This document shows, one piece after another, positions 1 to 50,958 of a stretch of DNA of 50,958 nucleotides. The stretch covers positions 1 to 50,958 of the forward strand of contig CACWLP010000012.1 in assembly GCA_902761755.1 (NCBI GenBank). Direction: 5' to 3'. The notes below the pieces were generated by a model that saw nothing but the letters and a program-made list of their open reading frames with translations, had not been told where the DNA came from and did no database searches. The translations under genes and the position numbers were made by a program. The number at the start of each line of letters is the position of its first letter. Position 1 is the stretch's first letter. The DNA comes from an uncultured Eubacteriales bacterium. Its GTDB lineage: Bacteria > Bacillota > Clostridia > Christensenellales > Aristaeellaceae.

Positions 1-86
1 TTCCTCTTACTCTGTATCGTTTTCAAGGTTCCCGCGCCCCCTCGCTTCGGCCCCTTCCGAAGCCCCCGCTTCGCGAGCGCCTGATT
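1..86 (-). other. Leader of a stable-RNA-like transcript leaving the left edge
   Basis: Read on the minus strand, this stretch lies directly downstream of a strong promoter (87-115) and runs out of the window without an open reading frame. It contains GC-rich hairpins (arms 44-50/57-63, and a second short one at 68-78) and then the words CCTTGAAAAC and GATACAGAG. These resemble the spacer sequences that precede rRNA genes in Firmicutes. An rRNA or tRNA operon just beyond the edge is the best guess. The RNA gene itself is not visible, so this is inference from leader character only. Confidence 0.4.
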
Positions 87-115
87 AGATTACCACAGCC
101 GCACCGCTTTGTCAA
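87..115 (-). promoter_or_regulatory. Strong sigma-A promoter with A-tract UP element
   Basis: On the minus strand a perfect TTGACA (110-115) is followed after 17 bp by TAATCT (87-92). Immediately upstream, 116-150 reads on the minus strand as a run of A-tracts, the usual form of an UP element at rRNA promoters. It drives transcription leftwards, away from the ATP-grasp gene. The rest of 116-222 is AT-rich and shows nothing else. Confidence 0.7.
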
Positions 116-222
116 CACCTTTTTTTATTTATTTTTCGGTCTTTTTTGTTAAATCCGACAGTGTGGAATATCTTGTATCCATAACGTTTTTCCGGTCACA
201 AGATATAGTTTCCGCCGGATTC

Positions 223-251
223 TTGCATTGCGGAGCCGGATAGCGTATAAT
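223..251 (+). promoter_or_regulatory. Sigma-A promoter of the ATP-grasp gene
   Basis: TTGCAT (223-228), a 17 bp spacer and a perfect TATAAT (246-251) lie about 50 bp before the start codon at 303. Nothing else promoter-like lies between it and the divergent promoter at 87-115. Confidence 0.75.
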
Positions 252-302
252 GACAGCGAGGACCGCAGATCCTGATCTTATCGATATTCACGGAGGCGGA
301 AC

Positions 303-1310
303 ATGAGCCGGATCACGTACGTAATAAAGCGCATCGGGAAAATGGATTTCTCCCGGATGCGCGCCACGGCGAAAATGCTGCACAAAAAAACGGGCAAATC
401 CACCCTTTGGCTGCTGGCGGACATGGCGCGGTGCGCCGCCCGGTACAACGCGGGATACATGGACTACAAGATCGCGGAAATGTACCGCCTGAACGACGCC
501 CAGCGGCGCACGGTGATCACCCGGGGCATCAGCAACGAGATCGTGCGCAGAATGAACGACAAGGCGTACTGGCATTTCTTCGACGACAAGACCCAGTTCA
601 ACCAAAAATTCGCCCAATGGGTGAAGCGGGACTGGATCAAAGCCGACGGCGCGCTGACGGCCGACGCGCTCGCTTCCTTTTTAAATGGAAAGGACCGCGT
701 CATTTATAAACCGCTGGAAGGCTCCAGCGGGCAGGGTATCGTGAAATATGAAAAAGAAGAATGGGCCGATCCGGACGCTTTCCTGGCGCAGCTGAAATCC
801 AACGGCCCGGGGATCCTGGAGGAAATGGTGATCCAGCACCCGGAGATGGCGCGGATGTGCCCCACTTCGGTAAACACCGTGCGCATCGCCACGCTGCTGG
901 GCGACAAGCAGGAGGGCATCGTGTACGCCTTCCTGCGCATCGGCAACGGCAAGGTGATGGACAATGTGGACTGCGGCGGCATGGCCGCCCGGGTGGACCT
1001 GGAAACCGGCACGCTCAAAACCGTCGGGGCGGACAAGCAGGGCAACGTATACGAAAAGCATCCCATCACCGGCACGCCCATCATCGGGTTTAGGATCCCG
1101 TTCTTTGAGGAGGCCAAGGAAATGTGCCTGCAGGCCATGCGGGTGGTGCCCCAGGTGCGCTTCGTGGCCTGGGACGTGGCCATCACCGCCGACGGCCCCC
1201 GGTTCATCGAAGGCAATTCCTTCCCCAGCCATGCCGTGCCCCAATTCGCCGCCCACTACCCGGACGGCATCGGCATCATGCCGGAATTCCGGAAATTCCT
1301 GGACATCTGA
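303..1310 (+). CDS. Sugar-transfer associated ATP-grasp protein
   Basis: A 335-residue cytoplasmic protein of the ATP-grasp superfamily, closest in character to the sugar-transfer associated ATP-grasp group, which usually sits with capsule or cell-surface polysaccharide genes. The Gly-rich nucleotide loop is at about residues 135-147 (YKPLEGSSGQG). The metal- and substrate-binding end of the fold is near 287-308 (AWDVAI, then RFIEGN with the typical Glu and Asn). A basic helical N-terminus precedes the fold. The family is expected to ligate a carboxylate to an amine or other nucleophile using ATP, but the substrate cannot be read from the sequence and no glycosyltransferases are nearby to help. 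The start is supported by GGAGG ten bases upstream and by the promoter at 223-251. Confidence 0.9.
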   Translation: MSRITYVIKRIGKMDFSRMRATAKMLHKKTGKSTLWLLADMARCAARYNAGYMDYKIAEMYRLNDAQRRTVITRGISNEIVRRMNDKAYWHFFDDKTQFNQKFAQWVKRDWIKADGALTADALASFLNGKDRVIYKPLEGSSGQGIVKYEKEEWADPDAFLAQLKSNGPGILEEMVIQHPEMARMCPTSVNTVRIATLLGDKQEGIVYAFLRIGNGKVMDNVDCGGMAARVDLETGTLKTVGADKQGNVYEKHPITGTPIIGFRIPFFEEAKEMCLQAMRVVPQVRFVAWDVAITADGPRFIEGNSFPSHAVPQFAAHYPDGIGIMPEFRKFLDI

Positions 1311-1342
1311 CGGCGGGATCAGGCCGATCAAGGAGAGAATCA

Positions 1343-2923
1343 ATGGATATCACGAAAGTCTTATTGGTTTATATGATGCTGACGGTGGGCGCCGCCGCCC
1401 AGGGGACCGCCATGCCCGATCAGCTTCCCACCCCCGCGCCGGCGCCCACGGAAAGCGCCTTTGCGGAGCCGGCGCCAACCCCCGTGCCCTACCAGCCCCT
1501 GGCCGTAGGCGATCGGGGCGAGGAAGTGCGCCGGCTGCAGGAAAAGCTGACGGAGCTGGGATATCTGACCGGCACCATCGACGGCGTATACGGCCAGCAA
1601 ACGAAACGCGCCGTAGCCGCCTTTCAGGAAAACAACGACCTGACCCCGGACGGCAGCGCCGGCGCAAAGACCCTGGCGCTGCTGTACGAAACGGAGCAGG
1701 CTGAAACCAGCGCCGTGCCCCCCGCCGTTGCCCCCCTGGGCGGCGTCACCGTGCCGGTCTATTACGTGGGCCCCGACGGGGCGCTGCTGCGCCGGGTGGA
1801 CGCGGTGTGCCGGGGAGATACGGTGATCTTCGCCAACGACGGATACGCCGGCGAGGGCTTCTCGCTGGCGTCTGATCCCGCCGTGGCCGTATCCGTCAGC
1901 GGCGGCAAGGCGTTCCCCGCCGCGGTGACCTTTTCCTATCAGCAGCAAAGCGGCGCCGCCCAAGCGATGATCCCCGTATCGTACCGCACGGAAAGCGGCG
2001 CGATCCTCGCGGAAACCGTGCTGCGGCCGGAAAAGGCGGGCACCATGCTGGTGGAAGCCGATCTTTCGCTGCTGCCCGCCGGATACCGCCTGATCAGCGC
2101 CGGCACCGTGCAGGCGGACATCGCCGGAAACGGCGCGGTCCGGCCCGAAAAAGTGGAATTCATATGCCAGAGCGAAGCCGAAGCGTGGCAGCCGCCGGAG
2201 GGGACGGCGGCCATCCGGGTGGAATATGTGAACGAAAGCGGCTATCTGCTGGACGCCGCCGTGATCCCCGCCGCCTGGGGCGAGACCGCGCAGGTGTCCG
2301 CCGAAGCTGGGCGCATGGGACAGAACAACCGCCTGCTCTCCCAAACCCCGGTGGCCGTCACGGTGTCGGAAACAGGGGAAGCGGACCCGGTGACCTTCCT
2401 TTGCGCCTACCAGAGCGCAAACCCGGACCCCACCGCCGTTCCGACCCCGACGCCCGCGCCGAGCCCGACACCCGCACCGAGCCCGGCGCCCACGGCAGCC
2501 CCCACGGCGGAGCCTGCTTCCTCCCCGGCGCCGGAGCCCACCGCAGCGCCGACGGCGGAGCCCACCGCGGCGCCCGAACCGCTGCAGGAGGCCGGGGCAT
2601 CCGTGTCGATCAACGGCAGCGCCGCCGCCATTCCCTGGTACCGGGATGCATCCGGGCGGACGATGGTGTGCCTGCGCCTGCTGTGCGAACACGCCGGCTG
2701 GGAGTATGAAGCCAACGCCGCGTTCGATATCCGGGGCCGGACGGTGCTGGCCTTGTGGGATGATGCAGGGGTGCAGACCCTGACGGCGGACGATCAGTCC
2801 TATCGGGAAAACGCCCTGGTATGGCAGGGCGAATTATACGTGGATACCCAGTTCCTTTCCGCGCTGGGCCTGGAAACGGAGGCTGCAGACGGCCTGCTGT
2901 CCGTCAGCTTCCCCCAGGGCTGA
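1343..2923 (+). CDS. Secreted peptidoglycan-binding protein with Pro-rich linker and stalk domain
   Basis: A 526-residue exported protein. The start at 1343 is chosen because AGGAGAG precedes it and a hydrophobic N-terminal segment follows at once (residues about 5-20), although the usual basic n-region is weak. Residues about 50-115 form a PG_binding_1 domain (RLQEKLTELGYL, DGVYGQQTKRAVAAFQ). The middle, about 130-360, has two beta-rich modules of unknown type. Residues about 363-413 are a low-complexity Pro/Ala/Thr/Glu spacer suited to crossing the wall. The C-terminus (about 420-526) resembles the copper-amine-oxidase N-terminal-like stalk domain common in Clostridia surface proteins. It probably binds the cell wall and displays the stalk domain. 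No catalytic domain is visible. It lies 33 bp after the ATP-grasp gene, so co-transcription is possible. Confidence 0.85.
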   Translation: MDITKVLLVYMMLTVGAAAQGTAMPDQLPTPAPAPTESAFAEPAPTPVPYQPLAVGDRGEEVRRLQEKLTELGYLTGTIDGVYGQQTKRAVAAFQENNDLTPDGSAGAKTLALLYETEQAETSAVPPAVAPLGGVTVPVYYVGPDGALLRRVDAVCRGDTVIFANDGYAGEGFSLASDPAVAVSVSGGKAFPAAVTFSYQQQSGAAQAMIPVSYRTESGAILAETVLRPEKAGTMLVEADLSLLPAGYRLISAGTVQADIAGNGAVRPEKVEFICQSEAEAWQPPEGTAAIRVEYVNESGYLLDAAVIPAAWGETAQVSAEAGRMGQNNRLLSQTPVAVTVSETGEADPVTFLCAYQSANPDPTAVPTPTPAPSPTPAPSPAPTAAPTAEPASSPAPEPTAAPTAEPTAAPEPLQEAGASVSINGSAAAIPWYRDASGRTMVCLRLLCEHAGWEYEANAAFDIRGRTVLALWDDAGVQTLTADDQSYRENALVWQGELYVDTQFLSALGLETEAADGLLSVSFPQG

Positions 2924-2961
2924 AGACGGAAGGATCCCAAAAAAGAACGGGGAAAAAAGCA

Positions 2962-3564
2962 ATGAATCGTCAGATCGCCAAAATCGGGGCGGCCACCGTC
3001 ACGGTCACCGTGTTCCTGTTCGCGGTGTGCTTGATCGCGGATTTCCTGTTCGGCTCCTATCTGGTGTGCATGTTCCTGCCCATCGGCTATATCATGACGG
3101 CCGCCGGTTTTCAGCAGGAAAGCAGCGCGGACAGACGCGTGGCCGCCAATACGGGCCTAATCCTGGCGGCGGTTTACGCCGTGCTGATCCTGCTGGTCTA
3201 TTTTGCCCAGACCACCACGGTGCAGCTGGAAGAGCTGAACGAGCAGGCTGCCCGGGTGCTGGATTATCGGAAAGGCGGGCTTTTGTTCAATTACGATCTG
3301 CTGGGCTACGGCATGATGGCGCTTTCCACGTTTTTCATCGGCCTGTCCCTGCAGGCGGACGGCAAAACGGATAAATGGCTGAAATGCCTGCTGATGCTCC
3401 ACGGCGTTTTCTTCCTCGGGTGCTTCTTCCTGCCCATGACGGGCATGTTCACCCATATGGCCGACGGCGGCAGCGGCAAGGGCGGCACATACGCCCTGCT
3501 TTTCTGGTGCGCCTATTTCCTCCCCATCGGCATCCTTTCCTATCTCCACTTCGATAAGAAATAA
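2962..3564 (+). CDS. Polytopic membrane protein of unknown function
   Basis: A 200-residue integral membrane protein with about six hydrophobic segments (near residues 7-29, 33-50, 65-87, 115-135, 142-162 and 172-192). A short polar loop with QLEELNEQAARVLDY lies between the third and fourth segments. There is no motif that assigns a family. The start at 2962 is chosen because the hydrophobic segment begins directly after it and a purine-rich site (GGGGAAAAAAG) precedes it. The longer in-frame opening would overlap the previous gene by about 100 bp. It is 38 bp downstream of the peptidoglycan-binding protein and probably shares its transcript. Confidence 0.8.
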   Translation: MNRQIAKIGAATVTVTVFLFAVCLIADFLFGSYLVCMFLPIGYIMTAAGFQQESSADRRVAANTGLILAAVYAVLILLVYFAQTTTVQLEELNEQAARVLDYRKGGLLFNYDLLGYGMMALSTFFIGLSLQADGKTDKWLKCLLMLHGVFFLGCFFLPMTGMFTHMADGGSGKGGTYALLFWCAYFLPIGILSYLHFDKK

Positions 3565-3575
3565 AGATAAAAAAT

Positions 3576-3654
3576 GCCCTCCCCAAATCGCTTTCTCGGG
3601 GAGGGGGCACGGGGGAGGGACGCTCTTTGGCCCCAAAGAGCGCCCCTCCCCCGT
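3576..3654 (-). repeat. Palindromic 3'-end repeat, copy E1
   Basis: Two adjacent hairpins. The outer one, 3609-3654, has the loop core CTCTTTGG/CCAAAGAG inside G/C-only arms. The inner one, 3576-3607, contains the family core GAGAAAGCG read on the minus strand. On the minus strand the second hairpin is followed by a T-rich run, so the unit can act as a terminator for the synthetase gene. It is in tandem with copy E2. Confidence 0.8.
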
Positions 3655-3691
3655 CTGTATCTTCTCCTATTTTCACTTTGAAAAAAATAAA

Positions 3692-3769
3692 GACCCCCCT
3701 CCCAAAACCGCTTTTTCGGAGGGGGGTCTGGGGGGAACCGCTTTTTGGCCTCAAAAAGCGGTTCCCCCC
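3692..3769 (-). repeat. Palindromic 3'-end repeat, copy E2 (terminator of the synthetase gene)
   Basis: Begins 11 bp past the stop codon of the minus-strand synthetase gene. On that strand it is a hairpin (3730-3769, arms GGGGGGAACCGCTTTTTGG-like), then a second hairpin with GACCCCCCTCC/GGAGGGGGGTC arms (3692-3728), then a T-rich run. This is a good Rho-independent terminator. It has the same two-hairpin plan as E1, E3 and E4. Confidence 0.85.
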
Positions 3770-3780
3770 AGTTTCGTTCC

Positions 3781-6063
3781 TTACAACAGCGCGCGCTGGA
3801 TCTTGCCGCTGGTGGTCTTGGGCAGTTCGTCCTTGAAAACCACGATGCGGGGGTACTTGTAGGGCGCGGTGCGCTGCTTGACGTAATTCTGGATCTCTTT
3901 CGCCAGGGCGTCGGAGGGCTCGGTGCCCTTCACCAGCACGATGCTGGCCTTGACCACCTGGCCGCGGATGGGATCCGGGGCGGCGGAAACGCCGCACTCC
4001 AGCACGTAGGGCAGCTCCATGATGACGGATTCGATCTCGAAAGGCCCGATGCGGTAGCCGGAGGACTTGATCAGATCGTCCACCCGGCCCACATACCAGT
4101 AGTAGCCGTCCTCATCCCGCCAGGCGGTATCGCCGGTGTGATAAAGGCCGTCGTGCCAGTTGCCGTTCACGTTGCGGTCGTCGCTGCCGTAATAGCCGGT
4201 GAGCAGCCCGCACTGGGGGCCTTCGTCGGTATGGATGACGATCTCGCCCACCTCGCCCACGGGCACCGTTTTGCCCTGGGCGTCCACCAGATCCACGTCG
4301 TAAAGGGGCACAGGCTTGCCCATGGAGCCGGGCTTGGGCACCATGCCGGTGAGATTGCCGATGATGACGGCGCTTTCGCTCTGGCCGAAGCCCTCCATGA
4401 TGGAAAGGCCGGTGGCCTCCTTGAACTTCTGGAACACCTCGGGGTTCAGCGCTTCCCCGGCGATGGAGGCGTGGACGATGCTGCTCAGATCGTACTTGCT
4501 CAGATCCTCCTTGATGAGCATGCGGTACATGGTGGGCGGCGCGCAGAACGTCTTGATATCGTACTGCTTGAACAGGGGCAGGATGTCTTCGGCGTGGAAG
4601 CGGTCGAAATCGTAAACGAAGATGGCCGCCTCGCACAGCCACTGGCCGAAGATCTTCCCCCAGCAGGCCTTGGCCCAGCCGGTATCGGAAATGGTCAGGT
4701 GCAGCTTGCCCGGGATCACGTTGTGCCAGAATTTGGCCGTCATGAAATGCCCCAGGGGGTACTTATAGCTGTGGCACACCAGCTTGGGGTATCCGGTGGT
4801 GCCGGAGGTAAAGAACATGAGCATGGGATCGTCCCCGCCGGGGCAGTCCTGGGGCCGGTCGAAATGCGAGGAAAAAACGGTGTATTCGCTGTCAAAATCG
4901 TGCCAGCCCTCCCGGCTGCCGCCGCAGTAAACCAGCGTCTTCACATCGGGGCATTCGGGCAGCGCCTTTTCGATCTCCCCCGCCGCCTGGCCGTGGGAGG
5001 TGGCGATCACGCCGCAGACTTCGCCCGTCTGGAAGCGGTAAATGTAATCCTTGCACAGCAGCTGGTCCGTGGCGGGGATCACCACCACGCCCAGCTTTTC
5101 CATGGCCAGCATGGTGATCCAGAAATGATACTGCCGCCGCAGCACCAGCATCACCCGGTCGCCCCGCTTCAGGCCCAGGGAGCGGTAATAATTCGCCGCC
5201 CGGTTGCTCATTTTGCGCAGCGTCTCGAAGGTGAAGCGCCGCTCCTGCCGGTTGATATCCAGATGCAGCATGGCCATCTGATCGGGATGCTGCTTCGCCA
5301 GCTCGTCCATGACGTCGTAGGCGAAATTGAAGCGGTCGATATCGTGATAATGCACGGAGGTGGGGGTGCCCATTTCGTTGACCGTATAATCCACGAACCG
5401 GTCCGCGATGGTGGCGCGGTGCTCGGCGGCGGGCAGCACGGCCTCGTGGGCGGCGGGGGCCTCCGTTTCCTCGCCGGGGATGACCACCGCCAGGAACACG
5501 CAGTCCTGCCCCTCGGCGGCGATCATGCCGTGGGGGGTGGAGGAATCCAGCAGGATGGAATCCCCGGCCCGCAATGTTTCCGTATGCTCGCCGATCTGCA
5601 CCCGCAGCACGCCGGAAATGATGTAGTCGAATTCCTGGCCGGAGTGGGTGTCGGTATGGATGGGCCGGGCCTGCAATTCCGGATCGTAGGAATAGCGGGT
5701 CATGTAGGGCTCCACCAGGCGCTTGCGGAACAGGGCCGCCAGGTTGCGCATCTGGATACCCCGGTTGTCGGTGGTCAGTTCGCCCTGGCCGTGGCGGGTA
5801 ACAGTATAATTGGAAAGGCGGGGGCTGCTGCCCTCGATCAGGTCCACGATGTCCACGCCGAAGGCAATGGCGCACTTGTGAACGAAGGAGAAGGGCATTT
5901 CCGCGCTGCCGGATTCATAGCGCGCGCAGTCCGCCTCGCTGAACCCGGTCAGGCGGGACAGGTCCGCGGTGGTGTAGCCGGCGATGTCCTTCAGTTCCCG
6001 GATACGGGCGCTCACGTCCCGGAGCATGTCCGGGGCCTGGGGCTTAAAGGAAGCTGCTTCCAT
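3781..6063 (-). CDS. XRE-cupin-acyl-CoA synthetase fusion protein
   Basis: A 760-residue three-part protein. Residues about 14-70 are an XRE-type helix-turn-helix (TTADLSRLTGFSEADCARYE). Residues about 105-195 are a small cupin barrel (THSGQEFDYIISG, then GDSILLDSSTPHG). The rest is an AMP-forming acyl-CoA synthetase of the medium-chain/ACS type. It carries FFTSGTTGYPK near 414, GFGQSES near 559, YHTGD near 644, the hinge GRVDDLIKSSGYRIGP, and the catalytic Lys in TTSGKIQ near 755. The ligase motifs are intact, so it should activate a carboxylic acid to its CoA thioester. The HTH-cupin half may sense a ligand or be a retired regulator. Expression is under the T-box at 6096-6369. GAGGAGGA lies 7-8 bases before the start. 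The divergent neighbour is a 2-oxoacid:ferredoxin oxidoreductase operon, which suggests the acid is related to a 2-oxoacid. The true substrate is unknown. Confidence 0.93.
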   Translation of the reverse strand: MEAASFKPQAPDMLRDVSARIRELKDIAGYTTADLSRLTGFSEADCARYESGSAEMPFSFVHKCAIAFGVDIVDLIEGSSPRLSNYTVTRHGQGELTTDNRGIQMRNLAALFRKRLVEPYMTRYSYDPELQARPIHTDTHSGQEFDYIISGVLRVQIGEHTETLRAGDSILLDSSTPHGMIAAEGQDCVFLAVVIPGEETEAPAAHEAVLPAAEHRATIADRFVDYTVNEMGTPTSVHYHDIDRFNFAYDVMDELAKQHPDQMAMLHLDINRQERRFTFETLRKMSNRAANYYRSLGLKRGDRVMLVLRRQYHFWITMLAMEKLGVVVIPATDQLLCKDYIYRFQTGEVCGVIATSHGQAAGEIEKALPECPDVKTLVYCGGSREGWHDFDSEYTVFSSHFDRPQDCPGGDDPMLMFFTSGTTGYPKLVCHSYKYPLGHFMTAKFWHNVIPGKLHLTISDTGWAKACWGKIFGQWLCEAAIFVYDFDRFHAEDILPLFKQYDIKTFCAPPTMYRMLIKEDLSKYDLSSIVHASIAGEALNPEVFQKFKEATGLSIMEGFGQSESAVIIGNLTGMVPKPGSMGKPVPLYDVDLVDAQGKTVPVGEVGEIVIHTDEGPQCGLLTGYYGSDDRNVNGNWHDGLYHTGDTAWRDEDGYYWYVGRVDDLIKSSGYRIGPFEIESVIMELPYVLECGVSAAPDPIRGQVVKASIVLVKGTEPSDALAKEIQNYVKQRTAPYKYPRIVVFKDELPKTTSGKIQRALL

Positions 6064-6095
6064 GGGGGATTCCTCCTCTGTGCTTGGAACGAATC

Positions 6096-6369
6096 AAAAA
6101 CCCGTCCCAAAGTTTCTGCTTTGAGACGGGCTGATTTTTCAGCTCGCGGTACCACTCAAATTGTGCGCCGTGCGCACCGCTCTTCAGGCTCTTTGCAAAG
6201 CCCTCCGCCCTGACGCGGCGGTCATCGGGGACCCTTACTGCTTTCTGTTCAGGGCCCGGCTCGGGAGCCACAGCATTGGGAGGGCATCCTCACCGGCTTT
6301 CAGCAGCCGCCGGCTCTCTGCATCGGATGGCGAACCCGCCTTCTCCTTCATCGCCTTTGCTATGCGATT
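6096..6369 (-). promoter_or_regulatory. T-box riboswitch leader, likely tRNA-Val specific
   Basis: Reading the minus strand, Stem I starts near 6360, with GGC/GCC base pairs, a kink-turn (GATGAA against CGA), then GGAG (6343-6346) paired with CTCC (6264-6267). The AGAGAG hairpin lies around 6300-6320. The T-box itself, GAGTGGTACCGCG, is at 6145-6157. It is followed by a terminator stem CCCGTC...GACGGG (6101-6130) and a T-run (6096-6100). The three bases that precede the conserved purine beside the CTCC strand read GTG (6269-6271), a valine codon. The bulge sequence TGGT predicts a discriminator base A, which fits tRNA-Val and argues against tRNA-Trp. Uncharged tRNA should therefore allow readthrough into the synthetase gene. 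The class is certain from the sequence; the specifier assignment is good but not proven. Confidence 0.9.
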
Positions 6370-6375
6370 ATGGGT

Positions 6376-6404
6376 AGTGTAGCAGATTTTTTCCCGCTTG
6401 TCAA
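6376..6404 (-). promoter_or_regulatory. Promoter of the T-box leader
   Basis: On the minus strand a perfect TTGACA (6399-6404), a 17 bp spacer and TACACT (6376-6381). Transcription would begin about 6369, just before Stem I of the T-box. Confidence 0.85.
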
Positions 6405-6459
6405 CCGCCTTTCCCCCGTTTTTTTCCGCTGTATACAAAAGAAATACAGCTTCCCGGGA

Positions 6460-6488
6460 TTGACATTTTTGCGCAACCGGAGGATAAT
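6460..6488 (+). promoter_or_regulatory. Promoter of the NTPase-ferredoxin-oxidoreductase operon
   Basis: TTGACA (6460-6465), a 17 bp spacer and GATAAT (6483-6488), divergent from the T-box promoter 56 bp away. No T-box or other leader structure lies between it and the TTG start at 6532, so this operon does not share the tRNA control. Confidence 0.8.
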
Positions 6489-6531
6489 TTATAGAAACGC
6501 GGCGCCCGTCACGGGCGGAAGGGAGGGGCCT

Positions 6532-7218
6532 TTGAAGCGGATCATCGTGATCGCTGGCCATTACGGCAGCGGAAAAACCGAGCTGGCGGTGAGCCTGGCC
6601 ATGCAGCTGTCCGCCGAAAAGGACAGGCTTTTCCCCCGGCTGGCGGTGGTGGATCTGGATATCGCCAACCCCTATTTCCGTTCCCGGGAGCGGATGCAGC
6701 TGCTGCGGGAGCACAGCGTATCCCTCTACGCCGACGCGTTCGATTCCACCGGCACCACGGCGGAGCTGCCCGCCCTGACGGCGGCCCTGCGGGCGCCCCT
6801 GGAGGACGAAGGCTGCCGCACGATCGTGGATCTGGGCGGCAACGACGCCGGAGCCCGGGTGCTCAAGCAGTTTTCCAAGTATTTTCAGGGGGACGGCCAC
6901 GAATTGTGGGCGGTGGTGAATTTCCGACGGTACGAAACCCTCACCGTGGAAAACGCCCGGGCCCACGTGGAGGCCATCCAAAGGGAACTGGACATGCCGG
7001 TGACGGGCCTGGTCAACAACACCCACCTGCTAAGGGAAACCGCGCCGGAGATCCTCCGGGAGGGCTGGGAAAAGGCAAAAGCCCTGTCGGAACAAATGAA
7101 GATCCCCCTGCTGTTCACCTGCTATCCCGCGGGCCTCGTTTCCCCGGAGCAGCTGGCGGGCATCGCCCCGCTGATGCCCCTGGGGCTGTACATGCGGCCC
7201 GCTTACCTGGATAAATAA
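6532..7218 (+). CDS. P-loop NTPase heading the 2-oxoacid oxidoreductase operon
   Basis: A 228-residue cytoplasmic P-loop protein of the MinD/ParA/CobQ-like class. Walker A is GHYGSGKTE at residues 9-17. An Asp-rich VVDLDIANPYFRSRE segment follows near 40-55 and a Walker-B-like IVDLGGNDAG near 100. The start is TTG at 6532. It follows GGGAGGGG and brings the P-loop to the usual distance from the N-terminus, whereas the longer upstream extension would cross the promoter. It is the first gene of the operon with ferredoxin and three oxidoreductase subunits. By analogy with related NTPases it may help cofactor or Fe-S insertion or complex assembly. That role is inference; the family has no firm function. 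Confidence 0.88.
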   Translation: MKRIIVIAGHYGSGKTELAVSLAMQLSAEKDRLFPRLAVVDLDIANPYFRSRERMQLLREHSVSLYADAFDSTGTTAELPALTAALRAPLEDEGCRTIVDLGGNDAGARVLKQFSKYFQGDGHELWAVVNFRRYETLTVENARAHVEAIQRELDMPVTGLVNNTHLLRETAPEILREGWEKAKALSEQMKIPLLFTCYPAGLVSPEQLAGIAPLMPLGLYMRPAYLDK

Positions 7219-7248
7219 CGCATTCGCAAGAAGAAGGGAGAAGAAAGC

Positions 7249-7476
7249 ATGCGGTCATTCAAGCTGGTTTTCCACCCGGAAAGGTGCAAAGGCTGCGAGC
7301 TGTGCCGGAACGCCTGTCCCAAGGACGTGATCGGCATGGCCAAGGAGGTCAACCTGAAAGGCTATCATCCCGCCTGCGCGGTGAATGAAAGCGCCTGCAT
7401 CGGCTGTGCCAGCTGCGCCACCATGTGCCCCGACGGGGCCATCGAAATCTATCTGAAGGAGGAGGGCGACCAATGA
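7249..7476 (+). CDS. 2[4Fe-4S] ferredoxin, delta subunit of the oxidoreductase
   Basis: A 75-residue protein with two classical cluster motifs: Cys13, Cys16, Cys19, Cys23, and Cys50, Cys53, Cys56, Cys60. Such delta subunits (PorD/VorD type) carry electrons between the thiamine-diphosphate site of 2-oxoacid oxidoreductases and the soluble ferredoxin pool. Its stop overlaps the next start (ATGA), which indicates translational coupling with the alpha subunit. AGAAGGGAG precedes the start. Confidence 0.95.
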   Translation: MRSFKLVFHPERCKGCELCRNACPKDVIGMAKEVNLKGYHPACAVNESACIGCASCATMCPDGAIEIYLKEEGDQ

Positions 7477-8567
7477 CCACCGACAAAGTGCTCATGAAGG
7501 GCAACGAAGCCTTCGCCGAGGCCGCCATCCGCGGCGGCGCCCGGCTGTATTTCGGCTATCCCATCACCCCCCAGAGCGAAGTGCCCGAGTATATGAGCCG
7601 GGAGCTTCCCAAGGTGGGCGGCTGCTTCATCCAGGCGGAGAGCGAGCTGGGGGCCATCAACATGGCCTACGGCGCCGGCGCCGCGGGCGGCAGCGTGTTC
7701 ATTTCTTCCTCTTCCCCCGGCATCGCCCTGATGCAGGAGGGCATGAGCTTCCTCTGCTCCGCGGAGGTGCCGCTGCTGGCCATGAACGTCAGCCGCGGCG
7801 GGCCCGGCATCGGCGGCATCCAGCCCGGCCAGGCGGACTATTACCAGGTCACCCGGGGCGGCGGCAACGGCGACTATCATATCCCCGTGTTCGCCCCCGC
7901 GTCCATTCAGGAGGCGGTGGACCTGCTCTACGAAGGCACCGAGCTGGCCCAGACCTGGCGCAACCCCATCATGGTCTTCACCGACGGCATGGTGGGCCAG
8001 ATGATGGAGCCCGTGAAGCTGCCGGATTACAAGCCCGTCCTCAAGCCCAGCGAAATCGCCGCGGCCCGGAACTGGGCCTGCACCGGCTACACCGACCGGG
8101 GCGGCGACAAGGAGCGCCGGGTGGTCAAATCCCTGCGCATGCAGCCCGAAAAGCTGGAAGAGCACGTGGAAAAGCTGTTTGAAAAATACGCCCGGGCCGA
8201 AAAGGAGCTGGCCCGCTGGGAGAGCGAAAACCTCAAGGGCGCGGAGGTCGTATTCGTGTCCTTCGGCACCACCGCCCGCATCTGCCGGGAAGCCATCGAG
8301 ATCCTGGCAAGCCGGGGCGTAAAGGCCGGGCTCATCCGGCCCATCAGCCTGTGGCCCTTCCCCAACAAAGCCTTCGATGAGATCGACTTTGGCACCACGA
8401 AAGCCGTCATTTCCGCCGAGCTTTCCATGGGCCAGATGATCACCGACGTGCAGCTGGCCCTGAACGGCCGCCTGCCCGTTTTCCTGGCCCACCGCACCGG
8501 CGGCATGGTGCCCACCTCGCCGGAAGTGGCCGCCCGGGCCCAGGCTGTATTGGAGGGATTGAAATGA
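7473..8567 (+). CDS. vorB: 2-oxoacid:ferredoxin oxidoreductase alpha subunit, VorB type
   Basis: A 364-residue subunit of the cytoplasmic enzyme that interconverts a 2-oxoacid plus CoA with acyl-CoA, CO2 and reduced ferredoxin. The N-terminal domain has the family signature GNEAFAEAAIRGG and YFGYPITPQSE. It is followed by the pyrimidine-binding region (AESELGAINMAYGAGAAG, SSSSPGIALMQEG) and a transketolase C-terminal-like domain (VSFGTTARICREA, GLIRPISLWPFP). The overall look matches the VorB group usually named 3-methyl-2-oxobutanoate dehydrogenase. Substrate range in this group is often broad, so branched-chain preference is likely rather than proven. The start is the ATG overlapping the ferredoxin stop; the longer opening inside that gene is not used. 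Confidence 0.93.
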   Translation: MTTDKVLMKGNEAFAEAAIRGGARLYFGYPITPQSEVPEYMSRELPKVGGCFIQAESELGAINMAYGAGAAGGSVFISSSSPGIALMQEGMSFLCSAEVPLLAMNVSRGGPGIGGIQPGQADYYQVTRGGGNGDYHIPVFAPASIQEAVDLLYEGTELAQTWRNPIMVFTDGMVGQMMEPVKLPDYKPVLKPSEIAAARNWACTGYTDRGGDKERRVVKSLRMQPEKLEEHVEKLFEKYARAEKELARWESENLKGAEVVFVSFGTTARICREAIEILASRGVKAGLIRPISLWPFPNKAFDEIDFGTTKAVISAELSMGQMITDVQLALNGRLPVFLAHRTGGMVPTSPEVAARAQAVLEGLK

Positions 8568-9316
8568 AGCCGATTTTTGAATACACCAAGGGCATGACCG
8601 AAATGTCCACCCACTACTGCCCCGGCTGCACTCACGGCATCGCCCACCGGATCATCATGGAAGTGCTGGATGAAATGGGCGAACTGGGCAACACCATCGG
8701 CGTGGCCCCCATCGGCTGCTCCGTTATGGCGCATCAGTACATGAACGTGGATATGTGCGAAGCCGCCCACGGCCGCGCCCCCGCGGTGGCCAGCGGCATC
8801 CGCCGGGTGCACCCGGACAAGACGGTGTTCACCTATCAGGGCGACGGCGATTTGGCCTCCATCGGCACCGCCGAGATCGTCCACGCGGCGGTCCGCGGCG
8901 AAAAATTCACCGCCTTCTTCATCAACAACGGCATCTACGGCATGACCGGCGGCCAGATGGCCCCCACCACCCTCATCGGCCAGCGCAGCACCACCAGCCA
9001 GGACGGCCGCAGCAAGGAGCTCAACGGCATGCCCATCAAAATGAGCGAAATGCTGGCCTCCATCGACGGCGCGGTGTATGTGGAGCGCGTGGCGCTGGAC
9101 AGCCCCGCCCACGTGCGCCAGGCGAAAAAGGCCGTGCGGAAAGCCTTCGAGATCCAGAAAAAGGGCCTGGGCTTCACCCTGATCGAATTCCTGTCCACCT
9201 GCCCCACCAACTGGGGCATGACCCCCGTGAAAGCCCTGGAATGGGTGCGCAACAACGTGATGGCGTACTATCCCATCGGCGTGATCAAGGAACCGAAGGA
9301 GGCGGAAGAAGCATGA
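8564..9316 (+). CDS. 2-oxoacid:ferredoxin oxidoreductase beta subunit (thiamine-diphosphate binding)
   Basis: A 250-residue catalytic subunit. CPGCTHG at Cys19/Cys22 supplies cluster or structural cysteines. The thiamine-diphosphate/Mg motif runs from GDGD near residue 93 to INNGIYGMTGGQ near 120. It forms the active site together with VorB. Its ATG overlaps the VorB stop by four bases, and its own end overlaps the gamma subunit start, so expression should be stoichiometric. Confidence 0.94.
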   Translation: MKPIFEYTKGMTEMSTHYCPGCTHGIAHRIIMEVLDEMGELGNTIGVAPIGCSVMAHQYMNVDMCEAAHGRAPAVASGIRRVHPDKTVFTYQGDGDLASIGTAEIVHAAVRGEKFTAFFINNGIYGMTGGQMAPTTLIGQRSTTSQDGRSKELNGMPIKMSEMLASIDGAVYVERVALDSPAHVRQAKKAVRKAFEIQKKGLGFTLIEFLSTCPTNWGMTPVKALEWVRNNVMAYYPIGVIKEPKEAEEA

Positions 9317-9840
9317 GCACCTACAAAATGTTTTTCGCCGGTTCCGGCGGCCAGGGCGTGCTTTTGATGGGCCAGATGATCGCCCAGGCGGCCATGCTGG
9401 AAGGCAAGGAAGCCACCTTCCTTCCCTCCTACGGCCCCGAAATGCGCGGCGGCACCGCCAACTGCACCGTGGTGGTCAGCGACAAGCCCATCGCCTGCCC
9501 CCTGATCTACGAGGCGGACATCGCGGTGGTCATGAACCTGCCCTCCATGGATAAGTTCGAGCCCATGGTCAAGCCCGGCGGGTATATGTTCTACAACGAA
9601 TCCATCATCGACCGCAAAGCGAACCGCAGCGACATCCAGGCCGTCGCCGTGGACCTGGCCGCCCGCGCCGCCGCCCTGGGCAACGACAAGGTGGCCAACA
9701 TGGTGATGCTGGGCGAAGTGGTGCGCCGCACGGGCGTGGTGAAGCCCGAAACCATCTGCAACGAGGTGTTCGCGGAGAAGTTCACCGGCCGCAAGGCCGC
9801 CCTGATCCCCCTGAACAGGCAGGCGTTCCTGGGCGAGTGA
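9313..9840 (+). CDS. 2-oxoacid:ferredoxin oxidoreductase gamma subunit
   Basis: A 175-residue gamma-type subunit with the expected GSGGQGVLLMGQ at residues 10-21, PSYGPEMRGGTANC near 37-50 and a terminal LIPLNRQAF segment. It completes the set delta-alpha-beta-gamma. The start is the ATG that overlaps the beta subunit stop; GAAGGAGGCGGAAG lies just before it. A long antisense-free opening reading into the preceding gene in this frame is not a coding extension. A terminator follows at 9858-9887. Confidence 0.93.
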   Translation: MSTYKMFFAGSGGQGVLLMGQMIAQAAMLEGKEATFLPSYGPEMRGGTANCTVVVSDKPIACPLIYEADIAVVMNLPSMDKFEPMVKPGGYMFYNESIIDRKANRSDIQAVAVDLAARAAALGNDKVANMVMLGEVVRRTGVVKPETICNEVFAEKFTGRKAALIPLNRQAFLGE

Positions 9841-9857
9841 TCCAGAGGGCACCCATC

Positions 9858-9887
9858 ACGGAAGGGCATTCCTGCTCTTCCGTTTTT
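9858..9887 (+). terminator. Terminator of the oxidoreductase operon
   Basis: Stem ACGGAAG (9858-9864) and CTTCCGT (9877-9883) followed by a T-run, 18 bp after the gamma subunit stop codon. Confidence 0.85.
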
Positions 9888-9955
9888 CATTGCCGCTGGC
9901 GTTTTTCCCGAAAATCTGATAGAATCAGATCAGCCCGTCCGGAAAGGATCTTGCT

Positions 9956-10507
9956 ATGGGAAACAAATGCTTGCAATTATTCCTTACGTTTATGAAGATC
10001 GGCGCCTTCACCTTTGGCGGCGGCTACGCCATGATCCCGCTGATCCAGCGGGAGGCGGGGGAAAACCGGCGCTGGATCGATGAAAACGAGCTGATGGAGA
10101 TCGTGGCCATCGCCGAATCCACCCCCGGCCCCATCGCCGTGAACGCCGCCACCTTCATCGGCCGGAAAACGGCGGGGTTTCAGGGGGCGGTCTGCGCCAC
10201 GCTGGGGGTGGTGCTGCCCTCGTTCCTGATCATCTTTGCCCTGTCCGCGGTGCTGCAGGCCTTCCGGTCCCTGCGGATCGTGGCCTACGCCTTTTTCGGC
10301 GTCCGTGCGGGGGTATTGGCCCTGATTGCCCGGGCGCTGATCACCCTGCTGCGCAAATGTCCCCGGGACCCGGCGGCTTACCTGACGATGGCGGCGGCGT
10401 TCCTGGCTATCACGCTCCTGCAGGTAAGCCCCGTCACGGTGGTGCTGTGCTGCGCGCTGCTGGGCGCCGGCGCGGCGCTGCTGGGCAGAAGGGGGGAAAA
10501 GCCGTGA
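9956..10507 (+). CDS. Chromate transporter family protein, first half-size subunit
   Basis: A 183-residue inner-membrane protein of the CHR family. It has the N-terminal signature FTFGGGYAMIPLIQ at about residues 18-31, followed by ESTPGPIAVNAATFIG. It is half the length of the classical two-domain ChrA, as in the short-chain CHR pairs. The second half-size gene follows with a four-base overlap, and the two are expected to insert in opposite orientations and work as a heterodimer. Chromate is the named substrate of the family, but in gut anaerobes the natural anion is unknown. AAAGGA precedes the start. Confidence 0.93.
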   Translation: MGNKCLQLFLTFMKIGAFTFGGGYAMIPLIQREAGENRRWIDENELMEIVAIAESTPGPIAVNAATFIGRKTAGFQGAVCATLGVVLPSFLIIFALSAVLQAFRSLRIVAYAFFGVRAGVLALIARALITLLRKCPRDPAAYLTMAAAFLAITLLQVSPVTVVLCCALLGAGAALLGRRGEKP

Positions 10508-11079
10508 TCTGCCTGGAGCTGTTCTGGACGCTGTTCAAGATCGGCGCCTTCACCTTCGGCGGCGGCTACGCCATGCTGCCCCTGATCCAGAGCGAGGTGG
10601 AAAGCCGCGGCTGGCTGCCGCTTACGCAGCTGGTGGATTTCGTGGCGGTGAGCGAAAGCACCCCCGGCCCCTTTGCCGTGAATATCGCCACCTATGTGGG
10701 CGCGGTGCGCGCCGGGCTGCCCGGAGCGCTGTGCGCCACGCTGGGGGTGGTGCTGCCTTCCTTCGTCATCATTCTGCTGGTGGCGAGGGCCTATGACCGG
10801 TTCAAAACCAGCCCGCTGCTCCGCGGGATGATGGCGTCGCTCCGGCCCGCCGTGATCGGCCTCATCGCCGCGGCGCTGCTGTCCCTGAGCCGGGCGGTGC
10901 TCAGCCCCGGCGGCGCGTCCTTCTCCATGTTTGCCGATCCCGCTTTCTGGGCTTCCCTTTGCATTTTTGCGGTCATGCTGTATCTGGCCCTGCGCAGGCG
11001 CCATCCCATCCTGCTGATCGGCCTTTCCGCCGCCGCGGGGATCGCCGCGGGCTTCGCCCTGAACCTGCCCGTGCCCTGA
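10504..11079 (+). CDS. Chromate transporter family protein, second half-size subunit
   Basis: A 191-residue homologue of the preceding protein with the same FTFGGGYAMLPLIQ, ESTPGPFAVNIATYVG and CATLGVVLPSF elements. The start is GTG at 10504, within the stop of the first subunit (GTGA overlap); the longer in-frame extension lies wholly inside the first gene and is not used. The tight coupling fits an obligate pair. A textbook terminator follows at 11115-11141. Confidence 0.92.
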   Translation: MICLELFWTLFKIGAFTFGGGYAMLPLIQSEVESRGWLPLTQLVDFVAVSESTPGPFAVNIATYVGAVRAGLPGALCATLGVVLPSFVIILLVARAYDRFKTSPLLRGMMASLRPAVIGLIAAALLSLSRAVLSPGGASFSMFADPAFWASLCIFAVMLYLALRRRHPILLIGLSAAAGIAAGFALNLPVP

Positions 11080-11114
11080 TCTGGCCGGATAATTATGCGC
11101 ATATTCCCCCGTCT

Positions 11115-11141
11115 CCGGCCCTTCGGGGCCGGCCTTTTTTT
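11115..11141 (+). terminator. Terminator of the chromate transporter pair
   Basis: CCGGCCC (11115-11121), TTCG loop, GGGCCGG (11126-11132), then a run of seven T. Confidence 0.93.
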
Positions 11142-11200
11142 GATCTTTTCCGTCCAAAACGGTGAAAATATTACATTTTTCGTACAAATGCCGACAAACC

Positions 11201-11229
11201 TTGCAATAGTGGTGCCGCCATGATAATAT
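11201..11229 (+). promoter_or_regulatory. Possible promoter of the small anchored protein
   Basis: TTGCAA (11201-11206), 17 bp, TAATAT (11224-11229). An overlapping GATAAT at 11222 would give a short 15 bp spacer. The region is AT-rich, unlike its surroundings. Confidence 0.45.
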
Positions 11230-11264
11230 ATACAATATATTGTAGGGGAAGGGGGCGTTTGGCC

Positions 11265-11738
11265 ATGAATGGGTGGCTGCTGTTTTTGGGTGCCGCCGTT
11301 CTGGGGCTGACCGTCCTGCTGATCCAGGGGCGCATCGCAAAACAGCATGAAGAAATGTATAAACAGCGCATGAAGGGGAGCATGCTTTATTATGAAATCT
11401 ATCCCCTCATCCAAGAAGCCCACCGCCACGACCTGGACCGCGTGATCATCGAGCGCAGCCGCATCGCTTTTTACGCCGTATGTCCTCCGGGGGAGGTGGG
11501 CAGTTATCTGCTCAGCGATTACGGCCACCGCCCGCTGAACCCGGACCGGGTCTGGGCCCTGACCCAGCTGATCGCGGATGAATTCCCGCTGCTTCGGGAA
11601 AAGGGCTGCTACCGCCTCAAACGCTTCGTCATCACCCGGCCCAACGGCCAGAAGGACGACGCCTACCAGTTCATCATCCGCACCCCGTATAAGACCGATC
11701 TGATGTACGCCCGACAGCGCAAGCCGCAGCTGTACTGA
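11265..11738 (+). CDS. Small single-pass membrane protein of unknown function
   Basis: A 157-residue protein with one N-terminal transmembrane segment (residues about 3-20) and a mostly soluble domain. The soluble part has charged stretches (EIYPLIQEAHRHDLDRVIIERSRIAFYAV) and an RPNGQKDD turn, with mixed helices and strands. I do not recognise the family. The start at 11265 is chosen because GGGGAAGGGGG lies before it and the membrane anchor begins at once; the ATG 45 bp upstream would add residues without a ribosome site. It stands alone between two terminator-like regions. Confidence 0.78.
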   Translation: MNGWLLFLGAAVLGLTVLLIQGRIAKQHEEMYKQRMKGSMLYYEIYPLIQEAHRHDLDRVIIERSRIAFYAVCPPGEVGSYLLSDYGHRPLNPDRVWALTQLIADEFPLLREKGCYRLKRFVITRPNGQKDDAYQFIIRTPYKTDLMYARQRKPQLY

Positions 11739-12159
11739 TCCCCTTCGCCCAGCGCGACAAAAGAGCAAGGAGCACGACGAGGGCTCCGCCCTCGCGCTCC
11801 CGCTGGGGTGCAAGGTGCACCCCAGACCCCGCCGGCTGCGGATAGTACGGAACTTGCTCATCAAGCAGCTTCCCGCAGCAGCGGTAAGTTTCCGGGCAGG
11901 CCAGCTTTGCTGGCCGGGCTGTGCGCAGAGCGTACAGCAAAAGCCAGGCAGCTGACCGAAAATGAATTCATTCATTTTGCGGTCAGCTGCCCGGCTTTTC
12001 CTTTGCCCGGAAACTCGCTTGACGTGGTTCACCCTGCAGGCGCAGTTTGTTTGTTCGTCTTTTCTGCAAACATCGCCCGAATGGGTCCAGGGGGTGAAGC
12101 CCCCTGGTGCAGGGTTTCAGGGGCCGCACAGGCCCCTGACGTTCCTCCCCCGGCCTTTA
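11739..12159. other. Gene-free region rich in hairpins
   Basis: No credible gene. It holds five perfect or near-perfect palindromes: 11778-11794, 11803-11825, the nested structure 11887-12015, 12087-12107 and 12118-12138. The last two lie just past the phosphofructokinase stop codon on the minus strand. They lack T-runs but may still shape the 3' end. Confidence 0.7.
11887..12015. repeat. Nested inverted-repeat element
   Basis: Outer arms AGTTTCCGGGCA (11887-11898) and TGCCCGGAAACT (12004-12015) enclose two further structures. One is a small hairpin GGCCAGC-TTT-GCTGGCC near 11900. The other is a 61 bp near-perfect palindrome (11939-11999) with AAAAGCC/GGCTTTT ends and a GGCAGCTGACCG arm around an AAAATGAATTCATT centre. 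Such nested symmetry is typical of a small non-autonomous element or a structured RNA. It has no open frame of its own. Confidence 0.65.
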
Positions 12160-13233
12160 TCAGTCTCCGAACAGGATGCCCATATCCCTCGCCACCTTCA
12201 CCATCTGGTGATCCACAGGCACGGGCTTGGGGATACCGGCGATATCGGCCAGACGGTTGTGGGTGATGTTGTTGCCCACCAGCGCCACGGAGAAGCCGTA
12301 TTCGCCCCGGTCGATGAGCTGGGCGGCGTGGACGCCGAACTGGGTGGCCAGCACCCGGTCATAGGCGCTGGGAGAGCCGCCGCGCTGGATATAGCCCGGC
12401 ACCACGGCCCGGCCTTCCACGCCCACCATTTCGGTCAGCTCTTTTGCGATGCGGTTGGCGATGCCGTTGAAGCCCTCCTCCAGCCGGGCCGCCTCCCGCT
12501 CTTTCTTCTTCATCTTGGCTTCCTTCTTGGTCATGGCGCCCTCGGCCACGGCGATGATGGAGAACGCCTTTTTATTCTTGGCCCGGGCCTCCACCACCTT
12601 GGCCACTTCCTTGATATCGTAGGGGATCTCCGGCAGCAGCACCACATCCGCGCCGCCGGCCAGGCCGGAATACAGCGTCAGCCACCCCGCTTTGTTGCCC
12701 ATGATCTCCACCACGATGGTGCGGCCATGGCTGGCGGCGGTGGTGTGCAGGCGGTCGATGACCGCGGTGGCGATGTCCACGGCGGTGTGGAAGCCGAAGG
12801 TAAAGTCCGTGCCGTAGATGTCGTTGTCGATGGTCTTGGGCAATCCGATGACGTTCAAGCCCTCCTGGGAAAGCAGGTTGGCGGTCTTGTGGGTGCCGTT
12901 GCCGCCCAGGGTCACCAGGCAGTCCAGCTTCATGGCGGCGTAGTTCTTCTTCATGGCCGCCACCTTGTCCACGTTATCCTCGCCGATCACCTGCATGTTG
13001 CGGAAGGGCTGGCGGCTGGTGCCCAGGATGGTGCCGCCCAGGGTGAGGATGCCGGAAAACTGGCTGCGCTTCATTTCCTGCCATTCCCCTTCGATCAGCC
13101 CGCGGTAGCCGTCCGCGATGCCCACGATCTCCGCGTCAAACATTTCATAGGCCGCCCGGGCCACGCCCCGGATGGTGGCGTTCAGGCCGGGGCAGTCGCC
13201 GCCGCTGGTCAGGATGCCGATTCTGCGCTTCAT
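12160..13233 (-). CDS. pfkA: 6-phosphofructokinase, ATP-type group III
   Basis: A 357-residue glycolytic kinase that converts fructose 6-phosphate to fructose 1,6-bisphosphate. Visible are GGDCPGLN (residues 11-18), GGNGTHK (110-116), PKTIDNDI (132-139) and MGNKAGW near 180. The residue equivalent to position 104 of the E. coli enzyme is Gly, which permits ATP; pyrophosphate enzymes have Asp there. The residue equivalent to 124 is Lys, as in group III and pyrophosphate enzymes. This combination is known in ATP-dependent group III members. The start is the second Met (13233), eight bases after AAGGAGG; the first Met lies upstream of that site. Its own promoter is at 13260-13288. Confidence 0.93.
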   Translation of the reverse strand: MKRRIGILTSGGDCPGLNATIRGVARAAYEMFDAEIVGIADGYRGLIEGEWQEMKRSQFSGILTLGGTILGTSRQPFRNMQVIGEDNVDKVAAMKKNYAAMKLDCLVTLGGNGTHKTANLLSQEGLNVIGLPKTIDNDIYGTDFTFGFHTAVDIATAVIDRLHTTAASHGRTIVVEIMGNKAGWLTLYSGLAGGADVVLLPEIPYDIKEVAKVVEARAKNKKAFSIIAVAEGAMTKKEAKMKKKEREAARLEEGFNGIANRIAKELTEMVGVEGRAVVPGYIQRGGSPSAYDRVLATQFGVHAAQLIDRGEYGFSVALVGNNITHNRLADIAGIPKPVPVDHQMVKVARDMGILFGD

Positions 13234-13259
13234 GCAAGTGTCCTCCTTCAATATTGTTT

Positions 13260-13288
13260 ATTAAATGGCATGCCGCCTTTGATGCCAA
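13260..13288 (-). promoter_or_regulatory. Promoter of phosphofructokinase
   Basis: On the minus strand TTGGCA (13283-13288), 17 bp, TTTAAT (13260-13265). It starts five bases after the stop codon of the upstream ATPase gene, so pfkA can be expressed apart from that operon. Confidence 0.6.
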
Positions 13289-13292
13289 TGAA

Positions 13293-14930
13293 TCAGCGCC
13301 GCCTTCTCCCGTTCAGGCCCAGGATGCCCAGCAGATTCCGCCCCAGGGTGCGGCCCAGCTCCCGGCCCGCGCCATTGACGGCGGAGGTGGCGAAGGAATC
13401 CAGCAGCTGCTCCGCCTTGGTCATTTCGCTGCGCTTCTTCGCGGGCCGCTTCGCCGGGGACACGGGCACCGCGTCCACGATCGCCGGGGCGGCGCTCTCC
13501 GCCGGAGCGGGGGCGGGATACTCCGCCGGGATGAGCGAGGGGATGGGCCGGTCCTCATACAGGCCCGTTTCCGGGTTGTACACCTTGAAATACGTCACCT
13601 GGGGCGCGTTTTCCCCCGCCGCGGCAGGCATTTCCCCCGCCGCCTGAGCCACCTGGCCGCCCAGGATCTCATAAGCGCTCTGCCGGTCGAAGGGCGTATC
13701 GTACTTTTCGCCCACCCCGTCCGTTTCCATCATCACGGCGCGCAGATCGTCCGAAACGGTGCCGATGTGGGACTGGGGCGGCAGGATCACCGCCCGGCGC
13801 ACCACCCCCGGGGTGCCGTCTGCCTGGAGGAAGGAAAGCAGCGCTTCGCCGGTGGCCAGCTCGCCCAGCGCATTTTCCGTATCGAAATCCGGGTTCTGCC
13901 GGAAGGTCTGGGCCGCGGCCCGCAATGTCTTCTGCTCCCGGGGCGTATACGCCCGCAGGGCGTGCTGCACCCGGTTGGACAGCTGGCCCAGCACGGAGGA
14001 GGGCACGTCCGTGGGCGACTGGGTGACGAAATATACGCCCACGCCCTTTGAACGGATCAGCCGCACCGTCTGCTCGATCTTTTCCATCAGCGCCTTGGGG
14101 CACTCGTCGAAGAGCAGATGGGCTTCGTCGAAAAAGAACACCATCCGGGGCAGGGGCTGATCCCCCCGCTCCGGCAGCAATTCGTAAAGCTCTCCCAGCA
14201 GCCACAGCATGAACATGGCGTACATCCGGGGCCGGAGGAACAGTTTGTCCGCCGCCAGGATATTCACCGTGCCCCGGCCGTCCTCGTCCCGGGAGAGGAA
14301 ATCGTTCATGTCCAGGGCGGGCTCCCCGAAGAACGCCTCCGTCCCCTGGTCCTCCAGGATGGCGATGGCCCGCTGGATGGCGCCCACGGTGGCCTTGGCA
14401 ATATTGCCGTATTCCAGGGTATAGCGCTTGGCGTTTTCCCCCACATAGGCCAGCATGGCCTTCAGGTCCTTCAGGTCCAGCAGGGGCATGCGCTCGTGAT
14501 CCGATATGCGGAATACCGCGTGCATCACCCCCGTCTGGGTCTCGTTCAGCCCCATCATCCGGGAAAGCAGCAGCGGCCCCATTTCGCTCACCGTGGCGCG
14601 GACGGGATGGCCCCTTTCGCCGAACACGTCCCAGAACGCCGCCGGGCAGCCCTGGAAGGAGAACCGCTCCACGCCGCAGGCTTCCAGCCGTTTCCGGATC
14701 TTCTCGTTGGTTTCCCCCGGCTTGCACAGGCCCGCCAGGTCGCCCTTCACATCCGCCAGGAACACCGGTACCCCCAGCTGGGAAAAGCCTTCGGCCAGCA
14801 CCTGCAGCGTGACCGTTTTCCCCGTGCCGGTGGCCCCGGCGATGAGCCCGTGGCGGTTGGCCATTTCAGGCAGCAGGCATACCGCGCCGTCCGGGGCGGA
14901 GCCCACGTGGATCCCGTTTTCCGTCAGCAT
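13293..14930 (-). CDS. HerA-like (DUF853/YjgR family) ATPase
   Basis: A 545-residue FtsK/HerA-superfamily ATPase. Walker A is AGATGTGKT at residues 31-39, and the Walker B strand MVFFFDEAHLLF lies near 262-273. It also has a VTQSPTDVPSSVLGQLSNR segment and the arginine-rich tail of the family. An Ala/Pro-rich linker (about 440-510) precedes a basic C-terminal helix (GRRRR end). The family is annotated as bipolar-helicase-like but its biological job is unclear. No NurA nuclease is nearby, so end-resection is not supported here. The start at 14930 is the Met after AAGGAG and puts the domain at the N-terminus; the longer upstream reading lies inside the dehydrogenase gene. It is the last gene of a four-gene operon, two bases after the short-chain dehydrogenase. 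Confidence 0.9.
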   Translation of the reverse strand: MLTENGIHVGSAPDGAVCLLPEMANRHGLIAGATGTGKTVTLQVLAEGFSQLGVPVFLADVKGDLAGLCKPGETNEKIRKRLEACGVERFSFQGCPAAFWDVFGERGHPVRATVSEMGPLLLSRMMGLNETQTGVMHAVFRISDHERMPLLDLKDLKAMLAYVGENAKRYTLEYGNIAKATVGAIQRAIAILEDQGTEAFFGEPALDMNDFLSRDEDGRGTVNILAADKLFLRPRMYAMFMLWLLGELYELLPERGDQPLPRMVFFFDEAHLLFDECPKALMEKIEQTVRLIRSKGVGVYFVTQSPTDVPSSVLGQLSNRVQHALRAYTPREQKTLRAAAQTFRQNPDFDTENALGELATGEALLSFLQADGTPGVVRRAVILPPQSHIGTVSDDLRAVMMETDGVGEKYDTPFDRQSAYEILGGQVAQAAGEMPAAAGENAPQVTYFKVYNPETGLYEDRPIPSLIPAEYPAPAPAESAAPAIVDAVPVSPAKRPAKKRSEMTKAEQLLDSFATSAVNGAGRELGRTLGRNLLGILGLNGRRRR

Positions 14931-14932
14931 CG

Positions 14933-15745
14933 TCAACGCTCCTTTTTTCCGCCGTCCGACAGGATCTTCCGGATCAGATACAGCCGCAGCCGGCAGGGAA
15001 GGCATCGCATCCCCAGCAGCAGCGGATTGCGGTTCACATTGTACACGGGCCGGGGGCGCTTTTTCTTAAGCGCCCGGCAGATCAGCCCCGCGATCCTTTC
15101 CGGCGGCACGTGCCGGGCCTCCACCCGGTCCACGATGCGCCGGAAGCGCGCCGCGTTGACGGGGTACAGCCGCGTGTTTTCGCAGAAGAGCCGCAGCTTT
15201 TCCGTGGACGCCGGCAGCAGCGGCGTATCCACCGCCCCCGGGCGCACCACGATCACCCGTTTTCCCAGCAGCTGCAGTTCCATCTGCAGCGACAGGGCGT
15301 ATTTTTCCTCCGCCGCTTTCGTGGCCGCGTAGATGCCGGTAAAGGGCAGCGGCGGCAGGGGCGCCAGCTCGCTGGTGACGATCACGATGCGGCCGTCCGC
15401 CCGCAGAAGCGGCAGCGCCAGGCGGTTCACCCGGTACGCCGCCAGCACGTTCACCCGGAAATCCCGGATGAAATCCTCCTCCGGCATCTCCGCCAGGGAA
15501 TTGAGATCGTAGATCCCCGCGATGTGCACGACGCCGTCCAGCCCGTCCGTTTCCGCCCGGACCGCGTCCAGCGCTTTTTCGGTTTCCCCCGGCGCGGCCA
15601 GATCCGCCGTCAGGCAGATCCACTTTTCCTCCCCCGTCCCCGGCTTCCGGTCCACGCCGAAGACCCGGTGGCCCGCCGCCGTCAGCCTTTCGCACACCGC
15701 CCGGCCCATGCCGCCGTAGGCGCCCGTCACAAGATAATCGCCCAT
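14933..15745 (-). CDS. Short-chain dehydrogenase/reductase
   Basis: A 270-residue Rossmann-fold oxidoreductase. The cofactor loop is TGAYGGMG (residues 7-14) and the NNAG equivalent is HIAGIYD. The catalytic Ser is in VTSEL, and the Tyr and Lys are in IYAATK. An Arg-Lys-containing VDRKPG after the second strand suggests NADP(H). The C-terminal 40 residues are basic and partly hydrophobic, perhaps membrane-associating. It lies four bases after ispDF and two before the ATPase gene, so it is translationally coupled in the operon. No clear ribosome site precedes its ATG. The substrate is unknown. Confidence 0.92.
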   Translation of the reverse strand: MGDYLVTGAYGGMGRAVCERLTAAGHRVFGVDRKPGTGEEKWICLTADLAAPGETEKALDAVRAETDGLDGVVHIAGIYDLNSLAEMPEEDFIRDFRVNVLAAYRVNRLALPLLRADGRIVIVTSELAPLPPLPFTGIYAATKAAEEKYALSLQMELQLLGKRVIVVRPGAVDTPLLPASTEKLRLFCENTRLYPVNAARFRRIVDRVEARHVPPERIAGLICRALKKKRPRPVYNVNRNPLLLGMRCLPCRLRLYLIRKILSDGGKKER

Positions 15746-15749
15746 GGCG

Positions 15750-16877
15750 TTACCGGAAGAGCACCGCCGTGGCCTGGGCGCTGATGCCCTCGCCCCGGCC
15801 CTCGAAGCCCATGCCCTCGGAGGTGGTGGCCTTGACGGACACCTGATCCGCGCCGATCCTCAGCGCCCCGGCGATTTTTTCCCGCATCTGGGGGATATAC
15901 GGGGCCAGCTTGGGGGCCTGGGCCAATATGGTCACGTCCACGTTCCCGATGGAAAAGCCGCGCCCGGTGATCGCCCGGGCCGCTTCCTCCAGCAGGATCA
16001 GGGAGGAAATGCCTTTGTATTTTTTGTCGCTGTCCGGGAAGAGCTTGCCGATGTCCCCCAGCGCCGCGGCGCCCAGCAGCGCGTCCGTCAGGGCGTGCAA
16101 TGCGGCGTCGGCGTCGCTGTGGCCCAGCAGCCCCTTCTCATAGGGGATCTTCACGCCCCCCAGCCACAGCTCCCGGCCCTCCATCAGCCGGTGGGCGTCC
16201 CAGCCTGTGCCCACCCGGGGCGTCAGCATGCCGTTTGCCATACGCAGATCCTCCGGCGAAGTCAGCTTGATGTTGTCATACCCGCCCATCACCAGGCGGA
16301 CGGGATATCCCGCGGCTTCCATGAGCGCCGCGTCGTCGGTGTACCGCCCCGGGGCAGTTTCGTGGGCGCGGAGCAAATCCCGCACCGGGAAGCCCTGGGG
16401 CGTCTGCATCTGCCAGAGCTCGCTGCGGTCCAGCGTCTCCAGCACCCGGCCATCCGGATCCGCCCGCTTGACGGTATCCCGGGCGGGCACGGCGGCCACG
16501 CCGCTGCCGTATTTTTCCACGCTTTCCATCACCCGGCGGACGATCTCCTCCGTCACAAAGGGCCGCGCCCCGTCGTGGATCAGGGCGATGTCCGCGTCCG
16601 CAGGCAGGGCCCGCAGCCCGGCCAGCGCGGAGGATTGCCTGTCCTCCCCGCCGGGGACCACGGCCAGGGCCGGAACGCCGTAGGCCGCCAGCGCGTCCCG
16701 GAACAGCTTCTCATCCCCTGCCCGGGCCACCAGCACCGTGCCCGCCACCGCCGGGGCGAACGCCCGGGCGCAGCGCACCGCGGACGGCACGCCGCCGATT
16801 TTCAGCAGGGTCTTGTTTTCCTTTTTCCCCATCCGGCTGCCGCTGCCGCCGCACAGGATCACGGCGTACGCCTTCAT
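15750..16877 (-). CDS. ispDF: Bifunctional IspD/IspF isoprenoid enzyme
   Basis: A 375-residue fusion for two steps of the non-mevalonate isoprenoid pathway. Residues 1 to about 218 are 2-C-methyl-D-erythritol 4-phosphate cytidylyltransferase ([44 protein letters not shown]). Residues about 219-375 are 2-C-methyl-D-erythritol 2,4-cyclodiphosphate synthase ([11 protein letters not shown] with the zinc Asp and His, [46 protein letters not shown]). Both active sites look complete. The start is Met at 16877 with its ATGA overlapping the end of the DUF4364 gene; the longer opening reads into that gene. Confidence 0.96.
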
Positions 16878-17413
16878 TTTTCCTCCTCCGCCAGCAGCCG
16901 GACCACCGTGCCGTAGATCTCCGCCGCTTTCCGGGGCCACTTTTCCGCGGTCTTCGACGCCATCTCCCGGCTGGGCAGCATGAGGCGCAGCGTCAGCACC
17001 GGCTTATCCCGGTCCACCACCTCCAGCACCGTTTCATACTCCCCGTTCTCCGCCCTGCGGATCTCCGTGCGGCTGCCGTCCTCGCCCTGGAAGCGGGATT
17101 GCCATTCCCGGCCTGTTTTTTGAAGCAGCGTCTGCACGCTCCTGGGCACGCGCCCGCCGAAAAGCGTCAGCGCTTCCCTGCCCGCTTCCGTCAGCTCATA
17201 GCGGTAGCCCGCCCGGGCTTTGCTGCGGGCGGCCTGGCCCTGATCGCACAATTCGTTCAGGGCGAACATCATATCAAAATAATTCATCAGATCGTGCTCC
17301 ATCAGGAACCGCACCATCTGCAGTTCCGTGCAGGGCCCGAACTGATCCAGGCACCGGAGCAACACCAGCTTTTGTTCCTGTTCCGGCGCGCGGGGCGGGG
17401 GCTGAAGCTTCAT
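16874..17413 (-). CDS. DUF4364 family protein, winged-helix-like
   Basis: A 179-residue cytoplasmic protein of the DUF4364 group found throughout Clostridia. The N-terminal half reads as a winged helix ([22 protein letters not shown], then [13 protein letters not shown]). The second half is a beta-rich module ([20 protein letters not shown]). A regulatory role is likely from the fold but no target is known. The start at 17413 is chosen for GGAGG eight bases upstream; the Met eight codons earlier lies before that site. First gene of the DUF4364-ispDF-SDR-ATPase operon. Confidence 0.88.
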
Positions 17414-17488
17414 CCTGGGCCTCCATTCGCTTATCAATCCTTATTTAATTCTGAAAAAGCCTGTCGAAATCCTGCAAATCCCCGCCAT

Positions 17489-17517
17489 AGAATAAGAAAG
17501 AATTTTCATTCATGCAA
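17489..17517 (-). promoter_or_regulatory. Promoter of the DUF4364-ispDF operon
   Basis: On the minus strand TTGCAT (17512-17517), 17 bp, TATTCT (17489-17494). It is divergent from the padR promoter, in an AT-rich region. Confidence 0.6.
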
Positions 17518-17545
17518 AATAATATTATTTTTTTGAAAATAATGC

Positions 17546-17574
17546 TTGACAAACAATACTATGCGTTGTATTAT
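17546..17574 (+). promoter_or_regulatory. padR promoter with embedded palindromic operator
   Basis: TTGACA (17546-17551), 17 bp, TATTAT (17569-17574). The spacer carries a perfect inverted repeat AATAC-N8-GTATT (17555-17572), which reaches into the -10 box. The arm length and eight-base gap match the operator form used by PadR proteins, so autorepression by the gene that follows is very likely. Confidence 0.75.
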
Positions 17575-17595
17575 ACTTTCGGGAGGTGAGGAAAC

Positions 17596-17919
17596 ATGGA
17601 TGCGCAGATGAAGCGCGGCATGGTGGAGGTATGCATCCTGTCGCTGCTGACCCGGGGGGATTCCTACGGGTATCAGCTGATCAAGGATATCGCGCCGATC
17701 ATGGAGCTTTCGGAATCCACGCTGTATCCGGTGCTGCGCCGCCTGGAAGCGGCGGAGAGCCTGACGGTGTATTCCGTAGAGCACAACGGACGGCTGCGGA
17801 AATATTACGCCATCACGGACGGCGGACGGAAAAAAATCGCCGAATTCCTGAACGAATGGGCGGATGTGAACAAGGTATACGATTTTATTGCGGAGGTAAA
17901 CGGCTGTGAAAAACCATAA
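17596..17919 (+). CDS. PadR family transcriptional regulator
   Basis: A 107-residue winged-helix repressor of the short PadR type: KRGMVEVCILSLLTRGDSYGYQLIKDI (recognition region), ELSESTLYPVLRRLEAAESL, then the wing RLRKYYAITDGGRKK and a C-terminal dimerisation helix. GGGAGGTGAGG precedes the start. Members paired with DUF1700/DUF4097 genes usually control that envelope-linked pair and themselves. The operator at 17555-17572 supports this. The effector is unknown. Confidence 0.95.
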   Translation: MDAQMKRGMVEVCILSLLTRGDSYGYQLIKDIAPIMELSESTLYPVLRRLEAAESLTVYSVEHNGRLRKYYAITDGGRKKIAEFLNEWADVNKVYDFIAEVNGCEKP

Positions 17920-18070
17920 CGGGTTCCCCGCCGAGCGGAGAACGCCCGCCTTCCCCGCCGGATTGGGGGATTTTGTGGGGCTGATCTACCGCCGGTCCAC
18001 CGGCCTGGCCCTGGCATTGCTGATGGAGGGCGCTCCCTGCGGCGCTTTCGGACAAAAGGAGGATAAATGA
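17906..18070 (+). CDS. Possible small protein between padR and the DUF1700 gene
   Basis: A 54-codon frame beginning with GTG at 17906, nine bases after a good GGAGG and overlapping the padR end by 14 bases. It ends one base before the ATG at 18072, which would give tight coupling. The predicted peptide is basic at the start, with a mildly hydrophobic centre (LALALLMEGAP) and no recognised domain. The ribosome site and spacing favour it. The lack of family recognition and Gly/Pro-rich composition weaken the call; it may be no more than a leader. Confidence 0.35.
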   Translation: MKNHNGFPAERRTPAFPAGLGDFVGLIYRRSTGLALALLMEGAPCGAFGQKEDK

Positions 18071-18071
18071 T

Positions 18072-19439
18072 ATGACCCGCGAAGAGTACATGAAAAAGCT
18101 GAATGAAGCGCTGTCCGTGCTGCCGGAAAAGACCCAGGAAGCCGCCCGGAACTTCTGCGAGGAAATGCTGGACGACCGCATGGAGGACGGCATGGACGAG
18201 GAATCCGCCGTGGCCGCCATGGAAAGCCCGGAGGCCATCGCCCTGCGCCTGGGCAGCGAGCCCGGGGAATCCATCGACATGGGCAATCTGAAGCTGCCCA
18301 ACCGGGACGATTACCTGCAGTTCGCCCGCCTGGCGGACGAAGCCCTGGAGGGCGTGGACAAAGCCCTGCAGGACGCGCCCGAACCGGAGAAAGAAGAAAA
18401 CGCGACGCCCGAAGCGCCGGAAGCCCCGAAAGACGCCGAATCCAGGGAAGCGCCCGGCTCTTCCGTTCCTCCGGTGCCCCCGATGCAGAACATCCCGGAG
18501 AACATCCGCGGCATCGTGGAAAACGCCCTGGAAGCGGCCCGGCAGGGGCTGGAGATGGGCTCCAAAGCCATGCGGGAAGCCGGGCAGCAGGCGCGGCAGC
18601 CTGCCCAGGACGGGTATGAGCAGCGGATATTCACCTGCGACGCCGACGCCCTCCGGGGCGTGTGCCTGGTATGCTCCAACATGCCCGTGGCCGTGCGTCC
18701 CTGCCAGGGCAGCAAGGCCACGCTGACCTATTACACCAGCAAGGACGAGCCCTATCAGGCCGGCGTGCAGAACGGCGTGCTGATGCTGGAGCCGCTGGGC
18801 AAAGGCAGGAGCGGGATGAAATTCAGCATCTTCGGATTGCGGTTCTTCCTGAATCATCCCCAGCCCACCGCGGAGCTGTTGCTTCCCGCGGACGCGCTGG
18901 TGGATCTGACCGTACGCACCACCAACGGCTCCGTCAAGATAGGGGGCTTCTCCGCCCTGTGCGCCGTAGATCTGCAGACTTCCAACAGCCGCATCGAAAC
19001 CCAGGCCCTCACCTGCAAATCCATGGCCCTCACCACCAGCAACGCCCGGCTGGTCCTGGATCAGGTGCTGGCGAAGCAGGGCATCGCCGCCAAAACCAGC
19101 AACGGCCGGATCGAAGCCCAGGCAACAGGCGCCGGAAACGATCTGACGATGAAAACCACCAACGGCTCCATCCACGCCAGCCGCACCGTCGCCAAGGGCA
19201 ATCTGGAGGCCGTTACCAGCAACGGCTCCATCCAAACCGAGCAGATCGACGCTCAGGGGATCGTTCTGAAAACCTCCAACGGCTCCATCCGCGGCACCAT
19301 CCACGGCAGCCCCGAAGACTGGGCCATCGACAGCGGCACCTCCAACGGCCGCAACAGCCTGCCCAAGCAGCAGCCCGGCCGCAAAGCCCTGTATGTGCAC
19401 ACCAGCAACGGCAGCATCCAGGTCGGCTTTGAGGGCTGA
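18072..19439 (+). CDS. DUF1700/DUF4097 fusion protein, beta-helix repeat
   Basis: A 455-residue protein. Residues 1 to about 90 are a DUF1700-type helical domain (EYMKKLNEALSVLPEK, ESAVAAMESPEAIA). An acidic Pro/Ala/Glu linker follows (about 95-140), and then a short helical bundle. Residues about 275-455 are DUF4097, a right-handed beta-helix. Its rungs repeat T-S/T-N-G-S/R-I roughly every 20 residues, at least eight times. It lacks both a signal peptide and transmembrane helices, so it is probably cytoplasmic or membrane-peripheral. AAAGGAGG precedes the start by nine bases. It is controlled with PadR and is probably part of an envelope-stress or surface-sensing module. That role is inference from the usual pairing. 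Confidence 0.92.
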   Translation: MTREEYMKKLNEALSVLPEKTQEAARNFCEEMLDDRMEDGMDEESAVAAMESPEAIALRLGSEPGESIDMGNLKLPNRDDYLQFARLADEALEGVDKALQDAPEPEKEENATPEAPEAPKDAESREAPGSSVPPVPPMQNIPENIRGIVENALEAARQGLEMGSKAMREAGQQARQPAQDGYEQRIFTCDADALRGVCLVCSNMPVAVRPCQGSKATLTYYTSKDEPYQAGVQNGVLMLEPLGKGRSGMKFSIFGLRFFLNHPQPTAELLLPADALVDLTVRTTNGSVKIGGFSALCAVDLQTSNSRIETQALTCKSMALTTSNARLVLDQVLAKQGIAAKTSNGRIEAQATGAGNDLTMKTTNGSIHASRTVAKGNLEAVTSNGSIQTEQIDAQGIVLKTSNGSIRGTIHGSPEDWAIDSGTSNGRNSLPKQQPGRKALYVHTSNGSIQVGFEG

Positions 19440-19463
19440 GGGTACGAAGACGAAAAAATCAGC

Positions 19464-19540
19464 GGGGGGAACCGCTCTTTGGCGGCCAAAGAGTGGTTCC
19501 CCCCGGGCCCCCTTTACGAGAAAGCCGCCTTTGTTTATTC
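19464..19540 (+). repeat. Palindromic 3'-end repeat, copy E3
   Basis: Starts 25 bp after the DUF4097 stop codon. The first hairpin (19464-19504) has arms GGGGGGAACCGCTCTTTGG and CCAAAGAGTGGTTCCCCCC. It is followed by the degenerate second hairpin with the core ACGAGAAAGCCGCC (19505-19533) and a T-rich run. The order is that of E1/E2 read along the transcript, so the copy is oriented with its gene. Confidence 0.8.
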
Positions 19541-19590
19541 TTCTGTTTCTGCAAAAACAGCGGTTACGGCAGGCGATAGGAAAAATAAAG

Positions 19591-19640
19591 AAACTTGCGA
19601 TCGGTTTTAGCGAAGGCAAAAAACCGGCCGCAAGTTTTTT
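19591..19640. terminator. Bidirectional terminator
   Basis: Arms AAACTTGCG (19591-19599) and CGCAAGTTT (19629-19637), with an inner pairing CGGTTTT/AAAACCG. T-rich flanks on both strands serve both the DUF4097 gene and the convergent radical SAM gene. Confidence 0.88.
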
Positions 19641-19678
19641 ATTTGAAATGCTCCGAGTTGATCCGGCTCCTTCGGCCG

Positions 19679-20560
19679 TTACAGCCCGTCGAACAGGCTG
19701 GTCTGGGCGTACGCCTCCGGGAATTCGTTCATATACCGGAAGCAGTCCTCCGGGCGGTACAGCAGGCCGTTTTTCCGGCAGGTATCCTGAAACAATCGCA
19801 TCAGCCGGTCCGCGTTGGGGCTGGGCACTTCGTAGGCGTTCCCGTACCGCTGGGCGTACTTCTTTTTCAGGCCCGGAAAATGCCGGTCCAGGGCGGCGTA
19901 GTAGTATTCCCGGTCGCCTTCCCGGAGGGTCAGCCCCATGCCGAAGCAAACGACGCCCCTGACCCCGGTGCGGATGCAGGCGTCCAGCAGGGCCTGCACG
20001 TTTTCCTCGGTGTCGTTGAGGAAGGGCAGAATGGGCGACAGCCACACCACCGTGGGGATGCCCCTTTCCCGCATGCGCTCCAGCACCTCGATGCGCCGCC
20101 TGGTGCCGCACACGTTGGGCTCCACCAGGCTGCACAGCGCCTCGTCCGCGGTGGTCAGGGTGATCTGCACCACGCACTTGGCCCTCTGGTTGATCTGATC
20201 CAGCAAATCAATATCCCGCAATATGCGGTCGGATTTCGTTTGCACCGCCGCGCCGAAGCCGTACCGCCGGATGATCTCCAGGCACCGCCGGGTGAGCCCC
20301 AGCTCCGCTTCGCAGTGCATATACGGGTCCGACATGGAGCCGGTGCCGATCATGCATTTTTTCTTTCTCGCCCTGAGCGCCTCTTCCAGCAGCTCCGGAG
20401 CGTTCTGCTTCACCTCCACGTCCTCGAAGGGATGGGTGAACTGGTAGCACCGGCTGCGGCTGTCGCAGTAAATGCAGCCGTGGGTGCAGCCCCGATACAC
20501 GTTCATGCCCCAGCTTTCGCCGCTGCGGTGAAGGATCCCTTTCGCCTGGGTAAAGTGCAT
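19679..20560 (-). CDS. Radical SAM protein, SPL-like family
   Basis: A 293-residue iron-sulfur protein with the radical SAM motif CTHGCIYC (Cys25, Cys29, Cys32). The RGCTHGCIYCDSR context and the following MIGTGSMSDPYMHCE and ITLTTADEALCSLVEPN segments are typical of the spore-photoproduct-lyase-like group. It would cleave S-adenosylmethionine to make a 5'-deoxyadenosyl radical; the substrate is not known. It is not the true spore photoproduct lyase, whose C-terminal half differs. AAGGAG lies nine bases before the start. It follows the glgA terminator. Confidence 0.92.
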   Translation of the reverse strand: MHFTQAKGILHRSGESWGMNVYRGCTHGCIYCDSRSRCYQFTHPFEDVEVKQNAPELLEEALRARKKKCMIGTGSMSDPYMHCEAELGLTRRCLEIIRRYGFGAAVQTKSDRILRDIDLLDQINQRAKCVVQITLTTADEALCSLVEPNVCGTRRRIEVLERMRERGIPTVVWLSPILPFLNDTEENVQALLDACIRTGVRGVVCFGMGLTLREGDREYYYAALDRHFPGLKKKYAQRYGNAYEVPSPNADRLMRLFQDTCRKNGLLYRPEDCFRYMNEFPEAYAQTSLFDGL

Positions 20561-20580
20561 GCCTTCGCGCTCCTTGTCTG

Positions 20581-20632
20581 AAAAAGATCATGGCGCAGCG
20601 CCGCCCCGTATTCCGGAGCGGCCTGCGCCATG
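20581..20632 (-). terminator. Terminator of the glg operon
   Basis: On the minus strand CATGGCGCAG pairs with CTGCGCCATG, enclosing a GC-rich inner stem, and is followed by ATCTTTTT. It lies 27 bp after the glgA stop codon. Confidence 0.9.
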
Positions 20633-20659
20633 GATGCTTTCACCGTTTCACGGAAACGC

Positions 20660-22282
20660 TTACGCCTTCGTTTTCCGCGCCCTGGGCTTTTTCTCCTCCG
20701 GCTTGGCTTCTGCCTTCGCCTTTTCGGCCTTGGGCTTTGCGGGCTTCTTTTCCGCCGGTTCCTTCGCGGCCTTGGGCTTTACGGCCTTCTTTTCCGGGGC
20801 CGGCTCCGCCTTGGGCTTTGCGGCCCGGGGCTTTTTTTCGGGCGCTTCCCGGAGCATGTTTTCATACAGGCTCAGGTACATTTCCGCGCTGTGGCTCCAG
20901 GAATAATCGCCGGTCATGGCCCGGTGCTGCAGCATGCGCCACACGTCCTTCTGCTGGCGGTAGAAGAACACGGCCCGCCGCAGGGTGTAGAGCATGTCGT
21001 GGGCGTTATAGTTGAAGAAGGTGAAGCCGTTGCCCGCGCCGTTGGCCTCGTTGTAGGAAAGCACCGTGTCCCGCAGCCCGCCGGTCTCGCGCACCACGGG
21101 CAGGGTGCCGTAGCGCAGGGAGATCATCTGGCTCAGGCCGCAGGGCTCGAACTGGCTCGGCATCAGGAACATATCCGCGCCGGCGTAGATGCGGTGGGCC
21201 AGGTTCAGATCCAGCATGAACCGGGCAGCCACCCGTCCGGGATACTGCTGCTCAGCCCAGCTGAACAGGTTCACATACTTGCTTTCGCCCAGGCCCAGCA
21301 CCACCAGCTGGATGCCCTCGTCCATGATCTCGGTGATCACCCGGTCCACCAGGTCCAATCCCTTCTGGCTGCTCAGGCGGCTGATGATGGCCACAATGGG
21401 GGCGTCCGCATCCACGGTGAGGCCCAGCTCCACCTGCAGGGCGCGCTTGCATTCTTCCTTGCCGGAAAGGTTATCGGCGGTAAAGTTGGCGGGGATCAGG
21501 GGATCGTGCTCCGGATCGTATTCCTTGACGTCGATGCCGTTGAGGACGCCGGAAAGGTGCTCGTGCTTGGCCCGGAGCAGCCCGTCCATGCGCTCGCCGT
21601 AGTAAGCGGTCTGGATCTCTTCGGCGTAGGAGGGGCTGACGGTGGTGATCTCGTCCGCGTACACCAGCGCCGCCTTCATGAAGTTGGCGCAGCCGTAGCA
21701 TTCCAGCTTGTCGTTGGTGAACAGGCTGTCCCCCAGGCCCAGCATGTCCTGCACCTCGGGGATGCCGAAGATGCCCTGATACTGCAGGTTGTGGATGGTG
21801 AACACCACCCGCATCCGGGCGAAGAAGGGCAGATGCTGATACTGGATGCGCAGCAGGGCGGGCACCATGCCGCTCTGCCAGTCGTGGGCATGGATGATGT
21901 CCGGCTGGAAATCCAGCATGGGCAGGCTGTTGAGCACCGCGCGGCAGAAGAAGCCGTAGCGCTCGTATTCGTCGCCGCCCATGCCGTAGATATAGCTGCG
22001 GCCGAAATAATACTTGTTGTCCACGAAGTAATAGGTGACGCCGTCCATCTTCAATTCTTCGATGCCGCAGTACTGCCGCCGCCAGCCCAGCTCCACCTCA
22101 AAATCCAGCACGTGGCGCATCTCGTCCACATACTTGGTATTGATGGCGCTGTACAGGGGGATCATGACGCGCACGTCGTGGCCCTTCGCCGCCAGCACGG
22201 GGGCCAGGGCGCCCACCACGTCGGCCAGCCCGCCCGTTTTCACGAACGGCACGCACTCGGAGGCGGAAAAAAGGATTTTCAT
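20660..22282 (-). CDS. glgA: Glycogen synthase with lysine-rich C-terminal tail
   Basis: A 540-residue ADP-glucose glycosyltransferase (GT5) that extends alpha-1,4-glucan chains. The N-terminal KTGGLADVVG loop is at residues 15-24. HDWQSGM lies near 125, SRLSSQKGLDL near 320, and the C-terminal FEPCGLSQM with the catalytic Glu near 395. The family normally ends about residue 478. Here a further 62 residues (479-540) consist almost only of Lys, Ala, Pro and Glu, like a histone H1 tail. The last gene of the glgC-glgD-glgA operon, 72 bp after glgD with a strong hairpin between. AGGAGG precedes the start. Confidence 0.96.
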   Translation of the reverse strand: MKILFSASECVPFVKTGGLADVVGALAPVLAAKGHDVRVMIPLYSAINTKYVDEMRHVLDFEVELGWRRQYCGIEELKMDGVTYYFVDNKYYFGRSYIYGMGGDEYERYGFFCRAVLNSLPMLDFQPDIIHAHDWQSGMVPALLRIQYQHLPFFARMRVVFTIHNLQYQGIFGIPEVQDMLGLGDSLFTNDKLECYGCANFMKAALVYADEITTVSPSYAEEIQTAYYGERMDGLLRAKHEHLSGVLNGIDVKEYDPEHDPLIPANFTADNLSGKEECKRALQVELGLTVDADAPIVAIISRLSSQKGLDLVDRVITEIMDEGIQLVVLGLGESKYVNLFSWAEQQYPGRVAARFMLDLNLAHRIYAGADMFLMPSQFEPCGLSQMISLRYGTLPVVRETGGLRDTVLSYNEANGAGNGFTFFNYNAHDMLYTLRRAVFFYRQQKDVWRMLQHRAMTGDYSWSHSAEMYLSLYENMLREAPEKKPRAAKPKAEPAPEKKAVKPKAAKEPAEKKPAKPKAEKAKAEAKPEEKKPRARKTKA

Positions 22283-22303
22283 GGCAGGTTCCTCCTATCA
22301 TAT

Positions 22304-22337
22304 CCGGGCCCGGGGAAAAGCCTTCTCCCCGGGCCGG
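22304..22337 (-). other. Strong hairpin between glgD and glgA
   Basis: CCGGGCCCGGGG / CCCCGGGCCGG arms around a short loop, in the 72 bp gap. It has no T-run in the sense needed for termination. It may protect mRNA ends or modulate glgA level. Confidence 0.7.
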
Positions 22338-22354
22338 TGATTGATTGTTTTCCT

Positions 22355-23476
22355 TTACACGGTGCTGTCCTTGGCCACCACGATGGGATAGGACTTGGGG
22401 GCCATCAGCCGGGTGCCGGGCAGCACGGTGGTCTGCTTATCCAGGATGCAGTACTGCAATTCCGCCCCGGACTGCACCAGGCCGTCCTGCATGATGATGG
22501 AATTGCGCACCACGGCGCCCTTTTCGATGTGGACGCCCCGGAACAGGATGGAGTTCTCCACGATGCCCTCCACCACGCAGCCGTCGGCCAGCAGGGAATT
22601 CTTCACCAGGGAGCCGGGCATATGCCGGGTGGGCATTTCGTCCCGCAGCTTGGTGAGCACCGGCTTGTCCGCGGGGAAGAAATTGGCCCGCGTTTCCTGG
22701 TCCAGCAGCTCCATGGAGCAGTCGAAATAGCTCTGCACCGAATCGATCTGCCAGGCGCGGCCGGGATTCTCGAAGCCCATCACCTTCATTTCGCCGCCGT
22801 TGATGGAGTTCATCAGCAGGTTGCGGGTCAGGTGATACTGGCCCTGGGACACGGCTTCGTCCACCAGATGGATCAGCAGCTCCCGGCGGATGCACAGCGT
22901 TTCCAGATAGGTGCAGGGCAGGTGCGGGATGGTGGGGTCCACCTCCAGGGCGGTCACCCGTCCGTCCTCCTGCACCTGGATGTAGCGGCCCAGCCCGTTG
23001 CGGCGCGCCCCGGGATCCCGGGTGTACATGAGGGTCAGGTCCGCGCCGGATTCCTCGTGGAAGGCGGCCATCCGGTCAAACTGGGGATTGAAGAGGATGT
23101 GGGTGTCGGTGATCACCACGTAGCGTTCCTTGCTGCGGCGCAGGTAATGCAGGTTGGCGTGCAGCGCGTCCAGGAAGCCGGAATAAACGCCCACGTTTTC
23201 CTTGGTCAGGAACGGGGGCAGGAACACCAGGCCCGCCCGTTTTCCGTGCAGGTTCCATTCGCGGCCGGAGCCCAGATGGTCCATCAGGCTGTTGTAATTC
23301 CGCTGGGCGATGACGCCGATATTGCGGATGCCGCCGTTCACCATGGCGGAAAGCGGGAAGTCGATCAGCCGGTAGCGCCCCAGCAGGGGAACGGCGGCCA
23401 CGCAGCGCTGGGCGGTCAGCTCCTTGAGCTGCTCGTCCCTTTCGCCTGTATAAATGATACCCATTACATTTTTCAT
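22355..23476 (-). CDS. glgD: Glucose-1-phosphate adenylyltransferase subunit GlgD
   Basis: A 373-residue nucleotidyltransferase-fold protein with C-terminal left-handed beta-helix repeats (VVEGIVENSILFRGVHIEKGAVVRNSII). In Firmicutes GlgD is the regulatory or non-catalytic partner of GlgC. The catalytic GGxGxR loop is absent here (IIYTGERDEQLKELT at the start instead), consistent with this. The first reading matches the LTAQRCVAAVPLLGRYRLIDFPLS pattern. It lies 15 bp after glgC. Confidence 0.96.
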   Translation of the reverse strand: MKNVMGIIYTGERDEQLKELTAQRCVAAVPLLGRYRLIDFPLSAMVNGGIRNIGVIAQRNYNSLMDHLGSGREWNLHGKRAGLVFLPPFLTKENVGVYSGFLDALHANLHYLRRSKERYVVITDTHILFNPQFDRMAAFHEESGADLTLMYTRDPGARRNGLGRYIQVQEDGRVTALEVDPTIPHLPCTYLETLCIRRELLIHLVDEAVSQGQYHLTRNLLMNSINGGEMKVMGFENPGRAWQIDSVQSYFDCSMELLDQETRANFFPADKPVLTKLRDEMPTRHMPGSLVKNSLLADGCVVEGIVENSILFRGVHIEKGAVVRNSIIMQDGLVQSGAELQYCILDKQTTVLPGTRLMAPKSYPIVVAKDSTV

Positions 23477-23491
23477 GGTCTCATCCCCCTA

Positions 23492-24667
23492 TCAGCCTTC
23501 GCCAAATTGTTCGCCGGGCTTCACCTGGGCGCCTTCGGGCACCTGGGCATCCTGGCCCACCACGGCGATGAGCCCTTCGTCGCCGCCGATCACGGCGCCG
23601 CGGCCCACCACGGCGTTCTCGGCCACGATGGCCCGCTTCACCAGCGCGCCGCTTTCGATGCGCGCGCCGGGCATGATGACGCTGTCGATCACCCGGGCGC
23701 CTTCCTCCACGATGGCGCCGGAGGACAGGATGGAATGGCGGATGGCGCCGCGGATTTCGCACCCCTCGGTCACCAGGCAGTTATCCACCTCCGCCGTGGC
23801 GGCGATGTGCTGGGGCAGCATGCCCAGGTTCCGGGCGTACACGCGGAATTTCTTATCGTGCAGATCGATCTCCGGCTTTTCGGTGAGCAGGTCCATATTG
23901 GCTTCCCACAGGCTTTCGATGGTGCCCACGTCCTTCCAGTAGCCGTTGAAGGAATAGGCGGTCATCACCTGGCCGTCCCGCAGCATGGCGGGGATGATGT
24001 TCTTGCCGAAGTCGTTGGAGGAATTGGGGTTCTTTTCGTCCTCGATCAGGTATTTGCGCAGCTTTTCCCACGTGAACACGTACACGCCCATGGACGCGTT
24101 GTTGGATTTGGGATTCTTGGGCTTTTCCTCAAAGTCGATGATGTTGTCGTTGGCGTCGGTGTTCATGATGCCGAAGCGGCTGGCCTCGTCCCAGGGCACC
24201 TGGCGCACGGCGATGGTGGCGTCGGCATGGTGGCTTTCGTGATGGGCCAGCATGGCGGCGTAATCCATCTTGTAAATGTGGTCGCCGCTGAGGATCAGCA
24301 CGTAATCGGGATTGTACTGGGCGATGAAGGCCAGGTTCTGGTAAATGGCGTTGGCCGTGCCCTTGTACCATTCGCCCGTAGCCCCGGTCTGATACGGCGG
24401 CAGCACAAAAACGCCGCCGTCCACCAGGTCCAGGTCCCAGGGTGCGCCGCTGGCGATGTAGGCGTTCAGTTCCAGAGGCCGGTATTGGGTCAGCACGCCC
24501 ACCACGTCCACCCCGGAATTGGTGCAGTTGGACAGGGGGAAATCGATGATGCGGTACTTGCCGCCGAAGGGAACGGCGGGCTTGGCCACGTGCCGCGTCA
24601 GAATGCCCAGACGGCTGCCCTGGCCGCCGGCCAGCAGCATTGCTACACAGCGTTTTTTGCGAAGCAT
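23492..24667 (-). CDS. glgC: Glucose-1-phosphate adenylyltransferase catalytic subunit GlgC
   Basis: A 391-residue enzyme that makes ADP-glucose from ATP and glucose 1-phosphate, the committed step of glycogen synthesis. The catalytic loop [10 protein letters not shown] is at residues 11-20. [15 protein letters not shown] and the metal-binding [11 protein letters not shown] follow, then beta-helix repeats at the C-terminus. The start is ATG at 24667, eleven bases after GAGGAGG; the TTG three codons upstream is possible but less likely. The operon promoter is at 24748-24776. Confidence 0.96.
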
Positions 24668-24747
24668 GTGAAACAAATCCTCCTCACGTCTATTTTTGGA
24701 TCCCTATAGCGCGCGGCTTCCTCGCCTGCGCGGTATTTGCCACATTG

Positions 24748-24776
24748 ATTTTACTTGATTTTGGAATTTACTTCAA
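24748..24776 (-). promoter_or_regulatory. Promoter of the glgC-glgD-glgA operon
   Basis: On the minus strand TTGAAG (24771-24776), 17 bp, TAAAAT (24748-24753), giving a leader of about 75 bases. No riboswitch structure is obvious. Confidence 0.65.
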
Positions 24777-24903
24777 TGGAAAAATGAGAACCATTTTATC
24801 CATGCCGCCCCGTCCCGCCTGCGCGGTATGCTCCGGCGCGTTCCTGCGCACAATAGGAAGAAGCCGGCCGGATGCCGGATGAAAGCAGAAAACGGAGGCA
24901 CGC

Positions 24904-27900
24904 ATGCGCAAACCGCCTTTTTTCCACACCGTTCCTTCCACCGCCCGCCTGCAGCCGGACCCGGGCGTTCCCGCCCGGATCCGCAAGGCCGCCGCGGCGC
25001 TGCGCGCCCTGCCCCGGGAGACGCTGACCCCGTCGGAAGCCTGGATCGAGGACAACGCGGCGCCCCTGCTGCGGGAGGCTTCCGCCCGCATCCGGGAGGC
25101 CCGGCAGCTGCCGCCGCTGCCCGCCCTGTCCGGCACGCCCCGGGCGCTGCTGCTGGCCAGGAAGATCTGCGCCGCGGACGGCGGGGAGATCGACGAGGGG
25201 CTGGTGCTGCGCGCGGCCCGGGAAAACGCCGACGGCGCGGAATACCGCTGGGACGAAATGAACGCCCTGGGCTGCGCCCTGGCCGCGGCGCTGCTGGAGC
25301 AGCTGGAGGAGCCCCTCAGCCGCTGCCTCGCCGCCCCGCTGCTTGATAAACGGGCGGAAAAATGGGCGCAGGATTTTTCCGCCGAAAAACGGGCGGACCT
25401 GCCGGAGGACGGCGCGCTGCTATTCCGGGTGCTGGAACATCTTTCTTCCCTGGAAAACCCGGACGCCATGGCCCGGGCGGACGAGCGCCTTTCCGCCCGG
25501 GGCGGCGCGGAGGAGCTGCTTCGTTTTTCCCGGGAACGCCGCAGCGAGGAAGGCCGTCGCACCGGCCAGACGGTGCGGCGATTGCTGGCGCTCTCCCGGC
25601 TTCCGGTGGACCGCCTGGCCCAGCGGCTCTGCCCCGCCGCCCGCCTCCTGCGCTGGGAGGCCACCTTCCGCCGCATGGACGACGACGGCCGGGCCCTGTA
25701 TCTGCTTGCGGTCCGCCGGATCGCCGGGCGCTGCCGCGTGCCCGACAGCGAGGCTGCCGCCGCCGCCCTGCGCCTGGCCGGGGAAGGGGAAGGGGCTGCG
25801 GGCGAAGCGGGATATTATCTGCTCCGGCGGCCTGATCTGCTCATGAACGCCCTGGGCAAAAAGCGCCGCCGCCTGTCCGCCCAAAGCAGGCAGCGGCTGT
25901 TCCTGCTGCCGCTTTATCTGGGCGCCGGGCTGTCCGCGGCGCTTCTGTACGGGTCGGGCGTCCCCCTGTGGGCGGTGCCCGCCGGGGTGCTGTGCGCCTC
26001 GGAGCTGATCCGGCTTCTTTATTTCCGCCTGCTGCGGCGGTTTTTCCCCGCCCGGCCCCTGCCCCGGCTGCGGGTGGAGCACCTGACGGAGGAAAGGCGC
26101 ACCCTGGCGGTGGTGCCCATGCTGCTTGCCTCCCCCCGCCAGGCCCTGCGGGCGGCCCATCATCTGGCCGTGCTGCACTGCGCCGACCCGGAAATGGACT
26201 GCCTCCTGCTTTCGGATTTTGCCGACGGCCCCCGGGAAACGGAGCCGGAGGACGAGGGCATCCTCGCCGCGCTCAGGGAATCCATATCCGCCCTGAACGA
26301 GCGCTTCGGCGGCGGTTTTCTTTGCCTGCACCGCGCCCGGCAGTGGGACGCGCAGCAGCAGCGCTTCACCGGCCGGGAGCGTAAGCGCGGGGCGCTGGAG
26401 AGCCTGAACAGGCTGCTCGCCGGCCGGGAGCAGGAGGACCGTTTCCTGTACGCCTCCTGCCCGCCGGATACGCTCCGGGACCGCTACGCCTACGTGATCA
26501 CCCTGGACGCGGACACCTTCCTGCCCCCCGGCGCGGCCCGGCAGCTGGTGGGGGCGATGGAGCACCCCCTGCAGAAGGGCCGCCTGGCGGTGATCCAGCC
26601 CCGGATGGAGACCGCGCCGGACCGGGTGAAGACCCGGACGCAGAAATACCTGGGCGGCCGGGGCGGCGCGGACCCTTACCATCTGGCGGTGCAGGACGTA
26701 TACCAGGACGTATTGGACGCGGGCTCCTTCGTGGGCAAGGGCATTTACGCCCCCCGGCTGTGGCTGGAGCGGCTGGAAGGCCGGCTGCCCACAGGCCGGC
26801 TGCTGAGCCACGATCTGATCGAGGGCGAGATCGCCGGCTGCGCCCTGGCGGAGGACATCGCGCTGTTCGACGGCCACCCCGCCCGCCTGGCCGGATGGCA
26901 GAAGCGCCTGGAAAGATGGACCCGGGGAGACTGGCAGCTGCTGCCTTTCCTCCGGGACCGGCGGCTGCCGCTCCTCTCCCGGCACAAGATCTGGGATAAC
27001 CTGCGCCGTTCCCTTGTGCCCGCATCCAGGCTCGTGCTGCTGGCGCTGGGGGCGGCGCGCCTGCCGCTGCTGATCCCCCTGGCCCTGCCCTGGCCGGCCG
27101 CGGGCATGGCGGCCCGGCTGCTGCCCCTGCCGGTAAAGGCGGCGTGCTGCCTGGGCGGGGCGGGGCGGGCGCTGTACCGCCAGTTTATCAGCCATCGGCG
27201 TCTGCTCAGCTGGGTCACCGCCGATCAGGGGGAGGAAAGCCACTCCCCCGCTCTGTCCGCGCTGCTTTCCCAGGCCCTGGCCGGCACGGGGCTGGCCGCC
27301 CTGGCCCTGCTGCCCGGGGGCTTCCCGCCCGCGGCGGCGCTGGGCGTCGCCTGGACCGCGGCAGCGCTGCTGATCCCCTGGCTGGACGGCCCCGCCGACG
27401 CGCCCCGCCCCATGACCGCGGCGCAGAAAGCGGACGCCCGCGCCCTGGCCCGGGAGACCTGGGCTTTTTTTGCCGATACCGTCAGCGAAACCACCCATTT
27501 CCTTCCCCCCGACAACCATCAGACGGACCCGGACCGGGGCCTGGCTCTGCGCACCTCCCCCACCAACATCGGCTTGTATCTGCTCTCCTGCTGCGCCGCC
27601 AGGGAATTGGGGCTGATCACGGCCAAGGAAACGGCCCGCCGCCTGTCCGATTCCCTGGACACCCTGGAGCGCATGGAAAAATGGCGGGGCCATCTTTATA
27701 ACTGGTACGATCTGAACGATCTTTCCCCCCTGTCCCCCGCTTTCGTTTCCTCCGTGGATTCGGGCAACCTGGCCGGCTGCCTGCTTTGCTGCGCCCAGCT
27801 CTGCCGCAATCATCTGAAGGAAACGCCCGGAGGCGCCGCCCTGCCCGCCCGGCTGGACGCCCTGGCCCGGGGCATGGATCTGCGCGCCCTGTACGACCGC

Positions 27901-30900
27901 AGGGCGGAACTGTTCTTCATCGGCTGGAACGTGCGGGAGGGCAGGCCCACCCCGGAGCACTACGACCTGCTGGCCAGCGAAGCCCGGCTGCTGTCCTTCC
28001 TGGCGGTATGCCGGGGCGCGTGCCCCCTGCGGCACTGGCGGCGGCTGAGCCGCGCGGCGGTCCGGGCAGGGGGCGGCGCGGCGCTGCTTTCCTGGGGCGG
28101 CACCATGTTTGAATACCTGATGCCCGCGCTGCTTCTGCCCCTGATCCCCGGCACGCTGCTGGGCGAAGGCTGCAGAAACGCGGTGAAGGCCCAGATCCTC
28201 GCGGCGGAAGACCGGCCCTTCGGCGTCAGCGAAAGCGGTTATTACGCCTTTGATCCGTCCCTGAATTATCAGTACCGCGCCTTTGGGCTGCCGCTGCTGG
28301 CCCTGTCCCCGGATACGGCGGGAACGGCGGTGGCCCCCTATGCGTCCGTGCTGGCCCTGCCCTTCTTTCCCCGGACCGCCGGGGAAAACCTTATGCGCAT
28401 GCGCCGCCTGGGCTGGGCGGACGCCCACGGCTTTTTCGAGGCGGCGGATTACGCCCCGGGCCGGATAGAGGGCGCGCCCCACATCGTGAAAAGCCACATG
28501 GCCCACCATCAGGGCATGATCCTGTGCGCGCTGTGCAACGCCCTTTCGGATAACGCCCTGGTGCGCGCCTTCATGACGCCGCCGGAGCACCGGGCTTATT
28601 CCTGGCTTCTGTGGGAACGCCCGCCCCGGCGCGCGCTCCGGCGGCCGCCGCTGCCCCCCGCCCGCCGGGAAACGAAGGATCCCGGCTGCCTGCGCCGCGC
28701 CGCCCGGCTGGGGCTGCCCCCGGACGCCCAGGCCCTCTGCGGGAAGAGCACCGCCTGGGTAATCGCCGGCAACGGCCAGGGGTTCCTGAAAACCGGGGAC
28801 TGCATAATCACCCGCTTCGATCCCGAAGCCAACGCCCAGACCGGCCTCCAGTTCTATCTTCGGGATGCCCAAACCGGCCGGGCGGATCGCCTGAACGCCG
28901 GCGCGCAGGCGTATTTCGACGCGGGCTGCGCGCACTTTGAAAAGGAAATTGCCGGCATCCGGGCTTTCCTCACCTGCTGCGTGGACCCCCTCACCGGCAT
29001 GGCCGTCTCCGCCCTGCGGCTGGAAAACCCGGGCGCGATGCCCCGGGAAGCGGAGGCCGTCTCCTTCCTGGAGATCGCCCTGGGCCCGCAGCGGGACGAT
29101 GCCGCCCACCCCGCCTTCCGGGATCTGAGCGTGCGCGTTTCTCCCTTCGGGAAAAAAGGCCTTTGCGCCCGCCGTCTGCCCCGGAACGCAGCGGAAAAGG
29201 CGCTTCCCACGGTGTACCACGCCGCCGTGGGGGACGTTTCCCTCCTGGCCTGCCAGGGAGACAGGCAGCTGTTCCTCGGCCCTCTGGGCGGCTATGCCGA
29301 CCCAAAGCAGCTGCATGCGTCCAGGGATGCCGCCTTCCTCCGCCTCGGGGACGTGACCGCCCCCTGCCTGTCCATCCGGGCTTCGGTGCGGCTGCCCGCT
29401 GGCGGGGAAGCCACGGTCTACTTCCTCACGCTTCCCTCCGGGGAAGCGCCGGAGGAAAGCCTGTTCACCCCCGCCCGGGCCCGGGAAGCCTTTTCCCTGG
29501 CCGCGGTGCAGTCCCGGATGGTCCTGCGCGAATGCGGCATCGACAGCCGGGCCCTCAGCCTGTACCAGCAGATGCTGGGGGCGGCGCTGTTCACGGGCCA
29601 GCCGCACCAGGCCCGCCGCATCCCTGCGGGCCGGGACGCCCTGTGGCGGCTGGGGGTCTCCGGGGATCTTCCGGTGATCCTGCTGCGAATATCCCCCCGG
29701 CCCGATCTGCCCCTGATCCGCCACGCCCTGCGCGCCCACGTCTGGATGCGCATGCAGGGGATCCGGACGGATCTGATCCTCTTCTGCCCAAAGGAGGAGG
29801 ATTACCGCCGCCCCTGCCGGGACGCTGCGGAAATGCTGCTTGCCGCGTCCGGCGAACGCGGGCTGCGGGGGCAGCCCGGCGGGGTGCACGTCGTATCCGG
29901 AAGCGACGCGGACATGGACGCCGCGGAGAGCCTGGCCCGGCTTTCCCTGCGATGCGGGCTTTCCCTGCGGGATCAGCTTTCCGCCCTGCGCTGCCCGCCC
30001 GTGCCCGCGTCCCGCCTGCGCCTTTCCCTGCCCCGGCCCGCCCCCGCGCCGCGGCTTACGGCGTTCAATTCCTTCGGCGGCTTTGCTCCGGAGGGCGCGT
30101 ACTGGGTGGTGTCTCCGCCGCCCGTTCCCTGGCACAACATCCTGTGCGGGGAGCATTTCGGCACCCTGGTGTGCGACCGGGGCATCCTGGGCTCCTGGCG
30201 GGACAGCAGCCGCCTGGACCGGGTGACCCGCTGGTGCTCCGATCCCTTCCTGGCCCCCGCCAGCGAGGAATGTTACCTGATCGACGGCGGCGGCCGCGCC
30301 TGGGTGCTGACCGCCGGGGCCTGCGTCCACGCCCCGGGCGTCACCGAATACCGCGCCGGCCTGGACGGGGCGGACGCCGTGCTGGCCGTGTTTGCCCACC
30401 GGCAGCTTTCCTGCGGGGTGCGGACGCTGACGCTCCGGGCCGAAGCGGGCGGCGTATACCGCCTCTGCTGGCTGGTGCGCTTTTCCCCGGGGGACGGAGA
30501 AGCCGATATCCCCTGCCGCGGGGACGGGGAATGGGCCTTCGCCCGGGGAGAAAACGGCGTGTGCTGGGCGGCGATGGAAGGGGCGCGGGCGGAAAGCTGC
30601 GCCGCCGCGGCGATCCGACCGGAGGGGGAGCGCCTGCCCCGCGTCCTCTCCCATCCCCTGGGGCCGGGCAGCGCCGCGCTGCTCACCCGGGAAATCGCAC
30701 TGCCGCCCCGCCAGTCCCGGCGCTTTACCCTGGCCCTGGGCTGCGCCGGAAGCGAGCAGGCCGCCCGGGAGGACTATGCCGCGCTGCTGGGCGAAGGCGC
30801 GGCGGAAGCGGAGCGAAGCATCCGCGCCCTGTGGAGCATGCGGCTTTCCGCCCTCCGGCTGTTCTCCGGAAATGAACGGCTGGAACGGATGATGAACCTG

Positions 30901-32292
30901 TATCTGCCCTATCAGGTGCGCGCGTCCCGCCTCATGGCCCGGATGGGGCCGTACCAGCCCGGCGGCGCGGTGGGCTTCCGGGATCAAATGCAGGATCTGC
31001 TTGCCCTGCTCTTTACCGAGCCGGAAGCAGCCCGGGCCCACATCCTTCTGTGCGCCGCCCACCAATTCCCGGAGGGCGACGTGCAGCATTGGTGGCACGC
31101 CCCCGCCCGGGGCGTCCGCACCCGGGTGAGCGACGATAAGCTGTTCCTTCCCTTCCTCACCGCCCGCTACGTGTCCGTCACCGGGGATGAAGAGATCCTG
31201 AACGAGGAGATCCCCTATCTGAACGCCGCGCCGCTGCGGGATACGGAAGAAGACCGCTATGAATGCCCGCCGCCCGCCGATTTTACGGAAACGCTGCTGG
31301 CCCATTGCCTCCGGGCCGTGGATTCCGTGAAGCTGGGCGCCCACGGGCTGCCCCTCATGGGCGGCGGCGACTGGAACGACGCCATGAACGCCATGGGCGG
31401 CAGCCGGGGGGAAAGCGTGTGGCTCTGCTTCTTCCTGTGCCTCACGCTGCGGGAATTCGCGCCCCTTTGCCCGGAAGAAACCCGTCAGCGGCTGGACGCC
31501 CTGCGTCTTCGCCTCCTCTCCGCGGCGGACGCGGCCTGGACCGGGCAGTGGTATCTGCGGGCCTTTCGCTCCGACGGCCGGCCCCTCGCCGGGCCGGACA
31601 CCGACCCGCCCCGGATCGACCTGATCACCCAGTGCTTCGCCGTTCTTGCCGGCGCGCCCCGGAACAAGGCCCGGGACGCCCTGCGCCGGGCGGTGGAAAT
31701 TCTGTACGACCGAAAAAACGGCATCGTGAAGCTCCTGGACCCGCCCTTTTCCCCGGAGGAGGAAGCGGGCTACATCGGCGCATACCTGCCGGGCGTCAGG
31801 GAAAACGGCGGGCAGTACACCCACGCCGCCGTCTGGCTGATCCAGGCGCTGTGCGAGATCGGGGACTTCGCCCCGGCCTGGGAGATCCTTTCCGCGATCC
31901 TGCCGGAAGCCCATACGGACACCCGGGAAAAAGCCCTAATCTACCGGGCGGAGCCCTACGTGCTTTCCGGGGACGTGTACGCCGGGGAAAACCCGGGCCG
32001 GGCGGGCTGGACCTGGTACACCGGCAGCGCCGCGTGGCTGTACTGGTGCGTGCTGACACCCCTGCTGGGCTTTGAAAAGCGGGGCGATCGGGCCCGATTG
32101 AAGCCCTGTCCCGTCCCCGACGGCGAGGAATATACAGTCACATACCGCTTCGGCAGCGCTCTGTATCATTTCACCGCCGCCCGGGACGCGGTGTTCCCCA
32201 CCCTGGACGGCGTGCGGCTGGAGGACGGCTGGGCGGAACTGCGCTCCGACGGGCGCACCCACGAGGCCCGCTATCCCCTCCGCCGCCTGTGA
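24904..32292 (+). CDS. Cyclic beta-1,2-glucan synthase-like protein
   Basis: A 2,462-residue multidomain membrane enzyme. In order: an N-terminal helical domain; transmembrane segments near 330-375; a GT84-type glycosyltransferase with TLDAD near 532 and RWTRGDWQL near 670-678; more membrane segments (about 700-740, 785-825); a glucoamylase-like domain from about 860 (DNHQTDP, LRTSPTNIGLYLLS, NWYDLNDLSPL); and a C-terminal GH94-type phosphorylase domain with the catalytic GGDWNDAMN near 2153 and GENPGRAGWTWYTG near 2362. This is the order of Brucella/Agrobacterium cyclic beta-1,2-glucan synthase, which uses UDP-glucose to make, trim and cyclise the glucan. Related Clostridia proteins are common and not all make cyclic glucan. 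GGAGG precedes the start. It has no visible partner transporter nearby. Confidence 0.93.
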   Translation: MRKPPFFHTVPSTARLQPDPGVPARIRKAAAALRALPRETLTPSEAWIEDNAAPLLREASARIREARQLPPLPALSGTPRALLLARKICAADGGEIDEGLVLRAARENADGAEYRWDEMNALGCALAAALLEQLEEPLSRCLAAPLLDKRAEKWAQDFSAEKRADLPEDGALLFRVLEHLSSLENPDAMARADERLSARGGAEELLRFSRERRSEEGRRTGQTVRRLLALSRLPVDRLAQRLCPAARLLRWEATFRRMDDDGRALYLLAVRRIAGRCRVPDSEAAAAALRLAGEGEGAAGEAGYYLLRRPDLLMNALGKKRRRLSAQSRQRLFLLPLYLGAGLSAALLYGSGVPLWAVPAGVLCASELIRLLYFRLLRRFFPARPLPRLRVEHLTEERRTLAVVPMLLASPRQALRAAHHLAVLHCADPEMDCLLLSDFADGPRETEPEDEGILAALRESISALNERFGGGFLCLHRARQWDAQQQRFTGRERKRGALESLNRLLAGREQEDRFLYASCPPDTLRDRYAYVITLDADTFLPPGAARQLVGAMEHPLQKGRLAVIQPRMETAPDRVKTRTQKYLGGRGGADPYHLAVQDVYQDVLDAGSFVGKGIYAPRLWLERLEGRLPTGRLLSHDLIEGEIAGCALAEDIALFDGHPARLAGWQKRLERWTRGDWQLLPFLRDRRLPLLSRHKIWDNLRRSLVPASRLVLLALGAARLPLLIPLALPWPAAGMAARLLPLPVKAACCLGGAGRALYRQFISHRRLLSWVTADQGEESHSPALSALLSQALAGTGLAALALLPGGFPPAAALGVAWTAAALLIPWLDGPADAPRPMTAAQKADARALARETWAFFADTVSETTHFLPPDNHQTDPDRGLALRTSPTNIGLYLLSCCAARELGLITAKETARRLSDSLDTLERMEKWRGHLYNWYDLNDLSPLSPAFVSSVDSGNLAGCLLCCAQLCRNHLKETPGGAALPARLDALARGMDLRALYDRRAELFFIGWNVREGRPTPEHYDLLASEARLLSFLAVCRGACPLRHWRRLSRAAVRAGGGAALLSWGGTMFEYLMPALLLPLIPGTLLGEGCRNAVKAQILAAEDRPFGVSESGYYAFDPSLNYQYRAFGLPLLALSPDTAGTAVAPYASVLALPFFPRTAGENLMRMRRLGWADAHGFFEAADYAPGRIEGAPHIVKSHMAHHQGMILCALCNALSDNALVRAFMTPPEHRAYSWLLWERPPRRALRRPPLPPARRETKDPGCLRRAARLGLPPDAQALCGKSTAWVIAGNGQGFLKTGDCIITRFDPEANAQTGLQFYLRDAQTGRADRLNAGAQAYFDAGCAHFEKEIAGIRAFLTCCVDPLTGMAVSALRLENPGAMPREAEAVSFLEIALGPQRDDAAHPAFRDLSVRVSPFGKKGLCARRLPRNAAEKALPTVYHAAVGDVSLLACQGDRQLFLGPLGGYADPKQLHASRDAAFLRLGDVTAPCLSIRASVRLPAGGEATVYFLTLPSGEAPEESLFTPARAREAFSLAAVQSRMVLRECGIDSRALSLYQQMLGAALFTGQPHQARRIPAGRDALWRLGVSGDLPVILLRISPRPDLPLIRHALRAHVWMRMQGIRTDLILFCPKEEDYRRPCRDAAEMLLAASGERGLRGQPGGVHVVSGSDADMDAAESLARLSLRCGLSLRDQLSALRCPPVPASRLRLSLPRPAPAPRLTAFNSFGGFAPEGAYWVVSPPPVPWHNILCGEHFGTLVCDRGILGSWRDSSRLDRVTRWCSDPFLAPASEECYLIDGGGRAWVLTAGACVHAPGVTEYRAGLDGADAVLAVFAHRQLSCGVRTLTLRAEAGGVYRLCWLVRFSPGDGEADIPCRGDGEWAFARGENGVCWAAMEGARAESCAAAAIRPEGERLPRVLSHPLGPGSAALLTREIALPPRQSRRFTLALGCAGSEQAAREDYAALLGEGAAEAERSIRALWSMRLSALRLFSGNERLERMMNLYLPYQVRASRLMARMGPYQPGGAVGFRDQMQDLLALLFTEPEAARAHILLCAAHQFPEGDVQHWWHAPARGVRTRVSDDKLFLPFLTARYVSVTGDEEILNEEIPYLNAAPLRDTEEDRYECPPPADFTETLLAHCLRAVDSVKLGAHGLPLMGGGDWNDAMNAMGGSRGESVWLCFFLCLTLREFAPLCPEETRQRLDALRLRLLSAADAAWTGQWYLRAFRSDGRPLAGPDTDPPRIDLITQCFAVLAGAPRNKARDALRRAVEILYDRKNGIVKLLDPPFSPEEEAGYIGAYLPGVRENGGQYTHAAVWLIQALCEIGDFAPAWEILSAILPEAHTDTREKALIYRAEPYVLSGDVYAGENPGRAGWTWYTGSAAWLYWCVLTPLLGFEKRGDRARLKPCPVPDGEEYTVTYRFGSALYHFTAARDAVFPTLDGVRLEDGWAELRSDGRTHEARYPLRRL

Positions 32293-32298
32293 AAACCG

Positions 32299-32327
32299 TT
32301 GACGGGCGGCCGCGGATTTGTTATCAT
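32299..32327 (+). promoter_or_regulatory. Promoter of the aldo/keto reductase gene
   Basis: TTGACG (32299-32304), 17 bp, TATCAT (32322-32327), starting seven bases after the preceding stop codon. Confidence 0.7.
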
Positions 32328-32364
32328 GATCCCGAGGGGCATACAAGAGTATACGGAGGCGCAT

Positions 32365-33387
32365 ATGAGAAACATCACCCTGGGAACCACGGGCATCACC
32401 ACGCCGCAGAACGCCTTCGGCGCGCTGCCCATCCAGCGCATCGGCAGGGACGCGGCGGTGCGTCTGCTGCGGGAAGCCTACGACGGCGGCATGACCTTCT
32501 TCGATACCGCCCGGGCCTATACCGACAGCGAGGAAAAGGTGGGCGCGGCCTTCGCGGGCATGCGGGACAAAATCTTCATCGCCACCAAGACCGGCGCCCA
32601 GGACGCGGATACCTTCTGGGATCACCTGCATACCAGCCTGAAAAATCTGCACACCGATTATATCGACATTTACCAGTTCCACATGGCGAAGCAGTGCTTT
32701 GCCCCGGGGGACGGCACCGGGCTGTACGAGGCTGCGTGCGAAGCGAAGCGCCAGGGCAAGATCCGCCACATCGGCATCACCGCCCACAAGATCGGCGTGG
32801 CGGAGGAGATCGTGAAAAGCGGGCTGTACGAAACGCTGCAATTTCCCTTCTCTTACCTGGCCACGGAGAGGGATATCGCCCTGGCGCGGGCCTGCGCGGC
32901 GGCGGGCATGGGCTTTATCGCCATGAAAGGCCTGTCCGGCGGGCTGCTGACCAACGCGAAGGCCTGCATGGCCTTCATGAGCCAGTACGACGTCCTGCCC
33001 ATCTGGGGCATCCAGCGGGAGGAGGAGCTGCGGGAGTGGCTTTCCTTCTTCCAAACCCCCTGCGAAATGACAAAAGAGCTGGCTGACTTCATCCAGGAGG
33101 ACCGCCGGGCCCTGATGGGGGATTTCTGCCGGGGCTGCGGCTACTGCGCGCCCTGCACCGTGGGCATCGTGATCAATCAGTGCGCCCGCATGAGCCAGAT
33201 GATCCGCCGGGCGCCCTCGGAAAGCTGGCTCTCCCCCCATTGGCAGGCGGAAATGGATAAAATCGAAAGCTGCATCGGCTGCGGCGCGTGCAAAAAGCGC
33301 TGTCCCTACGAACTGGATATCCCCCGGCTGCTGCGGAAAAACCTTACGGATTACCGGGGCATCCTGGACGGCACGGTGAAGATCTGA
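32365..33387 (+). CDS. Aldo/keto reductase with C-terminal iron-sulfur domain
   Basis: A 340-residue oxidoreductase. The N-terminal part is an aldo/keto reductase barrel: FDTARAYTDSE gives the catalytic Asp and Tyr, IATKTG the Lys and IYQFHMAK the His-like position. The C-terminal 90 residues add cysteine motifs CRGCGYCAPCTVGI (about 255-268) and CIGCGACKKRCP (about 302-313) for two [4Fe-4S] clusters. Such fusions are common in anaerobes and are thought to pass electrons between ferredoxin and the NADPH-site substrate. The substrate is unknown. The start follows GGAGGCGCAT and the promoter at 32299; the longer in-frame opening starts before the promoter. Confidence 0.93.
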   Translation: MRNITLGTTGITTPQNAFGALPIQRIGRDAAVRLLREAYDGGMTFFDTARAYTDSEEKVGAAFAGMRDKIFIATKTGAQDADTFWDHLHTSLKNLHTDYIDIYQFHMAKQCFAPGDGTGLYEAACEAKRQGKIRHIGITAHKIGVAEEIVKSGLYETLQFPFSYLATERDIALARACAAAGMGFIAMKGLSGGLLTNAKACMAFMSQYDVLPIWGIQREEELREWLSFFQTPCEMTKELADFIQEDRRALMGDFCRGCGYCAPCTVGIVINQCARMSQMIRRAPSESWLSPHWQAEMDKIESCIGCGACKKRCPYELDIPRLLRKNLTDYRGILDGTVKI

Positions 33388-33420
33388 TTCCTTCCTAAGC
33401 ATGGCGTGCCGGCCTCGGGT

Positions 33421-33461
33421 GAGCGTCTTCGCATTCAGGCCGAAGGCGCTCTTCTTTTTTT
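33421..33461 (+). terminator. Terminator of the aldo/keto reductase gene
   Basis: GAGCGTCTTCG (33421-33431) pairs imperfectly with CGAAGGCGCTC (33441-33451), then CTTCTTTTTTT. Confidence 0.85.
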
Positions 33462-33533
33462 GCTTTTCCAGCGAAGTTTTTAGCTTCATTTAAGGTTGGT
33501 CGGTTACAATAAGCCCGGAAAGGAGGATGACCC

Positions 33534-34439
33534 ATGAAAAAGCATTGGGGAATAATCTTTGTCCTGGCGCTGACCGTTTATACCGCATACGCGCTGCTGG
33601 ATACCTTCGTGATCCCCCGCACCTATTCTTTGACCTCCCCCGCCGTTCAGGCGGAGGAAACGCCCGGGGAAACCAACGCGGAAAGCGATATACAACCCGC
33701 TGTGGAAAGCCCGAATGGCACGGTGATCGAAACCTATCAGGACGAAAACATGACCGTGATCCTCACCGCCTACCGGGTGGAGGACACCACCGTGTACGCC
33801 GCAGACGTCACCGTTTCCTCCCCCGACGCGCTTAAAACCGCCCTGGCCTACGACACCTACGGCAAGAACGTCAAATCCGCCGCCAGCGAGATCGCCGCCG
33901 ACCACGGCGCGGTGCTGGCCGTCAACGGGGATTTTTACGGCGCCCGCAACAGCGGCTACGTGATCCGCAACGGTGAGCTTCTGCGGGAGCGCGGAAACGG
34001 CAGCGAGGACCTGGTAATCTGGGCGGACGGCAGCTTTTCCGTGATCCGGGAAAGAGAGATTTCGGCCCGGGAGCTGCTTTCCCAGGGCGCGGTGCAGGTG
34101 TTTTCCTTCGGCCCGGCCCTTTTGGAGGACGGGGAAATCGCCGTGAGTGAACAGGACGAGGTGGGCCGGGCCATGGCGGACAATCCCCGCACGGCCATCG
34201 GCATCCTGGGGGAAAACCATTACCTGCTGGTGGTCAGCGACGGGCGCACCCAGGAAAGCCAGGGCCTGACCCTGCGCCAGCTGGCCTGCTTCATGCAGTC
34301 CCTGGGCGCCGAAACCGCCTATAACCTGGACGGCGGCGGGTCCTCCACCATGGTGTTCAAGGGCCAGGTAGTCAACACCCCCACCACCAACGGCCACTCC
34401 ATTCAGGAAAGGAGCGTGAGCGACATTGTCTACTTCTGA
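33534..34439 (+). CDS. Phosphodiester glycosidase (NAGPA) domain protein
   Basis: A 301-residue protein with an N-terminal signal-anchor (residues about 5-25), so it acts at the outer face of the membrane. A Thr/Glu-rich spacer leads to a NAGPA-type domain (VNGDFYG near 125, RTAIGILGENHYLLVVSDGR near 223, AYNLDGGGSSTMVF near 262). The family removes GlcNAc from phosphodiesters and, in bacteria, is often called exopolysaccharide biosynthesis protein. It probably trims a phosphodiester-linked surface glycan or teichoic acid. AAAGGAGG precedes the start; TACAAT at 33505-33510 could be the -10 of its promoter. Confidence 0.92.
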   Translation: MKKHWGIIFVLALTVYTAYALLDTFVIPRTYSLTSPAVQAEETPGETNAESDIQPAVESPNGTVIETYQDENMTVILTAYRVEDTTVYAADVTVSSPDALKTALAYDTYGKNVKSAASEIAADHGAVLAVNGDFYGARNSGYVIRNGELLRERGNGSEDLVIWADGSFSVIREREISARELLSQGAVQVFSFGPALLEDGEIAVSEQDEVGRAMADNPRTAIGILGENHYLLVVSDGRTQESQGLTLRQLACFMQSLGAETAYNLDGGGSSTMVFKGQVVNTPTTNGHSIQERSVSDIVYF

Positions 34440-34797
34440 TCCCTGCCGCATCGCCCTGCGCTACGCCCTCGCCACTGCCTTCACCGCCGTTTTCGGCATG
34501 GTGTACGAGCATTTCAGCTTCGGCGTATACTCTCCCTTTATGCTTTACGCCTTCATGGTGCCCCTGCTGCTGGGGGTGATCCCCTTCCTGCTGCTGGCCC
34601 TGCGCCACGGCGTTCCACGGCCCGGCACCGGCTTCTGGCATTGCGGGGTGGCCGCCATCACCATGGGATACATTTTCCAGGGGATCATTTCCATCTACGG
34701 CACCGACAGCGCCTTCACCTGGGGCTACTGGGTCGCCGGGTCTACCCTGCTCCTGGCAGGCATCATTCCGCGAAAGCAAAAGAAACAGGAAGCATAA
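34426..34797 (+). CDS. Small polytopic membrane protein
   Basis: A 123-residue protein with four hydrophobic segments (near 10-30, 38-58, 67-87 and 96-115) and a basic C-terminal RKQKKQ. It opens with TTG at 34426, eleven bases after AAGGAG, and overlaps the end of the glycosidase gene by 14 bases. This points to translational coupling and perhaps a shared membrane role. Family not recognised. Other in-frame starts would be inside the first membrane segment. Confidence 0.82.
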   Translation: MSTSDPCRIALRYALATAFTAVFGMVYEHFSFGVYSPFMLYAFMVPLLLGVIPFLLLALRHGVPRPGTGFWHCGVAAITMGYIFQGIISIYGTDSAFTWGYWVAGSTLLLAGIIPRKQKKQEA

Positions 34798-34802
34798 AAA
34801 AC

Positions 34803-34840
34803 GGGGAAACCGCCTGCATCACGGTTTCCCCATTTTCTTT
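34803..34840 (+). terminator. Terminator after the membrane protein gene
   Basis: GGGGAAACCG (34803-34812) and CGGTTTCCCC (34822-34831), then ATTTTCTTT, six bases after the stop codon. Confidence 0.9.
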
Positions 34841-34885
34841 GAAGTTCAATTAACAAAGGGAAAAACTTGTAATAAATCCTTCTAC

Positions 34886-35293
34886 ACCTAATCGCTTTTC
34901 TCGGAAAGGGGTCTGGGGGAACCGCTCTTAAGGAGCAAACCTTTGGTTTTGCGACGCGGTAACAGTCAAGTAATATGGAGAAGTGGCGCGCCTCCCCGGT
35001 GAGAGGCGCGCGGATAAGGAGCAAACCCCTTGTGGGGCCGAAGCGCCCGGAAAACCTGCCCTTGGGCTGGTTTTCAGCGAAGGCCGGGCCGGAAGGCCCC
35101 GGGCGGCTATGCCGGGCGACGCGGTAACAGTCAAGTAATATGGAGAAGTGGCGCGCCTCTCCGGTAAGAGGCGCGCGGATAAGGAGCAAACCCCTTGTGG
35201 GTTTGCGACGCGGTAACAGTCAAGTAATATGGAGAAGTGGCGCGCCTCCCCGGTGAGAGGCGCGCGGAGCAACTCCAAAGAGCGGTTTCCCCC
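34886..35293 (-). repeat. Palindromic 3'-end repeat, copy E4, split by an insertion
   Basis: Read on the minus strand from the argG stop codon: the right arm AAGAGCGGTTTCCCCC (35278-35293, 17 bp past the stop), the interrupting tandem repeats, the left arm GGGGGAACCGCTCTT (34915-34929), then a degenerate second hairpin with CGAGAAAAGCGATTAGG core (34886-34914). The two arms would form the first hairpin of the family if joined. The insertion sits exactly where the other copies have the loop TTTGG-CCAAA. Confidence 0.85.
34930..35268. repeat. Three tandem copies of a second repeat unit inside the E4 loop
   Basis: Copies at 34930-35015 (86 bp), 35016-35180 (165 bp) and 35181-35268 (88 bp). Each begins AAGGAGCAAACC, contains GACGCGGTAACAGTCAAGT, then AATATGGAGAAGTGG, then the palindrome GCGCGCCTC/GAGGCGCGC. 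The second copy has an additional segment of about 77 bp inserted at the same internal point, itself hairpin-rich. The unit carries its own small inverted repeat GCAAACC/GGTTTTGC. No protein is supported: the minus-strand frames through it are low-complexity shadows. Confidence 0.85.
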
Positions 35294-35310
35294 AGTAATT
35301 TTTCTTTTAT

Positions 35311-36528
<1,218 letters not shown>

Positions 36529-36541
36529 GGTTGCTTCCCTC

Positions 36542-36559
36542 CGTGAATGTTTATGCACT
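36542..36559 (-). promoter_or_regulatory. Candidate ArgR/AhrC operator (ARG box) at argG
   Basis: Minus-strand AGTGCATAAACATTCACG matches the Bacillus ARG box consensus (as I recall it, CATGAATAAAAATTCAAG) at 13 of 18 positions, with the ATAAA and ATTCA core kept. It lies just downstream of the -10 box, across the transcription start, where arginine-bound repressor would block argG. Confidence 0.5.
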
Positions 36560-36560
36560 G

Positions 36561-36588
36561 ATTATACCGATATTTTCCGCTTTGTCAA
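36561..36588 (-). promoter_or_regulatory. Near-consensus promoter of argG
   Basis: On the minus strand TTGACA (36583-36588), 16 bp, TATAAT (36561-36566). Both boxes are perfect, so a repressor is expected. Confidence 0.9.
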
Positions 36589-36718
36589 GTGGTTTTTGAA
36601 AATTTATTCACATAATTTTGTAATTATATACAAGCTGTGCTTTCGTATGCCGTATCTGGGCGGTTTCCCGCCCGGCAGGCCATCCCGGGCAAAAAAACGG
36701 GAAATGCGCGTTTTCCCT

Positions 36719-36747
36719 TTGACAGACGGGCGGCGGGCGGGTAAAAT
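36719..36747 (+). promoter_or_regulatory. Promoter of the homocysteine methyltransferase gene
   Basis: TTGACA (36719-36724), 17 bp of GC-rich spacer, TAAAAT (36742-36747), about 30 bp before the start. The rest of the gap to argG (36589-36718) is AT-rich near 36600-36640 and shows no S-box or other known riboswitch. Confidence 0.75.
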
Positions 36748-36774
36748 GGAACAGAAGAAAAAAACAGGCGGGCG

Positions 36775-38562
36775 ATGGGTATGGAAAAACGGCCGATCCG
36801 GGAATTCCTCAGCGCCGGGCCCCTGCTTTTCGACGGGGCCATGGGCACCTATGCCCGCACGGTGGAGGGGTATCCCTCCGGGCCGGTGGAGCGGGCCTGC
36901 CTCACCGCGCCGGACAAGGTGCTCCTGATCCACCGGGCGTATCTCCGCGCCGGCTGCCGCGCTATCAAAACGAACACCTTCGCCGGCCACGTGGGCCAGG
37001 CCGCCCGGGACCGGGAGGATCAGGCCGCCCTGGCGTGCGCCGCCGCGCAGATCGCCCTGCGCGCCGCGGGAGAGGACGCCTACGTGTTCGGGGACATCGG
37101 CCCCGCGCCGGAGGATACGTCCCCGGAGGAGGCCTACCTCGCCCTGGCGGACCTTTTGATAGACGCGGGCGTTACGCATTTTCTGTTTGAAACGCTGCCC
37201 TCCTTCTCCGGCATCCCGGCGGCCGCCGCCCATATCCGCTCCCGCCTGCCCGGGGCGCTGATCCTGGTTTCCTTCGCGGTGAACCCGGACGGCATCAGCC
37301 GGGGCGGCGAAAGCCTGCGGGCGCTGATGGCCGCGGCGGCGGACTGCCCCGATATCGACGGGGCGGGGCTCAACTGCGTCTGCGGCGCCCAGCACATCCG
37401 GCAGCTGCTTTCCTCCCTGCCGCCCTTTCCCAAATATCTCTCCGCCATGCCCAACGCCGGCTACCCCCGGGTGCAGGACCGGCGGATCTTCTACGACAGC
37501 GATCCGGAATACTACGCCGAGCAGCTGGCCCTGTGCCGGTCCGCCGGCGCTTCGATCCTGGGCGGCTGCTGCGGCACCACGCCGGAATACATGCGCAGGG
37601 CCGCCGCGCACCTGATGAACCACGTCGAGGCCCTCTCCGCCCCCGCCCGGGCCGCCGCGCCCGCGCAGACGGAGGCGGACAGCCTGATCCTGCGCAAGCT
37701 GCGCCGGGGGAAAAAGCCCGTCCTGGTGGAATTGGATCCGCCCCGCAGCGCCGATCCGGCGGCCTTCCTATCGGGGGCGGAGGAGCTGTACCGCGCCGGG
37801 GCCGACGCCATCACCGTGGCGGACTGCCCCATCGGCCGGGCCAGCATGGACGCCAGCGTCCTGGCCGCCAAGCTGAAACGGGAATACGGCATCGAGGTGC
37901 TGCCCCATATGACCTGCCGGGACCGGAACATCAACGCCACCAAGGCGCTGCTGCTGGCCCTGTCCATGGAAGGGGTGCGCAACATCCTGGCCGTGACGGG
38001 GGATCCGGTGCCCCGGGAGGACCGGGACAACGTAAAAGGCGTGTTCCAGTTCAATTCCCGGGTACTGACGAAGCTGGTGCGCTCGCTTACGGAGCAGGGG
38101 GACGTGAAGCCCTTTTTCCTCTGCGCCGCGCTGAATGTGAACGCCCGGAATTTCGAAGCGGAGCTGAATAAGGCCCGGCTGAAGGAGGAATGCGGCACGG
38201 ACGCCTTCCTCACCCAGCCCATCCTCTCCCCCCGGGCCGCAGAAAACCTCCGCGCCGCCCGCCGGGCGCTGAAGGGCTTCCTGTTCCCGGGGCTGTTCCC
38301 GGTGGTGAGCTATAAAAACGCCCGCTACCTGCAAAGCGAGGTGGCGGGGATGGACGTGGACGGGGAGATCCTGGCCGCTTATCAGGGGCTGGACCGGGCC
38401 CAGGGCGAGGAAATGGCCAGAAAGCTGTGCCGCCAGGCTGCCCAGGCGGTCTGGGACGACGCCGACGGCTTCTACATTATGACGCCCTTTCTGCGGGTGG
38501 CGCTGGTCAAGGAGATCCTTGCCGACCTCCAGTCCCTCGCCGCGGAAGGCCGGAAAGCGTGA
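36775..38562 (+). CDS. Bifunctional homocysteine S-methyltransferase / methylenetetrahydrofolate reductase
   Basis: A 595-residue fusion of the YitJ type. Residues about 1-295 are a zinc-dependent homocysteine methyltransferase barrel with FDGAMGTY at the start. The zinc cysteines are in NCVCG near 200 and GGCCGTTP near 262-270. Residues about 310-595 are a methylenetetrahydrofolate reductase barrel (VLVELDPPR, LPHMTCRDRN, VTGDPVP, ITQPI-like TQPIL). The second domain would reduce methylene-THF; the first could supply methyl groups towards methionine. There is no cobalamin or folate-binding domain like that of MetH, so a separate methyl donor is needed. Two Met codons six bases apart are possible starts; the first is used. 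It overlaps birA by four bases. Confidence 0.92.
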   Translation: MGMEKRPIREFLSAGPLLFDGAMGTYARTVEGYPSGPVERACLTAPDKVLLIHRAYLRAGCRAIKTNTFAGHVGQAARDREDQAALACAAAQIALRAAGEDAYVFGDIGPAPEDTSPEEAYLALADLLIDAGVTHFLFETLPSFSGIPAAAAHIRSRLPGALILVSFAVNPDGISRGGESLRALMAAAADCPDIDGAGLNCVCGAQHIRQLLSSLPPFPKYLSAMPNAGYPRVQDRRIFYDSDPEYYAEQLALCRSAGASILGGCCGTTPEYMRRAAAHLMNHVEALSAPARAAAPAQTEADSLILRKLRRGKKPVLVELDPPRSADPAAFLSGAEELYRAGADAITVADCPIGRASMDASVLAAKLKREYGIEVLPHMTCRDRNINATKALLLALSMEGVRNILAVTGDPVPREDRDNVKGVFQFNSRVLTKLVRSLTEQGDVKPFFLCAALNVNARNFEAELNKARLKEECGTDAFLTQPILSPRAAENLRAARRALKGFLFPGLFPVVSYKNARYLQSEVAGMDVDGEILAAYQGLDRAQGEEMARKLCRQAAQAVWDDADGFYIMTPFLRVALVKEILADLQSLAAEGRKA

Positions 38563-39332
38563 GCACCGTGGCTGAAGCGCTGAACGAAACGCGCATCCGG
38601 GAGGCGCTGAACCTGCCGGAAGCGGGCGTACAGGCCCTGGATACCGTGGATTCCACCAACCTGCGTCTGAAGGAAGCCGCCCGGGCGGGGCGCGTGTCTC
38701 CGCCCTTCCTGCTGGCCGCAGAGCGGCAGACCGCCGGGCGGGGCCGCCTGGGACGGCGGTTCGTATCCCCCGCCGGCGGGCTGTACATGAGCCTGCTGCT
38801 CCCCTGGCAGCCGGGGCGGGATCCCGGGGCGCTGACGCTGCTTTCCGCGGTGGCGGTATGCCAGGCCATCGAGGAGGAAACCGGGCTGCAGCCCCGGATC
38901 AAGTGGGTCAACGATATTTTCGTGGAAAGCCGCAAGGTCTGCGGCATCCTGGCCGAAGCCGGGGAAGGATGGGCGGTGGCGGGGATCGGCGTGAACCTGC
39001 TCTCACCCCCCGGGGGCTTTCCCCCGGAGGCCGGGGCCGCCGGCGCGCTGGACGTGCCCGCCGACAAAAACCGCCTGGCGGGCCGGATCGCCGCCCGGAT
39101 CTTTTCCGGCACGGCGCGGCCCGACCCCGAAGGGGTGCTCGCCGCCTACCGGGAAAGGATGTTCCTCACCGGAAAAACGGTGCGCTATACCGAAAAAGGC
39201 GCCGAAAAAACGGCGCTGGTGCTGGGCGTATCGGACGACGGGGGCCTGCTGGTGCGGGAGGACGGCGGCGAAAAGGTGCTGCGCAGCGGGGAAGTGACAG
39301 TGGGCAGTCAGTCCGTCTCCCGCATGGAATAG
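38559..39332 (+). CDS. birA: Biotin-[acetyl-CoA-carboxylase] ligase without DNA-binding domain
   Basis: A 257-residue monofunctional (class I) biotin protein ligase. It has the biotin-AMP loop GRGRLGRRFVSP near 61-72, KWVNDIF near 115 with the catalytic Lys, GIGVNLL near 145 and the C-terminal SH3-like subdomain (VLGVSDDGGLLVRED). The helix-turn-helix of bifunctional BirA is missing, so it should not repress transcription. The start is GTG at 38559 overlapping the previous stop (GTGA). The larger opening upstream is inside the fusion gene. Its last 25 bp overlap queH on the other strand. Confidence 0.92.
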   Translation: MSTVAEALNETRIREALNLPEAGVQALDTVDSTNLRLKEAARAGRVSPPFLLAAERQTAGRGRLGRRFVSPAGGLYMSLLLPWQPGRDPGALTLLSAVAVCQAIEEETGLQPRIKWVNDIFVESRKVCGILAEAGEGWAVAGIGVNLLSPPGGFPPEAGAAGALDVPADKNRLAGRIAARIFSGTARPDPEGVLAAYRERMFLTGKTVRYTEKGAEKTALVLGVSDDGGLLVREDGGEKVLRSGEVTVGSQSVSRME

Positions 39333-39913
39333 CGGCAGCCGCAGTAATCCTGCCGGTACAGGCCGTATTCCTTTGAAAGCTGCAGCGACCGCAGATACCC
39401 GTTTTTCTTCTTGAAATCCGCCATGAGGTATCTGACGCCGTATTTTTCCCCCGCCGCTTCCCCGATGCGGTTCAGGGCTTCGGCGTTCTTGTGGGGGCTG
39501 ACGGACAGGGTGGTGGCAAAGTATTCAAAGCCCCTTTCCCGGGCGCGGCGGGCGGTTTCGTTCAGGCGCAGGGCGAAGCAGGAAAGGCACCTTTCCCCGC
39601 CCTCGGGAGCGTCGGCCATCCCCGGGGCGAAGGCCTCGAAGGCCGCGTTGTCCCACTCGCAGGGCAGGAGCCGCACCTCCCCGGGGATCAGCGTCAGCAG
39701 CCTTTTCTGCTCGGACAGCCGGTGCAGATACTCTTCCTCCGGCTCGATATTGGGGTTGTAATACAGCAGCGTCAGGCGGAAATGCGCCGCCAGCCTTTCC
39801 AGCACGGCGCTGGAGCAGGGGCCGCAGCAGCTGTGCAGCAGCAGCGTGGGCTGCCGGGCGCCCAGGCGGGCGATCTCCTCCTCCATTTCGGCCTGATAAT
39901 TCCGCTTCGTCAT
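39308..39913 (-). CDS. queH: Epoxyqueuosine reductase QueH
   Basis: A 201-residue iron-sulfur enzyme for the last step of queuosine tRNA modification, the non-cobalamin alternative to QueG. The Cys motifs HSCCGPC (residues 27-33) and RCLSCF near 107-112 supply the cluster. YYNPNIEPEEEY near 51, TTLSVSPHKN near 134 and KKNGYLRSLQLSKEYGLYRQ near 167 are family hallmarks, and the protein ends YCGCR. GGAGG precedes the start. It is convergent with birA; the 3' ends overlap by 25 bp. Confidence 0.95.
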   Translation of the reverse strand: MTKRNYQAEMEEEIARLGARQPTLLLHSCCGPCSSAVLERLAAHFRLTLLYYNPNIEPEEEYLHRLSEQKRLLTLIPGEVRLLPCEWDNAAFEAFAPGMADAPEGGERCLSCFALRLNETARRARERGFEYFATTLSVSPHKNAEALNRIGEAAGEKYGVRYLMADFKKKNGYLRSLQLSKEYGLYRQDYCGCRYSMRETD

Positions 39914-39951
39914 TTGATAAAATCCTCCATCATAAAAGGAGTGAACGGCAC

Positions 39952-40773
39952 ATGCAGGAAACCGTGATCCACAGCTGGGACGAATTGCAGTCCGCCATTT
40001 TCCGGGGCGTCTGGGACAAAACCATCATGCGCTACCGGGACAACAGCGTTTACCGCGGCATGGCGGACAAGGACTGGGGCCTGGCCCCGTCCCTGAACCG
40101 GGTCTGCGCCCACGATCTGACGCTGGAAAAGCAGATGCTGCGTTCCTTCAAGAAATACGGCTACGCGGATCTCCAGTCCGTCACGTCCTTCTGGCAGCTG
40201 CTGGCCATGGCCCAGCAGTACGGCCTGCCCACAAGGCTGCTGGACTGGACCTACTCTCCCCTGGTGGCGGCCCATTTCGCCACCGAGGACCAGGAGAGCT
40301 ACGACCGGGACGGGGTGATCTGGTGCGCCCGGATCGACGATATCAACCGCCAGCTGCCGGATCACCTCAAGGAGATGCTGCGGGCCGAGCGGGGCAACAT
40401 TTTCACCATGGAAATGATGGACCGGGTCGGGGATGGTTTCGACGCGCTGACGCGCATTTCCTCCCATCCCTTCGCCCTGTTTTTCGAGCCCGCCAGCGCC
40501 GTGAACCGCATCGCCAACCAGTACGCCCTCTTTTCCGTGTGCAGCGACGCCGCCCTTTCCATCGATCAGATCGCCGACGCCGACCGGTGTTTCAGCAAAA
40601 TCGTCATTCCCGCGCAGGTCAAGCTGGAGATCCGGGACAAGCTGGATTACATCAACATTTCCGAGCGCATGATCTACCCCGGGCTGGACGGCATCTGCAA
40701 GTGGATCACCCGGCGCTACGCCGCCCTGGGGCCGAAATACAACCGGGCCAGGAACGATTCGGAGGACAAATGA
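39952..40773 (+). CDS. FRG-domain protein
   Basis: A 273-residue protein of the FRG family. The name-giving element VYRGM lies near residues 33-37, and the core QQYGLPTRLLDWTYSPLVAAHFA near 87-109. No other domain is present. FRG proteins occur in toxin, phage-defence and mobile contexts, and the fold is related to ADP-ribosyltransferases, but most members have no assigned activity. AAAGGAG precedes the start. It lies three bases before a threonine-aldolase-like gene and starts a compact five-gene cluster, an odd setting for a defence gene. Confidence 0.88.
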   Translation: MQETVIHSWDELQSAIFRGVWDKTIMRYRDNSVYRGMADKDWGLAPSLNRVCAHDLTLEKQMLRSFKKYGYADLQSVTSFWQLLAMAQQYGLPTRLLDWTYSPLVAAHFATEDQESYDRDGVIWCARIDDINRQLPDHLKEMLRAERGNIFTMEMMDRVGDGFDALTRISSHPFALFFEPASAVNRIANQYALFSVCSDAALSIDQIADADRCFSKIVIPAQVKLEIRDKLDYINISERMIYPGLDGICKWITRRYAALGPKYNRARNDSEDK

Positions 40774-40776
40774 CGC

Positions 40777-41817
40777 ATGCTTTCCTTTGAAAACGATTAT
40801 TCCGAGGGCGCGCATCCGAAGATCCTTGCGCGTCTGGCGGAAACCAACCTGGAGCAGCAGCCCGGCTACGGCGAAGACGGGTATACCCTGTCCGCCGCGG
40901 GCAAAATCCGCGCCGCCTGCGAATGCCCCGGGGCGGACGTGTATTTCCTCGCCGGCGGCACCCAGACCAACCGCACCGTGATCAGCGCCCTGCTCCACAC
41001 CACGGAGGGCGCGGTCTGCGCCGATACGGGCCACATCGCCTGCCACGAGGCCGGGGCCGTCGAGAGCACGGGGCACAAGGTGATCCCCCTGCCGGGGCGG
41101 GACGGCAAGCTGCAGGCGGAGGACCTGCGCGCCCTGCTGCGGCGCTTTTACGCAGATCCCGCCCATGCCCACATGGTCTGGCCCGGCATGGCCTATATCT
41201 CCCACCCCACGGAATACGGCACCCTGTATACCCGTTCGGAGCTGGAAGCCCTGTCCGCCGTGTGCCGGGAATACGGCCTGCCTCTGTTCCTGGACGGGGC
41301 GCGGCTGGGCTACGGCCTGATGAGCGAGGGGACGGACGTGACGCTGCCCCTGATCGCAAAAACCTGCGACGCCTTCTCCATCGGCGGCACCAAGGTGGGC
41401 GCCCTGTGCGGGGAGGCGGCGGTGTTCCCCGGCGGCGCGCCCAAGCGGTTCTTCACCCACGTGAAGCAGTCCGGGGCGCTGCTGGCGAAGGGACGGCTGC
41501 TGGGCGTGCAGTTCGATATGCTGTTCACCGGCGGCCTGTATTTTGAGATCAGCCGCCATGCCGTTCAGATGGCCATGCGGATGAAGGAAGGCTTCCTCCG
41601 GCGCGGCTATCCCCTGTTCCTGGATTCCCCCACCAATCAGCAGTTCATCGTGCTGGAGGACGGGGAAATGGAGCGCCTCAGCCGCCGGGTGCGCTTCTGC
41701 TTCTGGGAAAAGGCGGACGAAACCCATACCGTGGTGCGCTTCGCCGTCAGCTGGGCCGCCACGGAAGAAATGATTGACGGATTGATGCGGATTCTGGATG
41801 AAGAAAGGACGCGATAA
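40777..41817 (+). CDS. Threonine aldolase / beta-eliminating lyase family protein
   Basis: A 346-residue PLP enzyme of fold type I. It opens with SFENDYSEGAHPKIL and has LAGGTQTNRTVISALL near 67, LFLDGARLGYGL near 168 and the Schiff-base Lys in IGGTKVGALCG near 202. It resembles low-specificity L-threonine aldolase, cleaving threonine or allo-threonine to glycine and acetaldehyde; some family members act on other beta-hydroxy amino acids. It starts three bases after the FRG gene and ends four bases before psuG. Confidence 0.92.
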   Translation: MLSFENDYSEGAHPKILARLAETNLEQQPGYGEDGYTLSAAGKIRAACECPGADVYFLAGGTQTNRTVISALLHTTEGAVCADTGHIACHEAGAVESTGHKVIPLPGRDGKLQAEDLRALLRRFYADPAHAHMVWPGMAYISHPTEYGTLYTRSELEALSAVCREYGLPLFLDGARLGYGLMSEGTDVTLPLIAKTCDAFSIGGTKVGALCGEAAVFPGGAPKRFFTHVKQSGALLAKGRLLGVQFDMLFTGGLYFEISRHAVQMAMRMKEGFLRRGYPLFLDSPTNQQFIVLEDGEMERLSRRVRFCFWEKADETHTVVRFAVSWAATEEMIDGLMRILDEERTR

Positions 41818-41821
41818 AAAA

Positions 41822-42736
<915 letters not shown>

Positions 42737-42747
42737 CGGGAGGGCCC

Positions 42748-43188
42748 ATGGAACAGAAAATCCTGGAATTCCTCCTGCGCGCCAAACGCCTGACCTATGC
42801 GGGCAAGGGCGCGGAATCGCCCTCCTCCCGGCCCCGGTCCCACGATCTGCAATACGCGGAAGAAGATCTGCTCTACATCGACACCTACCTGGGCGGAGAA
42901 AGGTTTTCCGGGGAGGAAGCGCTGTGGATCGGGGGCGAGCCCGTGTGGAGCATGAACTATTCGGGCCGGGTGACGGGCGGGCCCTTCAGCGGCGATTTTC
43001 TCAAGGAAGCCCTGCTGCGCGTGCCCGAAGACGCGCCCTTCCGCGGCCCGGAGGAATACGCCCGGGACGGATACGTGTACCGCTGCGCCTATACCGGGGA
43101 TCCCGGCTGGTTCCAGGGCCGGGAAACCATCGAATGGAACGGACGGGAAATTTACGAATGTTTCTTTCACGGCGGATCTGTCCGCTGA
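42748..43188 (+). CDS. DUF5680 domain protein
   Basis: A 146-residue protein that matches the DUF5680 pattern: FLLRAKRLTYAG at the start, RPRSHDLQYAEEDLLYIDTYLGGERFSGEEALW in the middle, WSMNYSGRV, then GYVYRCAYTGDPGWFQGRETI. The fold is a compact alpha/beta unit and the family is often joined to XRE regulators; no HTH is present here. Function unknown. Eleven bases after psuG, preceded by GGGAGGG. Confidence 0.85.
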   Translation: MEQKILEFLLRAKRLTYAGKGAESPSSRPRSHDLQYAEEDLLYIDTYLGGERFSGEEALWIGGEPVWSMNYSGRVTGGPFSGDFLKEALLRVPEDAPFRGPEEYARDGYVYRCAYTGDPGWFQGRETIEWNGREIYECFFHGGSVR

Positions 43189-43214
43189 CATGAAGGCAAA
43201 GGGGGATACGGAAG

Positions 43215-43829
43215 ATGCTGTTTATCGGGATCTGCGGGGCCAGCGGTTCGGGAAAGACCACCCTGGCCCGGGAACTGGTGCGGGACATGGGCGTGGACAG
43301 CGTGGTGCTGAATCAGGACGCCTATTACTTCGACCATCCGGGCATGACCTACGAGGAGCGCGCCCTGCTCAACTACGACGAGCCCGCGGTGTTCGACCAC
43401 GATCTGCTCTACCGGGACGTATGCGCCCTGATGGAGGGGAAGGAGATCACCCGCAAGGCCTACGATTTCACCGGGCACTGCCGGGCCGATACGGACGAGA
43501 TCATCCGCCCCGCCCCGGTGCTGATCCTGGAGGGCATCCACGCGTTCTACGACGGGCGGCTGCGGGATAAAATGTTCCTGAAGCTCTACATCAACGTGGA
43601 GCCGGATATCTGCCTGCTGCGCCGCATCACCCGGGACATCAAAAAGCGCGGCCGCCAGATCGACAACATCGCCGCCCAGTACCTGGCCACGGTGAAGCCC
43701 ATGTACGATCAGTACATCCGCAATTACATCCACTACGCGGACGTGGTGGTGATGAAGGGCGGCAAGGACACCCGCATCGTGCCCATCCTGGCCGGCTACC
43801 TGCAGAGCATCCTCCGCTCGGACGATTGA
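43215..43829 (+). CDS. udk: Uridine kinase
   Basis: A 204-residue nucleoside kinase that makes UMP (and CMP) from uridine (and cytidine). P-loop GASGSGKTT at residues 8-16, NQDAYYFDHPGM near 33, NYDEPAVFDHDLL near 52, ILEGIHAFYD near 103 and the lid RRITRDIKKRGR near 136. Last gene of the cluster that starts with the FRG gene. With psuG it supports salvage of RNA-derived bases. Confidence 0.95.
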   Translation: MLFIGICGASGSGKTTLARELVRDMGVDSVVLNQDAYYFDHPGMTYEERALLNYDEPAVFDHDLLYRDVCALMEGKEITRKAYDFTGHCRADTDEIIRPAPVLILEGIHAFYDGRLRDKMFLKLYINVEPDICLLRRITRDIKKRGRQIDNIAAQYLATVKPMYDQYIRNYIHYADVVVMKGGKDTRIVPILAGYLQSILRSDD

Positions 43830-43854
43830 CTTTTCCCCTGCCCTGCCCTATAAT
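43826..43854 (+). promoter_or_regulatory. Promoter of uxaC
   Basis: TTGACT (43826-43831), 17 bp, perfect TATAAT (43849-43854), beginning inside the last codons of udk. Confidence 0.85.
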
Positions 43855-43890
43855 TCAACCCGGAAAAACGGAAAAAGGAGGCCCCGCGCC

Positions 43891-45291
43891 ATGCAGCCCT
43901 TTATGGACGAGAATTTCCTTCTGTCCACCGAAACGGCCCGCACCCTGTACCACGAGGCGGCCAAGGAAATGCCCATTATCGATTATCACTGCCATCTTTC
44001 CCCCGCCGAAATCGCCGGCAACGTCCGCTTTGAAAACATCACCCAGCTGATGCTGGGCGGCGATCACTACAAGTGGCGCGCCATGCTCAGCTGGGGCGTG
44101 GAGGAGAGGCTCATCCGCGGCGACGGCGATCCCCGGGAAAAATTCATCGCCTACGCCGACACCCTTTCCCACGCCATCGGGAACCCCCTTTACCACTGGA
44201 CGCACCTGGAGCTGCAGCGGGTGTTCGGCATCGACGAGCCGCTGACGAAAGACAACGCCGGGGTGATCTACGACCTGACCAGCGAAATGCTCCGGGGCGA
44301 CGATTTCCGCGCCCAGGCCCTCATTGACAGATTCAACGTGGATTATCTTTGCACCACCGACGACCCGGTGGACGATCTGCATTACCACCGGGCCATCGCC
44401 GAGGAGGGCGCCCTCCGGGCCCGGGTGCTGCCCGCTTTCCGGCCGGACAAGGCCATGAATATCGACCGGGCTGGCTTCCCGGAATACATCCGGCAGCTGG
44501 GCCAGGCCGCGGGGATGGAGATCCGCTCCGCCGCCGACGTGCTCACCGCCCTGGAGCGCCGGGTGGAATACTTCCACGCCTGCGGCGCCCGGATCAGCGA
44601 CCACGGCATGGAAACCGTGCCCTGGGGAGAGCCCAGCTTCAAGCAGGCGGACAAAGCCTTCCAAGCGGCCATGGCCGGGGAGGAAATGAAGCAGAAGCAT
44701 ATTGATTCCTACCGCACGGTGATCCTGGCGGGGCTGGGCGGCATGTACGCCCAGCGGGGCTGGGTGCAGCAGTACCACATCGGCGCCATGCGCAACAACA
44801 ACACCGCCATGTTCCGCCGCTACGGGCCGGACGTGGGCTTCGATTCCATCATCGACCAGCCCATCGCCCACAATCTTTCCCGCCTGATGGACCTGCAGGA
44901 CAGCCAGGGCCAGCTGCCCAAGACCATCCTCTACACCCTGAACCCCGCCGCCAACGCCGCCGTCGGCACCATGCTGGGCAATTTCCAGCAGGGCGGCGTC
45001 CGGGGCAAGATCCAGTACGGCTCCGCCTGGTGGTTCCTGGATCAGAAGGACGGCATGGAGGAGCAGATGCGCACCCTGGCGAACCTGGGGGTGCTGGGCG
45101 CCTTCGTGGGCATGCTCACCGACAGCCGCTCCTTCATCAGCTATCCCCGCCACGAATATTTCCGCCGCATCCTGTGCAATCTCATCGGCCGCTGGGTGGA
45201 AAACGGCGAATATCCCAACGATACCGAATTCCTCAAGGGCATGGTGCGGGATATCAGCTACAACAACGCCAAAGCGTATTTCGGCATCTGA
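43891..45291 (+). CDS. uxaC: Glucuronate isomerase
   Basis: A 466-residue enzyme of the amidohydrolase-type barrel that converts D-glucuronate to fructuronate or galacturonate to tagaturonate, the first step of uronate use from plant or host glycans. The start PFMDENFLLSTETARTLYHEAA and the metal motif DYHCHLSP near 30-37 fit the family, as do ITQLMLGGDHYKWRAM near 50 and TDDPVDDLHYH near 150. Length matches. No other uronate genes are in the window. AAAAGGAGG precedes the start. Confidence 0.96.
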   Translation: MQPFMDENFLLSTETARTLYHEAAKEMPIIDYHCHLSPAEIAGNVRFENITQLMLGGDHYKWRAMLSWGVEERLIRGDGDPREKFIAYADTLSHAIGNPLYHWTHLELQRVFGIDEPLTKDNAGVIYDLTSEMLRGDDFRAQALIDRFNVDYLCTTDDPVDDLHYHRAIAEEGALRARVLPAFRPDKAMNIDRAGFPEYIRQLGQAAGMEIRSAADVLTALERRVEYFHACGARISDHGMETVPWGEPSFKQADKAFQAAMAGEEMKQKHIDSYRTVILAGLGGMYAQRGWVQQYHIGAMRNNNTAMFRRYGPDVGFDSIIDQPIAHNLSRLMDLQDSQGQLPKTILYTLNPAANAAVGTMLGNFQQGGVRGKIQYGSAWWFLDQKDGMEEQMRTLANLGVLGAFVGMLTDSRSFISYPRHEYFRRILCNLIGRWVENGEYPNDTEFLKGMVRDISYNNAKAYFGI

Positions 45292-45304
45292 CCCGGGCAC
45301 GGCA

Positions 45305-45606
45305 CAGGGGCTGTTGCACAGCCCCTTCGATCAAATGGATCCTCCATTTGATCGACATAAAACGCCTTTTCCTCTCGTCCCTGCGGGACTCCCGAGCGGA
45401 AAAGGGCATGCTCTGCTTTAGCAAAAATGCTCCTCGCAGCGCACAGGTCGCTGCTGCGGATTATACTTGGAGGGGCTGCGACCCCTCCAAACCATCCCGG
45501 GATTCTTCGATTTTCCGGTATTCACTGTTGCTCATTCTTCTATGAGAACTAATATTCCTGTAAACAAAGAGGCTGTTGCAGATTGGCTTTACGCAACAGC
45601 CCCTTT
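45305..45606. mobile_element. MITE-like element with terminal inverted repeats
   Basis: AGGGGCTGTTGC near the left end and GCAACAGCCCCT at the right end form 12 bp terminal inverted repeats about 300 bp apart. Internal palindromes include GATCAAATGGA/TCCATTTGATC and TTGGAGGGG/CCCCTCCAA. No transposase frame and no clear target duplication are visible. GGCTGTTGC-type ends occur in several IS families, so it may be a non-autonomous derivative or a decayed insertion. Confidence 0.5.
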
Positions 45607-45607
45607 T
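45571..45607 (+). terminator. Terminator-like hairpin at the right end of the element
   Basis: AGGCTGTTGC and GCAACAGCC arms followed by CCTTTTT. It could end uxaC transcripts that run through the element. Confidence 0.65.
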
Positions 45608-45903
45608 TGGATTCTGCATGCCCATATCCTGCCGGAATAAACATGCAGCGCAAATGATTGCAAAATGAAAACCTGCCGCGAGGGGCGCAGCAGGCTTCCA
45701 AGGATAAAATAAAGCCGCAGGCGGCGTCTGGGCCGAGGGGGCAGCCGTCAACGCGGCGCCTGCGAACGCCTTGGCATAAGAGGACAGTTACATCTTATTG
45801 CGGCATTGTGTCATTTTTGTGTCACCGATAAGTCAAAAATTATGTATTGCGGTGCATAATCATGCGTTCCCGCGCCGTGGGCTCCGCTGCCCGGGCTTTT
45901 TTG

Positions 45904-45930
45904 TTAGCACTCTTTTTCACTGAGTGCTAA
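45904..45930 (+). promoter_or_regulatory. CIRCE operator (HrcA site) upstream of htpG
   Basis: A perfect TTAGCACTC-N9-GAGTGCTAA. This is the binding site of the heat-shock repressor HrcA. It lies 7 bp upstream of the -35 box of the htpG promoter. Confidence 0.97.
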
Positions 45931-45937
45931 TTTTCTG

Positions 45938-45966
45938 TTGCATTTTGCCCCGGCGCATGCTATAAT
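45938..45966 (+). promoter_or_regulatory. Promoter of htpG
   Basis: TTGCAT (45938-45943), 17 bp, perfect TATAAT (45961-45966). Confidence 0.88.
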
Positions 45967-46026
45967 AGCATCCGGCGGGGCGGGCGCGTCCCGCCGGACC
46001 ACGAGAAAACAGGAGGCAGACACACC

Positions 46027-47886
46027 ATGGAAACCAAGGGCAATATTTCCATCCATGCCCAAAACATCATGCCGGTGATCAAGCGCTGGCTGTATTCCGA
46101 CAAGGATATTTTCATCCGCGAGATGGTCAGCAACGGCTGCGACGCCATCACCAAGTATAAAATGCTCAAGGGCGAAACGGACGAGGATCTGCGCGTCACC
46201 GTCACCGTGGACAAGAAAGCGGGCGAGCTTCGCTTCACCGACAACGGCATCGGCATGACCGCGGAGGAAGTGGAAAAGTACATCAACCAGGTGGCCTTTT
46301 CCAGCGCCGAGGAATTTCTCAAGAATTATACCGGCGAAGACAAGGGCGGCATCATCGGCCATTTCGGCCTGGGCTTTTACTCCGCTTTTATGGCCGCCGA
46401 TAAGGTGACCATCGACACCCTGTCCTGGCAGGAGGGCGCCGCCCCCGTCATCTGGGAAAGCGAGGACGGAATGGCCTTCTCCATGCGTGACGGCGGCCGC
46501 ACCCAGCGCGGCACCACCGTGGTGCTGCACATCATGGACGACGAAAAGGAATTCCTGGACGGATACCGGGTCCGGGAGGTGCTGGAGCGCTACTGCGGGT
46601 ACATGAGCGTGCCCATTTACCTGGAGGATCTGAGCGAGGAAAAGCCCCCCAAGGAGGACGGCGAGGCCACCGGCACCGAGGAAGAGGAAAAAGCGAAGGC
46701 GGCCAAGCCCCTGAACGACACCCATCCCCTCTGGCTCAAGGCCCCCAAGGACTGCACCGAGGAAGAATACAAGGAAACCTACCGCAAGTTGTTCCACACC
46801 TTCGAAGAGCCCCTGTTCTGGGTGCACCTGAACGTGGATTACCCCTTCAACCTCAAGGGCATCCTCTATTTCCCCCGGATCAAGAAGGATTTCGGCGGCC
46901 AGGAAGGGGAAATCAAGCTGTTCAACCGCCAGGTGTTCGTGGCGGACAACATCAAGGAAGTGATCCCCGAGTTCCTGATGCTCCTCAAGGGCGTCATCGA
47001 CTGCCCGGACCTGCCCCTGAACGTCAGCCGTTCTTTCCTGCAGAACGACGGGTACGTGAAAAAGCTCTCCGCCCACATCACCAAAAAGGTGGCGGACAAG
47101 CTCAACGGCCTGTTCAGCACCGAGCGCAAGCAGTATGAAACCTATTGGGACGACATTCATCCCTTCGTGAAATACGGCTGCGTCCGGGACGCCAAGTTCT
47201 ACGACATGGTGAAGGGCAGCCTGCTGCTCAAGACCACTGCCGGCGAATACCTGACGCTGGAGGAATACGCCGCCCGCAACGAGGGCAAGACGGAGAAGAA
47301 GATCTATTACACCACCGAGGCCAGCCGCCAGGCGGCCGCCGTGGCCCTCTATACCGACAAAGGCATCGACGTGGCCGTGATGGACACCCTGATCGACATG
47401 AACTTCATGAGCTTCATGGAGTTCGGCGGCGGGGACAAGGGCGTGCAGTTCGTCCGGGTGGACGCGGACGTCAGCGGCCTTACCGAGGAAAGCGACGAGG
47501 GCAAGGACATCGACCAGGCCCAGATGGAAAAGCTGTTCCGGGACGCCCTGAACGATCAGGAGCTCACCGTGAAGATCGAGGCCCTCAGCGACCGCGCCCT
47601 GCCCGTGATGCTCACCGAAGAAGAGCAGATCCGCCGCTACAAGGAAATGAGCGCCGTGTACGGGCAGGCCTTCGATTTCCCCAGCAAGTACACCCTGATC
47701 CTCAACCGCCTCTGCCCCACCGTCCGCGCCCTGGCCGCCATGGAGGACGAAGACACCGCCAGGCTGCTGTGCAAACAGCTTTTCGACGTGGCCCGGCTTT
47801 CCTCCCGGCCCCTGGAAGCCGCCGACCTCAAGGACTTCATCGCCCGCAGCAACGAGCTGATTGCAAAGCTGGCGGAAAAGGCGTAA
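46027..47886 (+). CDS. htpG: Chaperone HtpG (Hsp90)
   Basis: A 619-residue Hsp90-family ATPase chaperone. The N-terminal ATP-lid motifs are IREMVSNGCDAITK near 31-44, DNGIGM near 75, and HFGLGFYS near 113. A middle domain (FNLKGILYFPRI, FNRQVFVADN, NVSRSFLQND) and the C-terminal dimerisation domain follow. An acidic charged segment (about 205-230) is the usual linker, with EEEEKAKAAK. Unlike the B. subtilis gene it lies behind a CIRCE element, so HrcA should repress it. AACAGGAGG precedes the start. Confidence 0.97.
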   Translation: METKGNISIHAQNIMPVIKRWLYSDKDIFIREMVSNGCDAITKYKMLKGETDEDLRVTVTVDKKAGELRFTDNGIGMTAEEVEKYINQVAFSSAEEFLKNYTGEDKGGIIGHFGLGFYSAFMAADKVTIDTLSWQEGAAPVIWESEDGMAFSMRDGGRTQRGTTVVLHIMDDEKEFLDGYRVREVLERYCGYMSVPIYLEDLSEEKPPKEDGEATGTEEEEKAKAAKPLNDTHPLWLKAPKDCTEEEYKETYRKLFHTFEEPLFWVHLNVDYPFNLKGILYFPRIKKDFGGQEGEIKLFNRQVFVADNIKEVIPEFLMLLKGVIDCPDLPLNVSRSFLQNDGYVKKLSAHITKKVADKLNGLFSTERKQYETYWDDIHPFVKYGCVRDAKFYDMVKGSLLLKTTAGEYLTLEEYAARNEGKTEKKIYYTTEASRQAAAVALYTDKGIDVAVMDTLIDMNFMSFMEFGGGDKGVQFVRVDADVSGLTEESDEGKDIDQAQMEKLFRDALNDQELTVKIEALSDRALPVMLTEEEQIRRYKEMSAVYGQAFDFPSKYTLILNRLCPTVRALAAMEDEDTARLLCKQLFDVARLSSRPLEAADLKDFIARSNELIAKLAEKA

Positions 47887-48006
47887 GATAAACAACGGGA
47901 GAAAGGGCAGCTTCCGCGTGATGCGCCTCGTCTTACGCAAAAGGCGGCTGTCAGCCGTCCGCGTATCATCAACACACCGTCAATCTTGTCAAAAGGAGAG
48001 AACAAA

Positions 48007-48828
48007 GTGAGCGAAGAATGCACCCATGACTGCTCCACCTGCAGCCTGAACTGCCCCAGCAAGGAAAAGCAGAGCCTGCTGGAAAAGCCCCACGCGGGCA
48101 CGAACATCAAAAAGGTCGTCGCCGTGATGAGCGGCAAGGGCGGCGTGGGCAAATCCATGGTGACGGCCATGCTGGCCGTGCTGGCCCAGCGGGCCGGCTA
48201 TAAAACCGCCGTGCTGGACGCCGACGTCACCGGCCCGTCCATCCCCAAGGCCTTCGGCATCCAGGAAAAGGCCATGGGCAACAGCGAAGGCATCCTGCCC
48301 GTGGTGAGCAAAACGGGCATCAAAATGATGAGCGTCAACCTGCTCCTGGAGGAGGAAACCGATCCGGTGGTGTGGCGCGGCCCCGTCATCGCCGGCACCG
48401 TCAAGCAGTTCTGGACCGACGTGCTCTGGGGCGATATCGACGTAATGTTCATCGACATGCCGCCGGGAACCGGCGACGTGCCCCTGACCGTATTCCAGTC
48501 CATCCCCGTGGACGCCGCCGTGGTGGTGACCACCCCCCAGGCGCTGGTGGGCATGATCGTGGAAAAGGCCATGAACATGGCCGGCATGATGAACGTGCCC
48601 GTGAAGGGCCTCATCGAGAACATGAGCTACGCTCTCTGCCCGGACTGCGGAAAGCACGTTCCGGTGTTCGGCGAAAGCCATGCCGAGGAGATCGCCGGCC
48701 GCTTCAATACCAAGGTGCTGGCCCGGCTGCCCATCAACGGGAAGCTGGCCGCCGCCTGCGACCAGGGGCTCATCGAGCTCTTCGACGGCGACTGGATGGA
48801 CGATGCCGTGCGGGAGATCCTGAAATAA
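48007..48828 (+). CDS. mrp: Mrp/NBP35-family Fe-S cluster carrier ATPase
   Basis: A 273-residue P-loop protein. The deviant Walker A SGKGGVGKS is at residues 42-50, DADVTGPSIPKAFG near 69, VIDMPPGTGD-like FIDMPPGTGD near 149 and a C-terminal CPDCGK (Cys211, Cys214) that holds a bridging [4Fe-4S] cluster. In addition the first 16 residues carry four Cys (5, 9, 12, 16), as in the NBP35 type. It delivers clusters to target apoproteins. The start is GTG at 48007, eight bases after AAAAGGAG; the longer reading begins before that site. Confidence 0.95.
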   Translation: MSEECTHDCSTCSLNCPSKEKQSLLEKPHAGTNIKKVVAVMSGKGGVGKSMVTAMLAVLAQRAGYKTAVLDADVTGPSIPKAFGIQEKAMGNSEGILPVVSKTGIKMMSVNLLLEEETDPVVWRGPVIAGTVKQFWTDVLWGDIDVMFIDMPPGTGDVPLTVFQSIPVDAAVVVTTPQALVGMIVEKAMNMAGMMNVPVKGLIENMSYALCPDCGKHVPVFGESHAEEIAGRFNTKVLARLPINGKLAAACDQGLIELFDGDWMDDAVREILK

Positions 48829-48845
48829 AAACACACAGACAAACG

Positions 48846-48886
48846 CGGGGGAACCGATCCGGAAAATCCGGAAAACGGTTCCCCCG
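48846..48886 (+). repeat. Palindromic 3'-end repeat, copy E5 (short form)
   Basis: CGGGGGAACCG (48846-48856) and CGGTTCCCCCG (48876-48886) around a CCGGAAAA-containing loop, 17 bp after the mrp stop codon. It retains only the first hairpin of the family. Confidence 0.7.
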
Positions 48887-48930
48887 TTACTTATTATGAA
48901 AACGGCACAGGCCGGATCAGCATCCGGAAG

Positions 48931-48956
48931 AAGGCTCAGGCAGCCTTTTCTTTTTT
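48931..48956 (+). terminator. Terminator of mrp
   Basis: AAGGCT (48931-48936) and AGCCTT (48942-48947), then TTCTTTTTT. Confidence 0.8.
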
Positions 48957-48970
48957 GTCAGGAACGATGC

Positions 48971-49756
48971 TTAGAATTTCCCGCCGTGGCCCGTATGGTG
49001 CGTGCCGGAAGACCCGGTAAAGCCGCCGTGGAAGCCGCCGCCTCCGCCGGGCCGCGAGCCGCTGGATTCCGTCTGGATGCGGCGGCGGGTGGTGGTGGTG
49101 TACAGGTAAATATCCTGGCTGGTATGCAGGCGGAAGGAGCCTTTCTGGATATAATTGGCCGCGCCTTTTTTCTTCCGCACGGATTTCATGCCGGAGCGCA
49201 TCGCGCCCGCGGTAACGGCGCCGCCGCCGGCGCCCAGCGCCGTCAGCAGCGGCAGCAGCCGCCCCGCCCGGCCTTCCGGCGTCACGGCGTTCAGCCGCGT
49301 CGCCACCATTTCCACAAATTTCTTCTCCGCCGCGTCGTAATCGTTCTTTTTCAGGATCGGCTTGATCTTATCCTCGATTTTCGTCAGCTCGCTATCGGAA
49401 AAGATTTTTTCCGCTGAGCCGGTATTCATGATGTAATAATCCCGGGTGGAGGGCACGATCAGCAGCATGATGCCGTCGTGGCCTTCCCCGTAGCCGTAGC
49501 CGCCGTAATCGTAATAATCCGCCGCGAAATCATAGGTGGTATAATTGCCGATGCCGTCGATGTTCAGGATCACCACGTCGAACTGATACTTTTCCCCGAT
49601 GTCTCGGATCTCCGCCGTCAGCGCCGCCACCGTGTCCGCCGACAGCACCTTCGCCTGATCCACCACCCGTTCCATTTCCGGATTCTCCGCCATCGCAGGC
49701 AGGGCGCACAGCAGGAGCGCCAGCAGGAACGCCGTCAGAATGAACGCTTTTTTCAT
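48971..49756 (-). CDS. TPM-domain secreted or membrane protein
   Basis: A 261-residue protein with a signal peptide (basic KK then a Leu-rich core, cleaved after ALPAMA near residue 23). Residues about 30-150 are a TPM domain (VVDQAKVLSADTVAALTAEI, KYQFDVVILNIDG, DGIMLLIVPSTRDYYI, KIFSDSELTKIEDKIKPIL). A short Leu/Gly/Ala-rich segment near 167-186 may cross the membrane. The tail is Gly/His/Ser-rich. TPM proteins are linked to photosystem II repair in plants and to membrane-protein stress in bacteria. Here it directly follows, with one base between, a zinc-ribbon membrane protein on the same strand. Confidence 0.9.
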   Translation of the reverse strand: MKKAFILTAFLLALLLCALPAMAENPEMERVVDQAKVLSADTVAALTAEIRDIGEKYQFDVVILNIDGIGNYTTYDFAADYYDYGGYGYGEGHDGIMLLIVPSTRDYYIMNTGSAEKIFSDSELTKIEDKIKPILKKNDYDAAEKKFVEMVATRLNAVTPEGRAGRLLPLLTALGAGGGAVTAGAMRSGMKSVRKKKGAANYIQKGSFRLHTSQDIYLYTTTTRRRIQTESSGSRPGGGGGFHGGFTGSSGTHHTGHGGKF

Positions 49757-49757
49757 T

Positions 49758-50855
49758 TCACAGCACCCCCATCTTCAGCAGCAGGTACAGCAGCCCCGTG
49801 CCGCCCGCGCCGATCCCCAGGGCGATGCCCAGCAGCCAGCCCCAGAATCTGCCTTTGTCCACCGGCAGATCGCCGATGAACCGGCCCGTCTGCCCGTTCA
49901 TGGCGAAGGTATAGATTTTGTCTTTCCAGCGGGTGTTGAGCATCCACACCGGCAGGAGCACCTGCCTTACCTGGCTGTGATGGAGCGATATGCGCGCCTG
50001 GGCGCGGCTCACCGTGGCGTACCCGTGCACGGTGCCCGCCATCACGGCGTTCACGCTGTCCCGGATGCGCTCGTTGGCCCGGGGCTCGCAGGCCGCGGCG
50101 TCCAGATCGTGGCGCTGGGCCTGGAAGCCGCTCAGATAACCCACATTGAAGGGCTGGGCCGCTTGCTGATCGAAGGGCTCGATGGCTTCCATCAGGGTAT
50201 CGTCCGCCTTCTGGGAGCCGTTCACCGGCACCTGGCTGAACGCCATGCTGCCGCCCCGGTGCAGAAGATAATGCTCCGTCCTGGTCACCATATACTGGCC
50301 TTCCCGGTGGGTATGGCTGCGGGTGGCGTTGTAGGTGCAGTCCGCCTCCGCGTCGGCCTGGAACAGCCAGAAGGGGATGTACACCCCCGTGATCTTTTCC
50401 AGCATGCCCCCGTTCAAAAATCCCCGGGGCAGCAGCTTTTTTCCGCTGCAGTGTTTTTTCAGGGCGGCGACGGCCTCTTCCTTGCTCTTCTGGAAGGGCA
50501 GCACGGCGTCCGGCCGGTACGCGCCCTCCAGCACGCCGGGCAGGATGGAGGGGCTTCCGCAGTATACGCAGGACGTGGCGGCGACCTCCGCGTCGGTAAC
50601 GATCTGCGCGCCGCAGGCTTCGCACCGGTATGCCCGCAGCGCGCCGCTTTCCACGCCGGAAAAGCCCGCGCTTTCCTGGGGCACCCAGTCCATCTGGTCG
50701 CCCTGGTCCTGCCAGGCCTGCGCCTCCGCCACGGCCTGCATGGTTTCCGGCGGGAAGGAATTGCCGCAGGACTCGCAGTGCAGCTGCTGGATATCGCTGG
50801 AAAACACCAGCGCGGCGCCGCAGCAGGGGCAGCGGTAACGGGATGCGGTCTGCAT
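49758..50855 (-). CDS. Zinc-ribbon membrane-anchored protein
   Basis: A 365-residue protein with two zinc ribbons at the N-terminus (CPCCG from Cys9, CESCG at Cys27 and Cys30; CEACG near 78, CVYCG near 96). It has a central alpha/beta region (GVYIPFWLFQADAEADCTY) and one C-terminal transmembrane helix near 340-363. This is the TFIIB-type zinc-ribbon group that often partners TPM proteins; its function is not known. AGGAGG precedes the start. The 100 bp upstream to the window edge is AT-rich; no convincing promoter was found. Confidence 0.88.
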   Translation of the reverse strand: MQTASRYRCPCCGAALVFSSDIQQLHCESCGNSFPPETMQAVAEAQAWQDQGDQMDWVPQESAGFSGVESGALRAYRCEACGAQIVTDAEVAATSCVYCGSPSILPGVLEGAYRPDAVLPFQKSKEEAVAALKKHCSGKKLLPRGFLNGGMLEKITGVYIPFWLFQADAEADCTYNATRSHTHREGQYMVTRTEHYLLHRGGSMAFSQVPVNGSQKADDTLMEAIEPFDQQAAQPFNVGYLSGFQAQRHDLDAAACEPRANERIRDSVNAVMAGTVHGYATVSRAQARISLHHSQVRQVLLPVWMLNTRWKDKIYTFAMNGQTGRFIGDLPVDKGRFWGWLLGIALGIGAGGTGLLYLLLKMGVL

Positions 50856-50958
50856 TTCAGCCTCCTACTACAATATATTTGGTTGGTATTTTTGACAGCC
50901 AGTCAGAAGACTAACCATCTTGTTGCCAAAGCTGTTAGAATGGGGAAGCATCGGTCTG

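Follow-up and report, generated by a model that had tools for sequence, protein, structure and literature searches.

That rumen microbes use or require branched short-chain acids has been recognized for a long time. The conversion of isobutyrate to valine and of 2-methylbutyrate to isoleucine in rumen anaerobes is classical biochemistry (Allison & Peel 1971; Robinson & Allison, as cited in PMC7356843), and this older biochemical work, in the part of that source that recounts it, comes with no named genes, regulators, or specificity residue. Two acyl-CoA synthetases stand closest to the ligase described here. The archaeal enzyme MacsMa, which can adenylate many different acids, favours 2-methylbutyrate (PMC10455477). 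MbcS, the 2-methylbutyryl/isobutyryl-CoA synthetase of Staphylococcus aureus, takes 2-methylbutyrate and isobutyrate, is poor with isovalerate, and has a known role in priming fatty acid synthesis from the first two acids; neither a T-box nor a VorB-type oxidoreductase (VOR) is mentioned in the sections of PMC10026030 that describe it. T-box control of amino acid biosynthesis genes, with the specifier codon used for function assignment, is described in PMC2494555, whose main text holds no occurrence of "CoA," "ferredoxin," or "carboxylation."

The window, the whole 50,958-nucleotide stretch of DNA analysed here, very probably carries a valine biosynthesis module that works by reductive carboxylation, with an isoleucine paralogue and a joint switch of T-box codon and ligase residue 464. 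The module shares its proposed chemistry and, judging by record titles that name ruminants or the rumen, a similar habitat with the route of rumen anaerobes, and it shares its class of regulator with the T-box-controlled biosynthesis genes. Neither T-box control of this route nor the coupling of codon to acyl pocket turned up in the open-access literature searched.

Organization of the locus

The ligase gene and a divergent VOR operon contain the following features.
3781–6063, minus strand: ligase of 760 aa with XRE-HTH, cupin, and AMP-forming acyl-CoA ligase parts, predicted isobutyrate:CoA ligase (ORF, Pfam/NCBIfam, PDB match)
4672–4674, minus strand: codon GCC of residue 464 (Ala), predicted acyl-pocket specificity residue (codon checked; alignments)
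6099–6132, minus strand: hairpin resembling a terminator, followed by a T tail, that overlaps the T-box at its 3' end (hairpin scan)
6119–6360, minus strand: T-box leader (RF00230) of the ligase gene (covariance-model match)
6269–6271, minus strand: specifier codon GUG (Val) (Rfam alignment, position checked, comparison with 150 ligase leaders)
6376–6404, minus strand: sigma-70-like promoter of the T-box transcript, TTGACA-17-TACACT (10/12 matches)
6460–6488, plus strand: sigma-70-like promoter of the VOR operon, TTGACA-17-GATAAT (11/12 matches)
6532–7218, plus strand: P-loop NTPase of the VOR operon, distantly ParA/Mrp/ArsA-like (profile matches; relatives' loci)
7249–7476, plus strand: 2x[4Fe-4S] ferredoxin-like delta subunit of VOR (Pfam)
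7473–8567, plus strand: VOR alpha subunit, VorB-type (PRK07119) (NCBIfam score)
8564–9316, plus strand: VOR beta (TPP) subunit, CPGC and GDGD motifs in translation (TPP_enzyme_C, 72 bits)
9313–9840, plus strand: VOR gamma subunit (POR domain, 125 bits)

The initial annotation had placed a tRNA-controlled acid-activating enzyme beside a complete VorB-type oxidoreductase, and both were recovered, the former as a ligase with an RF00230 leader and the latter as four VOR subunits encoded, behind the NTPase gene, in the operon at 6532–9840 on the plus strand. The alpha subunit of this 2-oxoacid:ferredoxin oxidoreductase reaches 454.5 bits, above the cut-off of 399 (NCBIfam PRK07119 "VorB"), and the beta, gamma, and 4Fe4S delta subunits match at the family level only, below equivalog cut-offs. 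The enzyme is like PRK07119 VorB-type enzymes in its four subunits and its alpha score, whereas it differs in lying divergent from a T-box-controlled ligase and in being headed by a conserved P-loop NTPase gene, the product of which matches ParA, Mrp, and ArsA only weakly. Two sigma-70-like promoters stand back to back in the intergenic gap between ligase and VOR, where shuffled sequences would be expected to give 0.3.

The Pfam scores of the ligase are 194 bits for AMP-binding, 77 for AMP-binding_C, 47.4 for Cupin_2, and 27 for HTH_31. Its best PDB match is 3ETC ("AMP-binding protein"), which we take to be MacsMa, the medium-chain acyl-CoA synthetase of Methanosarcina acetivorans; the match (595 bits) covers query residues 243 to 758, the ligase part only. 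The window enzyme differs from archaeal MacsMa by an added XRE-cupin N terminus and by Ala at position 464, where MacsMa has Gly like the Ile-type ligases. MbcS (NF047394) is the closest NCBIfam model, and the score of 423.6 bits is about half of its curated cut-off of 850; the ligase is therefore described as MbcS-like and is not filed as MbcS. In common with Macs/MbcS-type enzymes, it has the AMP-binding and C-terminal domains and a Gly, G560, in place of the pocket Trp of Acs (Trp414 in Escherichia coli). A preference of the ligase for unrelated acids, named earlier as a possible objection, is not suggested by these matches, the nearest relatives being MacsMa (2-methylbutyrate; PMC10455477) and MbcS (2-methylbutyrate and isobutyrate; PMC10026030).

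Leaders and loci across relatives

The leader set comprised 150 ligase copies, including four upstream-sequence duplicates (146 after removal). Specifiers were parsed in 124 of the 150 leaders, giving 78 AUC (Ile), 45 Val (29 GUA, 11 GUC, and 5 GUG), and one ambiguous leader, L076. The last reads AUC by Rfam alignment, and its ligase has Gly at residue 464; because the regex reading was ambiguous, L076 was left unlabelled in the tree and in the residue count. Among the 26 unread leaders are L100 and L121_4, which have 1 and 3 nt of upstream sequence, respectively; some further unread leaders look Val or Ile by eye and were left out of the counts.

Tandem ligases precede the NTPase, ferredoxin, and VOR genes in 36 of 80 loci, and wherever both leaders of a tandem were parsed (18/18), Ile comes first and Val second. 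Of the 80 loci, 53 have a VOR alpha gene near the ligase, always together with the NTPase (53/53) and ferredoxin genes; no VOR was found nearby in 8 of the 80, each flanked by 7 kb or more on either side. The earlier suggestion that control acts on the activating step only is consistent with the divergent layout of the window but not with most relatives, in which ligase and VOR share a strand, with the VOR genes downstream (45 of the 53 VOR-bearing loci). Aminotransferases that could convert 2-oxoisovalerate to valine are present as well: a class IV aminotransferase (Aminotran_4) was found in 16 of 16 genomes checked, including that of the window, ilvE_II is over its cut-off in both relatives tested, and aminotransferase and leuA-like genes lie within the VOR operon of some relatives. 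Of 80 record titles, 42 name the rumen or a ruminant host, and 16 more carry RUG names, presumably denoting rumen genomes.

Scarcity of the conventional ilv pathway

The absence of ilv genes, which the initial annotation had proposed as a check, was observed: neither ilvC nor ilvD was matched in the genome of the window (G000, 73% complete), in the same-genus genomes G030, G069, and G094 (95–96% complete), or in a 2-contig relative (97%), and none of these four G-numbered genomes is closed. G030 (95% complete) lacks the ligase along with ilvC and ilvD. ilvC was present in 1 of 30 genomes with a fused ligase vs 31 of 70 others (Fisher 1.8e-5, from hand-compiled lists and with kinship ignored) and, at a completeness of at least 90%, in 0 of 16 vs 23 of 45, on the same hand-compiled lists and again with kinship ignored. 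When strong ligases of any build are counted, 7 of 61 genomes have ilvC. Within the genus, G031 carries a fused ligase together with ilvC and ilvD, and G095 combines a fused ligase with ilvD over the cut-off and a partial ilvC. G070 has a truncated ligase and both ilvC and ilvD; acetolactate synthase is complete in G016, G060, and G086, which lack ilvC and ilvD. Because it also occurs in ilvC-bearing genomes, a TIM-barrel::AMP-ligase fusion was discarded as a possible marker of genomes without ilv genes.

A proposed valine module and its alternatives

Gene content, the T-box and its codon, the coupling of codon and residue, operon conservation, and the scarcity of ilvC and ilvD are all read from sequence. 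At that level, the valine module put forward in the initial annotation is supported, and the system is wider than that account had it, comprising paired Ile and Val ligases. In the proposed module, uncharged tRNA-Val would bind the T-box leader at the specifier GUG and block termination, so that the ligase is made. The ligase would convert environmental isobutyrate to isobutyryl-CoA, from which the divergent VOR, with CO2 and reduced ferredoxin, would form 2-oxoisovalerate, and a branched-chain aminotransferase would then yield valine. A paralogue elsewhere in the same genome (G000:C22:35268–37526), 68% identical and preceded by an AUC leader, would serve the same route from 2-methylbutyrate to isoleucine. 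Residue 464 would set the acid preference, with Ala for isobutyrate and Gly for 2-methylbutyrate, having switched together with the T-box codon. We infer the substrates, the direction of flux, the response to tRNA, and the role of residue 464.

Beyond the window, we lean toward the view that many gut Clostridia, ruminant ones foremost, use waste branched fatty acids as the source of branched-chain amino acids, with tRNA-switched ligases for Val, Ile, and perhaps Leu (the TIM-barrel::AMP-ligase fusion of the Leu T-box operon) feeding one VOR and with T-box codon and one acyl-pocket residue co-evolving as a matched pair. If this is true, the RNA codon foretells the substrate of the enzyme. For isoacid-derived valine and isoleucine, the system offers genes and regulators as candidates, together with one specificity residue that can be tested. 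It could account for the apparent valine/isoleucine auxotrophy of many gut genomes (the GapMind main text has no occurrence of "carboxylation"), could aid the culturing of such strains, and could bear on the isoacid feeding of ruminants.

The known role of MbcS, the closest NCBIfam model, in priming (PMC10026030) suggests that the ligase might instead prime branched-chain fatty acids with isobutyryl-CoA, as in Staphylococcus, with the VOR as an unrelated neighbour, and the same CoA esters could feed both uses. Control by tRNA charging, however, suits the supply of amino acids and not of lipids, and the recurrence of VOR near the ligase (53/80 loci), the aminotransferase and leuA-like genes in some relatives' VOR operons, and the absence of ilvC from most fused-ligase genomes also make a sole role in priming improbable.

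VOR enzymes can work in either direction, and archaea that ferment peptides run them oxidatively; the VOR could thus oxidize 2-oxoacids to acyl-CoA in branched-chain amino acid catabolism, reducing ferredoxin. We rejected this use as highly unlikely because a T-box switches its gene on in amino acid starvation, the opposite of a catabolic need. Moreover, AMP-forming ligases consume ATP, so that the enzyme would spend ATP instead of saving it, and ilvC and ilvD are mostly absent.

Coupling of residue 464 to the T-box codon

For the valine module, the preference of the ligase is predicted to lie in the acyl pocket, which we located by alignment to E. coli Acs. Residue 464 aligns with the acyl-pocket position Val310 of Acs, which we take to be the equivalent of Ile312 in AcsMt, the offset of two being that seen for Trp416 and Trp414. 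In AcsMt, acyl specificity is set by four residues of the acetate pocket, Ile312 among them (PMC3477478), and residue 464 is the predicted specificity residue of the ligase pocket. It is Ala in 42 of 42 Val-controlled ligases and Gly in 74 of 74 Ile-controlled ones, and position 464 is one of two perfect Val/Ile separators among 820 alignment columns.

All trees were built with FastTree, and the 141-row tree leaves out proteins shorter than 700 aa and identical ones (L047 = L015, L052 = L017, L054 = L018, and L121_2452 = L120_10581). The clade of the window has seven rows and a support of 100, and its sister is the Ile paralogue of the window's own genome (support 99); therefore, codon and residue appear to have switched together. 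In this clade, positions 562, 567, 751, 76, 81, and 115 likewise changed to the Val state, and no shift at 464, 562, or 567 was seen in eight control comparisons inside the Ile clade. The coupling of codon and residue 464 rests on three label changes if L076 is counted as Ile, and a ligase-domain tree with the pocket columns left out needs six label changes, not two. The coupling would be a clean case of a riboswitch and its controlled enzyme changing specificity jointly.

The wide range of acids adenylated by MacsMa (PMC10455477) allows that the ligase takes some other acid, aryl or medium-chain, and that the Val and Ile codons reflect regulon history only. We give this little credence, as codon and pocket residue change together (three label changes with L076 as Ile), and regulon history alone would not bind a codon to one pocket residue.

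The T-box leader and its specifier codon

The leader at 6119–6360 matches RF00230 with 79.8 bits (E = 3e-17) over the full model (1–219 of 219), including stem I, the T-box bulge, and the antiterminator. Because this score is under the Rfam gathering score of 93, a gathering scan of the window returned no T-box, and the leader was found by a permissive scan; 11 of the 13 T-boxes of the genome likewise fall below 93. The hairpin at 6132–6099, with 14 pairs and a T tail, provides a terminator alternative to the antiterminator. It is the one terminator-like hairpin found, against a shuffle mean of 1.9; therefore, its place and not its presence counts as evidence.

The Rfam alignment gives GUG as the specifier, with a 3-nt insertion relative to the consensus. 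Across parsed leaders, the triplet at this position is AUC or GUN, and the preceding triplet varies across the family, so the comparison with relatives' leaders favours Val, in agreement with the valine-type T-box first proposed. The consensus spacing without the insertion would instead give GCU (Ala), a triplet that is invariant ahead of GUG in all seven leaders of the clade, but the comparison with relatives leaves this reading, which we rejected, with a barely appreciable likelihood, as the following triplet varies only synonymously within the clade (GUG/GUA) and the reading rule, applied to 10 other leaders of the genome, returns the cognate amino acid for 9 of them (genes named by eye).

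Organization of the ligase and oxidoreductase locus

The initial annotation placed a tRNA-controlled acid-activating ligase beside a complete VorB-type 2-oxoacid:ferredoxin oxidoreductase (VOR), and this arrangement holds, since a T-box, the ligase, and all VOR subunits are present in the window.

Main genes of the module
3781–6063, minus strand: fused ligase (XRE-type HTH, cupin, and AMP-forming ligase; 760 aa), by domain matches
6532–9840, plus strand: five-gene run (P-loop NTPase, 2x4Fe4S protein, VOR alpha, beta, and gamma), by family matches

The intergenic stretch contains a T-box leader oriented toward the ligase, a terminator-like hairpin, and a pair of sigma-70-like promoters placed back to back. 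A permissive scan found no T-box before the window's VOR operon, which is served by a promoter of its own, so that in this locus the activating step would be the point of control. An ATP-grasp protein of the sugar-transfer-associated kind (303–1310; PF14397, 162.7 bits) adjoins the module.

Layouts were counted on the best 80 of at least 593 related loci in GTDB species genomes. By our own count, 42 of the 80 records have a ruminant host or the rumen in their titles; 16 more have RUG names, presumably marking genomes from the rumen, and horse or rabbit appears in a few. The VOR alpha gene occurs in 53 of the 80 loci, always with the NTPase and ferredoxin genes; of the 27 loci that lack it, 8 extend for 7 kb or more to each side. 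The window NTPase (6532–7218), for which no family match above the cutoff was found, may serve in Fe–S loading or enzyme activation. VOR genes lie downstream on the same strand in 45 of the 53 loci and diverge, like those of the window, in 8. Control on the activating step only, as initially proposed, thus fits the window with its separate VOR promoter but not most VOR-bearing relatives, in which VOR is downstream of T-box ligases. Two ligases precede NTPase–ferredoxin–VorA in 36 of the 45 same-strand loci, and all three large subunits are visible in 32. Wherever both tandem leaders were parsed (18 of 18), Ile came first and Val second; at the other tandem loci, the first leader alone was parsed in 15 (Ile), the second alone in 1 (Val), and neither in 2. 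Of the eight divergent loci, four read Val (the window's clade, with its truncated relative L122) and the other four Ile.

Specifier codons of the ligase leaders

The T-box leader of the ligase scores 79.8 bits (E = 3e-17), below the Rfam gathering score. Because 11 of the 13 T-boxes of the window's own genome (L001–L013) fall below this threshold, most T-boxes of this GC-rich genome escape a scan run at default settings. The Rfam alignment gives GUG (Val) as the specifier with a 3-nt insertion, without which the triplet is GCU. The reading rule was checked on the other T-boxes of this genome, whose downstream genes were identified by eye from translations, mostly without HMMs. Eleven leaders precede valS, alaS, hisS-aspS, an aminotransferase-tyrS pair, ileS, thrS, a trpB-like gene, proS, serS, cysS, and a leuA-like gene, and the remaining two stand before the two ligases. 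With the cysS leader left out, the cognate codon was read in 9 of 10 non-ligase leaders (GUC, GCC, GAC, UAC, AUC, UGG, CCC, UCC, and CUC), and in the thrS leader only after a one-base shift.

Homologues of the ligase, counting any related AMP-binding enzyme, occur in 90 of 100 genomes of the taxonomic family (E 0.001). Specifiers among 150 ligase copies with upstream DNA (L014–L123 and the own-genome paralogue) were 78 AUC, 29 GUA, 11 GUC, and 5 GUG, with 1 ambiguous and 26 unread. Sixteen unread leaders have no antiterminator motif (12 tandem second ligases, 2 truncated ends, and 2 others), and in 10 the motif is present and the parse failed. The ambiguous leader (L076:7671–7929) reads AUC in the Rfam alignment, so that Val and Ile are the sole amino acids among the parsed ligase leaders. 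Upstream of position 8001 in locus L049, about 250 bases with repeated motifs separate specifier and antiterminator, compared with about 110 to 130 in most leaders; this enlargement, after which the leader continues for long, is perhaps an insertion.

Coupling between specifier codon and ligase residue 464

On a FastTree tree of 141 ligases, the Val/Ile label changes twice, once between an old Val clade and the Ile clade and once where the window's seven-row Val clade lies inside the Ile clade, adjoining the own-genome Ile paralogue. Trees of the N terminus (support 96) and the ligase domain (99) place the window's clade likewise; with the pocket columns removed, the ligase-domain tree has six label changes overall and weak deep branches. 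Of 820 alignment columns, only 2 separate Val from Ile perfectly: one in the N-terminal region (position 100) and one in the ligase (position 464). Residue 464 is Ala in all 42 Val rows and Gly in all 74 Ile rows; the 25 rows without a label split into 20 Ala and 5 Gly. Within the old Val clade, L076 combines its AUC leader with Gly at 464, probably a third paired switch, in the reverse direction; counted as Ile, it raises the label changes to three.

The window's clade differs from its sister at 122 fixed sites, 7 of which are in the old-Val state (76, 81, 115, 464, 562, 567, and 751). In eight control comparisons within the Ile clade, the number of such sites ranged from 0 to 5, and none fell at 464, 562, or 567.

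In an alignment with E. coli Acs, residues 464 and 560 correspond to Val310 and Trp414. We take Val310 to be Ile312 in AcsMt numbering. This equation fits the offset between Trp416 and Trp414 (PMC10455477). Ile312 is one of four conserved pocket residues setting acyl specificity in Acs, according to PMC3477478. MacsMa, whose preferred acid is given as 2-methylbutyrate in PMC10455477, has Gly at the 464 position, as do the Ile-type ligases, and the extra methyl of Ala would suit a smaller acid.

Columns separating the old Val and Ile clades lie mainly (40 of 51, including position 100) in the XRE-cupin part (residues 1–236; window 5356–6063). Separate homologue matches suggest that this part is a separate gene adjoining the ligase in other genomes; it may sense a cognate ligand.

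Scarcity of conventional ilv genes

Among the 100 family genomes, ilvC and ilvD each exceed the cutoff in 32. In lists compiled by hand, with a fused ligase defined as over 850 bits in the homologue search, ilvC occurs in 1 of 30 fused-ligase genomes versus 31 of 70 others (Fisher 1.8e-5, kinship ignored), or 0 of 16 versus 23 of 45 at 90% completeness or more, and ilvD in 2 of 30 versus 30 of 70. With any strong ligase, the ilvC count is 7 of 61 versus 25 of 39 remaining genomes. The missing ilv genes raised in the initial annotation are borne out for ilvC and ilvD in the window's genome (73% complete); neither was found in three same-genus genomes (95–96%) or a two-contig genome (97%). One of the three same-genus genomes, G030 (95%), also gave no match for the ligase and only a weak VorA match. 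Counter-cases are G031 and G095, of the window's genus, which have the fused ligase plus conventional ilv genes, and G070, with a truncated ligase plus such genes. Three genomes (G016, G060, and G086) have full acetolactate synthase over the cutoff, without ilvC or ilvD.

Proposed route to valine and related operons

The T-box, its codon, the VOR linkage, the codon–residue coupling, and the ilvC/ilvD scarcity are the parts that the sequences show. In the proposed route, tRNA-Val starvation would raise the ligase level, the ligase would convert isobutyrate to isobutyryl-CoA, VOR would carboxylate this with reduced ferredoxin, and an aminotransferase would yield valine. That rumen bacteria convert isobutyrate to valine and 2-methylbutyrate to isoleucine has long been known from biochemical work (cited in PMC7356843). 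In the open-access literature, no paper among the matches listed links a T-box with a ligase of this kind or with VOR.

All 16 genomes checked have a class IV aminotransferase. In three genomes, a Leu T-box (CUC by eye) leads a gene set comprising a leuA-like gene, a TIM-barrel (AP_endonuc_2)::AMP-ligase fusion, and a gene for a class IV aminotransferase.

Leu T-box operons
L161, G038:C17 2688–10931: operon in G038
L159, G098:C11: operon in G098
G000:C16:49783–54904: locus in the window's own genome

The G038 and G098 operons also include NTPase, ferredoxin, and VorABC, and the G038 aminotransferase is ilvE_II over the cutoff. Ligase, VOR, and an aminotransferase gene also stand together in G047 and G031, and these shared operons tie VOR to branched-chain amino acid synthesis. 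Neither leuB over the cutoff nor a small LeuD-like gene was found in the window's genome, G069, G094, G038, or G098. The Leu T-box operon possibly makes leucine from isovalerate.
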